From assembly GCA_016875225.1 (NCBI GenBank), contig VGRW01000019.1, positions 1 to 51,688 on the forward strand: a DNA stretch of 51,688 bases. Direction: 5' to 3'. Positions 1-51,688 of this stretch are shown piece after piece. Numbering within the stretch: position 1 is the stretch's first letter; each line of letters begins with the position of its first letter. The DNA is from Deltaproteobacteria bacterium. GTDB taxonomy: Bacteria; Myxococcota_A; UBA9160; SZUA-336. Both the position numbers and the translations under genes were made by a program. The notes beneath the pieces are model-generated. The model was not told the origin of the DNA and did no database searches. It was given only the letters and a program-made list of their open reading frames with translations.

Positions 1-94
1 GGTCGACCCTTTCTGTTGGCCCGTTTTGTCTTGCAACTCAACGGTTAACAGAAGTCAGCCGGCCTGTGCTCGTTTGAGTGGTGAGAAATCCAGG
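1..94 (+). other. less GC-rich left edge, possibly the end of an insertion sequence
   Basis: This stretch is near 50 % G+C, against about 70 % in the rest of the window. Frame 1 stays open from the window edge to a TAA at 46-48, giving 15 codons that end FVLQLNG. This could be the C-terminus of a gene that starts outside the window. Bases 79-93 read GGTGAGAAATCCAGG, whose complement starts CCTGGATTTCTC. That resembles the CC-starting terminal repeats of some insertion sequences. The stretch stops exactly where rsmI ends. A mobile-element remnant is an inference; a plain intergenic region is equally possible. Confidence 0.25.
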
Positions 95-946
95 CTAGGT
101 CTTCGACCCGCGCGGCTTCCTCGCGAGCACGCGCGCGTAGGCATCGCGCCGCGCGAGTCCGGTCTCTGCGGCGAGCCGGCGCGCGGCATCGCGCGCCGAG
201 AGCCCGGATTCGAGCAGGCGATCGACGCTCGCGTCGACGTCCTCGGCGGTCGTTTCCGGCGGCGCCTGCTCGGCCGGACCCTCCACCACGATCGTGAGCT
301 CGCCGCGCAGATCGTCGAGCGCGAGCTCGCCCAGAACGCCGCGCAACACCGTCTCGTGTCGCTTGGTGAGCTCTCGGGCGAGCGCCACGCGGCGCGGTCC
401 CAGGGCGGCGCGGAGATCCGCGAGCGTCGCGGCCGCGCGATTGGGCGCCTCGAAGAGCACCAGCGACCCGGAGAACGCGGCCAGTGCGGCGATCGTCCGC
501 GAGCGGTCTGCGCCCTTCCGCGGCAGGAACCCGAAGAAGGCGAAGCACCGCGTCGAAAAGCCGCTCGCGACCAGCGCGGCGAGGATCGCCGATGGCCCCG
601 GAACGGGGACGACCGGCACGCCCGCGTCCAGCGCCGCGCGCACGAGCCGCTCGCCCGGATCCGAGACGAGCGGCGTCCCCGCGTCGGAGACCAGCGCGAT
701 CGACTCGCCGCGCGCGAGCCTCTCGAGCAGCTCCGGCACCCGCCGGGCCTCGTTGTGCGCGTGCAGCGAGACGCGCGGCGTCGCGATCGAGTAGCGCTGA
801 CAGAGCAGCGAGGTGTGGCGGGTGTCCTCGCACGCGATCAGCGAGACCTCGCGCAGCAGGCGCTGCGCCCGCGGCGACAGATCCTCGAGATTCCCGATCG
901 GCGTGGCGACGACGTAGACCGTCGCGCCCGGGTCGGGTACGGTCAC
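95..946 (-). CDS. rsmI: 16S rRNA (cytidine(1402)-2'-O)-methyltransferase RsmI
   Basis: RsmI uses S-adenosylmethionine to methylate the 2'-hydroxyl of C1402 in the ribosomal decoding centre. The 283-residue protein has the usual family length and the tetrapyrrole-methylase-type fold motifs. These are VVATPIGNLEDLSPRA near residues 12-27, ACEDTRHT near 38-45, SDAGTPLVSDPG near 87-98 and FFGFLPRKG near 137-145. The start is GTG at 946. The gene is divergent from yraN with only 30 bases between the starts. Genomes often carry rsmI next to yraN, though normally with both on the same strand. Confidence 0.93.
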   Translation of the reverse strand: MTVPDPGATVYVVATPIGNLEDLSPRAQRLLREVSLIACEDTRHTSLLCQRYSIATPRVSLHAHNEARRVPELLERLARGESIALVSDAGTPLVSDPGERLVRAALDAGVPVVPVPGPSAILAALVASGFSTRCFAFFGFLPRKGADRSRTIAALAAFSGSLVLFEAPNRAAATLADLRAALGPRRVALARELTKRHETVLRGVLGELALDDLRGELTIVVEGPAEQAPPETTAEDVDASVDRLLESGLSARDAARRLAAETGLARRDAYARVLARKPRGSKT

Positions 947-976
947 CTCGCCTCACCCCGAAGACGAGGCACGTCC

Positions 977-1375
977 ATGTCCGAACGACCTCCGGGGCGC
1001 GCTCCCGGGCAGCTGCGGGCGCGAGGCGCCGCTGGCGAGGCACTCGCGGCGCGACATCTCGAACGGCTCGGTTTTCGCATCGTCGCGCGAAACGTACACC
1101 TTCGGCACGCGGAGCTCGATCTGATCGCGCTCGACGGCACGGCGCTCGTGATCGTCGAGGTCCGTCTGCGCTCGAGCGACCGCTTCGGCTCGGCCGCGGC
1201 CTCGGTGGACCGGCGCAAGCAGGCCCGCGTCGCCCGTGCGACCGCCGAGCTGCTCGCACGCGGCGGTCTGCCGCGCTTCTCGTGGGTTCGCTTCGACGTG
1301 GTGGCGATCGACGCGGGCGCGACGCCGCCGGTCGTCACGCACTTTCGCGACGCCTTCACGGCGGACCGCCGCTAG
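977..1375 (+). CDS. yraN: YraN/UPF0102 family endonuclease-like protein
   Basis: This 132-residue protein belongs to the YraN family, which has a Holliday-junction-resolvase/restriction-endonuclease-like fold and no settled function. The family pattern is present. A GEALAARHLERLGFRIVARN start is followed by acidic residues E46 and D48 in HAELDLI, then VEVRLR at about 60-65, and a C-terminal RFDVVAI. ATG 977 is the first start that excludes the extra low-complexity upstream frame, and GAGG lies about 8 bases before it. Its stop codon shares the tetramer CTAG with the convergent gene on the minus strand. In many bacteria yraN follows rplS-rnhB on the same strand, but here it is inverted. Confidence 0.85.
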   Translation: MSERPPGRAPGQLRARGAAGEALAARHLERLGFRIVARNVHLRHAELDLIALDGTALVIVEVRLRSSDRFGSAAASVDRRKQARVARATAELLARGGLPRFSWVRFDVVAIDAGATPPVVTHFRDAFTADRR

Positions 1376-3300
1376 AGCTCGACGCTCCTTCCGGCCTGCT
1401 CCGTCCACGGCGCCGACGTCGTCACGATCTGGATCACCTGCACGACCGAGGCGAGGCGTTTGAACGCCCGAGCCAGCGCGCGCTGCTCGGCATGGCCGCG
1501 CACCGGCAGATCCGGTCCGACCAGGAGCGGGACGCGCCGATCGGCGGCGAGCGCCTCGAGCAGCGCGAGCTGCACGGCGAGCCGCACCAGCTCGCGCTCG
1601 CGGTCGGGAAGCGCCGTGTACGGCTGCTCGTCGCGGTCGGCGCCGCGCAGGATCCAGCCGCCCGCGTCTCCGACGCGCGCGCTCGCGAAGACTCCCATCG
1701 AGAGCGCGCGCAGGTAGACGGGCAGCACCGGACCCAGCCGCGCGCGAAGCTCTGCTTCGCTGCGATCCAGGAGGCGGGATGCAGCCGAGAGCAGACCCTC
1801 GGGGCCGATCGACTCTGGAGCCGGCTCGGGCTCCTCGTCGGGCTTTTCGAACAGATCGACGGCCGTATCCGCGTCGAGCGGCGCCGGCTCGGGCTGGGCG
1901 GCTTCGGCCGGCAGAGGGGCGGCCGGGAGCTCGGGGGGCGGAACGTCGGCCGGGCACGCTGCGAGCGCAGCCCGGGCCGCGCGCACCGCCGGAGCCTCCT
2001 CGCCGTCCCGAAGCGCTTGCTCGAGCTGCGCGCGTTCTTCGCGACGCTCGGGGGGATAGACCTGCTCGAGCTCCGCGATCCGCCACTTGCGCGTCTGCAC
2101 GGCTTCGAGCTTCTCCGCGAATCCGCGCGCGGCGGCGCCGAGCTCCTCGGGCGAGCCGACGCCGAGCGCGACCATGATTGCGCGGACCTCTGCCCCCTCG
2201 CTCTCGAAGCGCCGCTCCGAGGTGCGCTCCCGGACGCGAAGCACGGCGAGCAGCGTCTCGATCCGGGCGAGCTTCGCGCGCACGACTCGCGTGGTGACGA
2301 GCGCGGCGAGAAGCGAGACGACGCCGATGCCGGCGAAGACGTAGCCGACGGGATGGCCAACCGCGCCCGCGGCTCCGCCCGCGATCCCCAGCGCGGAGCC
2401 GAGCGCGATCGGCACGAGCAGCCGGCGCGGCGTAGCCCGGAGCCGGGCGCGATCGGCCAGCAGAGCGGAGCGCGTGTCCTCGACCACCGCGCGCTCTTCT
2501 TCGTGCTGCGTGGCCAGCGTCCGAAAGGCCCGCAGTCTGGACTCGAGCTCGTCTTTCGGGCCTGCGAGCGCGGAGTGCTTCTCGATCTCCGCCAGGGCAC
2601 CCTCGTGCTCGCGCTCGAGCTCGGAGAGCTCGTCTTCGAAGAGCTGCAGCTCGCGCAGCCTGGCTTCGTCGCGGACCCGATCCACCGCCGCGCCTCGAAG
2701 CGCGCGAGCGAGCTCCGCTTCCAGCCGGGCACGCTCGCGCGCGAGCGCGCCGGCGCGTTGCTCGTGCTCGGCCAGGAGCCGCGCGCGTTCCGCTTCGAGC
2801 CGCGCGGCCGTCGCCTCCGGCGTCGGGCCCGGCCGGCTGGCCTCGATGGCCGGCGGGTAGATCGGCTCCCGGCTCGGACCGTTCGGGCCGCGCCCGCCCG
2901 CCCCGGCCGAGCCCGAAACGTGGAGCAGCTCGAACTCCTCCGCCGCAGGAAGCCCCAGCGCCGCGAGCTGCGCCTCGATCTCGTGCGGGTCGCCCGAGAT
3001 CGCCTTCGCCGGCCCCCCGCCCGCCTCGATCCGGCCGAGCGATACGCGCCCGCGCGCGAAGTCCGCGGCGATCAGACAGCCATCGGAGCGGAGCGCGAGC
3101 GTCAGCACCGCGCGCCCGCGCGAATCGAGCCGGGTCGCCTCGTTGCAGGCCGGATGCAGGAGCCCGCGAATCAGCGCGAACAGGGCTCGCGCGGCGTCGG
3201 GTCCGGAACCACGCAGAACGGTGTAGCCGGGATCGAGAACGAGCTGGTGATCGCCGGTCAGCGAGGTCAGCCCGCGCAGCTGGATCCCGTGGATCCTCAT
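1372..3300 (-). CDS. membrane-anchored SMC/YhaN-like coiled-coil protein with degenerate ATPase motifs
   Basis: This is a 642-residue protein. The N-terminus ([14 protein letters not shown]) looks like the head of RecF/SbcC/YhaN-type ATPases, but the Walker A position reads [10 protein letters not shown] and lacks the GK(S/T). Two coiled-coil arms (about 170-285 and 338-430) flank a hydrophobic hairpin at about 289-337, as in Bacillus YhaN. A Pro/Ala/Glu-rich linker follows. Near the C-terminus, [21 protein letters not shown] resembles the ABC signature helix, and [10 protein letters not shown] sits where Walker B is expected, without the acidic pair. It is the last gene of the rpsP-rplS operon and overlaps rplS by 4 bases. 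A structural role at the membrane without ATP hydrolysis is inferred. The exact function is unknown. Confidence 0.7.
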
Positions 3301-3701
3301 GCGTCCGGAGTCGTCTCTTCCTTCGCCGACGCTGCCGCGGCCTCGCCGCCAGCGGACGCGAACGTGTCGCGCTCCTTGATCCTCGCGGCCTTGCCGGAGA
3401 GCTGGCGCAGATACGTGAGGCGCGCCCGCCGGACGCGTCCGCGCGCCTTCAGCTCGATCTTGGCGATCGCAGGCGACTGAAGCGGGAAGATGCGCTCCAC
3501 GCCCACGCCGTAGGAGACCTTGCGCACGGTGAAGCTGGCCGAGTCGCCGCCACGCCGGCGCTGCAGCACCACGCCCTCGAAGACCTGGATGCGTTCCTTG
3601 TCGCCTTCCTTGATCCGCACGTGCACGCGAACCGTGTCACCCGCGCGGAACTCGGGGTGTTCTCGGAGTCCGAGCCGGCCGACTTCGGAGATCTGTCTCA
3701 T
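3297..3701 (-). CDS. rplS: 50S ribosomal protein bL19
   Basis: bL19 lies at the 30S-50S interface. The 134-residue product carries the family core: [20 protein letters not shown], then [15 protein letters not shown] and [16 protein letters not shown], then [20 protein letters not shown]. The core is normal, but about 20 Ala/Glu-rich residues (from [10 protein letters not shown] to the end) extend beyond the usual 115-residue length. ATG 3701 overlaps the trmD stop in an ATGA. The tail is likely disordered and is lineage-specific. Confidence 0.97.
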
Positions 3702-4396
3702 CGCTTCGCTCCCTTGGATTCGAGGAGATCCGGCCGGCGTTCGCGCGTCAGCCGCTCGGCTTCTCGCGCGCGCCAGCGCTCGATCTCTGCGTGATTGCCC
3801 GAGAGCAGGACCTCGGGAGTTCCGAGCCCGCGAAACTCGCGCGGGCGGGTGTACAGAGGATATTCGAGCCGATCCCCCGAGAAGGAGTCCGCCTCGGCCG
3901 AGATCGGATTGCCGAGCACGCCCGGCACCAGACGCGTCACCGCTTCGGTCACGACCAATGCCGCAAGCTCCCCCCCGGCCAGGACATAGTCCCCGATCGA
4001 GAGCGGCTCCGCACCCGTGGCCGCGAAGATTCGCTCGTCGAACCCCGCGTAGCGCCCGCAGAGCAGGACCAGCTGCCGCTCGCCGGCGAGCTCCCGCGCG
4101 AGCGCCTGATCGAAGCGGCGGCCACGCGGGCAGAGCGCGATCACCCTGGCGCCGGGCCGCGCGATCGCCTCGATCGCCGCCACGACCGGCTCGCACTTCA
4201 GCACCATCCCGTCGCCGCCCCCGAACGGGGCATCGTCGACGCTGTGGTGCCGGTCGCTCGAGAACGAGCGCAGGTCCGTGACCCCCACGTCCAAGAGCCC
4301 GTCCCTGCGGGCCTGACCGAGCAGCGAGCCCGAGAGGAAGTGCTCCACCAGCTCGGGGAAGATGGTGACGACGTCGATCCGGGGGCCAGCGCTCAT
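3698..4396 (-). CDS. trmD: tRNA (guanine(37)-N1)-methyltransferase TrmD
   Basis: TrmD makes m1G37 in tRNA and prevents +1 frameshifting. The 232-residue protein has the SPOUT knot signatures: [16 protein letters not shown] at the start, [45 protein letters not shown] and a C-terminal YTRPREFRG. The true start is ATG 4396, inside a longer open frame. It overlaps the rimM stop by 4 bases, and its own stop overlaps the rplS start, so rimM, trmD and rplS are translationally linked as in many bacteria. Confidence 0.97.
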
Positions 4397-4980
4397 GATC
4401 GCGCCTCGGCGATCAGCTCGCGCGGCGGATCGAGCCAGAGCTCGCCGTCCTCGCGCTCGAGCCGCAGGATCCACTCCGAGACCACCGGCAGGAGCAGGTC
4501 GGCCCGGCCCTCCCGGCGAATCACCAGCACGTCGGCGCCCGCGGTCGCGAGGATCTCGGCCACGACGCCGAGCTCCGATCCGTCGGCGGCGCGCGCCACG
4601 AGCCCGATCAGGTCGCGCCAGTAGTACTCGCCCGCAGGCAGCTCGCGGATCGACTCGGGTGGCACGAGCACCGCCGCGTCGTTCCAGACCCGCGCGCGGT
4701 CGCAGGAGTCGATCCCGGAGAGGAAGAGCCGAAGTCGAAGCCGGCCACGGGGGGCGCCGACGGGCTCGGCGCTCTCGACCCTGAACGGGATCGTCCCGGG
4801 GCGGGAGCGCAGCGCGATGGTTTCAGCCGAGAGGAGATTCGAGGGGTCGTCCCCGTGCAGCGCGACGAGCAGGCCGCCGTCCAAGCCGTGCGGCCGGAGC
4901 ACCCGGCCCAGCTCGACCCAGTCCCGGCCGGCGACGCCAGGCGTCGCTTCGATCTCGTTCACTCGTCCGCTCGCTGCCAC
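4393..4980 (-). CDS. rimM: 16S rRNA processing protein RimM
   Basis: RimM is an assembly factor for the 30S head that binds uS19. The 195-residue product shows the N-terminal barrel motif [18 protein letters not shown], the mid-region [14 protein letters not shown] that opens the PRC-barrel half, and the C-terminal LLPVVSEWI. It starts at ATG 4980, three bases after the khpA stop, and ends in a 4-base overlap with trmD. The length is slightly above the common 170-180 residues because of an N-terminal extension of about 20 residues. Position and motifs agree. Confidence 0.95.
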
Positions 4981-4983
4981 GGC

Positions 4984-5247
4984 TCAATCCCGATCGTCCT
5001 CGTCGACGTCGCCGTCCTCGTCCTCATCGTCCTCGCCGTGCCCGGCGATGTCGAGGTCCCAGCCATCGCCGCCCACGGCCAGCAGGGTCCGGATGGCCTT
5101 GGCCGTCTTGCCGCGCCGGCCGATGATCCGGCCGACGTCGTCCGGGGCAAGCCGAAGCTCGATCACGTGATCCTCGGCGGCGTGGACCTCGACCTCTTCG
5201 GGCTCCTCGGCCAGCGTGCGCGCGATGAACGTGACGAGCTCCTTCAT
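4984..5247 (-). CDS. khpA: KH-domain RNA-binding protein KhpA
   Basis: KhpA is a small single-KH RNA-binding protein that often pairs with KhpB and is encoded between rpsP and rimM. The 87-residue product has the KH GXXG loop in VGRIIGRRGKTAKAIRTLL. The N-terminal MKELVTFIARTLAEEPEEV is typical. After the KH fold there is an extra tail made almost only of Asp and Glu (about the last 18 residues), which most family members of about 75 residues lack. The tail could mimic nucleic acid or tune binding; that is inference. Confidence 0.92.
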   Translation of the reverse strand: MKELVTFIARTLAEEPEEVEVHAAEDHVIELRLAPDDVGRIIGRRGKTAKAIRTLLAVGGDGWDLDIAGHGEDDEDEDGDVDEDDRD

Positions 5248-5256
5248 CGGCTCGAC

Positions 5257-5517
5257 CTAGCTCGCGCTCGTCGCGCTGGCCTGCGTGGCCTTCTGACGCT
5301 TGACCAGCGACGCGACGGTGTCGGAGAGGGTCGCGCCCCGCTCGACCCACTTCGCGAGCGACGCCTCGCGAAGCTCGACCGCGCCCCCGCCGCGCGGGTC
5401 GTACGTGCCGAGCTGCTCGAGCACGCGTCCCTGGCGCTTCTTGCGCGAGTCCATGACGACGATGCGATAGGAAGGCGTGTTCTTGGCGCCGGTGCGATAG
5501 AGGCGAACGGTGACCAT
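5257..5517 (-). CDS. rpsP: 30S ribosomal protein bS16
   Basis: bS16 is a 30S body protein needed for subunit assembly. The 86-residue product has the standard start MVTVRLYRTGAKNTPSYRIV, the VMDSRKKRQGRVLEQLGTYDP core and a C-terminal WVERGATLSDTVASLV. The start ATG 5517 is set by homology; the frame stays open upstream without matching the family. It leads the rpsP-khpA-rimM-trmD-rplS set, with 9 bases before khpA. A promoter candidate lies just upstream, inside the end of the zinc ribbon gene. Confidence 0.97.
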   Translation of the reverse strand: MVTVRLYRTGAKNTPSYRIVVMDSRKKRQGRVLEQLGTYDPRGGGAVELREASLAKWVERGATLSDTVASLVKRQKATQASATSAS

Positions 5518-5569
5518 GGCAAGACTCCGAGAGCGTCGAGTTGGCTCGGCCCGGGCGGGCGAAGTCGCG

Positions 5570-5598
5570 AAGCTATAAGGGCTTCTGGCGGGCGTCAA
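5570..5598 (-). promoter_or_regulatory. candidate sigma-70 promoter of the rpsP operon
   Basis: On the minus strand, TTGACG (complement of 5593-5598) matches the -35 consensus at 5 of 6 positions. It is followed by CTTATAGCTT. With TAGCTT as the -10 the spacer is 17 bases, and with TATAGC it is 15. The box overlaps the last codons and stop of the zinc ribbon gene and leaves a leader of about 45 bases before rpsP. Seen by eye only. Confidence 0.45.
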
Positions 5599-5770
5599 CC
5601 TTGGCCGCCCTGGCCGCATCCTTCTCGCGCGAGCACCTCTCGCAGGCGTAGCGGACCACGTGGCGTTGGCCGAGCCGGTCGTAGCCGGTATCCAAGGCGA
5701 TGCGGCGCACGCGCCTGGCCTCGTGGCCACAGAAATCGCACTTCAAGGTGGTCGTCTTGCGCTCGCCCAT
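5573..5770 (-). CDS. small zinc ribbon protein
   Basis: This is a 65-residue protein with two CxxC pairs, CDFC at 11-14 and CERC at 43-46, spaced as in a single treble-clef or zinc-ribbon fold. Between them are basic residues and RIALDTGYDRLGQRHVVRYA, and the C-terminus is highly charged. ATG 5770 is chosen because MGERKTTTLKCDF starts just before the first Cys pair; the frame is open further up without family sense. It precedes rpsP by 55 bases on the same strand, so it may be read into the ribosomal operon. Binding to RNA or ribosome is a guess from the context. No specific family name is claimed. Confidence 0.6.
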   Translation of the reverse strand: MGERKTTTLKCDFCGHEARRVRRIALDTGYDRLGQRHVVRYACERCSREKDAARAAKVDARQKPL

Positions 5771-5801
5771 CGTCGGCGCGGACGGTAGCACGTCGGATAC
5801 C

Positions 5802-6176
5802 ATGCCGACCGTGCCGAATGCTGGCGATCCCCGTCGTCCCCCGCGAGGGCGCACCTCCGACGATCCGAAGCGCCGGCGGGGCCCGGCGGAGTCGATCGCC
5901 GACCTGCTGCCGCGAATGCTCGAAGAGGTCGGTCTGGGCGCGACCGCGATCGCCGTGCAGGTGATCCGCGCCTGGGACGAGGCGGTCGGGCCGGAATTCC
6001 ACCCCCACTGCCGCCCGGACGGGGTGCGAAACGGCGTGATCCAGGCGCGCGTGCGCGATTCGTCCTGGATGCAGCGCCTGCAGCTGGAGAAGCCGCGAAT
6101 CCTCGCGCGTCTGCGCGAGCGACTCGGCGAGACCGCGCCGAAAGACCTGCGGCTCCGGATCGGGCCGGTCGACTAG
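5802..6176 (+). CDS. DUF721/DciA-like protein
   Basis: This 124-residue protein matches the DUF721 pattern. A proline/arginine-rich N-terminus is followed by SIADLLPRMLEEVGLG, then VIRAWDEAVGPEFHPHCRP, then a DGVRNGVIQARVRDSSWMQRL segment. DciA proteins load the replicative helicase DnaB in bacteria that lack DnaC. Members of this size are often encoded alone, as here. ATG 5802 is 31 bases from the divergent zinc ribbon start. Its stop shares CTAG with tsaC on the other strand. The fold assignment is good; the helicase-loader role is inferred from the family. Confidence 0.75.
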   Translation: MPTVPNAGDPRRPPRGRTSDDPKRRRGPAESIADLLPRMLEEVGLGATAIAVQVIRAWDEAVGPEFHPHCRPDGVRNGVIQARVRDSSWMQRLQLEKPRILARLRERLGETAPKDLRLRIGPVD

Positions 6177-6775
6177 CCGGGGCCCGCGAGGACCGCCTCG
6201 AGCTCGGATCTGGAGAGCGAGCCCTCCCGAAGCAGCTGGAGCCCGCCACCGCCTCGGATCGCGACGACGGTGGACGGCGCGAGCCCCGAGGCGGGCTCGC
6301 CGCCGAGGATCGCGAGCTCGGGTCCGAACTCGCGCTCGACCTCGGCGGCGGTCGCGCACGGCTCCTGGCCGCTGCGATTGGCGCTGGTGGAGACGATCGG
6401 GCGCCCGGATGCGCGCGCGAGCGCGCTCGCGCTCGACTGCGAAGAGCAGCGGAACCCGACACCGAGCGGTGTGCGAACGCCGGCGAAGCGAGCGTCGGCG
6501 ACCGGCACGACCAGCGTGAGCGGCCCGGGCCAGAAGCGTTCGGCCAGGAGCCGCGCTTCGGGCGCGAGCGGCGCGGCGAAGCGCTCCAGGGCGGCCAGGT
6601 CGGCGATCAGCACCGAGAGGCCGCGCTCGGCGTCGCGGCCCTTCAGCGCGCGCAGCCGCGCCAGCGCTTCGGCCGAGAACGCGTCGGCGCCCAGGCCGTA
6701 GACGGTCTCGGTCGGGTACGCGACGAGCTCGGAGCGCGCGAGCCGGAGGACCGCGTCCGCGAGCGGGACGATCAA
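6173..6775 (-). CDS. tsaC: L-threonylcarbamoyladenylate synthase (YrdC/Sua5 type)
   Basis: The enzyme makes threonylcarbamoyl-AMP from threonine, bicarbonate and ATP for the t6A37 modification of ANN-decoding tRNAs. The 200-residue product is the short YrdC form without the Sua5 C-terminal domain. Motifs are VAYPTETVYGLGADA near 18-32, ALKGRDAERGLSVLIAD, RFWPGPLTLV, VGFRCSS and PIVSTSANRSGQ. It overlaps purD by 4 bases (ATGA) and its stop shares CTAG with the convergent DUF721 gene. The other t6A genes (tsaB, tsaD, tsaE) are not in the window. Confidence 0.93.
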   Translation of the reverse strand: MIVPLADAVLRLARSELVAYPTETVYGLGADAFSAEALARLRALKGRDAERGLSVLIADLAALERFAAPLAPEARLLAERFWPGPLTLVVPVADARFAGVRTPLGVGFRCSSQSSASALARASGRPIVSTSANRSGQEPCATAAEVEREFGPELAILGGEPASGLAPSTVVAIRGGGGLQLLREGSLSRSELEAVLAGPG

Positions 6776-8055
6776 CGCCGAGGCGACGTCGCAGCGCCGG
6801 CCGCGATGTCGCGCCGGTAGTGGGCGCCGTCGAAATGCACCCGCGCGGCGAGCTCGTAGGCGCGCGATCTCGCGGCTTCGAGCGTCGCGCCGCGCGCCGT
6901 CACGCCGAGCACCCGGCCGCCCGCGGTCTGCCAGCGGCCGGCGACGCGCCGGGTCCCGGAGTGAAACACCTTTGCGTCGGGAAGCCCGGCGAGCGCGTCG
7001 AGCCCGCTGATTTCGCGTCCGGTCGGGTAGCCGCGCGGATAGCCCTCGCTCGCCAGCACCACGCAGACCGCGGGGTCGCCGAAGCGCACCGGCGCGGGAT
7101 CGTCGGGCAGGCGCCCCTCGGCCGCTCCCACGAGGAGCGGCACCAGATCGCTCTCGAGCCGGAACAGCAGCGCCTGCGTCTCCGGATCGCCGAAGCGCGC
7201 GTTGAACTCGATCACGCGCGGCCGTCCCTCGTCGATCATCAGGCCGACGAAGAGCGCGCCGCGAAACGGCCGCCCCTCGGCGCGCATTCCGGCGACGGTG
7301 GGCCGCACGATCGTCTCGACGATCTCCCGCTCGAGCGCCGCGTCGATCGGGCGGGCCGGCGAGTACGCGCCCATTCCGCCGGTGTTCTCGCCGCGGTCCC
7401 CGTCGAGCGCGCGCTTGTGGTCCTGCGCGTGCGAGAACACCGTGAAGCGCTCACCGTCGCAGATCGCGTAGAAGCTCGCCTCCTGGCCCTCGAGCCGCTC
7501 CTCGATCACGATCTCGGCGCCCGAGGCGCCGAAGCGCCGCTCGCGCATGACCTCGCCGATCGCCCGCAGCGCCTCGTCGGGTCCGGCGCAGACGAACACG
7601 CCCTTCCCCGCCGCCAGACCGTCCGCCTTCACCACGCAGGCGCCGCCGCGAGCGCGCACGTGCGCCTCGGCCGCGTCGGCGTCGCGAAAGCCCTGGAATG
7701 CGGCGGTCGGAACTCCGTGCCGCGCCATGAACTCCTTGGCGAAGTGCTTGCTCGACTCGAGCCGCGCGGCCTCGGCGCTCGGGCCGAAGACCGCGACGCC
7801 GGCGTCTGCCAGACGATCGGCAATGCCCGCCGCGAGCAGGTCCTCGGGTCCGACCACGACGAGCGAGACGCCCTCGCGCTTCACCGCCTCGAGCAGCGCG
7901 CGCGGATCGAGCGGATCGACCGCGAGCCCCTGCGCGTCCTCTGCGATCCCGTCGCTGCCCGGGGCGCAGAGCACCGCGTCGACGAGCGGGCTGCGCGCGA
8001 TCGCCCAGGCGAGCGCGTGCTCGCGGCCTCCGGAGCCAAGGACGAGCACGCGCAT
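6772..8055 (-). CDS. purD: phosphoribosylamine-glycine ligase PurD
   Basis: PurD joins 5-phosphoribosylamine and glycine with ATP in purine synthesis. The 427-residue length is standard. The N-domain starts MRVLVLGSGGREHALAWAI. The ATP-grasp part carries FGPSAEAARLESSKHFAKEFM, CVVKADGLAAGKGVFVC, QDHKRALDGDRGENTGGMGAYSP and VIEFNARFGDPETQ. ATG 8055 has a strong GGAGGG about 5 bases upstream. It follows alr by 47 bases and overlaps tsaC, so alr-purD-tsaC is a likely operon. Confidence 0.97.
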   Translation of the reverse strand: MRVLVLGSGGREHALAWAIARSPLVDAVLCAPGSDGIAEDAQGLAVDPLDPRALLEAVKREGVSLVVVGPEDLLAAGIADRLADAGVAVFGPSAEAARLESSKHFAKEFMARHGVPTAAFQGFRDADAAEAHVRARGGACVVKADGLAAGKGVFVCAGPDEALRAIGEVMRERRFGASGAEIVIEERLEGQEASFYAICDGERFTVFSHAQDHKRALDGDRGENTGGMGAYSPARPIDAALEREIVETIVRPTVAGMRAEGRPFRGALFVGLMIDEGRPRVIEFNARFGDPETQALLFRLESDLVPLLVGAAEGRLPDDPAPVRFGDPAVCVVLASEGYPRGYPTGREISGLDALAGLPDAKVFHSGTRRVAGRWQTAGGRVLGVTARGATLEAARSRAYELAARVHFDGAHYRRDIAAGAATSPRR

Positions 8056-8102
8056 GGTTCCCTCCGAGTGAGGCCCCGATGTACGCGGGTGCGGCGCTGG
8101 AA

Positions 8103-9221
8103 TCAAGTCGCGATGCGCGGCACCCGTTTTCCGATCCGCGCCAGAATCTCGTACGAGATCGTGCCGGCCGCCGTCGCCACCTCTTCGACCGGAATCGCGA
8201 GCTCGCCGCGCCTGCCGAAGATCAGCACCTCGTCGCCCGGGTCGATCGGCTCGCTTCCGGGCACGGCGGCGGCCGCGAGATCGCACGAGACGCGCCCGAC
8301 CAGGGGCACGCGACGGCCGCGAAAGCCCACGTCGATCTTCCCGCCGACCGCGCGCGGCAGACCGTCGGCGTAGCCGATCGCGAGCGTCAGGATCCGCGTG
8401 GTCTCGCGCGCGACGAAATCCCCGCCGTAGCCGATTCGCGTGCCGGCCCGGACCGTCTTCGCGTGGCAGACGCGCGCGAAGAGGCTCATCACCGGCTCCA
8501 GCCGATGCTCGCCCGCGAGCAGCGGCTCGGCGCCCCAGAGCCAGATTCCCGGGCGAACCGCGTCGGTGCCGGGCGCGGACCCGCGCGCGATGCCGGCGGA
8601 GTTGTCGAGGTGGACCCAGTCCGGCGCGAAGCCCGCCTCGCGCAAGCGACGGACGAGCTGCGAGAACAGCGCGCGCTGGCGCTCGGTGGTCGGGGCGTCC
8701 AGATCGTCCGCTTCGGCCAGATGACTCATCACTCCGTCGAGGCGCAGCGCCCGCGAGGCGCGAAGCCGCTCGAGGAACGCCGGCAGATCCTCGGGCGCGA
8801 GTCCGAGCCTCCCCATTCCGGTGTCGAGCTTCAGGTGGAAGCCCGCGGCCCGCCCGACCCGCGCCGCGGCGCGATCGAGCCAGTCGAGCGTCTCGAGCCG
8901 GCCCACGACCGGCGAGAGCTCTCGAACGAGCGCTTCGTGCGCCTCGTCGGGCGCGAGCAGCTCGCCGAGAATCAGGATCGGCTCGCGAATTCCGGCGTCG
9001 CGGAGCTCGAGCGCCTCGTCGAGCGAGATCACCGCGAACGCGTCGCAGCCGTCGGCGGAGAGCGCGCGGGCTACGGGCACGGCGCCGTGCCCGTAGGCGT
9101 CCGCCTTCACGACCGCGATCAAGCGGCGACCGCCGGCGCGCGCGCGGATCGCGCGCGAGTTGCGCACGAGCGCACCGAGGTCGATCTCGGCCCAGGCACG
9201 CGTCTTCGCTCCCCCACTCAC
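8103..9221 (-). CDS. alr: alanine racemase
   Basis: Alr is a PLP enzyme that makes D-alanine for peptidoglycan. The 372-residue product has the PLP lysine in AVVKADAYGHG near residue 40, the substrate-binding and second-base region in RIGYGGDF, and conserved AIGYADGLPRAVG and VGRVSCDLAA. The GTG at 9221 gives a family-length protein starting VSGGAKTRAWAEIDLGALVRN. The longer open frame upstream is antisense to thiS-thiG and is not real. There is no Shine-Dalgarno sequence; a TAGATT hexamer sits 7 bases before the GTG. Confidence 0.94.
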   Translation of the reverse strand: MSGGAKTRAWAEIDLGALVRNSRAIRARAGGRRLIAVVKADAYGHGAVPVARALSADGCDAFAVISLDEALELRDAGIREPILILGELLAPDEAHEALVRELSPVVGRLETLDWLDRAAARVGRAAGFHLKLDTGMGRLGLAPEDLPAFLERLRASRALRLDGVMSHLAEADDLDAPTTERQRALFSQLVRRLREAGFAPDWVHLDNSAGIARGSAPGTDAVRPGIWLWGAEPLLAGEHRLEPVMSLFARVCHAKTVRAGTRIGYGGDFVARETTRILTLAIGYADGLPRAVGGKIDVGFRGRRVPLVGRVSCDLAAAAVPGSEPIDPGDEVLIFGRRGELAIPVEEVATAAGTISYEILARIGKRVPRIAT

Positions 9222-9228
9222 GCGCTTC

Positions 9229-9254
9229 AATCTAGGCGAGCTTTCCGCTAACGT
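9229..9254. promoter_or_regulatory. back-to-back -10-like boxes of alr and thiS, possible leaderless promoters
   Basis: The 40 bases between the divergent starts of alr (9221) and thiS (9262) hold TAGATT on the minus strand (9229-9234) and TAACGT on the plus strand (9249-9254). Each lies exactly 7 bases before its GTG start. TTCAAT at 9226-9231 is 17 bases upstream of TAACGT and may act as a weak -35. Neither gene has a Shine-Dalgarno sequence, which fits leaderless transcripts. There is no space for a TPP riboswitch. Confidence 0.4.
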
Positions 9255-9261
9255 CCCGCGC

Positions 9262-9465
9262 GTGAAGTACGTGCTGAACGGCGAATCACTGGAGACGCCG
9301 GAGCCCCTCCGCGTACTCGACCTGCTCGATCGCTTCGATCTCCGGAAGCAGCGGGTCGCGGTCGCCGTGAACGCCGAGGTGGTCCCGAAGTCGCGCTTCG
9401 CGGAGGTCTGGATCCGCGACGGCGACAAGGTCGAGGTGATCCACGCCGTCGGAGGTGGAGCTTGA
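9262..9465 (+). CDS. thiS: sulfur carrier protein ThiS
   Basis: ThiS carries sulfur as a C-terminal thiocarboxylate for the thiazole ring of thiamin. The 67-residue product has the ubiquitin-like pattern: [24 protein letters not shown], then [18 protein letters not shown] and [17 protein letters not shown]. The start is GTG 9262. The protein ends Gly-Gly-Gly-Ala. An active carrier normally ends in Gly-Gly, so the last Ala would have to be removed or tolerated. Its stop overlaps the TTG start of thiG. Confidence 0.9.
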
Positions 9466-10241
9466 GCCCGTCGTTTCGACTCGGTGACCTGGAGCTGCGC
9501 TCGCGGCTGATCATCGGAACCGGCAAGTACAAGTCGTTCGAGGAGAACCGCCGCGCGCTCGACGCGAGCGGCGCCGAGATGATCACGGTGGCGGTGCGGC
9601 GCGTCGATCTCGCTTCGCGCGGAGCCGGCTCGCTGCTCGAATGGATTCCGCCCGACCAGTTCCACATCCTGCCCAACACCGCAGGGTGTACGACCGCGAA
9701 GGAGGCCGTGACGACCGCGCAGCTCGCGCGCGAGCTGCTCGACACGAAGCTCGTGAAGCTCGAGGTGATCGGTGATCCGCGCACGCTCTTCCCCGACACG
9801 GCCGCGACGCTCGAGGCGGCGCGGATCCTGGTCGCCGACGGATTCACGGTCCTGCCCTACATCAGCGACGATCCGGTCGCCTGCATGCGCCTGGAAGAGA
9901 TGGGCTGCGCGGCGGTCATGCCGCTGGGCGCGCCGATCGGCTCGGGACTCGGGCTTCGCAATCCGACGAACCTGCGCATCATCCTGGAGAGCGTGTCCTG
10001 CCCGGTGATCGTCGATGCCGGCGTGGGCACGGCCTCCGACGCCGCGATCGCGATGGAGCTCGGCTGCACCGCAGTGCTGATGAACACGGGCATCGCGAGC
10101 GCGAAGGATCCGATCAAGATGGCGCACGCGATGAAGCTCGCGGTCCTTGCCGGGCGCGCGGCCTACGAGGCCGGCCGGATGCCGCGACGGCTCCACGCGC
10201 AGGCTTCGAGCCCCGAGACAGGGCTGATCGACCTGTCGTGA
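9462..10241 (+). CDS. thiG: thiazole synthase ThiG
   Basis: ThiG forms the thiazole phosphate from 1-deoxyxylulose 5-phosphate, dehydroglycine and ThiS thiocarboxylate. The 259-residue TIM-barrel protein has [20 protein letters not shown], the catalytic-lysine segment [39 protein letters not shown], and the phosphate loop [17 protein letters not shown] with VLMNTGIA. The start is TTG 9462 in a TTGA overlap with the thiS stop, and the stop overlaps the thiE GTG. Thiamin genes such as thiC and thiD are not nearby. Confidence 0.96.
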
Positions 10242-10864
10242 TCCCGCGCCTCTGCTTCATGAGCGACGGGCCGCGCGGCACGGCGGGCCGGCCGCTGCTC
10301 GACGTGATCGAGGCGCTCGCCCGCGGCGGCGTGGGGCTCGTCGTGCTGCGCGAGCGCGACTGGTCGGGCGCGCAGTGGACCGAGGCTTTGCAACGACTCG
10401 AACCCGCCCGGCGGCGCGGCCTGCGCGTGGTGGCGAGCCGTCGTCTCGACGTGGCGAGAGCCCTCGGCCTCGACGGCGTTCACCTGGGACGCGAGGCCGT
10501 CCCGGTGCGCGAGGCGCGAGCATTCCTGGGTCCGGAAGCGCTGATCGGCTATTCGGCGCACGAAGGCGACGAGGCGCGGCGCGTCGCCGCGGAGGGCGCG
10601 AGCTACGTGATGCTGTCTCCGATCTACCCGACGACGTCGAAGCCCGGCGCGGTCGCGCGCGGATGCGCGTGGCTTTCGAAGGCCTGCGAGGCCCTGCCCG
10701 TTCCCGCGTTCGCGCTCGGCGGAGTCACTCCGGCGCGGGTCCGCGAGACACTCGCCGCGGGCGCATCCGGGGCCGCTGCGGTCGAGGCGCTCGGCGCCGC
10801 GCCCGATCCAGAGGCCGCGGCCCGGGAGTTCCGCCGCGCGCTCGACGCCGGGGTGCCGCGATGA
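10238..10864 (+). CDS. thiE: thiamin phosphate synthase ThiE
   Basis: ThiE couples the thiazole phosphate and the pyrimidine diphosphate to give thiamin phosphate. The 208-residue protein is a little short for the family but keeps its marks: [10 protein letters not shown] at the pyrophosphate-binding position, [37 protein letters not shown] and [11 protein letters not shown]. The start is GTG 10238 in a GTGA overlap with thiG. The stop overlaps the ATG of the next gene, so translation is coupled from thiS to the protease. Confidence 0.9.
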
Positions 10865-12225
10865 AGCGCCGCGCCCTGCTCGCGCTGCTGGCCTTCGCGA
10901 TCTGCGGCTGCGCCGCGCTCCCGCGCGCGTTCGCGCGCGACGCTCTCGACGAGCTGCAGGCGCGAATCATCGAGGTGAACCGCAACGTCTCTCCGGCGGT
11001 CGTGCACATCGAGTCCGCGGTGCGCGTGAACAACCGCCGCGACCTGATCGAGGGATCCGGATTCCTGATCGACCCGGCGGGCGTGCTGCTCACGAACTGG
11101 CACGTGGTCGACCGCGCCGAGAAGGTGAGCGTGATCGTGACCGGACGCGACGGGCGCTACGACGCCGAGATCGTCGGCACCGACAAGCAGACCGACGTGG
11201 CCGTGCTCCGGCTCGTCCCGCGCGCCGGCGAACCGCCGTTTGCGCACGCGAAGCTCGGCGACTCGGACAAGCTCTCGGTCGGCGAGTGGGTGATCGCGAT
11301 CGGAAACCCGTACGGCCTCGAGGGCTCCGTCTCGCTCGGGATCGTCTCCGCGAAGGGCCGCGACCTGCGCACCGAGCAGCTCCTGAACGACTTCATCCAG
11401 ACCGACGCGATGATCGATCACGGCTCCTCGGGCGGGCCGCTGATCAACCTGCGCGGCGAGGTGGTCGGCATCAACTCGCGCGGCCAGGGCCGCGGGATCG
11501 GCTTCACGATTCCGATCAACACCGCAAAGCGCGTCTCCGGCGACCTGCTCGACGCCGGGCGGATCGCGCGCGGCTACCTCGGCGTGACGATCCAGCCGCT
11601 GCCACGCGAGCTCGCGCGCTACTGGGGCGAGCCGGACGTGCACGGCGTGGTGGTCGGATCCGTCGCGCGCGGCTCGCCGGCCGAGGCCGCGGGGATCGAG
11701 GTCGGCGACGTGCTGACGAGCTTCGACGGAGAGGCGCTCCGCGCGGAGAAGGACGAGGACCTCGGCCAGTTCCAGCGGCTGGTGGCGCTGAAGAGCGTCG
11801 GCAAAGAGGTCTCGATCGAGGTCGCGCGCGGCGGCGAGCGCCGCAAGCTTCGCGCCACGCTCGCCGCTCAGCCGAAGTACGTGCCCGACGAGGCGGAGAG
11901 CGCGCACGGCTTCACCGTAGAGGAGATCACCGAGGCGAGCTTCCGCCTGCAGCGCCTGCCCCGACGCGAGGGCGTTCTGGTCTCGTTCGTCGAGCCCGGC
12001 TCCGAGGCGGCCGAAGCCGGCATGCAGCGGGGCGATCTGATCGTCGAGATCGAGAAGTCCCCGATCGCGACGCTCGACGATTTCCGACGGGCGCTCGGCG
12101 CGAAGAAGGACCACCCCTTCCTGCTTCGCGCCCTGCGCGGCGACGACACGCGCTTCGTGCTCGTGAACCCGCGCGCGAAAGCGGAGTCACAACCGGCCGC
12201 GACCTCGTCCAGCGTGAGCGAGTGA
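10861..12225 (+). CDS. HtrA-type periplasmic serine protease, first paralogue
   Basis: This 454-residue trypsin-fold protease has two PDZ domains. The N-terminus is an export signal ending AFAICGCA, possibly a lipoprotein signal with an unusual Cys at -2. The catalytic triad is His81 (TNWHVV), Asp112 (TDVAVL) and Ser190 in DHGSSGGPL, where most HtrA proteins have PGNSGGPL. PDZ1 begins near ARGYLGVTI and PDZ2 near REGVLVSFVEPGSEAAEAG. It is less similar to the two DegP-like proteins downstream than those are to each other. It is read with thiS-thiG-thiE and overlaps the next gene by 4 bases. Envelope protein quality control is the likely role. Confidence 0.85.
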   Translation: MKRRALLALLAFAICGCAALPRAFARDALDELQARIIEVNRNVSPAVVHIESAVRVNNRRDLIEGSGFLIDPAGVLLTNWHVVDRAEKVSVIVTGRDGRYDAEIVGTDKQTDVAVLRLVPRAGEPPFAHAKLGDSDKLSVGEWVIAIGNPYGLEGSVSLGIVSAKGRDLRTEQLLNDFIQTDAMIDHGSSGGPLINLRGEVVGINSRGQGRGIGFTIPINTAKRVSGDLLDAGRIARGYLGVTIQPLPRELARYWGEPDVHGVVVGSVARGSPAEAAGIEVGDVLTSFDGEALRAEKDEDLGQFQRLVALKSVGKEVSIEVARGGERRKLRATLAAQPKYVPDEAESAHGFTVEEITEASFRLQRLPRREGVLVSFVEPGSEAAEAGMQRGDLIVEIEKSPIATLDDFRRALGAKKDHPFLLRALRGDDTRFVLVNPRAKAESQPAATSSSVSE

Positions 12226-13223
12226 CCGGATCCCGGCAGACACCGCGGCGGATGCTCGGCCTCGCGAGCGCGGCATGGCTCGCGCTCTCGACGAGCGCGT
12301 GCGCCCTGACTCCCGGGATCAGCGACAAGCCCGAGCAGCGAGGCAGAAAGAACTACGCGATGACGGTCGAGGCCCTGCGCGCCGAGCCGATCCGCTTCGA
12401 GCTCGACGTCCCCTACGATGGCGGCGCGAATGCCCGGCATCGCCTCGACCTGTACCGGCCCGCGAACCCCGCGAGCGCCGCTCTGCCGGTGGTCGTCTTC
12501 TTTCACGGCGGCGGCTGGTCCATCGGGGACAAGTCCGACGGCGCCGGCCGGCTCCTGCCGTTGGTCCGCTCCGGCGAGTACGCGGGAGTGTCGGTCGAGT
12601 ACCGATTCAGCGACGAGGCGCGCTGGCCGGCGCAGATCCACGACTGCAAGGCGGCGATCCGCTGGATCCGCGCGAACGCCACCGCGTACGGGCTCGATCC
12701 GGAGCGGATCGGCGTCTGGGGCTCGAGCGCCGGCGGCCACCTGGCGCTGATGACCGGCCTGACCGGTGACGTCGCGGCGCTCGAGGGTTGGGTCGGCCCC
12801 GATCCAGGCGTGAGCAGCCGGGTGACCGCCGTCGTGAACTTCTTCGGCCCGGCGGACCTGAACGCGACCCGGGGGCCGTCCGACGAGGACATGCCGCCGG
12901 CGAGGCTGATCGGCGGGACCGTGCGCGAGAACCCGGGGCTGGCGACCTCCGCTTCGCCGATCCACTACATCACGCCGGATGATCCTCCGGTGCTCTCGAT
13001 CCACGGGTCCGATGACGGGACCGTCGCGGTCGACCACTCGGTCGCGCTCGACCGCGCGCTGCGGGCCGCCGGCGTTCCCAGCTACCTGGTGATCGCGACG
13101 GGCGCGCGCCACGGGGGCTTTGGCCCCTCCGGGGACGCCCGGGTTCGGGCGTTCTTCGACCGGTTTCTTCGCGACGAGGACGTCGAGATCTCGACCGCGC
13201 CGATCGTCGACTGGCCGCCCTGA
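12222..13223 (+). CDS. alpha/beta-hydrolase esterase, likely lipoprotein
   Basis: This is a 333-residue protein of the hormone-sensitive-lipase/BD-FAE esterase type. The oxyanion motif is FFHGGGWSIGD, the nucleophile lies in GVWGSSAGGHLAL, an acid is in SIHGSDDGTV, and the general-base histidine is in ATGARHGGFG. A hydrophobic stretch MLGLASAAWLALSTSACA resembles a lipoprotein signal with Cys27. The GTG at 12222 overlaps the protease stop (GTGA); ATG 12252 is an alternative start that would begin directly at the signal. The substrate is unknown. A small ester in the periplasm or outer membrane is plausible. Confidence 0.8.
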   Translation: MTGSRQTPRRMLGLASAAWLALSTSACALTPGISDKPEQRGRKNYAMTVEALRAEPIRFELDVPYDGGANARHRLDLYRPANPASAALPVVVFFHGGGWSIGDKSDGAGRLLPLVRSGEYAGVSVEYRFSDEARWPAQIHDCKAAIRWIRANATAYGLDPERIGVWGSSAGGHLALMTGLTGDVAALEGWVGPDPGVSSRVTAVVNFFGPADLNATRGPSDEDMPPARLIGGTVRENPGLATSASPIHYITPDDPPVLSIHGSDDGTVAVDHSVALDRALRAAGVPSYLVIATGARHGGFGPSGDARVRAFFDRFLRDEDVEISTAPIVDWPP

Positions 13224-13247
13224 GGGCGCGCGACGCCGCGCGAGAGC

Positions 13248-14420
13248 TCAGATCAGCCCGGCCCCTCCCGCGGCACGCGTGCGCCAGAAGCGCGGCTCGC
13301 GCGCGAATCGCGCGCGGAAGCGATCGGTGAGCGCGGCCGCGAAGAGGCTGGCCTGCTCGGCCCGGACCAGATGGACCGTGCAGCCACCTAAGCCCGCGCC
13401 CGTCATCCGCGCCCCGATGCAGCCCGGCAGCCCCCGCGATTCCTCGACGAGCGCGTCGCTCTCCGGCACGGTCACGTCGTAGTCGCTGCGCAGGCTCTCG
13501 TGCGAAGCGAACATCTCGGCGCCCGCTCGCTCGAGCTCGCCGGCCGCGAGGGCGCGGGCGAACTCGCGCACGCGCGCGTTCTCCGAGACCACGTGTCGCG
13601 CGCGTCGCAGCGCGACCGGGTCCAGGCTTCGGGCGAGATCCGCGAGCTCCTCGATCGAGAGCTCCGAGAGCGAGGCGAGCTTCCGGCCGAGCGCTCGCCG
13701 CGCGCCGGACAGCGCCCGCTCGCAGTCCGCGCGGCGCTGCGCGTAGCCGCCCGAGCGCAAGCCGCGCGAGACGCCGGTGTCGAAGATCTGGATCTCGACT
13801 CCGGCGGGGAGCGGAACGCGGCTCGCGACCAGGCTCGCGCAGTCGAGCAGCAGCGCGGACCCGGGCTCGCTACACAGGACTGCGTACTGATCCATGATCC
13901 CGCACGGCACGCCCGCGAACTCGGCCTCGGCGCGCTGGCAGAGCCGCGCGAGATCGGGCCGATCGAGCGCAACCTCGGGGCCGCCGGAAGCGGCGAGGAG
14001 CGCGAGCGAAGTCGCGGCCTCGAGCGCCGCCGAGCTCGAGAGCCCCGCGCCCTCGGGCAGATCCGATCGGACCGCGATCTCGAAGCCGCTCTCGCGAAGC
14101 AGGCCCGCGTCCGCGAGGACCCGCGCGGTGCCGCGCGCGTAGTCGAGCCAGTCGCCCGCGGGTGGCTCGTCGAGCTCGGAGCTCGCGGCGCCGCGCTCGC
14201 GCGAGAGGCCGACCACGCGAGAGTCCGACCGCATCCGGACCGCGACCCGCGTCGCGAGCTCGATCGCGGCCGGAAGCACGAGCCCGCCGTTGTAGTCGGT
14301 GTGCTCGCCGATCAGATTCACCCGCCCGGGCGCGCGCGCAGCCGCGGCGGGCGGCGCGCCGAACGCGGCAGCGAACGCCGCCCGAAGCTCCAAGCCCCCC
14401 TCGCGCGTGTGAGGCTCCAT
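13248..14420 (-). CDS. galK: galactokinase
   Basis: GalK phosphorylates galactose at C1 with ATP. The 390-residue GHMP kinase has the family start RAPGRVNLIGEHTDYNGGLVLPAAI, the ATP loop LPEGAGLSSSAALE, the catalytic-Asp segment GIMDQYAVLCS, and the C-terminal GARMTGAGLGGC. ATG 14420 has AAGGGG upstream and avoids five extra codons from an earlier ATG. No galT, galE or galM is next to it, so it stands alone between an esterase and proteases. The gene faces away from the second HtrA. Confidence 0.95.
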   Translation of the reverse strand: MEPHTREGGLELRAAFAAAFGAPPAAAARAPGRVNLIGEHTDYNGGLVLPAAIELATRVAVRMRSDSRVVGLSRERGAASSELDEPPAGDWLDYARGTARVLADAGLLRESGFEIAVRSDLPEGAGLSSSAALEAATSLALLAASGGPEVALDRPDLARLCQRAEAEFAGVPCGIMDQYAVLCSEPGSALLLDCASLVASRVPLPAGVEIQIFDTGVSRGLRSGGYAQRRADCERALSGARRALGRKLASLSELSIEELADLARSLDPVALRRARHVVSENARVREFARALAAGELERAGAEMFASHESLRSDYDVTVPESDALVEESRGLPGCIGARMTGAGLGGCTVHLVRAEQASLFAAALTDRFRARFAREPRFWRTRAAGGAGLI

Positions 14421-14437
14421 GCGAATCCCCTTCACCC

Positions 14438-14466
14438 TTGGGAAAATCCGGCGCCTGGCCTAGCGT
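14438..14466 (+). promoter_or_regulatory. candidate promoter of the degP pair
   Basis: TTGGGA (14438-14443) and TAGCGT (14461-14466) are separated by exactly 17 bases in the galK-protease gap. A start about 7 bases further on would leave a leader of roughly 13 bases before ATG 14486. The match is modest. I see no sigma-E-type GGAACTT box here. Confidence 0.35.
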
Positions 14467-14485
14467 CCCCACCGGAATTCCCATT

Positions 14486-15841
14486 ATGGCGCGGTTGTTC
14501 CTGATCACCCTGATCGCGTGCGCCCTCTGCGCGGACGCGCACGCGAACCAGGCGTCGCGGCGGACTCCCGTGGTCGCGGCCGCCGAGAGCGGGGCTCCCT
14601 CGACCGTGAACATCATCTCCACGCAGCAGGTCGCGGACAGCGGCAATCCGTTCGTCCGCGGCGACCCCTTCTTCGACGAGTTCTTCCGCCGCTTCATGAA
14701 CCCGCGACCGAGCACGACCCAGAGCCTGGGCACCGGCGTGATCATCAACAGCGACGGCTACGTGCTCACCAACGAACACGTGCTCGCGGGAGCGACGCAG
14801 ATCCGGGTCAGCCTGGCGGACGGGCGCAGTTTCGACGCAGAGCTGGTCGGCGGCGATCCGGCCAGCGACCTCGCGGTCGTGCTCGTCCACGCGAACGAGT
14901 TGCTCCCCGCCCCGAAGCTGGGCGACTCCGACGAGGTGATGATCGGAGAGACCGTGGTCGCGATCGGAAACCCCTTCGGGCTGAACCACACCGTCACGAC
15001 CGGCGTGCTGTCGGCCGTGAACCGCTCGATCCGCGGCGACGGACGCGAGTACCACGGCTTCCTGCAGACCGATGCCAGCATCAATCCCGGGAACTCGGGC
15101 GGCCCCTTGCTCAACCTGGACGGCGAGGTGATCGGGATCAACACGGCGATCCTCGGAAACGCCCAGGGCATCGGCTTTGCGATTCCGATCAACCGCGCGC
15201 GCCGCATCGTGGACGACCTGATCCGCCACGGCGAGGTCGTTCCCGCCTGGCTCGGCATCTGGCTGCAGGAGCTCACCCCGAAGCTGCGCGAGGCGCTCGA
15301 CGTCGGCGCGGCGGCGGGAGTGCTGATCTCGAGCGTCTACGAGGGCTCGCCGGCCTCGGCGGCGGACGTGCGCCGGGGCGACGTGCTCGAGATGGTCGAC
15401 GGAACGCCGATCCGCACCCGCCGCGACTTCTACGAGATCGCGCGCAGCCTCACGGTCGGCCAGCCCGTGAAGCTCGCGCTCGCCCGCGCGGGAGCTCGCC
15501 TCTCGCTCGAGGTCGAAGCCGAGAAATTCCCCGAGACTCGCGCCGACGAGTTCGCGCAGATTCTGCTCGGACTCGAGCTCGCCGACCGCAGCGACGCGCT
15601 GGCTCGCCGGCACGGGATTCGCGCGGAGCGCGGGATGTTCGTCGCACGCGTGATCCCGCACAGCGCCGCGGAGGCGCGCGGACTTCGCCCCGGCGATCTC
15701 GTGCTTCAGATCGGCCGCGATCGGATCGATGAACTAAGCGCGCTCCGGCGGGCGATCCCGAAGATTCTCGGCCAGGACGGCGTCGTAGTCGTGGTGCAGC
15801 GCGGCCAGCAGTACGGCAGCGTGATGCTCGAGCTCTGGTGA
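14486..15841 (+). CDS. DegP/HtrA-type serine protease, second paralogue
   Basis: This 451-residue periplasmic protease has a signal peptide (about 1-20, cleavage near ADAHA-NQ). The trypsin-like domain has His98 (LTNEHVL), Asp128 (SDLAVV) and Ser204 (INPGNSGGPL). Two PDZ domains follow, beginning near PAWLGIWLQ and RGMFVARVIPHS. The segment NPFVRGDPFFDEFFRRF is the LA-type activation loop typical of DegP/DegQ. ATG 14486 directly precedes the signal. The next DegP lies 32 bases downstream on the same strand, so the pair is probably cotranscribed. Both degrade or refold misfolded envelope proteins. Confidence 0.9.
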   Translation: MARLFLITLIACALCADAHANQASRRTPVVAAAESGAPSTVNIISTQQVADSGNPFVRGDPFFDEFFRRFMNPRPSTTQSLGTGVIINSDGYVLTNEHVLAGATQIRVSLADGRSFDAELVGGDPASDLAVVLVHANELLPAPKLGDSDEVMIGETVVAIGNPFGLNHTVTTGVLSAVNRSIRGDGREYHGFLQTDASINPGNSGGPLLNLDGEVIGINTAILGNAQGIGFAIPINRARRIVDDLIRHGEVVPAWLGIWLQELTPKLREALDVGAAAGVLISSVYEGSPASAADVRRGDVLEMVDGTPIRTRRDFYEIARSLTVGQPVKLALARAGARLSLEVEAEKFPETRADEFAQILLGLELADRSDALARRHGIRAERGMFVARVIPHSAAEARGLRPGDLVLQIGRDRIDELSALRRAIPKILGQDGVVVVVQRGQQYGSVMLELW

Positions 15842-15873
15842 ACCGAAGCCCCGAACCCAAGGGAGAAGAATCG

Positions 15874-17334
15874 ATGTCCGGTCTTTCCGCACTCCGTCCG
15901 ATCGCGATCGGAGCCCTGGCGCTCTGCGTCGCCGCAGCCACGCCGCTCGCGCCGAGCGCGCGCGCGGAGCTGTCGAAGCCCTTCTGGACCGAGGGCGAGC
16001 CGGGCGACGCATCCGCGCGACCGGACTCGCTCGCGGATCTGGCGGAGAACGTCTCGCCCGCGGTGGTCAACATCAAGGTCGAGCGCAAGCAGACGCTCCG
16101 CAGCGGCCCCGAGGAGCTCTTCGAGGAGTTCTTCGGGCAGCAGCGGCCGGGGGGGAAGCCCCGTAAGAAGGGGCCGCGCGAGTTCAGCGTGCCATCGTCG
16201 GGCTCCGGCTTCGTGGTCTCGGGCGAGGGGCTGATCGTCACGAACAACCACGTGGTCGAGAACGCCGAGAAGATGGTCGCGGTCTTCGAGGACGGGACCG
16301 AGCTCGAGGCGAAGGTGGTCGGCCGCGATCCGAAGACGGATCTGGCGCTGATCAAGGTCGAAGCCCCGAAGCCACTGCGCGCGGTTCCGCTCGGCGACTC
16401 CGACGGCCTGCGGGTCGGCAGCTGGGTCATGGCGATCGGAAATCCCTTCGGCCTCGACCACACCGTGACCGTCGGGATCCTCTCCGCGAAGGGTCGCTCG
16501 AACTTCGGCGGCGAGCAGATCGCCGGGCCCTACGACGACTTCCTGCAGACCGACGCGAGCATCAACCCCGGAAACTCAGGCGGCCCGCTGATCGACATGA
16601 AGGGACGCGTCGTCGGCATCAACACGGCGATCGCCGCGAACGGACAGGGCATCGGCTTCGCGATTCCGATCAACATGGCGAAGAGCCTGCTGCCACAGCT
16701 TCTGGAGCACGGATCGGTGACGCGCGGCTGGCTGGGCGTGCAGATCCAGCGCGTCACCCCGGCGCTCGCGAAGACCTTCGAGATCGAGAACGCCAAGGGC
16801 GCTCTGGTCGGCCAAGTCTTCGAGAACAGCCCGGCTTCGAAGGCGAAGATCGAGCGCGGCGACGTGATCACGAGCTTCGACGGCAAGCCGATCGAAGACT
16901 ACGACGACCTGCCGCGAATCGTCGCCTCGACGCCTCCCGGCAGCGCGGTCGAGGTGCAGGTGCTCCGCGACGGCAAGCCGCGCAAGCTGAAAGCCACCCT
17001 CGAGAAGATGAAGGACGAGGAGATCCAGCCCGCCAGCGACGAGTCCTCCGAGATGAACTGGGGCTTCGAGGTCCAGGCGATGAACGAGGAGATCGCGGGC
17101 CAGCTCGGCCTCTCGATCGGATCGAAGGGCGTCGTCGTCTCCGCGGTCGAGCCCGAGTCCGCCGCCGCGCGCGCCGGGCTGCGAGCCGGCGACGTGATCA
17201 TCGAGGCGAACCGCACGGCGGTCGGCTCGCCGAAGCAGCTGAAGGAAGCACTGGCGAAGGACGAATCCTCCGCCGTGCTCCTGGTTCAGCGCGGCGACGG
17301 GACGCTCTACCTGGCGATCGAGCGGGAGAGATAG
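15874..17334 (+). CDS. DegP/HtrA-type serine protease (Do-like), third paralogue
   Basis: This is a 486-residue DegP-like protein. The signal peptide (about 1-31) ends PSARA. The trypsin domain has His126 (TNNHVVE), Asp156 (TDLALI) and Ser235 (INPGNSGGPL), and two PDZ domains begin near RGWLGVQIQRVTP and GSKGVVVSAVEPES. The loop EELFEEFFGQQRPGG is the usual DegP LA loop. GGGAGAA lies 8 bases before ATG 15874, which decides this start over the in-frame GTG 15838 that overlaps the previous stop. It is the closest of the three to classical MucD/DegP. Confidence 0.93.
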   Translation: MSGLSALRPIAIGALALCVAAATPLAPSARAELSKPFWTEGEPGDASARPDSLADLAENVSPAVVNIKVERKQTLRSGPEELFEEFFGQQRPGGKPRKKGPREFSVPSSGSGFVVSGEGLIVTNNHVVENAEKMVAVFEDGTELEAKVVGRDPKTDLALIKVEAPKPLRAVPLGDSDGLRVGSWVMAIGNPFGLDHTVTVGILSAKGRSNFGGEQIAGPYDDFLQTDASINPGNSGGPLIDMKGRVVGINTAIAANGQGIGFAIPINMAKSLLPQLLEHGSVTRGWLGVQIQRVTPALAKTFEIENAKGALVGQVFENSPASKAKIERGDVITSFDGKPIEDYDDLPRIVASTPPGSAVEVQVLRDGKPRKLKATLEKMKDEEIQPASDESSEMNWGFEVQAMNEEIAGQLGLSIGSKGVVVSAVEPESAAARAGLRAGDVIIEANRTAVGSPKQLKEALAKDESSAVLLVQRGDGTLYLAIERER

Positions 17335-17341
17335 ACAGGCG

Positions 17342-18553
17342 CTAGCGCACCGAGAGCCCCGCCCAGCGCTTCAGCTCGCGGCGGGCGATCACCATCTTGT
17401 GGACCTCGTCCGGGCCGTCGGCGATCCGCAGCGAGCGGCCGTTGCGCCACATCGAGGCGACCGGTGTGTCGTCGGAGACGCCGAGCGATCCCATCACCTG
17501 GATCGAGCGGTCGCAGACGTCCATCAGCAGGTTCGCCGCGATCACTTTCACCATCGAGATCTCCTGCGCGGCCTCCTTCTTGCCGACGGTGTCCATCTTC
17601 CAGGCGGTGTAGAGCGTGAACAGACGCGCCTGGTCGATCTCCATCTTCGAGGTCGCGATGAACTCCTGGACGAACTGCTTGGTGCCGAGCGGCTCGCCGC
17701 CGACCTTCCGGTTCGCCGCGTAGTTCACCATGATCTCGTAGGCCCGCTGCGAGCCGCCGATGCAGCGCATGCAGTGATGGATCCGTCCCGGGCCCAGGCG
17801 CGCCTGCGCGATCGCGAAGCCCGCCCCTTCGGGGCCGAGTCGATTGTCGACCGGAACGCGGCAGTCCTCGTATCGGATCTCGCAGTGGCCGCCGCCGCCG
17901 GAGTGCCCCATCACCGAGACCGAGCGCACGATCTTGAAGCCGGGCGTCGTCGTCGGCACCAGGATCATGCTCGCGCGCTGGTGCGGCGGCGCCGATGGAT
18001 CGGTCACCGCCATCACGATCGCGAACTCCGAGCCGATCGCGCCCGACGTGAACCACTTGTGGCCGTTCAGCACGTAGCTGTCGCCGTCGCGCTTGGCGAG
18101 CGTCTGAAGCTGCGTCGGATCGGCGCTGGAGACCTCGGGCTCGGTCATCGAGAAGCAGGAGCGGATCTCGCCGTCGAGCATCGGCTGCAGGTACTTCTTC
18201 TTCTGCGCGTCGCTCCCGAACTGCGCCAGGATCTCCATGTTGCCCGTGTCGGGCGCCGCGCAGTTGAAGATCCGCGAGGCGATGCCGCTGCGGCCCATGA
18301 TCTCGGCGAGCGGCGCGTACTCGAGATTGGTGAGCCCCGCGCCGTGCTCGGCGTCGGGCAGGAACAGATTCCATAGCCCGATCTTCTTCGCCTTCGCCGC
18401 AAGCTCGACGATGATCTCGGGCATGTGGTGGGGATTGCCCGACGCCTCGACCTGCTCCATCGCCACGCGCTCGGCCGGGTAGACGTACTCGTCCATGAAG
18501 CGATCGAGCTGCCGCTGGATTTCCTTGACCTTCTCGCTCGGCTCGAAGTCCAT
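17342..18553 (-). CDS. acyl-CoA dehydrogenase of the ACAD10/11 type
   Basis: This 403-residue flavoprotein starts MDFEPSEKVKEIQRQLDRFMDEYVYP, the usual opening of the free-standing dehydrogenase half related to mammalian ACAD10 and ACAD11. FAD/substrate motifs include CFSMTEPEVSSADPTQLQ, GHKWFTSGAIG, VMGHSGGGGHCEIRY and the C-terminal RSLRIADGPDEVHKMVIARREL. Instead of the YEGT motif with catalytic Glu of ordinary ACADs, it has ADGP. The mammalian and pseudomonad relatives process 4-hydroxyacyl-CoAs together with an APH-type kinase. Such a kinase is encoded at 24733. The gene has GGAAGG before ATG 18553. Confidence 0.88.
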   Translation of the reverse strand: MDFEPSEKVKEIQRQLDRFMDEYVYPAERVAMEQVEASGNPHHMPEIIVELAAKAKKIGLWNLFLPDAEHGAGLTNLEYAPLAEIMGRSGIASRIFNCAAPDTGNMEILAQFGSDAQKKKYLQPMLDGEIRSCFSMTEPEVSSADPTQLQTLAKRDGDSYVLNGHKWFTSGAIGSEFAIVMAVTDPSAPPHQRASMILVPTTTPGFKIVRSVSVMGHSGGGGHCEIRYEDCRVPVDNRLGPEGAGFAIAQARLGPGRIHHCMRCIGGSQRAYEIMVNYAANRKVGGEPLGTKQFVQEFIATSKMEIDQARLFTLYTAWKMDTVGKKEAAQEISMVKVIAANLLMDVCDRSIQVMGSLGVSDDTPVASMWRNGRSLRIADGPDEVHKMVIARRELKRWAGLSVR

Positions 18554-18617
18554 CGCGAAGCCTTCCTTCTCTTGTTCGGCGAAATCCTACTCGATCCGGC
18601 GTCCGAGAGTGGGCTCG

Positions 18618-19430
18618 TCAGTCGCCGGAGTACTTGGGCGGGCGCTTCTCCAGGAAGGCGCGCACGCCCTCGCGAAAATCTCCGCTCTGGCTGGCGAGGA
18701 TCTGGTTGCGGTCCTCCATCGCGATCGCCGCTTCGAGCGTCGGCGCGTCGACGCTCCAGTTCAGGCAGTCCTTGGTGAGACGGACGCCGACCGGGGAGTT
18801 GCGCAGGATCGCCTCGGCCATCTCGCGCCCGGCGCGCTCGAGCTCCGCGTCGGGCACCACGCGCGAGACCAGGCCCGTCTGCAGCGCGCGCGGCGCTTCG
18901 ATGAAGTTTCCGGTGAGCAGGAGCTCCGAGGCGACCGACGCGCCGACGATCCGCGGCAGGAAGTACGACGACCCGATGTCGCACGCGCCCAGGCCAATGC
19001 GGATGAACGCGGCGTTCATCCGCGCGCTCTCGCCGGCGATGCGGATGTCGCTCGCGAGCACGAGCGCGAAGCCGCCGCCCGCAGCCGCGCCGTGCACCAG
19101 CGCGATGAACGGCTGCGGGACGCGCCGCATCTTGATCACGAGCTCGGCGATCTTGTGCTGGCCGCGCAGGCTGGCCGAGACGCTGGGCCTCACGGTCGCG
19201 CCGCCGCCGGCCTGCTCGCGCAGATCGAGACCCGAGCAGAATCCCCGCCCCGCGCCGCGCAGGATCACCAGACGCGCATCCGTATCGTCGTGGAGCTCGT
19301 CCAGAAACGCGTGCAGCTCGTCGATGAGCTTCGGGCTCATCGCGTTCAGCGCCCGGGGTCGGTTCAGCGTGCAGAAGACCAGGCCGCCGGGCTCGCGCGT
19401 GACGAGCAGTGTTTCGTAGCCGTCGGACAT
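18618..19430 (-). CDS. enoyl-CoA hydratase/isomerase family protein
   Basis: This 270-residue crotonase-fold protein has the oxyanion-hole segments CSGLDLREQAGG and HGAAAGGGFALVLASDIRIA, and LNRPRALNAMSPKL near the N-terminus. The acidic position in the second catalytic segment reads IGLGACDIGSSYFLPRIVG, with a Cys-Asp pair where many hydratases have Glu, so the exact reaction is uncertain. GGAGGAAC lies 5 bases before ATG 19430, which favours this start over an upstream ATG inside the FAD enzyme. It follows that gene by one base and precedes the ACAD10/11-type enzyme by 64. Confidence 0.88.
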   Translation of the reverse strand: MSDGYETLLVTREPGGLVFCTLNRPRALNAMSPKLIDELHAFLDELHDDTDARLVILRGAGRGFCSGLDLREQAGGGATVRPSVSASLRGQHKIAELVIKMRRVPQPFIALVHGAAAGGGFALVLASDIRIAGESARMNAAFIRIGLGACDIGSSYFLPRIVGASVASELLLTGNFIEAPRALQTGLVSRVVPDAELERAGREMAEAILRNSPVGVRLTKDCLNWSVDAPTLEAAIAMEDRNQILASQSGDFREGVRAFLEKRPPKYSGD

Positions 19431-19431
19431 C

Positions 19432-21063
19432 TCAGGTTCCTCCAGTTCGGTGGCCGTCTCGATTCCGATCGAAGAGCACACCGGGATTCAGCACCCACGC
19501 GGGATCGAGCTCGGCCTTCGCCGCGCGCAACACCCGCGCGAATCCGTCCGGCCGCTCGCGATCGAACCAGCTGCGGTGATCGCGTCCGACCGCGTGGTGG
19601 TGGGTGATGGTTCCGCCCTCGGCCAGGATGATCTCTCCCGCGACGCGCTTCACCTCGTCCCAGAGCTCGAGCTCGCCGCCGCGAGGCGCGGGCGCGAGCA
19701 TGGAGTAGTACGGCGCCGGACCGTCGGGGTAGACGTGCGTGAAGCGACAGGTGATCGAGCCCGCGCCGCAGAGCCGCACGAGTGTGTCGCGGACCTCGCT
19801 CATCAAGCGCGCGTGCAGGCGATCGAAGCGATTCCAGGTGACCGCGGTCTCGAAGGTCTCGCAGAAGATCCCGATCGCGATCAGCGCGTCGCGAACGTAC
19901 GGCGCTCCGATGAATGCGTTGCGCCACGCGCCGGCCGCGCCCTCGCGCGAGGCGCCCGCGTCGGAACGCGTGCGGACCGCGTCGTCGGGCACGATCCCGC
20001 CGTGGTCCCGGCAGATCTCGACGGCGCGCGCGATCCATGCGTCGAGCGCGTGGTCGGCCGACTCGAAGCCGAGCACCAGGATCGAGTCCCCGCCGGTGGC
20101 ACCGGCCGACGTCGCCGCCTCTCCGGGATCGAGCAAACGGCAATTCGCGGGCTCGAGCCCCGACTGGCCGAGCGCGCGGACCGCCGCGACACCCGCCTCG
20201 AACTTCGCGAAGCGGACGCTCGCGTTCGCGCGCAGCGTCGGCCGATCCTGGAGCCGCATCCACGCCTCGGAGATCACGCCCAGCGTCCCCTCGGACCCGA
20301 TGAAGAACCGGTCCGCGGACGGTCCTGCGCCGGAGCCCGGGAGCCTTCGCGTCTCGATCACACCCGACGGTGTCACCACGCGAAGCGCCTCGACGAACTC
20401 GTCGATGTGCGTGTAGTGCGTGGCGAAGTGGCCGCCGCTGCGGGTCGCGATCCAGCCGCCGAGCGAGCTGAACTCGAACGACTGCGGGAAGTGGCGCAGC
20501 GTGAGGCCGTGCGGGCGCAGCTGGTCCTCCAGCGCCGGCCCGAACACGCCTGCCTGGATTCGCGCGGCGCGCGACGCTCGATCGACCTCGAGCACGCGAT
20601 CCATGCGCCCTAGATCGACCGTGATCACCCCGCGGTAGTCGCCGCCCACGTCGGTCCCGACGCCGCCCACCACGCTCGATCCGCCGCCGAACGGCACCGC
20701 CGCCAGCCGCTCGCGCGAGCAGAAGTCGAGCAGTGACTGGATCTCGGTCTCGTTCCGGGGAAACGCCACCAGGTCGGGCGGCGTGAGGAACTCGCGCCGC
20801 AACGTGCGGACGATGTCGCGGTAGCCCTGGCCGTGCGCGTGACGCGCGCGCTCCCAAGGCTCGTCGCTCAGGATCTCGGCGAGCGCAGCGGGCGCGCGCA
20901 CGCGCGGCGCTGGCAGCGAGATCTCGGAGATCTGCGGGTACGGAACCGGCGCGAGGTCGGAGCGCCCGAAGCGCTCGCCGAGGCCGCGCGCGAGGCGCGC
21001 CCGCGCCGCCTCGTCGGGCCCCTCGTCCTCGTAGCCCCAGCCCCAGAACTTCAGGCGCTTCAC
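19432..21063 (-). CDS. FAD-binding oxidase resembling alkyl-dihydroxyacetonephosphate synthase
   Basis: This VAO-family flavoprotein has 543 residues from the chosen GTG start. The start VKRLKFWGWGYEDEG, the PP-loop FGGGSSVVGGVG, FSSLGGWIATRSGGHFATHYTHID and GSEGTLGVI match ADPS-like enzymes. GTITHHHAVGRDH near the C-terminus is the His-rich active-site motif of that group, and FTHVYPDGPAPYYS is also typical. ADPS makes the ether bond of ether lipids. Bacterial relatives vary in substrate, so ether-lipid synthesis is likely but not certain; the nearby acyltransferase supports a lipid role. ATG 21099 is an alternative start. GTG 21063 has CATAAT 6 bases upstream. Confidence 0.8.
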   Translation of the reverse strand: MKRLKFWGWGYEDEGPDEAARARLARGLGERFGRSDLAPVPYPQISEISLPAPRVRAPAALAEILSDEPWERARHAHGQGYRDIVRTLRREFLTPPDLVAFPRNETEIQSLLDFCSRERLAAVPFGGGSSVVGGVGTDVGGDYRGVITVDLGRMDRVLEVDRASRAARIQAGVFGPALEDQLRPHGLTLRHFPQSFEFSSLGGWIATRSGGHFATHYTHIDEFVEALRVVTPSGVIETRRLPGSGAGPSADRFFIGSEGTLGVISEAWMRLQDRPTLRANASVRFAKFEAGVAAVRALGQSGLEPANCRLLDPGEAATSAGATGGDSILVLGFESADHALDAWIARAVEICRDHGGIVPDDAVRTRSDAGASREGAAGAWRNAFIGAPYVRDALIAIGIFCETFETAVTWNRFDRLHARLMSEVRDTLVRLCGAGSITCRFTHVYPDGPAPYYSMLAPAPRGGELELWDEVKRVAGEIILAEGGTITHHHAVGRDHRSWFDRERPDGFARVLRAAKAELDPAWVLNPGVLFDRNRDGHRTGGT

Positions 21064-21069
21064 CGGCGC

Positions 21070-21110
21070 ATTATGAACGGGAGGCTCGCGTGCGGCCATC
21101 GCGCTAATCT
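21070..21110. promoter_or_regulatory. divergent -10-like boxes between the FAD oxidase and plsC genes
   Basis: CATAAT on the minus strand (21070-21075) is 6 bases before the GTG of the FAD oxidase, and TAATCT on the plus strand (21105-21110) is 8 bases before the ATG of the acyltransferase. Neither gene shows a Shine-Dalgarno sequence and no clear -35 boxes were found. The spacing fits leaderless transcription in both directions. Confidence 0.35.
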
Positions 21111-21118
21111 GGCGCGGA

Positions 21119-21898
21119 ATGTCGGGACCGGAGCGCATTCGCGACCTGCCGCGAGGACTGCTGGTGCTCGCGCTGCTCCCGGCGAATCTGATCTTCTGGA
21201 GCGCGGCCGCGCTCGTCTACTCGTTCTGCGGCGCGAGCCCCCGTGCAGCGAACCGCTGCTACCGCGACTTCTCACGCTCGAGCCTCTTCGTCGCCGGCAC
21301 AGACGTCGAGCGGCACGGGATCGAGAATCTCGCGGCCGGCCAGGCGTACGTCGTGGTCTCGAATCACGAGAGCAACTGGGATCCGCCCACGATCATGGCC
21401 TCGCTTCCCGACCTGGTGATCCGCTTCGTGATGAAGACGCAGCTGCTGAAGATCCCCGTCTTCGGCCCCGCGCTGCGCCGCACCGGGAACATCCCGGTCG
21501 AGCGCACGCGCACCGGCGGGGACGTGAAACGGCTGCAGGAGGGAATGTCCGAGCGCGATCCGGAGGTCTCGATCCTGTTCTTCGCCGAGGGCAACCGCTC
21601 GCGCGACGGGTCGTTCGGCCCGTTCAAGATGGGCGCGTTCGCGACCGCGCTCGACTTCGGCCTGCCGATCCTGCCGGTCGCGGTCGCGGGGACCTTCCCG
21701 ATCTGGCGCCCGGATACGATCTGGGTCCGGCGCGGCTCCGTCGCGCTCGAGATCGGGGCGCCGATCCCCGTCGAGGGTCTAGGCACCGAGGACCGGGCTC
21801 TGCTTCGCGAGCGCACGCATGCCGCGGTCGGCGAGCTGCGCCGTCGCGCGCGGGCGCGGCTCCGGGCGCGCGGGATCGACCCGGGGGGCATCGACTGA
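21119..21898 (+). CDS. 1-acyl-sn-glycerol-3-phosphate acyltransferase (PlsC type)
   Basis: This 259-residue membrane-associated acyltransferase has a hydrophobic N-terminal segment (about 13-36). The catalytic NHESNWD (NHX4D) is near 82-88. Substrate motifs are TGNIPVERT and FFAEGNRSRDG, and block IV is LPILPVAVAGTFP. It would add the second acyl chain to lysophosphatidic acid or a related lipid. It faces away from the ADPS-like gene, and the pair could act in ether-phospholipid synthesis; that link is inferred from context. A hydrolase gene follows 14 bases downstream. Confidence 0.88.
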   Translation: MSGPERIRDLPRGLLVLALLPANLIFWSAAALVYSFCGASPRAANRCYRDFSRSSLFVAGTDVERHGIENLAAGQAYVVVSNHESNWDPPTIMASLPDLVIRFVMKTQLLKIPVFGPALRRTGNIPVERTRTGGDVKRLQEGMSERDPEVSILFFAEGNRSRDGSFGPFKMGAFATALDFGLPILPVAVAGTFPIWRPDTIWVRRGSVALEIGAPIPVEGLGTEDRALLRERTHAAVGELRRRARARLRARGIDPGGID

Positions 21899-21912
21899 GG
21901 TAGCATTGCGCG

Positions 21913-22773
21913 ATGGAACCACGCTCGATCCGTTTGCCCGGCACGCATGGCCTCCACCTGCACGCGCTCGAGTGGAGCCGTGAAGGGACGCTGCTGCTGT
22001 TCCTGCACGGCTTCTCGAACGACGCCCACGTCTGGGACTGGGTCGCTCCGGTGCTCGCGCCGCACTACCGCGTCGTCGCACTCGATCAGCGCGGACACGG
22101 TGACTCGGACCGCGATCCCGAAGGCCGCTGGGACCACGAGACGATGGCGCGCGACGCGAACGCGGCGATCGAGTCACTGGGCGCGAGCCGCGCGGTGATC
22201 GTCGGCCACTCGCTCGGCGGGCGCGTCGCGATGCGCTTCGCCGGGCTGTTTCCCGAGAAGCTCGCGGGGCTGGTGATCGTGGACTCCGCTCCAGATCTCG
22301 ACGCGCGCGGCACCACGAGGATCAGCCTCGACGTGAAGCAGCAGGACTGGTCGTTCGCCAGCGTCGCGGACTACGAGCGCGTGCTCCAGCGTCAATACGC
22401 CGCGACCCGCCCCGAGATCCTGGCGAAGCTCGCCGTGCACTGGACGCGCCCGCGCGGCGACGGGCGCTTCGAGCTGAAGCTCGACCCGGCGTTCACGAAG
22501 GCGCGAGCGAACGTCTCTGCGGAGGAGCTCGCGGCCTGGTCCGAGCAGGAGGCGAAACACCTCTGGGCGGCGCTCGCGAAGCTGCCCTGCCCCGCGCTGG
22601 TCGTGCGCGGCGCGGCGTCCGACGTGATGAGCGCCGAAGTCGCGGACAAGATGGTGGACGACGTGATTCCGAACGCCGTGCTGGAGACCATCGCGCGCGC
22701 CGGTCACTCGGTCATGCTCGACAATCCGGAAGCGTTCGAGAAGGCGCTCACGGGCTTCGTTCTGGGAGACTGA
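21913..22773 (+). CDS. alpha/beta-fold hydrolase
   Basis: This 286-residue hydrolase has the oxyanion segment LLLFLHGFSNDAHVWD, LDQRGHGDSDRD, the nucleophile elbow VIVGHSLGGRVAM and the base histidine in IARAGHSVMLDNPE. There is no signal peptide, so it acts in the cytoplasm. TAGCAT lies 6 bases before ATG 21913, and there is no good Shine-Dalgarno sequence. It could be cotranscribed with plsC. The substrate is unknown; esterase, epoxide hydrolase and C-C hydrolase activities are all possible. Its last 26 bases overlap the end of the convergent lipoprotein gene. Confidence 0.85.
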   Translation: MEPRSIRLPGTHGLHLHALEWSREGTLLLFLHGFSNDAHVWDWVAPVLAPHYRVVALDQRGHGDSDRDPEGRWDHETMARDANAAIESLGASRAVIVGHSLGGRVAMRFAGLFPEKLAGLVIVDSAPDLDARGTTRISLDVKQQDWSFASVADYERVLQRQYAATRPEILAKLAVHWTRPRGDGRFELKLDPAFTKARANVSAEELAAWSEQEAKHLWAALAKLPCPALVVRGAASDVMSAEVADKMVDDVIPNAVLETIARAGHSVMLDNPEAFEKALTGFVLGD

Positions 22774-24658
22774 GCTCGGGCTCCGTTTCGTGAAGGTGCC
22801 GCAGGAGGATCCGACGGATCTCCTCGATCGCCGTCGGATTGCCCTGCGCCGAGTGACCGGACCGGATGATCTTCTCGGACTCGACGCCTTCGATGTGCGC
22901 GCTCGTGTACCGGACCACGCCGTCGCTCGCCTCGTCGAGCTCGTCGGTGTCGTCCACCGCGATGATCGAGTTCGCGGCGATGCCGGGGGCAATCGGCAGC
23001 GCGGCCAGCGTGCGGATGAACCCGCTCGACGGAGCCATGTTGTCGATGCTCGTCGGAATCGTGTCGAAGGAGCGCAGCGCGCGGGCGCCCCGGTTCATCG
23101 TCACCACCTCGACCATGCGTCCGGTGAGCTCGCTCGGCAGCGAGACGAGCGAGCTAGCGATCCGCCCGAGCGTCATCCCCGCCAGATAGCTGCCGCGGTG
23201 CGGCGTGCAGACGAAGATCACGCGTTTCACGAACGGCTCCGGCGTGAAGAACGCGGAGCGGCGCAGGACCTCGCGCGTCTCGTCGTTCATCTGCAGCTCG
23301 TCGATCGATCGCTTCGCCGTGAGCTTCCAGAAGCGGTCGCCGCTGTCGACCGCGGTGAGCTTGGTCAGAAGCCCTCCCTGGCTGTGTCCGATCACGACCA
23401 TCCGCCGCAGCGCCGCGTCGGTCCCGAGCGGATCGAGCTCGCGCAGCGCGCTCTCGAGCGCGTGACGCAGCAGACCGGCGGAGTACCCGATCGGGTTTCC
23501 GGTGTTGTACATGTACAGCCAGACTTGGTAGTGGTCCCAGATCTCGCGGTCGATCTCGAGCTCGTTCACCAGATCGGCCCAGCGCGCGGGGCTCGACGCC
23601 GTTCCGTGTACCAGCACGATCGGAATCCGGCCGGGCCGGTAGGGATGCACGAGCAGCAGACCGTCGTCGTCCGCGCCGCTCTGCGCGTTCGGTCGGAACG
23701 CGCCGGACAGGAAGCCCGCGAGCTCGAAATCCCACCAGGGCGAATCGCCGAGCATGTAGGCGAGCGCCGAGCTGGTCTCGAACTCGAGCGGCCAGGCGAC
23801 GCCGTCGACCTCGACCTCGAGCACGTCGTCCTGCGAGTAGAGCTCGAGCGTTCCCGCGAGCCAGCCGTCGCTCAGATCCGCCCGCGGCATCTCGAGCCGC
23901 AGGAACGCGGTGATCGGCACCTTGACCAGATCGGGGATGCGCCGGTTCGCGGCTTCCTGACGCTCGACCTGGCCCGGCGCCACGCGCGCGACCAACGGCG
24001 CGCCGATCCCCGCGCGCCGGTAGCGATTGCGCAGGCCGCGCACCCGCAGGTCGGCGGCGGGGACCAGCTCCTCGAGCCGGTACCCCGCCCACTCGAGCCC
24101 GTCGCTCTGCAGCGCCACGTCGAGCACGCCGAACGGCAGGATGCGCGGCCCCGATTCGAGCTCGAGCGTGCTGCGGCCGGCGGCCCTCAGCCCCTCGGCG
24201 AGCGCGCGATTGTACAGATCGCATGCGACGCGAACCCGCGGGTCGCTCGCCCCGAGCGGCGCCGAATCGCCGTCGCCCGGAAACAGCAGCGCGTAGGCGT
24301 AGACGGCCGCGGCCAGGTAGTAGCTGCGGTCGCCGGAGGCTTGCGCGTGCGCGTAGGAGAGCTCGGAGAGCGCGAACAGGCGGTACTGCGCGCCGGCGTC
24401 GCCGATGCGCCGGTGCAGGACCTCGAGCGCGACGCGCGGCTCGCGACGCCAGCGCTCGTAGAGATTCTGCCGCTGCAGGACCTGCGTCGAGAGCAGGCTC
24501 GGCTCGCCCGAGTTCAGCACGTTCGAGGTCAGCTCGCGCTGGATCGAGGTCGGGTCGGCGGGCGAGACGCCGACGGGCGCGCCGAGGCAGCCCGCGAGCG
24601 CGAGCACGGCGCAGCTCAGGCCGGCGGCGGTGGAGCAACGGATGCGACGCGCGTTCAT
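22748..24658 (-). CDS. large lipoprotein with alpha/beta-hydrolase domain
   Basis: This is a 636-residue protein. The signal MNARRIRCSTAAGLSCAVLA is followed by the lipobox LAGC. Residues about 30-320 form an all-helical then beta-rich region without a recognised family. The C-terminal half is a lipase/esterase domain with IPIVLVHGTASSPARWADL, MVVIGHSQGGLLTKL and a late histidine in YTSAHIEGVESEKIIRSGHSA. Outer-membrane or periplasmic attachment is likely. Proteins with this arrangement occur in deltaproteobacteria, where the function is untested. The start ATG 24658 faces the APH-type kinase gene. Confidence 0.78.
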   Translation of the reverse strand: MNARRIRCSTAAGLSCAVLALAGCLGAPVGVSPADPTSIQRELTSNVLNSGEPSLLSTQVLQRQNLYERWRREPRVALEVLHRRIGDAGAQYRLFALSELSYAHAQASGDRSYYLAAAVYAYALLFPGDGDSAPLGASDPRVRVACDLYNRALAEGLRAAGRSTLELESGPRILPFGVLDVALQSDGLEWAGYRLEELVPAADLRVRGLRNRYRRAGIGAPLVARVAPGQVERQEAANRRIPDLVKVPITAFLRLEMPRADLSDGWLAGTLELYSQDDVLEVEVDGVAWPLEFETSSALAYMLGDSPWWDFELAGFLSGAFRPNAQSGADDDGLLLVHPYRPGRIPIVLVHGTASSPARWADLVNELEIDREIWDHYQVWLYMYNTGNPIGYSAGLLRHALESALRELDPLGTDAALRRMVVIGHSQGGLLTKLTAVDSGDRFWKLTAKRSIDELQMNDETREVLRRSAFFTPEPFVKRVIFVCTPHRGSYLAGMTLGRIASSLVSLPSELTGRMVEVVTMNRGARALRSFDTIPTSIDNMAPSSGFIRTLAALPIAPGIAANSIIAVDDTDELDEASDGVVRYTSAHIEGVESEKIIRSGHSAQGNPTAIEEIRRILLRHLHETEPELSLPERSP

Positions 24659-24732
24659 GGTGCGGGCGCAGGGTAAGGCGAGGGACAGCCCGCAACCAGC
24701 CCTCGGCTAAGATGCCGACGGAGGAGCGAAGC

Positions 24733-25746
24733 ATGGAGCTGGTCGAGCTCGAGGAACGCCTTGCGCCGTTCGCGCGCGAGAACTACTCCGACCCGGAGGC
24801 CTCGGTCCGCGACGTGCACAAGATGCCCGGCCACGCCGGCTTCGCCTACGGATTCTCGGTGGTCTCGCGCGGGAGCAAGGAGAGCTGGTTCCTGCGCCTG
24901 CCGCCCCCGAACGTGCAGTGGAAGGGGACGGCCGACGTGCTGCGCCAGGTCGCGGTACTTCGCGCGCTCGACGGAGGCCCGGTTCCGCACTGCTCGGTGA
25001 AGTGGGCCGGCGCGGATCTGGGCTGGTTCGGCCGTCCCTACTTCGTGGTGCCGAAGCTCGAGGGCGACGTGCTCCGCTTCGGCCCAGGCCAGTGGGGCGA
25101 GAAGCTCGGCGAGACGCAGCGCCGCGAGATGGCCCGGCGCGCGATGACGGCGCTCGCGAACATCCACCGCGTCGATTGGCGCGCCAAGCTCGATTACCTG
25201 GGCGCGCCGGTTCCGTTCGAGGACGACGTCGTCCGCTGGGACCGCTTCGTCGAGCGCGCGGCCGACCCGGAGTCCATGCGGCTTCAGCCGGAGGTGCGCG
25301 CGAAGCTCCTGGCGCGTCTGCCCGAAGACGCGCCGATCGGCCTGTTCCACGGCGACTACAACTGGATGAACACGTTCTGGTCGCCGGACGGCCGGCTGCT
25401 CGCGGTGATCGATTGGGAGCTTTGCGGAATCGGAGCGACACTGAACGATGTCGGATGGGTCGCCACGTTCAACGATCCCCTGGCCTGGGCGAGCGACGCA
25501 GCTCCGACGCCGATCCTGATCCCCGCCGACGAGCTGATCGCGCTCTACGCACGCGCCTGGGGCGACCCGCTTCCCGACCTCGGCTGGTTCCGCGCGCTCG
25601 CCGCGTACAAGTTCGCGATCATCACCGGCCTGAACCTGGGCCTGCACCGGCGCGGCAAGCGCCACGACCCGCTCTGGGAGATCACGGGCCGCTCGATCGT
25701 TCCCCTGCTCGAGCGCGCAAGAGCGCTCCTGACCTCGGGCCCGTAG
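24733..25746 (+). CDS. APH-family phosphotransferase, ACAD10/11 or LvaA type
   Basis: This 337-residue kinase of the aminoglycoside-phosphotransferase fold has the catalytic loop LFHGDYNWMNTFW (His206, Asp208) and the metal-binding DWEL at 227-230. GHAGFAYGFSVV and SWFLRLPPPN mark the ATP-binding lobe. It is the subgroup linked to acyl-CoA metabolism, fused to a dehydrogenase in mammalian ACAD10/11 and separate as LvaA in Pseudomonas. GGAGGAG lies 8 bases before ATG 24733, which decides this start over ATG 24712. A possible -10 box TAAGAT lies at 24708-24713. Antibiotic resistance is unlikely. It may work with the dehydrogenase at 17342. Confidence 0.82.
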   Translation: MELVELEERLAPFARENYSDPEASVRDVHKMPGHAGFAYGFSVVSRGSKESWFLRLPPPNVQWKGTADVLRQVAVLRALDGGPVPHCSVKWAGADLGWFGRPYFVVPKLEGDVLRFGPGQWGEKLGETQRREMARRAMTALANIHRVDWRAKLDYLGAPVPFEDDVVRWDRFVERAADPESMRLQPEVRAKLLARLPEDAPIGLFHGDYNWMNTFWSPDGRLLAVIDWELCGIGATLNDVGWVATFNDPLAWASDAAPTPILIPADELIALYARAWGDPLPDLGWFRALAAYKFAIITGLNLGLHRRGKRHDPLWEITGRSIVPLLERARALLTSGP

Positions 25747-25768
25747 TCGTGGCGCGCGGCGCGCGCAG

Positions 25769-26005
25769 CTACTGCGTGGCTTCCGCCGCCTTCCTCGCCG
25801 CTTCCTTCGCGACCTCCTCGGCCTTCTTCGCGGCTTCCTGAGCCGCATCCGACGCCTCTTCGACGGCGTCCTGCACGCCTTCGGCGGGTCGCCGGTCGAG
25901 CGCGTCGTTCACCGCGTCCTCCGCCTTCTCCACCGCGCTCTTCTCCTGGCAGGCCGAAAACGCGAACAAGGCCAGCGCAACCGTGAGAATTCGGACGAGC
26001 TTCAT
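25769..26005 (-). CDS. small Ala/Glu/Lys-rich helical lipoprotein
   Basis: This 78-residue product has a lipoprotein signal, MKLVRILTVALALFAF followed by SACQ, with the lipidated Cys at 19. The mature part is nearly all Ala, Glu, Lys and Asp (SDAAQEAAKKAEEVAKEAAR and similar), which predicts one long amphipathic helix or coiled coil, as in small Lpp-like lipoproteins. GGAGGTGGAGG is 4 bases before the ATG. It is last in the leftward operon and 40 bases after the SnoaL-like gene. No family is claimed. An envelope structural or stress role is a guess. Confidence 0.75.
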   Translation of the reverse strand: MKLVRILTVALALFAFSACQEKSAVEKAEDAVNDALDRRPAEGVQDAVEEASDAAQEAAKKAEEVAKEAARKAAEATQ

Positions 26006-26045
26006 GCCTCCACCTCCGGCTGGATCCTAGCACCCTCGCGGCGAG

Positions 26046-26483
26046 CTACACCGAGATTTGTCGCAGGATGTCGCCTGGGTTGAAGTACACCCGCTCGCAG
26101 ACGATTCCGTCGTCGTCGAAGATGAAGAAGGCCATCATTCGCGTGCGGAACGCGCGACCGGTCGGCTCGAGCGCGCCGAGGCGCCCCAGGTGGGTGCCGA
26201 GCAGCCAGAGCTCCACGATCACCGCGTCGTCGGCGTGGCGAAGCGAGATCAGCTCGTTGCGCTGGTCCGGAAAGCTGCTGCGCGAGGCGCGGAAGTACTC
26301 GCGCACCGCCGCCTCTCCGTCGTGCACCTGTCCGGTCGCGATCAGCTCGTAGCGCGGGTGAGAGAACGTCGCGAGCGTGGTGTCGAAGTCGTGCTCGTTC
26401 TCCGACTCCATGTGCCGGCGCACCACGGCCTCGCGAAAGGCACGCACGTCGCCGGGTTCGAGGCTTCGCGGGTGATCCGGCAA
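26046..26483 (-). CDS. SnoaL/NTF2-like protein
   Basis: This is a 145-residue protein of the NTF2-like fold. It shows an N-terminal helix with RRHMESENEHDFDTTLATF, then HPRYELIATGQVHDGEAAVR and YFRASRSSFPD, then LWLLGTHLG and TGRAFRTRMMAFFIFDDDG with ERVYFNPGDILRQ. Such proteins are small isomerases, hydrolases or ligand carriers, often in secondary metabolism or xenobiotic breakdown. The start is TTG 26483, decided by a perfect GGAGGAGG 5 bases upstream. The open frame continues up into the MOSC gene without homology. It is the sixth gene of the operon. Confidence 0.8.
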   Translation of the reverse strand: MPDHPRSLEPGDVRAFREAVVRRHMESENEHDFDTTLATFSHPRYELIATGQVHDGEAAVREYFRASRSSFPDQRNELISLRHADDAVIVELWLLGTHLGRLGALEPTGRAFRTRMMAFFIFDDDGIVCERVYFNPGDILRQISV

Positions 26484-26500
26484 TGCGACCTCCTCCGATC

Positions 26501-27031
26501 TCAGACCGGCTCGAGATCGCGACGCGGCGCGGCCGGGAGCTCGACCGCGATCGAATCCCCCGCCCGCACGTCCCCGCCCGCGATCACGACGCTCATGACG
26601 CCCGCCTTGCGCACGAGCCGGCCGGCCGCGTCGCGAGCCAGCGTCGCCGCCATCAGACCCTTCGCGATCCCGTCGAGCTGCGGGCACGGGTTGCGCAGGC
26701 CGGTCAGCTCGACGACGGCGTCGTGACCCAGCCGGAGGCGCGCACCTACGGGCAGATCGAGCAGCCCGATCCCTCGCGTCGTCACGTTCTCGCCCATCTG
26801 CCCGGGCGCGATCTCGAAGCCCTGCACGGCGAGCTCGTCGAAGAGCTCGGCGTGGATCAGGTGGACCTGGCGGAGATTCGGCTGGCTCGGATCGCGCGCC
26901 ACGCGCGAGCGGTGCTTCACGGTCACTCCGTGGTGCGCGTCACCCGCGACGCCGAGCCCCGGCTCGAGTCGGATGCTCGAGCGCGTGGGCTTCGCCATCG
27001 TGTGGGTCGCGCTGCGACTCACGGCGATCAC
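26501..27031 (-). CDS. MOSC domain-containing protein
   Basis: MOSC proteins bind or deliver molybdenum cofactor or sulfur. The 176-residue product starts VIAVSRSATHTMAKPTRSSIRLEPGLGV and carries GDAHHG and VKHRSRV. Further on are ENVTTRGIGLLDLPVGARLRLG and LTGLRNPCPQLDGI, where the family Cys is in NPCPQLD, followed by RKAGVMSVVIAGG. GTG 27031 gives family length; the frame further up is antisense-like. DoxX is 11 bases upstream. This compact type is related to YiiM-like proteins. Its role in this operon may be cofactor or sulfur transfer; that is inference. Confidence 0.85.
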   Translation of the reverse strand: MIAVSRSATHTMAKPTRSSIRLEPGLGVAGDAHHGVTVKHRSRVARDPSQPNLRQVHLIHAELFDELAVQGFEIAPGQMGENVTTRGIGLLDLPVGARLRLGHDAVVELTGLRNPCPQLDGIAKGLMAATLARDAAGRLVRKAGVMSVVIAGGDVRAGDSIAVELPAAPRRDLEPV

Positions 27032-27042
27032 CTCGCCCGAGC

Positions 27043-27438
27043 TCAGCGCCCGCGCTCCAGCGCGAGCGGGCCCGGTCCCATCGCGGCGATGAACAGGAAC
27101 ACGAACGCGTACAGCGCCGCGAGCTCTCCGCCGTTCTGGATCGGCAGCGCTCCCCGCGACTGGTGGAACATGAAGTACGCGACGGCCATCTGCCCGCTGC
27201 AGAGGAACGCCGCGATCCTCGCGCGCACGCCGAGCATCACGAGCGCGCCGCCGACGAGCTCGATCACGCCGCCGAACCAGATCAGCGTGAAGAGCTTTGC
27301 GGTGGCGCCGGGATTTCCCCCGTGGCCGCCGAAGGCCCCGAAGAGCTTCTGCGCCCCGTGGCAGCCGAACATCAGCCCCGAGGAGATGCGCAGCAGGGCA
27401 TGCGAGAGCGGACCGATTCGCGCGAGCAGTGCTTCCAT
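27043..27438 (-). CDS. DoxX family membrane protein
   Basis: This 131-residue integral membrane protein has four predicted helices, about 10-30, 50-72, 75-95 and 105-125. The family pattern is clear in ALLRISSGLMFGCHGAQKLFG, GGVIELVGGALVMLG, RIAAFLCSGQMAVAYFMFH and ALYAFVFLFIAA. DoxX-type proteins act in thiol or quinone redox chemistry, but most have no tested function. It starts at ATG 27438 with GAGG upstream, 8 bases after the radical SAM gene. Confidence 0.88.
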   Translation of the reverse strand: MEALLARIGPLSHALLRISSGLMFGCHGAQKLFGAFGGHGGNPGATAKLFTLIWFGGVIELVGGALVMLGVRARIAAFLCSGQMAVAYFMFHQSRGALPIQNGGELAALYAFVFLFIAAMGPGPLALERGR

Positions 27439-27446
27439 CGTTCACC

Positions 27447-29009
27447 TCACTCCGACCAGGCAAAGCGCGTGCCCTGCGGCGTTTCCCGGCGCACGAGCGC
27501 TCCGAGCGCGAGCACGCGGTCGAGCTCCGCGGCCGCGAACTCGGGCTTCACGCTCGCCGCATCGACCACGGCCGAGACGAGCCCTCCGACGGCATCCCCG
27601 CGGAACGCGGGGAGCCCCTCGATCACGTCGTCGAGCAGGAGCTTCCAGAGCAGCTGCTGCCGCAGCCGCCGCAGATACATCTTGCGCTCGAATGCAGGCA
27701 GCTGGTCTCTCGCGAACAGGTGGTCCTGGTACGCGAGGTAGCGCTGCATCGTGTCGTCGTATTCGTCGGCGACGCGCTGGATCGCCTCGGTCGAGGCGCC
27801 CCTCGTGCGCGTCACGACGTGGTTCGCGTCGTACTTCGTCCAGTCGTCCGTGAGGATCTCGAGCCCGTACTCGGCGGCGCGCTCGCGCACCTCGGTGCCG
27901 GGGAACGGCGCCAGGATGTGGAAGCCGTAGAGCGAGCCGAACTCGGAGTGCAGCTCGCCTGCGAACTCGACCGTCTTGCGCAGGCTCTCCTCGGTCTCGC
28001 CGGGCAGCCCGATGATGAACGACGCGAGCGCGCTGATCCCGGCGGCCTGCGTCATTCGCATCGCCTCCTTCACCTTGGCCAGGTTCGACTTCTTCTTCAC
28101 CAGGTCGAGGATTTCCTGGCTCCCGCTCTCGACGCCGAAGCAGATCGCCTGGCATCCCGCGCGCGCCATCGTCTCGACGACCTCCGGGCTGATCGTGTCC
28201 ACGCGCGAGAACGCGTTCCAGCGGATTCCCGTGTTGCGGCGCTCCAGCTCGCCGCAGACGGCGAGGAAGTGGCTGCGGTAGAGCGTGAAGAGATCGTCCT
28301 CGATCGAGATCTCCGTGAAGCCTAGGTCCGCGAGCTCGCAGATCTCGTCCACGCATAGCGTCGGATTTCGGTAGCGCACCTGCCGGTCGGTCCGCTGTGG
28401 CGCGGAGCAGAACACACAGGCGTACGGGCAGCCGCGGCTCGTGATCACGCTGGCGTGGCTGTCGAAGGCCAGATAGCGCGCGAGCGGCACGAGATCGCGC
28501 GCCGGTCCCGGCAGCCGATCGAGGTCGTCCACGTAGCCGCGCGGGGGGGTGCGGCGGATGCGGTCGCCGTCGCGGAGCGCGAGCCCGCGCACGTCGCGCA
28601 GGTCCATCCGGCCCTCGAGCGCGCGCACCAGCTCGATCATGGTGTGCTCGCCCTCGTTGATGGCGATGTAGTCGAGCGCCGACAGATCGCGGAAGCTCTC
28701 CTCGATCGCGAAGGAGACGTGCGGCCCGCCCATCACCACGGGTACCGCGCCGTCGCACTTGCGCACGACCTCGGCGATCGCGGAGGCGATGTGGTGATTG
28801 AGCGTCACCGACGTGATTCCCACCACCTGCGGCCGGAAGCGCGACATGCGCCGCTCGATCTTCTCGGGCGTGGTGCGCGCGAGCATCAGGTCGAGGATCT
28901 CCACCTCGTGCCCCTCGGCCCGCAGCGCCGAAGCGACGTACGGAAGCGTCACGAGCAGCCGTGGGAACTCCTCGAACGGGTACGAGGGATTGATCAAGAG
29001 CACGCGCAT
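27447..29009 (-). CDS. B12-binding-domain radical SAM enzyme
   Basis: This 520-residue protein has a cobalamin-binding Rossmann domain (about 1-140: MRVLLINPSYPFEEFPRLLV, VVGITSVTLNHH, VVMGGPHVSF, INEGEHTMIEL). The radical SAM barrel (about 180-390) has the cluster motif CPYACVFC (Cys194, 198, 201) and GVESGSQEILDLVKKK. A C-terminal helical part (400-520) has no clear family. The type is that of BchE/HpnP/HpnJ-like and class B methyltransferases. The substrate is unknown. It sits between a phosphotriesterase-like gene and DoxX in a leftward operon. ATG 29009 begins directly at the B12 domain. Confidence 0.9.
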   Translation of the reverse strand: MRVLLINPSYPFEEFPRLLVTLPYVASALRAEGHEVEILDLMLARTTPEKIERRMSRFRPQVVGITSVTLNHHIASAIAEVVRKCDGAVPVVMGGPHVSFAIEESFRDLSALDYIAINEGEHTMIELVRALEGRMDLRDVRGLALRDGDRIRRTPPRGYVDDLDRLPGPARDLVPLARYLAFDSHASVITSRGCPYACVFCSAPQRTDRQVRYRNPTLCVDEICELADLGFTEISIEDDLFTLYRSHFLAVCGELERRNTGIRWNAFSRVDTISPEVVETMARAGCQAICFGVESGSQEILDLVKKKSNLAKVKEAMRMTQAAGISALASFIIGLPGETEESLRKTVEFAGELHSEFGSLYGFHILAPFPGTEVRERAAEYGLEILTDDWTKYDANHVVTRTRGASTEAIQRVADEYDDTMQRYLAYQDHLFARDQLPAFERKMYLRRLRQQLLWKLLLDDVIEGLPAFRGDAVGGLVSAVVDAASVKPEFAAAELDRVLALGALVRRETPQGTRFAWSE

Positions 29010-29026
29010 GCGATCTCCCACGCCTC

Positions 29027-30019
29027 TCAGGGCAGTGCGGGCAGCTTCTCGCCGGCGAAGAAGCGCCGCGGATTGTGCACGAGCAGATTCTCGACGTCGT
29101 CCTTGGTCGCGCCGCCATCGAGCAGGCGCGGCACGATCCGGCGCGTGAAGTGCGACGGCGTCCACACCTTCTCGATCTCGTCGAGCAGAGACTTCGCGAT
29201 CGGCTGGCCGCGCCAGCACCAGACGGTGTCGTGCGAAACCACCACGCGCTCGCCCGCGCCGCGCCGGATCAGCCGCAGCAGCGACTCGACGCGCTGCGCG
29301 TCCGGATGGATCAGGTCGAGCCCGAAGCGGTCGAAGCCGAGGTAGGTGCCGCCGGCGACCAGGCGGTCGTGGTACGCGGCGTCGGACGTTCCGCAGGAGT
29401 GGCCGATCACGATCCGGTTCGGCGCGGCGCCTGCGCCGGTCAGGATGCCCTGCTGCTCCGGCCCCATCGTGCCGCGATCGGTGTGCGTGGTGATCGGCGC
29501 TCCGGTGACGACCGACGCCTTCGCGGCCGCGCGCATCACCGACGTCTCGTAGTCGGTGATCGCGGCGAAGCCAGAGGCCACCTTGATGATTCCCGGCTTG
29601 ATCCCGGTGCTTGCGACGCCCTGCTCGAGCTCGCGGATGAACAGCTCGGCCATCGCCTCGTCCTGGGCGCCGCCGAACGCCGAGCGCGTCTTCCAGTGCG
29701 CCGCCCCGCCCTCGGACTCGTAGTAGAGCCCGGTGGCCGCGACGATCTGGAAGCGCGCGCGCTGCGCGACCTCGGCGGTGAGCTCGATGTCGCGGCCGAG
29801 GTCGCAGGGGCACGGGTCGACGATCGAGGTGATCCCCTCGGCCTTGATCTCCTCGAGCTTGTCGACCGCGCGCGCGATCATCTCGCGGCGGGACGGGCCG
29901 GGTCGGATCCAGTCCGCCTCCCAGCCCGCGTAGCCGACCAGAACGTGCTCGTGCATCAGCGTGCGTCCGAGCTGCTCGGGCGCGATCGGACCCGTGACGG
30001 TCTGGACGTTCGCGCTCAT
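29027..30019 (-). CDS. phosphotriesterase-family lactonase/esterase
   Basis: This is a 330-residue amidohydrolase-superfamily TIM barrel of the phosphotriesterase branch. The metal ligands are all present: HxH at His23/His25 (LMHEHVLVG), Lys146 (IIKVAS) for carbamylation, His179 (THTDRG), His207 (GHSCG) and Asp264 (SHDTVW). Most members are lactonases or esterases rather than organophosphate hydrolases. ATG 30019 overlaps the LLM stop by 4 bases. The operon neighbours (LLM oxidoreductase, radical SAM) suggest that it opens a lactone or ester in a catabolic or tailoring pathway. Confidence 0.9.
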   Translation of the reverse strand: MSANVQTVTGPIAPEQLGRTLMHEHVLVGYAGWEADWIRPGPSRREMIARAVDKLEEIKAEGITSIVDPCPCDLGRDIELTAEVAQRARFQIVAATGLYYESEGGAAHWKTRSAFGGAQDEAMAELFIRELEQGVASTGIKPGIIKVASGFAAITDYETSVMRAAAKASVVTGAPITTHTDRGTMGPEQQGILTGAGAAPNRIVIGHSCGTSDAAYHDRLVAGGTYLGFDRFGLDLIHPDAQRVESLLRLIRRGAGERVVVSHDTVWCWRGQPIAKSLLDEIEKVWTPSHFTRRIVPRLLDGGATKDDVENLLVHNPRRFFAGEKLPALP

Positions 30020-30993
30020 CGGTGCGCCCTCGCCTTGAACGGCGCGAGATCGCGCGTCGCCTGGCGCGCGTCGATGCCCAGCGGCAGGATCGCGAGCGCC
30101 GGCGTGTCCACACCCGCGTCGACGTAGCGCTGGATGTGCGCGCGGCACTCCTCGGGCGTGCCGTGGACGATCAGCTCGTCCACGACCTCGTCGGGAATCG
30201 CGGCGATCGCCGCCTTCCGGTCGCCCTTCTTCCACGCCTCCCACATCGCCGCGAGCTTCGGCCCGCGCCCGAGCCACTCGTGGAACGCGGCGTAGACGGG
30301 AACGTTCAGGTACGCGGCGATCGCGAACTTGGCCATCGCGCGCACCTGCGCCTTGTCGGGATTCGGCGCGACGAAGATGCGCGCGACGATCTCCTTGTCG
30401 GGCCCGGCCTCGCGGACGATCGGCGCGACCTTCTTCACGTCGTCGGCGGAGAGCCAGTTGATGATCGCGCCGTCGCCCACCCGGCCGGCCAGGCGCAGCA
30501 TCCCCTGGCGCAGCGCCGCAACCAGGATCTTCGGCTGGGTCTCGAGCTTCACGCCCAGTCGGAAGCCCTGAACCGAGAAGCTCTCGAACTCCTCGCTGAT
30601 CTTCTCGCCCGCCAGCGCCTTGCGCAGGAACTTCACCGTGTCGCGCACGCGCTGGTAGGGCTTGGTGAAGGGAATGCCGTTCCACTTCTCGACGATCACG
30701 TCCGACGAGGTGCCGATGCCGACGACGAAGCGGCCGGGCGCGGCCTGGCACATCGAGGCGACGCTCATCGCCATGAGCCCCGGTCCGCGCGTGAATGCGG
30801 GCAGGATCGCGACGCCGAGCCGCAGGTTAGGCGCCCAGATCGACGCGAGCGCCAGCGGCGTCAGCCCGTCGTAGCCGCCGGCCTCGGCCGACCAGAGGTC
30901 GGTGTAGCCGAGCTGCTCGAGCTCGTGGATCCACTCGCGCTGCTCGGCGAGCGGGACTCCGTCGAGCGGGATCGTCATGCCGTAGCGGTTCAT
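30016..30993 (-). CDS. LLM-class (F420-dependent type) oxidoreductase
   Basis: This 325-residue TIM-barrel oxidoreductase of the luciferase-like monooxygenase superfamily is of the kind that normally uses F420. The pattern includes MNRYGMTIPLDGVPLAEQRE, LGYTDLWSAEAGGYDGLTPL, RLGVAILPAFTRGP, GRFVVGIGTSSDVI and PKILVAALRQGM, with VHGTPEECRAHIQRYVDAG at the end. GGGAGG lies about 9 bases before ATG 30993. It is the first gene of the seven-gene operon. The F420 preference is inferred from the family; no F420 synthesis gene is in the window. Confidence 0.87.
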   Translation of the reverse strand: MNRYGMTIPLDGVPLAEQREWIHELEQLGYTDLWSAEAGGYDGLTPLALASIWAPNLRLGVAILPAFTRGPGLMAMSVASMCQAAPGRFVVGIGTSSDVIVEKWNGIPFTKPYQRVRDTVKFLRKALAGEKISEEFESFSVQGFRLGVKLETQPKILVAALRQGMLRLAGRVGDGAIINWLSADDVKKVAPIVREAGPDKEIVARIFVAPNPDKAQVRAMAKFAIAAYLNVPVYAAFHEWLGRGPKLAAMWEAWKKGDRKAAIAAIPDEVVDELIVHGTPEECRAHIQRYVDAGVDTPALAILPLGIDARQATRDLAPFKARAHR

Positions 30994-31018
30994 CGCGTCG
31001 TGCCTCCCGTTCGCCGCG

Positions 31019-31061
31019 ATCATACACGCGCGGCGCGCGCGACCGCGTGCGGTGGTAGAGT
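31019..31061. promoter_or_regulatory. divergent promoter region of the LLM operon and the hydrolase run
   Basis: The 92-base gap holds TATGAT on the minus strand (31019-31024), 5 of 6 to the -10 consensus. It lies 25 bases before the LLM start and upstream of its GGGAGG site. TAGAGT on the plus strand (31056-31061) lies 24 bases before ATG 31086 and upstream of GGAGA. No convincing -35 box is visible on either side. Confidence 0.35.
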
Positions 31062-31085
31062 CGGGCAGCAATCGCGGAGAGAACG

Positions 31086-31964
31086 ATGGCTTCGACCCGT
31101 ACAGCGACGATCCTTCGGCTCGACGATGGGCGCGAGATCGCCTTCGCGGAGATCGGCGATCCGAAGGGCACTGCGGTCTTCGCGTTTCACGGCACGCCCG
31201 GCTCGCAGCTGCTGTTCCGCCCGCTGGACGACGCCGCGCGGCGGCTCGGCGTGCGGCTGATCGCGCCCGATCGGCCCGGCTACGGGCGCAGCGACTACGT
31301 CGCCTACCGCCGGCTCCTGGACTGGCCGAGCGACGTCTGCGCGATCGCCGACTTTCTCGGCATCGAGAAGTTCGGCGTATTCGGCGTCTCGGGCGGCGGG
31401 CCGCACGCGGCGGTCTGCGCGCATCAGCTCGCCGGGCGTCTGCTCGGCGCGGCGATCGTGTGCGGGATCGCCGAGACGCTAAGCGAGGAGGATTCGCGCG
31501 GCATGATGCCGATGAACCGGCTGCTCTGCCGGCTGGCGCGCAGCTCGCCCTGGCTCGCCTGGCCGGTCTTCGCACTGATGACCCTGGGCCTGCGCTTCTT
31601 CGGCCCGGCGGTCCTGCGCCAGATGATGAAGCAGCTCCCGGCGCCGGATCGGCGCGCTCTCGAGCAGCCCGCGCTGCAGCAGGCCTTCCTCGAGGAGGGG
31701 CGGCGCGCATCGCGCACGAACGCGCGCGCCACCGCCCAGGACTTCGCGCTCTTCACCCGGCCCTGGGGCTTCCGGCTCGAGGACGTCCGGGTTCCCGTCG
31801 ACGTGTACTGTGGCGAGCTCGACGTGAACGTTCCGGTCGCGCACGGGCGCAGGCAGGCCGATCGCATCCCGAACGCGAAGCTGCACTGCTTCGAGGACGA
31901 GGCGCACCTGCTCTTCGTCGCGCACGCGGACGAGATCCTGCTCGCCGCGGCAGGGCGCGGCTGA
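31086..31964 (+). CDS. alpha/beta-fold hydrolase
   Basis: This is a 292-residue hydrolase with AVFAFHGTPGSQLLFRPLDD (oxyanion), IAPDRPGYGRSDY, the nucleophile elbow GVFGVSGGGPHAAVC and a late acid/base pair in YCGELDVNVPV and FEDEAHLLFV. It has no signal peptide. GGAGA lies 5 bases before ATG 31086. It begins a rightward run, and its stop overlaps the start of the CoA transferase (TGATG). The substrate is unknown. Relatives are annotated as esterases or proline-iminopeptidase-like enzymes. Confidence 0.83.
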   Translation: MASTRTATILRLDDGREIAFAEIGDPKGTAVFAFHGTPGSQLLFRPLDDAARRLGVRLIAPDRPGYGRSDYVAYRRLLDWPSDVCAIADFLGIEKFGVFGVSGGGPHAAVCAHQLAGRLLGAAIVCGIAETLSEEDSRGMMPMNRLLCRLARSSPWLAWPVFALMTLGLRFFGPAVLRQMMKQLPAPDRRALEQPALQQAFLEEGRRASRTNARATAQDFALFTRPWGFRLEDVRVPVDVYCGELDVNVPVAHGRRQADRIPNAKLHCFEDEAHLLFVAHADEILLAAAGRG

Positions 31965-33163
31965 TGCTCACCGGGCTGCGCGTCGTCGAGCTCGCGGTCT
32001 GGGTCGCCGGCCCCGGCGCCGGCGGCATCCTCGCCGACTGGGGCGCGGACGTGGTGAAGGTCGAGCCGCGCGAGGGCGACCCGGCGCGCAGCCTGTTCAT
32101 GCATCTCGCCGGCCTGAAGGAGCCGAAGTCGCCGCCGTTCGACCTCGACAACCGCGGCAAGCGCAGCATCGTGCTCGATCTGCGCGCGCCCGACGGCCTT
32201 GCTCTGCTGCGCAGGCTGGTCGCGGACGCGGACGTTTTCCTGTCGAACCTGCGGCCCGAGGCGCTCTCGAAGCTCGGCCTCGACTACGAGCGGCTAGCGA
32301 AGGACTGTCCCCGATTGGTGTACGCGAGCGTCACCGGCTACGGGCTTCGCGGCCCGGAGCGCGACCGCGCGGCCTACGACGTGGGCGCGTTCTGGGCGCG
32401 CAGCGGCGCCGAGCACATCATGTTCCCGACCGATGTCGAGCCGCAGGGGGTGCGCGGCGGCTTCGGCGATCACGTGACGGCGATGGCGCTCGTCTCCGGA
32501 ATCATGGCCGCGCTGTACCAGCGCGAGCGCAGCGGGCGCGGGCAGCTGGTCTCGACTTCGCTGCTGCGCACCGGGCTGTACTGCGTGGGCTGGGACACGG
32601 GCATCCGCCTGCGCTTTGGCACCGTCGCGCCGACCGCGCCGCGCACGCAGCCGCTGAACCCGGTGCTGAACCAGTACCGCAGCCGCGACGCGCGCTGGTT
32701 CTGGCTGCTCGGCCTGGAGGCCGAACGTCACTGGCCCAAGCTCGCGCGCGTGATCGGCCGGCCCGAGCTGATCGGCGATTCGCGCTTCGCGGACGCGCGC
32801 GCGCGGCGGCGCGGCTCGGAAGAGCTCACCGCGATCCTCGATGCGGCGTTCGCGCAGCGCGACCTCGCCGAGTGGGGGCGGCTCTTCGACGGCGAGGATC
32901 TCTGGTGGGCGCCGGTGCAGACGCAGGACGAGGTCGTGGTCGACCCGCAGGTGCGCGCGATCTCCGGCATCGTCAGCGTTCCCGACTACGGAAACGAGGG
33001 CAGCTTCGAGGCGGTGGCCACACCGCTCGAGTTCTCCGACTTCGCGGTCGGGCCGCAGGGTCCGCCGCCGCGGCTCGGCGAGCACACCGACGAGGTCCTG
33101 CGCGAGCTCGGCTCGTCCGACGAAGAGATTGCCGCGCTCCGCGCGCGAGGAGTCGCAAGATGA
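31964..33163 (+). CDS. family III CoA transferase (CaiB/BaiF type)
   Basis: This 399-residue single-domain family III CoA transferase starts MLTGLRVVELAVWVAGPGAGGILADWGADVVKVE, with DNRGKRSIVLDLR and YASVTGYGLRGPERDRAAYDVGAFW. The catalytic Asp is Asp169 in RGGFGDHVTAM, ten residues before the SGIMAAL helix glycine as in formyl-CoA transferase, and GRGQLVSTSLL follows. It moves CoA between carboxylic acids. It is coupled to the SDR gene downstream (ATGA). A second, fused CoA transferase is encoded at 46596. The acyl substrate is unknown. Confidence 0.92.
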   Translation: MLTGLRVVELAVWVAGPGAGGILADWGADVVKVEPREGDPARSLFMHLAGLKEPKSPPFDLDNRGKRSIVLDLRAPDGLALLRRLVADADVFLSNLRPEALSKLGLDYERLAKDCPRLVYASVTGYGLRGPERDRAAYDVGAFWARSGAEHIMFPTDVEPQGVRGGFGDHVTAMALVSGIMAALYQRERSGRGQLVSTSLLRTGLYCVGWDTGIRLRFGTVAPTAPRTQPLNPVLNQYRSRDARWFWLLGLEAERHWPKLARVIGRPELIGDSRFADARARRRGSEELTAILDAAFAQRDLAEWGRLFDGEDLWWAPVQTQDEVVVDPQVRAISGIVSVPDYGNEGSFEAVATPLEFSDFAVGPQGPPPRLGEHTDEVLRELGSSDEEIAALRARGVAR

Positions 33164-33921
33164 AGACCGCGAAGGATCGGTTCGACCTCTCCGGCCGGGT
33201 GGCGATCGTCACGGGCGGCAGCCGCGGTCTGGGCAGGGAGATGGTGCTCGCGTTCGCGCAGGCCGGCGCGGACGTCGTGATCGCGAGCCGCAAGCTCGAG
33301 GCCTGCAGCGAGCTCGCCAAAGAGGTCACGCGCACGACCGGACGGACCGCGTTTCCCTACTCCTGTCACGTCGGCCGCTGGGAGGAGCTCGACGGCCTGG
33401 TCGACGCCTCGTACCGGGAGTTCGGCAAGGTCGACGTGCTGGTGAACAACGCCGGCAAGTCGCCGCTCTACGACCACGTCGCGAACCTCACCGAGGCGCA
33501 GTACGACTCGGTGCTCGACCTGAACCTGAAGGGGCCGTTCCGGCTGATGGCGCTGGTCGGCACGCGAATGGCGCAGGGCGCCGGCGGCTCGATCATCAAC
33601 ATCTCGAGCATCGGCGCGATCCGCCCCACGGCCGGCATCATCCCGTACTCGGGCGCGAAGGCGGCGCTGAACGCCATGACGATCGGCTTCGCGCACGCGT
33701 TCGGCCCGAAGGTGCGCGTGAACTGCATCATGCCGGGGTCGTTCCTGACCGACATCTCGAAGGCCTGGGACATGAAGGCGTTCGCGCAGCAGGCGCGTCA
33801 CATCGCGCTGCGGCGCGGCGGCGAGCCGAACGAGATCGTCGGCGCGGCGCTCTACTTCGCGAGCGACGCGTCGAGCTACACGACCGGCGCGGTCCTCTCC
33901 GTCGACGGCGGCGTGCCCTGA
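33160..33921 (+). CDS. short-chain dehydrogenase/reductase
   Basis: This is a classical SDR of 253 residues. The cofactor loop is TGGSRGLG near residue 20. NNAGKS follows beta-4, and the catalytic Ser is in INISSIG. The Tyr-Lys pair is in PYSGAKAALN, and C-terminal YTTGAVLSVDGG is typical of FabG-like enzymes. GAGGAG lies 8 bases before ATG 33160, which overlaps the CoA transferase stop. It would oxidise a hydroxyl or reduce a keto group, perhaps on an acyl-CoA given its neighbour. The true substrate cannot be told. Confidence 0.92.
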   Translation: MKTAKDRFDLSGRVAIVTGGSRGLGREMVLAFAQAGADVVIASRKLEACSELAKEVTRTTGRTAFPYSCHVGRWEELDGLVDASYREFGKVDVLVNNAGKSPLYDHVANLTEAQYDSVLDLNLKGPFRLMALVGTRMAQGAGGSIINISSIGAIRPTAGIIPYSGAKAALNAMTIGFAHAFGPKVRVNCIMPGSFLTDISKAWDMKAFAQQARHIALRRGGEPNEIVGAALYFASDASSYTTGAVLSVDGGVP

Positions 33922-34569
33922 GTGAGCCGGCTCGACCGCGCCTTCTTCGCGCGCTCCGCGCTCCGGGTCGCGCCGGACCTGCTCGGCTGCCGGCTCGTGC
34001 GCGTGCTTCCCGACGGCGCGCGGCTCGAGGGGAGCATCGTCGAAGTCGAAGCGTACCTGGGTGACGGCAGCGACGAGGGCTCGCACAGCCACCGCGGCCC
34101 GACGCTCCGCAATCGCGCGATGTTCGGCCCGCCGGGACACTTCTACGTGTACCTGAGCCACGGCCTGCACTTCTGCGCGAACGCGGTCTGCGAGCCCGAG
34201 GGCAGCGGCGCCGCGGTCCTGATTCGCGCGGTCGAGCCGATCCGTGGCGAAACGCGAATGCGCGAGCGCCGCCCGGGTCGCGACGGCGTCGAGCTCACGA
34301 ACGGCCCCGGGAAGCTCGCCGCGGCCTTCGGCATCACGCGCGATCACGACGGTGCCTGCGCGCTGCGCGGCGCGCTGCGGATCGAAGCCCGGCCGCGGGC
34401 CTTCGAGCCGCGGATCGCGACGAGCCCGCGGATCGGCCTCGGCAAGGCGGCATCGCTCCCCTACCGATTCTTCCTGCGCGAAAACCCCTGGGTCTCGCGC
34501 CGCGCTGGCCGAGCCGGACCGGCTGTCCCTATCATCGCGGCGCCGTGCCAGACGAGGGAATCGAGATGA
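33922..34569 (+). CDS. 3-methyladenine DNA glycosylase (AAG/MPG type)
   Basis: This is a base-excision-repair glycosylase for alkylated purines. The 215-residue protein has LAPDLLGCRLVRV-like start (here RVAPDLLGCRLVRV), IVEVEAYLGDGSDEGSHSHRGPT with the catalytic Glu, NRAMFGPPGHFYVYLSHGLHFCANAVC, and GAAVLIRAVEPIRG with LTNGPGKLAAAFGI. The start is GTG 33922, directly after the SDR stop codon. The C-terminal tail overlaps the hemE start by 4 bases. A repair gene locked into a heme and acyl-CoA run is unusual. Confidence 0.92.
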   Translation: MSRLDRAFFARSALRVAPDLLGCRLVRVLPDGARLEGSIVEVEAYLGDGSDEGSHSHRGPTLRNRAMFGPPGHFYVYLSHGLHFCANAVCEPEGSGAAVLIRAVEPIRGETRMRERRPGRDGVELTNGPGKLAAAFGITRDHDGACALRGALRIEARPRAFEPRIATSPRIGLGKAASLPYRFFLRENPWVSRRAGRAGPAVPIIAAPCQTRESR

Positions 34570-35606
34570 GCCCGAAGCGAGCGCTGCCCGCGCGCGAGCG
34601 ATTCCTGCGCGCGGCGCGCGGCAAGCCGGTCGACCGCCCGCCGGTCTGGCTGATGCGGCAGGCCGGACGCTACCTGCCGGAGTACCGCGAGCTTCGCGCG
34701 CGGACGAGCTTCCTCGACATGTGCGATCGGCCCGACCTGGCCACCGAGGTCTCGCTGCAGCCGTTCCGGCGCTTCGGCATGGACGGCGTCGTGGTCTTCT
34801 CCGACATCCTGCTTCCGCTTCGCGGCGCGGGGCTGGCGCTCGACTTCGCGCCGGGTCCGATCGTCGCCGACCCGATCGCGAGCCTGTCCGACCTCGCGCG
34901 ACTCGACGGCGAGATCGAGCCCTCGGTCGCGCCGACCTGCGAGGCGATCCGCCGCCTGCGCCGCGAGCTCGGCGAGAAGGCGGCGGTGCTCGGCTTCGCC
35001 GGCGCGCCGTGGACGCTTCTGGCCTACGCGACCGAGTCGAAGCTCTCGCGCGATCTCGACGTGCTCTCCGCGCTCTCCTGGCGCGACCCCGCGCTTCTCG
35101 ACCGGATGCTCGATCGGATGGTCGAGATCTGCGCCGAGACGCTCCGGCTCGAGATCGCGGCCGGCGCCGACTGCGTGCAGATCTTCGACACCTGGGCGGG
35201 AATGCTCTCGGCAAGGCGCTTCGAGCGCACCGCCGGCCGAGCGCTTCGCGAGGTGATCTCGCGCCTGGGTCCCGATCGCCCGCCGGTGATCGTCTTCGCG
35301 CGCGGCGCTGCGCACCTGCTCGACGAGCTCGCGGGGCTGGGCGCGGACGTCGTCTCGCTCGACTGGCGCGTCGACCTGGCGGCGGCCGCGTCGGGGATCG
35401 GGCAGCGCGTCTCGCTGCAGGGGAATCTCGACCCGACCGCGCTCTTCGCGCCGCCCGCCGACCTGGCGCGCCTGACCGGCGAGCTGGTGCAGGCCGGCCG
35501 GAAGGCGCGCGGACACATCGTGAACCTCGGCCACGGCGTGCTCCAGCGCACCCCCGTCGAGGCGGTCGGAACGTTCGTGCGGACGGTCCAGGAAGCGGCG
35601 CCGTGA
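34566..35606 (+). CDS. hemE: uroporphyrinogen decarboxylase HemE
   Basis: HemE removes four carboxyl groups from uroporphyrinogen III to give coproporphyrinogen III. The 346-residue protein has the N-terminal signature PVWLMRQAGRYLPEYRELR, VFSDILLPLRGAGLALDF, GFAGAPWTLLAYATE, VQIFDTWAG, SLDWRVDLAAA and GNLDPTALF. GAGGGA lies 6 bases before ATG 34566, preferred over an in-frame GTG 34545. It overlaps the glycosylase stop and ends in a GTGA overlap with hemY. Confidence 0.97.
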   Translation: MSPKRALPARERFLRAARGKPVDRPPVWLMRQAGRYLPEYRELRARTSFLDMCDRPDLATEVSLQPFRRFGMDGVVVFSDILLPLRGAGLALDFAPGPIVADPIASLSDLARLDGEIEPSVAPTCEAIRRLRRELGEKAAVLGFAGAPWTLLAYATESKLSRDLDVLSALSWRDPALLDRMLDRMVEICAETLRLEIAAGADCVQIFDTWAGMLSARRFERTAGRALREVISRLGPDRPPVIVFARGAAHLLDELAGLGADVVSLDWRVDLAAAASGIGQRVSLQGNLDPTALFAPPADLARLTGELVQAGRKARGHIVNLGHGVLQRTPVEAVGTFVRTVQEAAP

Positions 35607-36928
35607 CTCGCGCCGAGACCGTCGTCGTCGGCGCGGGCATCGCGGGGCTCGCGTGCGCGACCGAGCTGGTCGAGCGCGGCGCGCAGGACGTGCTCGTCCT
35701 CGAGGCCGCGCCGCGCGCGGGCGGCGCGGCCGAGACCGTGGTCCGCGGCGACTACACCGTAGAGCGTGGACCCAACACCGTGCGCGGAACGCCCGGCCTC
35801 GAGCGGCTGGCGAAGTCCGTGGGGCTCGAGCTGATCGCCGCGAAGCGCGCTGCTCCGTGCCTGGTCTCGAACGGCGCGCTCGTGTCGCTGCCGCCGTCGC
35901 CCGGGAAGCTGCTCTCGGGGTCGCTTCTGCCCTGGCGCGGGATCGCCGGCGTGCTCGCCGAGCCGCTGCGCCCGGTCCGACCCGGCCCGAAGACGGTCCG
36001 CGATCTGGTCGTGGAGCGCTTCGGCGAGACGGTCGCCGGCCGCTTCGCCGACCTGCTGACGCTCGGGATCTACGGCGAGAGCGCCGACCGCGTCGGCTTC
36101 GAGTCCGCGTTTCCGGATCTGGCCGCCGCGCTCGAAGGCGCGGGCGGGCGCTTCTCGCGGCTGGCGCTGCAGCGGCTGCGCGCGCGAGGCAGCGGACCGA
36201 CACGGATGGGTGTCGTGTCGACCGCGCACGGCCTGGGGGGTCTCTGCGACCGGCTGGCCGCGAAGCTCGGCGAGCGGCTGCGAACCTCGACGCCGCTACT
36301 GCGCGCGCGCGGCCGCTCGGGCGGCTTCGAGCTCGAGGTCGGCGAGCGCGGCGAGACGAAGCTCGCCTGTCGCAACCTGGTTCTCGCGATCTCGCCGACC
36401 GCGGTCGCGCGGGCGCTCGAGCTGCCGGCGGCGGCGGCGCTGCTCGCCTCGTACCGCGCCGTGCCCCAGACGCTGGTCACGTTCGCGCTCGAGGAGCCCG
36501 CCTGCGCGGAGCGCTGGCCGGGCCTGGGGTTCCTCGCGCCGTCGCGCGAGCGGCTGCCGATGCTCGGCTGCCTGTTCCCGAGCAACCTCTTCGAAGGCCG
36601 AGCGCCGCGCGGCTCGCTGCTGCTCTCCGTCTTCGCCGCGCGCGAGCTGCGCGCGGAGCCCGACGCGGTTCTGGTGCGCGAGATCGCCCCCGTGCTCACG
36701 CGCCTGCTCGGCGCGCGCTCGGCGCCGCGCCTTCTCGACGTCGCGCGCTATCCCGAGGGCATCTCGCTCTACGACGTCGACCACCGCGCGCGCACGCTCC
36801 GGCTGAAGAGCGCGCTCGCCGAATCGGGCGGGCCGATCCTCTGCGGTGTCGGCTACGACGGCGTGGCGTTCGGGGCAGCCGCGGAGTCGGGGCTCGCCGC
36901 CGCAGCCGCGCTCGCGAAGCGCGCCTAG
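35603..36928 (+). CDS. hemY: protoporphyrinogen oxidase, oxygen-dependent HemY type
   Basis: This is a 441-residue FAD enzyme that oxidises the porphyrinogen ring, using oxygen. The dinucleotide-binding loop VVVGAGIAGLACATELVERG is at the start, followed by YTVERGPNTVRG, LLTLGIYGESADRVGFESAFP and GLGGLCDRLAAKLGE. Near the end GGPILCGVGYDGVAFGAAAESG matches the C-terminal FAD contact. The start is GTG 35603, coupled to hemE. Its stop shares CTAG with the convergent RND gene. hemH is not in the window, so protoheme synthesis is completed elsewhere. Confidence 0.9.
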   Translation: MTRAETVVVGAGIAGLACATELVERGAQDVLVLEAAPRAGGAAETVVRGDYTVERGPNTVRGTPGLERLAKSVGLELIAAKRAAPCLVSNGALVSLPPSPGKLLSGSLLPWRGIAGVLAEPLRPVRPGPKTVRDLVVERFGETVAGRFADLLTLGIYGESADRVGFESAFPDLAAALEGAGGRFSRLALQRLRARGSGPTRMGVVSTAHGLGGLCDRLAAKLGERLRTSTPLLRARGRSGGFELEVGERGETKLACRNLVLAISPTAVARALELPAAAALLASYRAVPQTLVTFALEEPACAERWPGLGFLAPSRERLPMLGCLFPSNLFEGRAPRGSLLLSVFAARELRAEPDAVLVREIAPVLTRLLGARSAPRLLDVARYPEGISLYDVDHRARTLRLKSALAESGGPILCGVGYDGVAFGAAAESGLAAAAALAKRA

Positions 36929-39900
36929 GGATCTGCGAGCGGGCCGCGCTGCACCACCGGGCGCGCGCGGCGAATCCGCTTTCGCGCGCGCTCGGGCAGG
37001 CGCCGCAGATCTTCGAGGATCAGGTAGCCGCTCGGCACCACGAAGAGCGTGATTCCGGCGGCGACCAGCACGCCGAACGCGAGCGAGATCGCCATCGGGA
37101 TCAGGAACTGCGCCTGCATGCTGCGCGCGGACATCAGCGGCGCCAGGCCGAGGAAGGTCGTCGCCGAGGTGAGGAAGATCGGCCGGAAGCGCGCCACCGC
37201 CGACTCGCGCACGGCCTGCTCGAGCTCCACGCCTTCCTCCCGGCGCTGGTTCACGTAGTGCACCAGCACCAGGCTCGCGTTCACGACCACGCCCGAGGCC
37301 GCGACCAGCCCCGTCACCGACATCATCGCCATGTCGCGACCGAGCAAGAGATGCCCGCCGATCGCGCCCACGAAGCCGAACGGGATCACCGACATGATCA
37401 GGAGCGGCTGGGAATAGGAGCGCAGCGGGATCGCGAGCAGCGCGTAGATCGCGAAGAGCGCGATCACGAACGATCGACCCAGCGAGCCGAAGACGCGCTG
37501 CTGCTCCCGCTGCGTGCCCTCGAGCCGGTAGCTCAGGCCGGGGTAGTCGGCGAGGATCTCCGGAAGCGGTCCGGACTCGAGCGCGGCGACGATCGCCGTC
37601 TCGGTGGTGAGCTTGCGATTCACGTCCGCGGTCACGTTCACGACCCGCTGCCGGTCGGAGCGGCGAATGCTCGCGAAGCCGCGGCCGAGATCTGCGCTCG
37701 CGACCGTGCCGAAGGCGACCTCGCTTCCGTCGGGCGTGCGGATGCGCATGTTCTCCAGATCGCCCAGCGCCCGCCGCTCCTCCGCCGGGTAGCGCACCAT
37801 CACGCGCACGTCGTCGCGCCCGCGCTGGATGCGCTGCGCCTCCTCGCCGTAGAACGCCTGCCGGACCTGCCGGGCCAGATCGAGCTGGGTGAGCCCCAGC
37901 GCCTCGGCCTCGGGGTGGATCTTGAGCTTGATCTCCTTCTTCCCGGCACGGAAAGAATCCGCGATGTCGGTGACACCGGGATAGGTCGCGAGCTGGCCCT
38001 TCAAGCGCTCGGCGGCCTCGCGAAGCGCGCCAATGTCGGCGCCCTGAAGCTGCACGTTCACGGCCTCGCCGGCGGCGAAGAGCGCCGAAGCGAACAGCAG
38101 CTCGACCGCGTCCGGCACCGGCCCGGTGAGCTCGCGCCAGCGCGCGGCGATCTCGCTGCTGCGCAGCGTGCGCTCGTCCGCGGGCACGAGCTCGAGCGTC
38201 ACCTCGCCCAGGTGCGAGCCCACGCGCGCGCGCGAGGTGGGCGGCGGGCCGCCGCCGGCGCCGCCGCCCGCGGCGAACGGCTGCTCGCCGACCGACGCGC
38301 TGGAATGGACGACGTGGCTCGAGCCGCCCAGATCGTGCTCGCGATCGAGCTCGGCTGCGAGCGCGAGCGCCGCGTTCTCGATCTGCCGCACCGCCTCCGC
38401 CGTGACGCTCGCCGGTGTACCCTGGGGCATGGTGAGCTGCGCCGAAACGTAGTCGGCCTCGATCGGCGGGAAGAACGAGAAGCGGAGCCGGCCGCTCGCG
38501 ACGGACGCGACCGCGAGCAGCAGGAGCGCCACCGCGACCGATACCGTCGCATAGCGCCACGAGAGACTCGCAGCGAGCCAGCGCGAGTACGTGCCGCCGA
38601 GGAACGCCTGGAAGCGCGCGTCGAAGCGGGTCTGGAAGCGCACCCAGGCGTCCATCGCGCGCGCGGCGCGCGCGCCCAGGCGCGAGCCGCCCGCGCGGCG
38701 ATCGTGCCCGTGTCCGAGGTGCGAGGGAAGCACGAGCTGGGACTCGATCAGCGAGAAGACCAGGCACACGATCACGACGGTTCCCATCACCGACATGATC
38801 TGTCCCATGGTTCCGGGAACGAAGAGCAGCGGCGAGAATGCGGCCACCGTCGTCAGCACCCCGAAGATCACCGGCACCGTCACCTCGCTCGTGCCGCGGA
38901 TCGCCGCGTTCAGCCAGTTCTCGCCCGCCTGCTGATGGGTGAAGACGTTCTCGCCGACCACGATCGCGTCGTCGACGAGCATGCCCAGAACCATGATGAA
39001 GCCGAAGGTCGAGATCGAGTTGATCGAGTAGCCGAGCGACGGCATCACGAAGAGCGCGCCGAGCAGCGCGACCGGCACCCCCATCGAGACCCAGAGCGCG
39101 ACGCGCGCGCGCAGGAACAGCATCAGGATCGCGACCACGAGCACCAGCCCCTGGATGCCGTTCGAGTACAGGGTCGAGAGCCGCGCGCGCAGACCCACCG
39201 ACGAGTCGCGCCAGACGCGGATCGAGATGCCCTCGGGCATGCGCGGCTGCGCGGCCTGCACGTAGCGCTTCACCGCATCCGAGATCTCGATCACGTCCTG
39301 ATCGCCGATCCGGTACACGCGCACCATCACGGCGGGCTTGCCGTCGAAGCGCGCGCTCTGGTCGGTGTCCTCGAAGCCGTCGACCACCTGCGCGACGTCG
39401 CCGAGCTTCACGCGCGTGCCGTCGGCGCGCGACAGCACGACCAGCTCCTCGAACTGCCGGCCGACGTAGGCCTGGGTCTTGGAGCGCAGCAGGATCTCGC
39501 CGCCCTCGGTCTTGATCGTCCCGCCCGGCAGGTCGAGCGACGAGCGGCGCACGGCCTGCGCGACCTGGTCGAAGCTCAGCCCGTGGCGGCGCAGGTTGGC
39601 TTCCGGAACCTCGATCGAGATCTCGTACGGCCGGGCGTTGGTGACCTCGACCTGGGTGATGCCCGGCTCCGCCGCGAGCTCGTCGCGCACGCGCTCGGCG
39701 AGCTGCTTCAGGCTGCGCTCGTCCGCGTCGCCGAAGATCGCCACGTCGGCCACCGAGCGGCGGATCGTGACCTGCGAGACGATCGGCTTCTCGGACTCGT
39801 CCGGAAGCGTGTCGAGCGCGTCGACCTTGTTCTTCACGTCGGCGACCGCGCGGGTCACGTCGGCGCCCTGCAGGAGCTCCGCGCTGACCACGCAGGAGCT

Positions 39901-40161
39901 CTCGCTCGACGTCGAGAGGATCTTCTCGATCCCCTCCACGCCGTCGAGCTCCTCTTCGATTCGCACGCAGACGCCTTCTTCGACCTCCTCGGGCGCTGCG
40001 CCGCGGTACTCGACCGACACGATGACCATGTCGATCTGGATGTCGGGCATCTCCTTCTGCGGGATCGCGGCGGCGCTGAGCAGGCCGCCGATCACGACCA
40101 CGCCCATCAGCAGGTTCGCCGCGACGGGGTTGCGCGCGAACCAGGCGACCGCTCCGCTCAT
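36925..40161 (-). CDS. RND family efflux permease, AcrB-like
   Basis: This 1078-residue inner-membrane pump has the 12-helix RND arrangement. A first helix follows AWFARNPVAANLLMG, and a large periplasmic loop follows it. The proton-relay pair Asp397-Asp398 is in GMLVDDAIVVGENVF, and a second helix set carries VTGLVAASGVVVNASLVLVH near the C-terminus. A Gly/Pro-rich insert (GGGAGGGPPP) lies in the second periplasmic loop. It probably takes hydrophobic compounds from membrane or periplasm. ATG 40161 overlaps the membrane fusion protein gene by 4 bases. No outer-membrane channel gene is adjacent. Confidence 0.93.
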   Translation of the reverse strand: MSGAVAWFARNPVAANLLMGVVVIGGLLSAAAIPQKEMPDIQIDMVIVSVEYRGAAPEEVEEGVCVRIEEELDGVEGIEKILSTSSESSCVVSAELLQGADVTRAVADVKNKVDALDTLPDESEKPIVSQVTIRRSVADVAIFGDADERSLKQLAERVRDELAAEPGITQVEVTNARPYEISIEVPEANLRRHGLSFDQVAQAVRRSSLDLPGGTIKTEGGEILLRSKTQAYVGRQFEELVVLSRADGTRVKLGDVAQVVDGFEDTDQSARFDGKPAVMVRVYRIGDQDVIEISDAVKRYVQAAQPRMPEGISIRVWRDSSVGLRARLSTLYSNGIQGLVLVVAILMLFLRARVALWVSMGVPVALLGALFVMPSLGYSINSISTFGFIMVLGMLVDDAIVVGENVFTHQQAGENWLNAAIRGTSEVTVPVIFGVLTTVAAFSPLLFVPGTMGQIMSVMGTVVIVCLVFSLIESQLVLPSHLGHGHDRRAGGSRLGARAARAMDAWVRFQTRFDARFQAFLGGTYSRWLAASLSWRYATVSVAVALLLLAVASVASGRLRFSFFPPIEADYVSAQLTMPQGTPASVTAEAVRQIENAALALAAELDREHDLGGSSHVVHSSASVGEQPFAAGGGAGGGPPPTSRARVGSHLGEVTLELVPADERTLRSSEIAARWRELTGPVPDAVELLFASALFAAGEAVNVQLQGADIGALREAAERLKGQLATYPGVTDIADSFRAGKKEIKLKIHPEAEALGLTQLDLARQVRQAFYGEEAQRIQRGRDDVRVMVRYPAEERRALGDLENMRIRTPDGSEVAFGTVASADLGRGFASIRRSDRQRVVNVTADVNRKLTTETAIVAALESGPLPEILADYPGLSYRLEGTQREQQRVFGSLGRSFVIALFAIYALLAIPLRSYSQPLLIMSVIPFGFVGAIGGHLLLGRDMAMMSVTGLVAASGVVVNASLVLVHYVNQRREEGVELEQAVRESAVARFRPIFLTSATTFLGLAPLMSARSMQAQFLIPMAISLAFGVLVAAGITLFVVPSGYLILEDLRRLPERARKRIRRARPVVQRGPLADP

Positions 40162-41348
40162 CGGGTCCGCCCCGGAGCGGCGACGTCGACGTCCGACGCG
40201 ACGCGGATCTGCATGCCGTCGACGACCGTCTCGAGCGGCGAGACGCAGACGCGCTCGCCGTCCGTGAGCCCGGTGCGGATCACGACCTCGTCGCGAAGCG
40301 CGCGCAGGATCTCGACGTCGCGGAAGCGCAGGCGCCCCTCCGCGTCGACCACGAGCACCTGCGAGTCGCCGCGAATCGCGGCCCGGGGCAGCACGGCGAC
40401 GGAGCTTGCGAGCTTGCCCTGGATCGCCGCGCGCACGAAGAGGCCGACCGCGAGGGGAGTGCGCTCCTCGCCCCCGGTCCGGCCGTAGGGATCCTCGACG
40501 CGCGCCACCACGTGGACCATCCGGCTGCGCGGGTCGATCTCGCCCTCGGTGCGGACGACGCGCCCGGTCCACTCGTGCTCCTCGCCGCCGAAGCGCGCGT
40601 AGAGCTTCACCTCGGGGCCGAGCGCCTCGGTCGCCTCGCCGCGCCAGAACAGCGGCAGCTCGAGGAACGCGAGCTCCTCGTCGGGAACCGGCAGCCTCAC
40701 CTCCGCCCAATCCACCGCGTAGAGCGTCGCGACCGGCGCGCCGCGGGTCACGAACTGCCCGACGTCCACCTTCTCGTCGCGAACCCGCCCGGCGTAGGGA
40801 GCGAGCAGGCGGGTGCGCGTGAGATCGCGCTCGGCCTGCACGAGCGCGGCGCGCGCCTCGCGAACCGCCGCGGCGGCGACGGCCTGATTGCGCACTGCCT
40901 CGTCGAGCTGGGCCGCGCTCGCGAAGTCGCGCTCCGCGAGCGCGCGGCGGCGGACGAGCTCGGACGCCGCGCGCGCCTCTTCGCTCGCGGCGCGCGCCAC
41001 GGAGGCGCGCGCGCGTTCGAGCGCGATCTCGTAGTCGCGCGGGTCGATGCGCACCAGCAGATCGCCCTCGGCGAAGAACCCGCCCGAAACCAGCGAGGGC
41101 GAGATCTCGAGCACCGTCCCCGAGACCTCGGGGATCAGCGCGCTCTCCGTGCGCGGCGCGACCGTGCCGTGCGTGATCACCTCGAGCGAAAGATCGCGAA
41201 GCGCGACCTGCATGACGCGAACCAGCGGCACGGCCGCCTCCGGCGACTTCGTCTCGACCTCGGGTCGGGTCGCGATCAGGACGATGGCCCCCAGCACCCC
41301 CAGCGCGAGCACGGAGAGCGGAACGACCAGGCGGGCAGACGGCTTCAT
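40158..41348 (-). CDS. RND efflux periplasmic adaptor (membrane fusion protein)
   Basis: This 396-residue protein has an N-terminal membrane anchor (about 7-26). The HlyD/AcrA pattern is present: a lipoyl half in ALIPEVSGTVLEISPSLVSGGFFAEGDLLVRID, a coiled-coil hairpin rich in Ala, Arg and Glu (about 105-175), the second lipoyl half LLAPYAGRVRDEKVDVGQFV, then beta-barrel and C-terminal regions. It links the inner-membrane pump to an outer-membrane channel. ATG 41348 overlaps the TetR stop, and its stop overlaps the permease start, so the three genes form one translation-coupled operon. Confidence 0.92.
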   Translation of the reverse strand: MKPSARLVVPLSVLALGVLGAIVLIATRPEVETKSPEAAVPLVRVMQVALRDLSLEVITHGTVAPRTESALIPEVSGTVLEISPSLVSGGFFAEGDLLVRIDPRDYEIALERARASVARAASEEARAASELVRRRALAERDFASAAQLDEAVRNQAVAAAAVREARAALVQAERDLTRTRLLAPYAGRVRDEKVDVGQFVTRGAPVATLYAVDWAEVRLPVPDEELAFLELPLFWRGEATEALGPEVKLYARFGGEEHEWTGRVVRTEGEIDPRSRMVHVVARVEDPYGRTGGEERTPLAVGLFVRAAIQGKLASSVAVLPRAAIRGDSQVLVVDAEGRLRFRDVEILRALRDEVVIRTGLTDGERVCVSPLETVVDGMQIRVASDVDVAAPGRTR

Positions 41349-42037
41349 CGCAGGGCCTCCTCGGAAGCAGCAGCAGCGGCACGGCGCGCGCGAACTTTCG
41401 GGCGAGCGGGCGCGCGGAGCCCGGCCGCGAGAAACGCGATCAGCTCGTCGAGCACGACGCGTTCTGGAATCCCGGGTTCGAGTCCCGTGAAGGACCGCGA
41501 GTGTCGGTGGCGGCCGGCCAGGAAGTGCAGCATCGCCCCGATCACCATCTGGAAGCGCAGCGCCGTCGCCGTCGCGTCGGCCCGGCCGAGCGCGCGCGCG
41601 ATCGCCGCGTGAAACCGCCGGGCGCACTCGCCGAACAGGCTCTCGATCAGCTCCGGCATGCGCTCGTGCGGCTCGCGGAAGAGCAGCGTCGCGACGTCGC
41701 GCGACTCGGGCTCCGAGCTAGCCGACGCGAAGGCCGGCTCGAGCAGCGCCGCGAGCACCGGCTCCAGCCGGCGCGGCTTGCCCGCGCGCCAGTCCGCCTC
41801 GATCCGGTCGAGTCGCCGCAGGCGCTCGGCGTTCACGGGCCCGACGTGGCGCTCGAGCACCGCGCGGAGCAGCTCGTCCTTGCCGCCGAAGTGGTACCCG
41901 ACCGCGGCCAGGTTCACGCGCGCGGAGCTGGTGAGCTCGCGAAGCGACGCGCCGCGGAAGCCGCGCTCCAGAAAGAGCCGCTCCGCGGCGTCGAGGATCC
42001 GCTCGCGCGTGCCTCTCGGGGGAACCGACTCCGCCAT
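41345..42037 (-). CDS. TetR/AcrR family repressor of the efflux operon
   Basis: This 230-residue regulator has the N-terminal helix-turn-helix TRERILDAAERLFLERGFRG then LRELTSSARVNLAAVGYHFGGKDELLRAVLE at about 9-60. The ligand-binding helices show no clear family, and the last 20 residues are Arg/Ala rich. It is the first gene of the efflux operon, and its own promoter carries a near-perfect palindrome (42050-42071). The likely role is repression of itself and of the pump until a substrate binds. GGAG lies 8 bases before ATG 42037. Confidence 0.93.
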   Translation of the reverse strand: MAESVPPRGTRERILDAAERLFLERGFRGASLRELTSSARVNLAAVGYHFGGKDELLRAVLERHVGPVNAERLRRLDRIEADWRAGKPRRLEPVLAALLEPAFASASSEPESRDVATLLFREPHERMPELIESLFGECARRFHAAIARALGRADATATALRFQMVIGAMLHFLAGRHRHSRSFTGLEPGIPERVVLDELIAFLAAGLRAPARPKVRARRAAAAASEEALR

Positions 42038-42049
42038 CCGACCCGCTCC

Positions 42050-42071
42050 GATTCAAACGTACGTTCGAATC
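42050..42071. promoter_or_regulatory. palindromic TetR-type operator
   Basis: The half-sites GATTCAAACGT and ACGTTCGAATC form a 22-base inverted repeat centred between 42060 and 42061, with one mismatched pair (A at 42055 against C at 42066). It lies between the tetR start and its -10 box, over the expected transcription start. Binding would block the promoter. It could also affect the cytochrome gene on the plus strand. Confidence 0.75.
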
Positions 42072-42098
42072 ATACGCGGGTCCGGCCCGATCGGTCCA
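42069..42098 (-). promoter_or_regulatory. candidate promoter of the tetR-MFP-RND operon
   Basis: On the minus strand, TATGAT (complement of 42069-42074) matches the -10 consensus at 5 of 6 bases. TGGACC (complement of 42093-42098) is 18 bases upstream as a weak -35. The -10 box overlaps the outer edge of the operator, and the predicted start falls inside it. Confidence 0.5.
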
Positions 42099-42154
42099 GC
42101 CGGCGCGATGTCGCCCGGCTCGCGCCGCGCGTCAGCGCGGTGGATACTGCGCCC

Positions 42155-42490
42155 GTGCGCGGCGAAGCCAGAGCGCGGATCCTGCTCCTGCTCGCGCTCT
42201 GCGTCGCCGCGTGCAGCGCCGAGCGCGAGCCGGCCGCGCCGATCGCGCTCTCCGACGCGAACGCGCGCGCCTATCAGTCCGCCTGCGCGAGCTGCCATTC
42301 GCGGCCGGGGATCGGCGCGCCGCTCACCGGCGTCGACGCGGACTGGCGCGAGCGAAGGAAGCAGGGCCTGGACACCCTTCTCGTGCACACGGTCGAAGGC
42401 TTTCGCGGCATGCCGCCGCTCGGCACCTGTGGACTCTGCTCGGAGGGCGATCTGCGCGAGCTGATCCGCTACATGGCGGGGCTGCCATGA
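42155..42490 (+). CDS. cytochrome c5-like lipoprotein
   Basis: This 111-residue protein starts with a lipoprotein signal, LLLLALCVAAC, with Cys20. The heme-binding motif CASCH is at 44-48, and the axial Met is in FRGMPPLGTC at Met86. The pair Cys92/Cys95 in GTCGLC is the extra pair typical of cytochrome c5. GTG 42155 is the closest start before the signal; GTG 42140 is possible. The stop overlaps the start of the flavoprotein gene, so the two are made together. The expected role is to take electrons from that enzyme at the periplasmic side. Confidence 0.85.
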   Translation: MRGEARARILLLLALCVAACSAEREPAAPIALSDANARAYQSACASCHSRPGIGAPLTGVDADWRERRKQGLDTLLVHTVEGFRGMPPLGTCGLCSEGDLRELIRYMAGLP

Positions 42491-43884
42491 AGGGGCCCGG
42501 TCTCTCGCGCCGCGAGCTGCTTCGCGGCGCGCTCGCGGCGGGCGCGGCGCTGCTCTTGCCGCAGACGCGTGCGCGCGCGGCAGACCCGCTGCCGCCCGTG
42601 TGGCTCGATGGCGGCCCCCTGCCCTGGCGCAACTGGTCCGGCTTTCAGCACTGCCGCCCCCTGCTGCGGCTCGGGCCGGCGAGCGAATCCGAGCTGCTCG
42701 AGATGCTCGGGCACGCGAGCGCGCCGATCCGGCCCGCGGGCGCGGGTCACTCGTTCAGCGGGCTCGTGCCGAGCGACGGCTCGCTGCTGTTCCTGGACGG
42801 GCTCGCCGGCATCGCCTCGGTCGACGCGGCCAACCTGCAGGCCGAGGTCTGGGCCGGTTCCCGGCTCGGGGCGCTGGGCCCCGCGCTCGCGGCGCACGGA
42901 CAGGCGATGCCGAACCTGCCGGACATCCACTACCAGACGCTCGGCGGCGCGATCGCGACGTCCACGCACGGCACCGGGGTGTTGCTCGGATCGCTCTCGT
43001 CCTGCGTGGTCGGGCTCTCGATCGCCACGCCGCGCGGCGAGCTTCTGGACTGCGACGCCTCGCGCAACGCCGAGCTGTTCCATGCCGCGCGCACCTCGCT
43101 CGGCGCGCTCGGGGTCGTCACGCGCTTCCGGCTGCAAAACCAGCCGACGTTCCGGCTGCGAGAGAAGACCGCCTGGCGGGATCTGGACGAGGTGCTCGCG
43201 AACCTCGCGCGCGATCGCGAGGCGAGCCGCAGCTACGAGTTCTACGCGTTCCCGCACGCGAACGTCGCGCTCGCGATCGCGACCGACGAGACCGACGCAG
43301 AGCCGTACTCGAGCGGCGAGGACGATCCCGACGGGCTCGCGCTGCTGCAGACGCTCTTCGACCTGACGCGCCGGCTGCCGGGGATCGGCACGCCGATCTA
43401 CGACGCGCTGCTGCGCCGATCGGGAACCAGCGAGCACGCCGGCGAGTCGCATCGCGTGCTGACCCATCCGCGCACCACGCGCTTCAACGAGATGGAGTAC
43501 ACCGTGCCGGCCGAAGCCGGGCCCGAGTGTCTGCTCGAGGTGCTCCAGACGATCCGCGAGCGAGAGCTTCCGATCTGCTTTCCGATCGAGTGCCGCTACG
43601 TGCGCGAGGACGACGTCTGGCTCTCCATGTTCCACGAACGGCCGGGGTTCTCGATCTCGGTGCACCAGTTCGCCGACCGGGACTTCTCGGAGTACTTCGC
43701 CGCGGTCGAGCCGATCTTCTGGAAGTACGAGGGACGGCCGCACTGGGGAAAGCTGCACACGCTCGACGCCGCGCGGCTCGCCCCGCTCTACCCGCGCTTC
43801 CGCGAGTTCCAGGCGCTGCGCCGCTCGCTCGACCCGCACGGGCGGCTGGTGAATCCGCACCTCGCAAGCGTCCTCGGCATCTAG
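42487..43884 (+). CDS. Tat-exported FAD-linked aldonolactone oxidase/dehydrogenase
   Basis: This 465-residue VAO-type flavoprotein of the sugar-1,4-lactone oxidase (ALO/GLO) group has a Tat signal, SRRELLRG (7-14), followed by ALAAGAALLL. The flavin loop RPAGAGHSFSG holds His88, the usual covalent FAD attachment site. LGGAIATSTHGTG marks the second FAD contact, and HWGKLHTLDA near the C-terminus is the signature of the group. The partner cytochrome overlaps it by 4 bases, so cytochrome c and not oxygen is the likely acceptor. The substrate is probably a sugar lactone or similar polyol. Confidence 0.87.
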   Translation: MKGPGLSRRELLRGALAAGAALLLPQTRARAADPLPPVWLDGGPLPWRNWSGFQHCRPLLRLGPASESELLEMLGHASAPIRPAGAGHSFSGLVPSDGSLLFLDGLAGIASVDAANLQAEVWAGSRLGALGPALAAHGQAMPNLPDIHYQTLGGAIATSTHGTGVLLGSLSSCVVGLSIATPRGELLDCDASRNAELFHAARTSLGALGVVTRFRLQNQPTFRLREKTAWRDLDEVLANLARDREASRSYEFYAFPHANVALAIATDETDAEPYSSGEDDPDGLALLQTLFDLTRRLPGIGTPIYDALLRRSGTSEHAGESHRVLTHPRTTRFNEMEYTVPAEAGPECLLEVLQTIRERELPICFPIECRYVREDDVWLSMFHERPGFSISVHQFADRDFSEYFAAVEPIFWKYEGRPHWGKLHTLDAARLAPLYPRFREFQALRRSLDPHGRLVNPHLASVLGI

Positions 43885-43915
43885 AAGTCACTCGCGCAGT
43901 CTCTGGGAGGATCGC

Positions 43916-44842
43916 ATGCCTCGCTTCGCTGGAATCGCGCTCCGGGTGCTCGTCGTCCTGCTCGCGCTCGGCTTCGTCGGGTACCGCTACCTGCTCGGGC
44001 GCGAGCCGGTCCCCGAGCAGAGCGGCTACGCGATCGACCTCGACGAGATCCGCCGGCTCGCGGCCTCGCTTCCGGGCGAGCGCGCGTCGCACGTGAACCA
44101 CGAGCAGATCGCCGAGGCCCCGCTCCCGCGCGGCGCGGTCTTCGCCGGCGAATCGCTGCGCACGCCGCACCCGATGTCGCACGGCGCCTACCAGCTCGTG
44201 TTTCCGGACGGCTATCTCGTGATCGACTCGGGCTTCGACGCCGCCGGGCTGCGCGAGATGAGTCCCGGGGCCGCGCTAGACGCCGAGGGGCATGCCGCGA
44301 TCCAGCGCGCGCTCGCGGGCGCGCGCACGATCGTGATCACGCACGAGCATCTCGACCACCTGATCGGGATCGCGCGCTTCGCGGAGCCGGAAACGCTCCC
44401 CGGAAGACTGCGGATGACGCGCGAGCAGCTCGCGAACGCCGACGAGCTCGACGCGATCGGCTTTCCGGATTCACTCCGCGCCGCGCTCGCGCCGCTCGAC
44501 TACGAGCGCTACGCCGCGGTGGCGCCCGGCGTCGTGCTCGTGAAGGCGGCCGGCCACACGCCCGGCAGCCAGATGGTCTTCGCGCAGCTCGCCGACGGAA
44601 GCGAGTGGCTCTTCCTCGGCGACGTCGCCTGGCACATGGACCAGATCCGCCTGCTCTGGTACCGGCCGCGGCTCGTGACCGACTTCTTTTTGGGCGAAGA
44701 CCGCGACGCGGTGCTCGCGCAGTTCCGCGCGCTGCACGCGCTGACCGCGACCGGGACCGTGCGGCTCGTCGCATCGCACGACGTCGACCAGCGCAAGGAG
44801 CTCGTCGCATCGGGTAAGCTCGGCGCCCACTTCCAGTTCTGA
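43916..44842 (+). CDS. membrane-anchored metallo-beta-lactamase-fold hydrolase
   Basis: This 308-residue protein has an N-terminal transmembrane helix (about 7-26), after which the enzyme domain would face the periplasm. The zinc motif HEHLDH has His143, His145, Asp147 and His148. Further metal ligands are in AGHTPGSQMVF, LGDVAWHMDQ and VASHDVDQ. This pattern fits lactonases and related hydrolases. GGGAGG lies 7 bases before ATG 43916, 31 bases after the lactone-oxidase gene. It may open the lactone made by that enzyme; the link is inferred from order and location. Confidence 0.85.
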   Translation: MPRFAGIALRVLVVLLALGFVGYRYLLGREPVPEQSGYAIDLDEIRRLAASLPGERASHVNHEQIAEAPLPRGAVFAGESLRTPHPMSHGAYQLVFPDGYLVIDSGFDAAGLREMSPGAALDAEGHAAIQRALAGARTIVITHEHLDHLIGIARFAEPETLPGRLRMTREQLANADELDAIGFPDSLRAALAPLDYERYAAVAPGVVLVKAAGHTPGSQMVFAQLADGSEWLFLGDVAWHMDQIRLLWYRPRLVTDFFLGEDRDAVLAQFRALHALTATGTVRLVASHDVDQRKELVASGKLGAHFQF

Positions 44843-44852
44843 GGCACGCTCC

Positions 44853-45284
44853 ATGTCCACGACTCCGCCACGAGAGCCGCGCCGGGCTCGCCCCGTGCCC
44901 ACACCCGAGACGCAGTTCCATTGGGACGGCGCTCGCGCCGGCGAGCTGCGGCTCCAGCGCTGCCGCCCGTGCCAGCGCGCGTACTTCCCGCCGCGCCCCT
45001 TCTGCCCGCGCTGCGCGAGCCGCGACGTCGAGATCGTGCGCGCGAGCGGCCGCGCGACGCTGTACAGCTACGTGATCCACCACCGGCCGGTGCCGGGATT
45101 CACGGCGCCCTACGCGATCGCCGTGGTTGCGCTCGAAGAGGGCCCGCGAATGATGACCAGCCTGGTCGGCCTGCCGCAGACGCCGGAGGCGCTGGTTCTC
45201 GACATGCCACTCGAGGTCTCGTTCCAGAAGCTCGACGACGAGATCTCGCTTCCCGTCTTCGGGCCCGCGGGGAGCGGATCGTGA
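44853..45284 (+). CDS. DUF35 zinc ribbon/OB-fold protein, thiolase partner
   Basis: This 143-residue protein has a rubredoxin-like zinc ribbon with Cys37/Cys40 (RCRPC) and Cys51/Cys54 (FCPRC), then an OB fold with ATLYSYVIHHRPVPGF, APYAIAVVALEEGPRMM and MPLEVSFQKL. DUF35 proteins pair with thiolase-like enzymes, such as the Ltp2 aldolase of steroid side-chain degradation and HMG-CoA synthase-like enzymes, and shape the active-site channel. It overlaps the thiolase gene by 4 bases (GTGA), which supports a complex. Confidence 0.9.
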   Translation: MSTTPPREPRRARPVPTPETQFHWDGARAGELRLQRCRPCQRAYFPPRPFCPRCASRDVEIVRASGRATLYSYVIHHRPVPGFTAPYAIAVVALEEGPRMMTSLVGLPQTPEALVLDMPLEVSFQKLDDEISLPVFGPAGSGS

Positions 45285-46423
45285 GGCGCCGCGCGGTCGC
45301 GATCGTCGGAGCCGCCGAGACCACCGCGCTCGGCGTGATTCCCCATCTCTCTCAGATCGGCCTGCACGCCGACGCCGCGCTGAACGCGCTCGCGGATTGC
45401 GGGCTCGCCCCGAGCGACGTCGACGGCATCGCGACCGCGGGCGAGTCGCCGACCGCGATCGCGCTGGCGCTCGGGATCACCCCGACCTGGGTCGACGGCA
45501 CCGCCGTGGGCGGCTGCTCGTTCATGCTGCACGTTCGCCACGCGGCGGCCGCGATCGAGGCGGGGCTGTGCAAGACGGTGCTGATCACGCACGGGCAGAG
45601 CGGCCGCTCGCGCGTCGGCGCCGGGGGCTTCGGCTTCGCGCCGTCGAGCCTGCAGGGGCAGTTCGAGGCGCCGTACGGCATCGCCGGCCCGCCGTCGCTC
45701 TTCACGATCCCGTGCCTTCGCTACATGAAGGACTTCGGTCTCACGCACGAGCAGCTGGCCATGGTCGCGGTGGTGCAGCGCGAGTGGGCCGCGAAGAATC
45801 CGCGCGCGATGCACCGGGACCCGATCGGCGTCGAGGACGTGCTCGCCTCGCGCGTGATCGCCTGGCCGTTCCACCTGCTCGAGTGCTGCCTGGTGACCGA
45901 CGGCGGCGGAGCCCTCGTGCTGGTCTCGGCCGAGCGCGCGCGCGACTTCCGGGAGAAGCCGGTCTTCGTGCTCGGCACCGGCGAGAGCGTCGAGACGCCG
46001 ATGGTCAGCCAGATGGAGGACTTCACCACGTCGCGCGCGTTTCGCGTCTCGGGCCGGATGGCGTTCGCCGAAGCGGGGATCGGCCCGCGCGAGGTGGATC
46101 ACCTGATGATCTACGACGCGTTCGCACACCTGCCCATCTACGGGCTGGAGGACCTCGGTTTCGTGCCACGCGGCGAGGCCGGCCGGTACATCTGGGATCG
46201 GAACACCGCCCCGGGCGGAGAGCTGCCGCTGAACACCAACGGCGGCGGGCTCTCCTACACGCACACGGGCATGTACGGGATGTTCGCGCTGCAGGAGTCC
46301 GTGCGTCAGCTGCGCGGCAGGGCGGCGGCACAGGTTCCCGACGTGCACGTCTCGGTGGCGCACGGCGTGGGCGGGATGTTCGCGGCGGCGGGAACGGTGA
46401 TTTTGAGCAACGAGCCCGGCTGA
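45281..46423 (+). CDS. thiolase-superfamily protein of the SCPx/Ltp2 type
   Basis: This 380-residue thiolase-fold protein starts VRRRAVAIVGAAETT. It shows VDGTAVGGCSFMLHVRHAAAAIEAG with Cys79, VVQREWAAKNPRAMHRDPI, CLVTDGGGALVLV, and the C-terminal GGELPLNTNGGGLSYTHTGMYG with SVAHGVGGMFAAAGTVIL. This is the Ltp/SCPx branch, often a retro-aldolase rather than a true thiolase. GTG 45281 is coupled to the DUF35 gene. A C-C cleavage step in breakdown of a branched or steroid-like acyl-CoA is likely. The exact chemistry cannot be read from sequence. Confidence 0.87.
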   Translation: MRRRAVAIVGAAETTALGVIPHLSQIGLHADAALNALADCGLAPSDVDGIATAGESPTAIALALGITPTWVDGTAVGGCSFMLHVRHAAAAIEAGLCKTVLITHGQSGRSRVGAGGFGFAPSSLQGQFEAPYGIAGPPSLFTIPCLRYMKDFGLTHEQLAMVAVVQREWAAKNPRAMHRDPIGVEDVLASRVIAWPFHLLECCLVTDGGGALVLVSAERARDFREKPVFVLGTGESVETPMVSQMEDFTTSRAFRVSGRMAFAEAGIGPREVDHLMIYDAFAHLPIYGLEDLGFVPRGEAGRYIWDRNTAPGGELPLNTNGGGLSYTHTGMYGMFALQESVRQLRGRAAAQVPDVHVSVAHGVGGMFAAAGTVILSNEPG

Positions 46424-46484
46424 GGCGCGCGGGAGTTTTGTTAGGATCAGCCGGTCCGTGTCGCAAGATCACTGGGAGGTTGGT

Positions 46485-46592
46485 GTGTCAGACTTCGCAA
46501 GAATGATCGAGATAGGCGTCGTAGTCGTGGTGGTCACCGTCGCGGTGGTCTGGGCCGTCGTCGGAGCCATAAAGACCCGTCGCGGAGCCTGA
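46485..46592 (+). CDS. 35-residue single-helix membrane peptide
   Basis: A short reading frame starts at GTG 46485, five bases after a strong GGGAGG (46474-46479), and stops at TGA 46590. The product begins VSDFARMIEIG and has a hydrophobic helix of about 20 residues rich in Val (about 10-29), then a basic end KTRRGA. This is the layout of a small inner-membrane protein with the C-terminus inside. It lies 61 bases after the thiolase stop and 3 bases before the stop of the convergent CoA transferase. TAGGAT (46442-46447) is a possible -10 box. No family is recognised. Confidence 0.6.
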   Translation: MSDFARMIEIGVVVVVVTVAVVWAVVGAIKTRRGA

Positions 46593-46595
46593 CGC

Positions 46596-48977
46596 CTACA
46601 CGCAGACGTCGTCTGCGACGAGGGTCGCGACCTCGGCCGGCTCGATCCCGAGCCAGCGCCCGAGCACGTCCTCGGTGTCGGCGCCGAGCAGCGGCGACGC
46701 TCCCGCGGTGACGTTGGGGGTGCGGCTCGGACGCACCGGGTTGCCGATGTGCCGCTCGGGGCCGATCTCTGCGTGCGTCACCGTGACGATCGCACCGCGC
46801 GCGGCCAGGTGCGGATCGGCGCGCGTGTCGTCCGGGCTCTGGACGATGTGCGCGGAGATTGCGGCCGCCTGGAGCGACTCCGCGACGTCCTCCGCCCGGC
46901 GCGACGCGGTCCACTCCGAGACCCGCGCGTCGATCTCGTCCCGTGCGGCGAGCCGGAGCTCGAGCGTGGAGAGCCGCGCGGCGTCGACCCAGCCGGCCAC
47001 CGCGCAGAACCGCCGCCACTCCTCGTCGCTCGCGACGGCGAGCGCCACCCAGCGGTCCTCGCCCTCGCAGCGATAGACGCCGTGGGGAACGGCCCAGTCC
47101 ACCGCGTTGCCGCGCTGGCGCGCGGGCCGTCCGGTGCACGGGCCCTCCAGGTAGAGCTCGCCGAGCAGGAACGCCGCCGCCTCCGTCTGCGCCATCTCGA
47201 TCCGCTGGCCCACCCCGGAACGGCGCCGGTGCTCGAGCGCCGCGAGCACACCGAGCGCGGCGAGCTTGCTCGCGATGTGGTCGGGGTGGTTGAGTGAGGA
47301 TCCCGCCGGGTACGGCGCCTGCGGGTGGTTCCAGAGCCAGTTCACTCCGGAGAAGGACGAGTTCAGCGGGCCGAACGCCTGCGCGCGGCCGAGCGGGCCG
47401 CCTTCACCGAAGCCCTGCGACTGCACGTAGATCACGCGCGGGTTCACGCGGCGCACGCTCTCGTAGTCGAGGCCCCATTTCTCGCACACGCCCCCGCGGT
47501 TGTTCTCGACGATCACGTCGGCGCGGCGGCACAGCTCGAAGGCGATCTCGCGTCCGCGTGTGCCGCGCAGGTCGAGACACACGCTCTTCTGCCCGCGGCA
47601 CTCGGTGTTGAACGTCCAGGCGCGGTTTACGGCGCCGGGCTCCAGCGTGACCGCGCGCAGGAAGTCCAGGTTCGCCCGCGACTCGATCTTGATCACCTCG
47701 GCGCCGAGCTCGGCCAGCGCCCAACAGGCTTCCGGGCCCACCGCGCCGACGCCGAGGTCCACCACACGGACGCCGGCAAGCAGCGGGCCGCTAGCTGCGG
47801 CCGCCGGTCCGGGCGCCACGGCGGCGCGCGGCGCGAAGCCGGTCCGATCGTCCTCCCCGGGCGCGGGCGCCGGGCGGCGCAGCGTCGCGGGCGTCTCGGA
47901 GAAGTTGAGCGCGAGCGGCGCAAACGGCGCGGCGCCGAGCTTCGGGAAGCCGGTGCTGCGAAAGAAGCCGCGCTCGCGGGTCTGCTCCTCGCGCACGAAG
48001 TCCTCGGGCGGATTCACCGGCGCGAGCGGCGTGCCCAGCCGGCACGCCTCGGCGAGCAGGTCCGCGCGCTTGCGCTCGCGCAGCGCGTCGCAGGCGATGA
48101 TGCGCAGCACGTCGGCGTTGAGCATGCGGACCGCCGGCTGCTCCCATTCCGGGCCCATCAGCACCTCGGGTCGGCCGAGCAGCTCGAGGAACGCGCGCCA
48201 GTGGCGCACGGTGCCGGGCAGGACGCGCACGTGCCCATCGGCCGCCTCCAGCACCAGATAGGTGCCGTCCGCGTTTCGCGGCGGCGCCTTGGGCAGGATC
48301 GGGTAGCGGCGCGCGTAGTCCTCGAGCGGAACGGACCACGGGTTCATCCCGTGCAGCGCGGCCTCCTGCACCGACACCTCGACGGTCTGTCCCTCTCCGT
48401 GGCGCGCGCGGTCGAGCAGCGCCGCCACCGCGCCGAGCGCGGCGTAGATCGAGGCGCAGTCGTGCGCGGCATAGCCCGGCAGCGCGCACGGCGGCAGCTC
48501 CGGAAAGCCGCACGGATGCAGCGCTCCGGACGCCGCGAAGGCGACCAGCGGCTCGGCGCGCCAGCTCGCGCGCGGGCCGCTGAGCCCGAAGTCACCCACC
48601 GCCACGTGCACCAGCTCCGGGTGCCGCGCGCGCACGGCCGCAGGCTCGAGCCCAAGCCGGGCGCGGCGCTCGGGCGAGAAGTTCTCGATCAAGAGGTCCG
48701 CCCCATCACAGAGCTGTGTCAGTCGCTCCCGCCCGGAGGAGGACCCGAGGTCGATCACCGCGCCGCGCTTGTTCGCGTTGCGGAACAGGAACGGCAGGGA
48801 GCCGTCCGGCGCCGCCTCGTCGCCCGCGAACGGGGGCACGAGCCGGCCGGGGTCGCCGCCGGGGGGCTCGACCTTGATCACGTCGGCGCCGAGGTCCGCG
48901 AGCATTCGCCCGGCGAGCGCGCCCCGGATGTCGGTCAGGTCGACGACTCGAACGTGCGAGAGCGGAGGGGCGGTCAC
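46596..48977 (-). CDS. fused double-domain family III CoA transferase
   Basis: This is a 793-residue protein with two family III CoA transferase units in tandem: about 1-368 (starting VTAPPLSHVRVVDLTD) and about 399-793 (starting LLAGVRVVDLGVGAVGPEACWAL). They are joined by a linker rich in Ala and Pro. The C-terminal unit keeps the catalytic Asp at the expected site (Asp566 in NHPDHIAS, ten residues before the ALG glycine). In the N-terminal unit this position is His172, with Asp173 one residue off. GTG 48977 gives a clean domain start; ATG 49049 is possible. It follows two acyl-CoA dehydrogenase genes on the same strand. Confidence 0.88.
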   Translation of the reverse strand: MTAPPLSHVRVVDLTDIRGALAGRMLADLGADVIKVEPPGGDPGRLVPPFAGDEAAPDGSLPFLFRNANKRGAVIDLGSSSGRERLTQLCDGADLLIENFSPERRARLGLEPAAVRARHPELVHVAVGDFGLSGPRASWRAEPLVAFAASGALHPCGFPELPPCALPGYAAHDCASIYAALGAVAALLDRARHGEGQTVEVSVQEAALHGMNPWSVPLEDYARRYPILPKAPPRNADGTYLVLEAADGHVRVLPGTVRHWRAFLELLGRPEVLMGPEWEQPAVRMLNADVLRIIACDALRERKRADLLAEACRLGTPLAPVNPPEDFVREEQTRERGFFRSTGFPKLGAAPFAPLALNFSETPATLRRPAPAPGEDDRTGFAPRAAVAPGPAAAASGPLLAGVRVVDLGVGAVGPEACWALAELGAEVIKIESRANLDFLRAVTLEPGAVNRAWTFNTECRGQKSVCLDLRGTRGREIAFELCRRADVIVENNRGGVCEKWGLDYESVRRVNPRVIYVQSQGFGEGGPLGRAQAFGPLNSSFSGVNWLWNHPQAPYPAGSSLNHPDHIASKLAALGVLAALEHRRRSGVGQRIEMAQTEAAAFLLGELYLEGPCTGRPARQRGNAVDWAVPHGVYRCEGEDRWVALAVASDEEWRRFCAVAGWVDAARLSTLELRLAARDEIDARVSEWTASRRAEDVAESLQAAAISAHIVQSPDDTRADPHLAARGAIVTVTHAEIGPERHIGNPVRPSRTPNVTAGASPLLGADTEDVLGRWLGIEPAEVATLVADDVCV

Positions 48978-48986
48978 GCGCCCGAT

Positions 48987-49004
48987 CGTACGCGAGCGCG
49001 TACG
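48987..49004. repeat. perfect 8-base inverted repeat before the CoA transferase gene
   Basis: CGTACGCG (48987-48994) and CGCGTACG (48997-49004) are exact complements around a two-base centre. The site is 10 bases upstream of the chosen GTG 48977 and about 50 bases beyond the end of the acyl-CoA dehydrogenase gene. It could be an operator or a small hairpin. If the earlier ATG 49049 is used, it lies inside coding sequence. Confidence 0.4.
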
Positions 49005-49054
49005 GGCGAGGCGAGCAGGTTTTTCGCTTCCCGGCCGGGCCGGAGACACGGGTC

Positions 49055-50194
49055 CTAGAACCCCGCGAGCGCGGCGAAGCGGGCGCGGTGGAAGGCCGCG
49101 TCGCCCAGCGTGAGCTCCGCGACGCGCGCGCGCTTCAGGAACAGGCCGATCTCTTCCTCATCGGTGACGCCGATCCCGCCGAACATCTGCACGGCCTCGT
49201 TGCCGATCAGGTGGATCGCGTCGGAGACGCGCGCCTTGGCGATGCTCGCGAGCTGCGGCAGGTCGGCGCGGCCCTCGTCGATCGCGCGCAGCGCGTCGAG
49301 CACGATCGAGCGCGAGAGCTCGACCTCGACGAACATGTTCGCCGCGCGGTGCTTCAGCGCCTGGAACGAGCCGATCGGCACGCCGAACTGCTTGCGCTCC
49401 TTCAGGTAGGCGATCGTGCGCTCGAAGGCCTCCGCGAGCGTGCCGAGCATCTCGGCCGAGAGCCCCACCGCCGCAAGATCGAGCACGCGATCGAGCACGT
49501 CCGCGCCGCGCCCCTCGGCGCCGAGCAGGGCCGCGCGATCGAGCTCGACACCTTCGAAACCGAGGTTCGCGGCGTTGCGGCCGTCGACCATGATCGTGCG
49601 CGTGACCTCGAGCCCGCGCGCCGCCTTGGGCACGAGGAAGAGCGACAGGCCGTCGCGCTCTCCGGAGCTCCCGGAGGTCCGCGCGACCACGACGATCTGG
49701 TCCGCCACGTGCCCGTCGAGCACGAAGCTCTTGCGCCCGGTGAGGCGCCAGCCGCTCGCGCTCGCCTCGGCGCGCGTCGCGACCGCGTACGGCGCGTGGT
49801 GCGACCCTTCCTGGAGCGCGAGCGCGAGGATCCGCTCGCCTTTGGCGACGGCGGGCAGGATCTCCTTGCGCTGCAGCTCGTTGCCTCCGAGCAGGACGGC
49901 GTTCGCGCCGAGCAGCGAGGTCGCGACCAGCGGCGTCGCCGCGAGCGTGCGGCCGCACTCCTCGAGAACGATGCCGAGCTCGGCGTAGCCGAGCCCCGCG
50001 CCGCCGAGATCCTCGGGCAGGACGATGCTCGCCCAACCGAGCTCCGCCATCTGCTTCCACAGCGGGCGCGAGAAGCCGACCGGATCCTGCTCGTCGCGCA
50101 GGCGGCGCAGCTCCTTCACGGGCGAGTGCTCGGCGATGAACTCGCGCGCGGTGTTTCGCAGCAGCTCCTGCTCTTCCGAAAGTGCCAGTGACAT
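49055..50194 (-). CDS. acyl-CoA dehydrogenase, non-catalytic-type partner subunit
   Basis: This 379-residue acyl-CoA dehydrogenase fold protein starts MSLALSEEQELLRNTAREFI, with WASIVLPEDLGGAGLGYAEL, RKSFVLDGHVADQIVVVA and a C-terminal MFGGIGVTDEEEIGLFLKRARV. At the end it reads ELTLGDAAFHRARF instead of the YEGT segment with catalytic Glu. That is the pattern of the second subunit of heteromeric dehydrogenases such as those of steroid side-chain degradation. It is 23 bases after the other dehydrogenase gene. GAGAGGA lies before ATG 50194. Confidence 0.9.
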   Translation of the reverse strand: MSLALSEEQELLRNTAREFIAEHSPVKELRRLRDEQDPVGFSRPLWKQMAELGWASIVLPEDLGGAGLGYAELGIVLEECGRTLAATPLVATSLLGANAVLLGGNELQRKEILPAVAKGERILALALQEGSHHAPYAVATRAEASASGWRLTGRKSFVLDGHVADQIVVVARTSGSSGERDGLSLFLVPKAARGLEVTRTIMVDGRNAANLGFEGVELDRAALLGAEGRGADVLDRVLDLAAVGLSAEMLGTLAEAFERTIAYLKERKQFGVPIGSFQALKHRAANMFVEVELSRSIVLDALRAIDEGRADLPQLASIAKARVSDAIHLIGNEAVQMFGGIGVTDEEEIGLFLKRARVAELTLGDAAFHRARFAALAGF

Positions 50195-50217
50195 GGTGGA
50201 TTCCTCTCCGACCGCGC

Positions 50218-51411
50218 TCAGTCCGGAAGACCGAGAACGCGCTTTGCGATCACGTTGAGCTGCACTTCGGACGTCCCGCCCTCGATCGAGTTGCCCTTCG
50301 AGCGCAGCCACTCGCGCGTGGTGCCGAGCTCACGGGGATTGAAGCCGGCGCCCTCCCAGCCGAGCGCCTGCGAGCCGAGCACCTTCACGAGCAGCTCGCA
50401 GCGGCGCTTGTTCAGCTCGGTGCCGTAGAGCTTGAACATCGACGATGCCGCGCCCGGTCCCTGACCCGACTTCGCCTCGTCGCCGGAGCGGCGCAGAGAC
50501 GTGACGAAGCAGCGCGTGTCCATCAGGTGCTGCGCGACGGAATCGCGGATCGCCGCGTCGGCGATGCGGCCGCCCTCGCTGCCGCAGTACTCCTTCGCGA
50601 GCTGCTCGAGCGACGCGGCGCTTCCCCCGCCGCCGCCCAGGCCCATTCCGGCGATCATCTCGCGCTCGTGCTGGAGCAGCGCCTTCGCGATCGTCCAGCC
50701 GCCGTCGACCTTCCCGACCAGGTTCTTCTTGGGGACTCTCACGTCCTGGAAGAACGTCTGGCAGAACGGCGAGGAGCCGCTGATCAGCTTGATCGGCGAG
50801 ACCGAGACGCCCGGCGACGCCATGTCGAAGAGCAGGAAGCTGATTCCGTCGTGCTTGGGCGCGGTCGGGTTGGTGCGCACCAGGCAGAAGATCCAGTCCG
50901 CGTAGTTCGCGTAGGAGGTCCAGATCTTCTGGCCGTTCACCAGGTAGTGGTCGCCCTTGTCCTCGGCGCGCGTCTGCAGACCCGCCAGGTCGGAGCCGGC
51001 GCCGGGCTCGGAATAGCCCTGACACCAGCGGATCTCGCCGCGCACGATCTTCGGCAGGTGCTCGCGCTTCTGCTCCTCGTTTCCGTACTGGAGCAGCACG
51101 GGACCGAGCATGGTCAGGCCGAAGCTGTTCAGCGCCGGGCGGCAGTGCAGCCGGCGCAGCTCCTCGGCCAGCACGCGCGCCTCGGGCTTCGAGAGCCCGC
51201 CGCCGCCGTACTCCTTCGGCCAGGTCGGCGCCGTGAAGCCGCGCGCGGCCATGCGGTCGAGCCAGAGCTTCTCCTCGGGGTTCGTGTAGACCTTGTTGCG
51301 TCCGCCCCAGTTCACGTCTTCTTCGGAGCCGAGCGGCTTGCGCATCGACGGCGGGCAGTTCGCTTCGAGCCACTTGCCGATCTCGGCGCGAAACGTTTCG
51401 AGATTCTCCAA
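50218..51411 (-). CDS. acyl-CoA dehydrogenase, catalytic-type subunit
   Basis: This is a 397-residue acyl-CoA dehydrogenase with CQGYSEPGAGSDLAGLQT, GQKIWTSYANYADWIFCLV and a C-terminal SIEGGTSEVQLNVIAKRVLG that keeps the catalytic Glu position (Glu377) missing from its neighbour. A GGAGGA element 7 bases upstream decides for TTG 51411 as start. This gives ENLETFRAEIGKWLEANCP at the N-terminus, as in the family; GTG 51435 has no such site. The two dehydrogenases are probably subunits of one heteromeric enzyme, followed by the fused CoA transferase. Confidence 0.9.
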   Translation of the reverse strand: MENLETFRAEIGKWLEANCPPSMRKPLGSEEDVNWGGRNKVYTNPEEKLWLDRMAARGFTAPTWPKEYGGGGLSKPEARVLAEELRRLHCRPALNSFGLTMLGPVLLQYGNEEQKREHLPKIVRGEIRWCQGYSEPGAGSDLAGLQTRAEDKGDHYLVNGQKIWTSYANYADWIFCLVRTNPTAPKHDGISFLLFDMASPGVSVSPIKLISGSSPFCQTFFQDVRVPKKNLVGKVDGGWTIAKALLQHEREMIAGMGLGGGGGSAASLEQLAKEYCGSEGGRIADAAIRDSVAQHLMDTRCFVTSLRRSGDEAKSGQGPGAASSMFKLYGTELNKRRCELLVKVLGSQALGWEGAGFNPRELGTTREWLRSKGNSIEGGTSEVQLNVIAKRVLGLPD

Positions 51412-51528
51412 GGCGAGGTCCTCCGACGGGGCCACGCGCCGGTCTGGCGGGGCGGCGGTATCGTAAGCGCCCGACGGCGGCCGCCGCAACCGAGGCGGCG
51501 ACCCTTGCCGCGCCCGCCGCGTTCGGCT

Positions 51529-51538
51529 CTCCTAGGAG
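51529..51538. repeat. 10-base palindrome near the right edge
   Basis: CTCCTAGGAG is a perfect palindrome 30 bases before the transposase start. The less GC-rich sequence begins close to it. It could be the insertion target or part of the terminal repeat of the element. The rest of the 156-base gap 51412-51567 shows no gene. Confidence 0.3.
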
Positions 51539-51567
51539 CCTGACCCAAGACTCTCTCGCGCGCTAGC

Positions 51568-51688
51568 ATGGCGAGGATGGGTGAGAGAGGCGATTTCAAG
51601 GGGTACGAGCAACACCAGGGTTTGTTGCTTCCGGTATATATCAGCGACGCTCTGGATCGTTCGGACGTGACCTTCTTCATCGACGAAG
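51568..51688 (+). CDS. transposase N-terminus, IS1182-like, cut by the window edge
   Basis: From ATG 51568 the frame stays open to the end of the window, giving 40 codons. The product (MARMGERGDFKGYEQHQG, then LLLPVYISDALDRSD and VTFFIDE) resembles the conserved start of IS1182-family and related DDE transposases. There, a Phe-x-x-Tyr-x-x-x-Gln, a Leu-Pro pair and a Phe-Ile-Asp segment recur. The sequence is clearly less GC-rich than its neighbours, as expected for a mobile element. ATG 51577 is an alternative start. Intactness and the terminal repeats cannot be judged from this window. Confidence 0.55.
   Translation, partial: MARMGERGDFKGYEQHQGLLLPVYISDALDRSDVTFFIDE

What the first reader, a model, noticed from the sequence alone, without database searches (positions are those of the whole stretch)
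46485..46592. Unannotated 35-residue membrane peptide gene
A short frame has a strong GGGAGG five bases before its GTG, a single Val-rich transmembrane helix and a basic C-terminal tail. It fills the gap between a thiolase gene and a convergent CoA transferase gene almost exactly. Gene finders normally skip frames of this size. Small single-helix proteins often regulate a larger membrane enzyme.
Basis: seen in the sequence. Interest (0 to 1): 0.6.

Follow-up and report, generated by a model that had tools for sequence, protein, structure and literature searches.

The report
Small single-helix membrane protein gene
The overlooked 35-residue frame is very probably a real gene for a tiny one-helix membrane protein; three other bacteria of the same class carry it at unrelated places in their genomes, so it is an accessory gene not tied to its thiolase neighbour, and its function is still untested.

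Summary
The frame at 46485-46592 is as described: GGGAGG, 5 nt, GTG, 35 codons, TGA. It is the only short frame in the window, on either strand, with both a strong ribosome site and a transmembrane segment. It is very probably a real gene. Intact, indel-free homologues occur in three other genomes of the same class (69%, 52% and about 46% identity), each 34-36 residues with its own start region. Three of the four share a leader (GCATCCA..TC..GATYGGRGG) found nowhere else in 91 genomes. Against the nearest homologue, changes are mostly synonymous (P about 0.0004 against a neutral model). The four neighbourhoods share nothing consistent. The thiolase is kept in the family but followed by a different gene each time, and every carrier has a congener without a detectable copy. 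So the coding claim holds and the link to the Ltp2-like gene fails. I describe it as a patchy, stand-alone accessory gene for one membrane helix with a basic tail, probably inside. No match in Pfam, NCBIfam, PHROGs, PADLOC, Rfam or PDB. The likeliest mechanism is helix-helix binding to an unlinked membrane protein; a type I toxin-like peptide is the main rival. Fst/Ldr membership is excluded (no proline motif).

The parts
46485..46592 (+). Small membrane protein gene, 35 codons, GTG start, TGA stop
   Evidence: Translation; homologues in G033, G066, G087; codon-level conservation against G033; AlphaFold2 single helix
46474..46480 (+). Ribosome binding site GGGAGG(T), 5 nt before the GTG counting from GGGAGG
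   Evidence: Sequence; G-rich site at the same place in the three homologues
46424..46484 (+). Leader between thiolase stop and the start codon; the window copy lacks the GCATCCA element that the other three share
   Evidence: Alignment; pattern search of 91 genomes; blastn places G033-G066 similarity at -45 to +100, but window-G033 similarity only inside the frame
46500..46571 (+). Transmembrane helix, about residues 6-29; invariant R6, E9, V17, G27, and R32 just after it
   Evidence: Alignment, hydropathy, model
45281..46423 (+). Thiolase-like gene (Thiolase_C_1), upstream neighbour; conserved in the family without the small gene
   Evidence: Pfam PF22691, E 8.5e-57; relatives
46596..49049 (-). 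Convergent gene, two family III CoA-transferase domains in one 817-residue frame
   Evidence: Pfam PF02515, E 9.7e-170, two stretches

Best explanation
The frame is a real, translated, stand-alone gene for a 35-residue single-pass inner-membrane protein of a small accessory family found so far only in this class. Shown: the intact frame, the ribosome site, homologues of 34-36 residues in three other genomes with no indels between them, mostly synonymous change against the closest one, and unrelated gene neighbourhoods. Inferred: the helix inserts with its basic tail (KTRRGA) in the cytoplasm, and an interface carrying the invariant R6, E9, G27 and R32 packs against the membrane part of a larger protein encoded elsewhere, changing its stability or activity, in the way AcrZ or CydX act on their partners. 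The gene is gained and lost as a unit, so the partner is probably a widespread membrane protein whose function it tunes and does not require.
For: Homology: window protein finds G033 at E 1.8e-9 and G066 at 4.8e-5 in a search of 98 genomes. Leave-one-out profiles, run on each copy's own contig region with Z set to 150,000 frames, give 9e-12, 6e-13, 1e-10 and 0.0018. DNA similarity window-G033 is 85% over 61 bases inside the frame, E 7.6e-16, and ends before the stop. Codon-position differences window-G033 are 9, 5 and 17 at positions 1, 2 and 3; NG86 dN 0.24, dS 1.02; 21 of 32 residues kept with 30 base changes, neutral simulation mean 14.1, P 0.0004, and 41% of simulated copies held a stop. 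A shared leader pattern occurs at three of the four copies and nowhere else in 91 genomes. Helix model. Only frame of its type in the window. Precedent for small membrane proteins acting through an unlinked partner: AcrZ on AcrB (PMC7267776).
Against: No experiment shows translation. For window-G066 the neutral test is marginal (P 0.048) and for G033-G066 not significant (P 0.20); homologues found by protein search are also biased towards kept residues. The copy uses codons that are rare in its neighbours and has GC3 74% against 92%. Nothing identifies a partner. A toxin-like peptide would share most of this anatomy.
Confidence: 0.45

Rival explanations
1. It is a type I toxin-like peptide: a short hydrophobic helix with a cationic, cytoplasmic C-terminus that perturbs the membrane when over-made and is held down by an antisense RNA.
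For: Size under 60 residues, one helix and cationic C-terminal residues are the shared features of membrane type I toxins (PMC8309996). Intergenic, monocistronic placing, patchy occurrence with congeners lacking it, unrelated neighbourhoods, off-typical codon use and an IS66 transposase remnant beside the G066 copy fit a gene that moves and is lost.
Against: No sigma-70 promoter-like site was found on either strand, so there is no sign of an antisense RNA, though the scan is weak for this GC-rich organism. No Rfam match, no PADLOC match, no hit in plasmids with the window protein or in phages with the G033 protein. No unusual leader folding. Fst/Ldr motif absent. Only one copy per genome.
Confidence: 0.28
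2. It is an obligate small subunit or assembly factor of a respiratory or transport complex, in the manner of CydX, CcoS, CcmD or KdpF.
For: Length and one-helix anatomy fit. The G066 copy has a weak, sub-threshold CcmD match (E 0.045) and the G033 copy a weak FeoB-associated match (E 0.11).
Against: All such matches are far below curated cut-offs and differ between members. No such complex is next to any copy. An obligate subunit should not be missing from congeners of every carrier.
Confidence: 0.12
3. It is not a gene: a chance open frame or a decaying copy between two convergent genes.
For: GC-rich DNA holds many long spurious frames; rare codons and lower GC3 in the window copy; not detected in the same-genus genome.
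Against: Frame-true homologues in three families of the class, without indels or stops, each with its own start region, and synonymous excess against the closest.
Confidence: 0.06

Closest known systems
AcrZ, MgtS, YohP type small membrane proteins (trans-acting)
   Same: Under 50 residues, one helix, stand-alone gene, not detectably catalytic
   Different: No profile or structure match found here; partner unknown; different taxa
CydX, CcoS, CcmD, KdpF (small subunits or assembly factors)
   Same: Size, one helix
   Different: Those are linked to their complexes; this gene has no consistent neighbour and only sub-threshold, inconsistent matches
Fst/Ldr family type I toxins (LdrD is 35 residues)
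   Same: Length, N-terminal short charged stretch, one helix, cationic tail
   Different: The PxxxG motif described for Fst/Ldr (PMC8309996) is absent: no copy has a proline; no antisense RNA evidence
Catalogued smORFs (GMSC, PMC11364881; sORFdb, PMC11796252)
   Same: Unannotated frames under 100 codons, the general kind
   Different: Those catalogues could not be searched here, so this family may already be listed without a function

Membership tests
Protein-coding small membrane protein gene | Frame conserved in relatives without indels or stops | tested here: met
   Four copies, 34-36 residues, gap-free over the core
Protein-coding small membrane protein gene | Excess of synonymous over non-synonymous change | tested here: met
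   Met for window-G033 (P 0.0004); marginal for window-G066 (0.048); not significant for G033-G066 (0.20)
Protein-coding small membrane protein gene | Ribosome binding site at the right spacing | tested here: met
   GGGAGG with 5 nt spacing; G-rich sites at the same place in the homologues
Protein-coding small membrane protein gene | Detected translation product | not testable with these tools
   No expression data available
Fst/Ldr type I toxin family | PxxxG motif in the helix | tested here: not met
   No proline in any of the four proteins; motif definition from PMC8309996
Type I toxin-antitoxin system (any) | Antisense RNA antitoxin overlapping the toxin mRNA | tested here: inconclusive
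   No promoter-like site or Rfam family found, but the scans are weak for this organism
Type I toxin-antitoxin system (any) | Growth arrest on over-expression | not testable with these tools
   Needs an experiment
CcmD / FeoB-associated / Flp families | Pfam match above the curated cut-off | tested here: not met
   12-14 bits against cut-offs of 25.6-32.2
Thiolase-linked (Ltp2 operon) accessory protein | Conserved adjacency to the thiolase gene | tested here: not met
   Thiolase neighbours differ in every relative and the peptide is absent there; homologues lie elsewhere

The most novel reading that the evidence does not exclude
A previously undescribed, class-restricted family of 35-residue single-helix membrane proteins that moves between unrelated loci as a leader-plus-frame unit, possibly a new type I toxin-like or stress module in a phylum where few are known.
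Probability: 0.25. Interest if true: 0.55.

Novelty: new member of a known kind. Interest (0 to 1): 0.35.

Why it matters
It shows that a 35-codon gene can be verified from raw sequence plus relatives, and adds an undescribed small membrane protein family in a poorly studied, mostly uncultured class. Its patchy, unlinked spread makes a specific question testable: is this a membrane-protein tuner or a mobile toxin-like peptide? It does not overturn anything known.

Tried and rejected
Link to the thiolase/CoA-transferase genes: rejected. Known family: no match in Pfam, NCBIfam, PADLOC or PHROGs above cut-offs, PDB best E 1.8 to an unrelated protein, Rfam none. Mobile carriers: no hit in plasmids (window protein), phages (G033 protein) or viral contigs (alignment). 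Weaker peptide hits (for example G010, G222, G033:C37) lie inside frames of larger proteins or antisense frames, so treated as chance. Leader as a structured RNA or ribosome-site lock: no folding beyond shuffles, z between -0.6 and 0.85; a GGATGC/GCATCC hairpin is possible in G033 and G087 but not in G066 or the window. Two scans of named genomes gave only G066 itself, a record titled Deltaproteobacteria bacterium Meg19_02_Bin_77; these scans depend on short peptide patterns and would miss divergent copies. Phylum-wide sample of 379 genomes gave no copy outside the class, nor did another class of 71 genomes.

Full report
What is there. At 46474-46592 the window reads GGGAGG, TTGGT, GTG, 34 further codons and TGA. 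The product is VSDFARMIEIGVVVVVVTVAVVWAVVGAIKTRRGA. The thiolase gene upstream ends at 46423 and the convergent CoA-transferase gene ends at 46596, so the frame almost fills the gap, as reported. Among all frames of 25-60 codons in the window, on both strands, this is the only one with a GGAGG-type ribosome site and a 19-residue segment of mean hydropathy of at least 1.9. AlphaFold2 gives one confident helix over residues 2-34 (mean pLDDT 91.6).

Is it a gene? Searching 98 genomes of relatives with the peptide gave G033 (69% identity, E 1.8e-9), G066 (52%, E 4.8e-5) and, weakly, G087 (47%, E 0.33). All three are short frames in intergenic DNA with a start codon at the same place (GTG, TTG, ATG) and 34-36 residues; the four align without internal gaps, with R6, E9, V17, G27 and R32 invariant. 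Profiles that leave out the tested copy, run on that copy's own contig region with the search size set to 150,000 frames, give 9e-12, 6e-13, 1e-10 and, for G087, 0.0018. G087 is therefore the weakest by sequence, but it shares a leader, GCATCCAN(4-5)TCNNNGATYGGRGG, with G033 and G066; a relaxed version of that pattern occurs at exactly these three places in 91 genomes and never in the reversed control. The pattern was drawn from these copies, so this shows specificity and a shared leader, not an independent discovery. The window copy has lost or never had the GCATCCA element.

Selection. Window against G033: 30 base differences in 32 codons, 21 residues kept; a neutral simulation keeps 14.1 on average (P 0.0004), and 41% of simulated copies acquire a stop. 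Differences by codon position are 9, 5 and 17, and NG86 gives dN 0.24, dS 1.02. For window-G066 the test is marginal (P 0.048), and for G033-G066 it is not significant (P 0.20). Copies were found by protein similarity, which favours kept residues, so the P values are somewhat flattering. DNA similarity between window and G033 is confined to the frame.

Where it sits. The four neighbourhoods differ: thiolase and CoA-transferase in the window; a glyoxalase-family gene and a TauE/SafE exporter in G033; an acyl-CoA dehydrogenase, an IS66 transposase remnant and a gene ending in a PEP-CTERM-like tail in G066; a PEP-CTERM protein and a DUF998 gene in G087. In the window's own family the thiolase is present in most genomes, but the gene after it differs each time: in the same-genus genome similarity stops within a base or two of the thiolase stop. 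Each carrier has at least one congener with no detectable copy (G001, G022, G024, G077, G086). Where flanks can be matched, they are found without the small gene: the G066 dehydrogenase has an 88-91% identical counterpart in G086, with similarity ending just outside it and a different gene upstream; the G087 DUF998 gene has a 79% counterpart in G022, with similarity starting just after the small gene. The window copy uses several codons that are nearly absent from its neighbours (ATA, AGA, GTA) and has GC3 74% against 92%. Together this is the picture of an accessory gene that is gained and lost, possibly by transfer. It is not a component of the thiolase operon.

How it may work. The helix with a basic tail suggests tail-in topology by the positive-inside rule (established knowledge, not tested). 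The conserved R6/E9 pair at the outer end and G27/R32 at the inner end suggest a specific packing face (inference). I prefer binding to an unlinked membrane protein (0.45) over a type I toxin-like peptide (0.28), because the sequence is specifically conserved, no antisense RNA sign was found and no plasmid or phage copy was found. The margin is small, because patchy spread and anatomy fit a toxin-like peptide equally well.

Known families. No match above cut-off in Pfam, NCBIfam, PADLOC, PHROGs, Rfam or PDB. Fst/Ldr toxins are defined by a PxxxG motif (PMC8309996), which is not met. Small membrane proteins as a kind are well known (PMC10903887, PMC4325964, PMC7267776), and global smORF catalogues exist (PMC11364881, PMC11796252), which could not be searched here. 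So this is a new family of a known kind.

Verdict. Observation confirmed; the coding interpretation is supported at about 0.93; the regulator interpretation is possible but without a partner; the thiolase link is not supported. Interest is modest.

Noticed in passing
46596-49049: The convergent gene encodes two family III CoA-transferase domains in one 817-residue protein.
   Followed up: no
45281-45284: The OB-fold (ChsH2-like) gene and the thiolase gene overlap by GTGA, which suggests translational coupling of a ChsH2-Ltp2-like pair.
   Followed up: partly
45281-46423 and relatives L046-L052: The thiolase gene is conserved across the family, but a different gene follows it in nearly every genome, with similarity ending at or just before the stop codon.
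   Followed up: partly
L043:3574-3795 (-): Remnant of an IS66 transposase C-terminus just downstream of the G066 copy; near-identical stretches (83-84%) occur twice in G061.
   Followed up: partly
G033, G066, G087 leaders: A shared leader GCATCCA..TC..GATYGGRGG upstream of the start codon that the window copy lacks; its role (promoter, operator or untranslated region) is unknown.
   Followed up: partly
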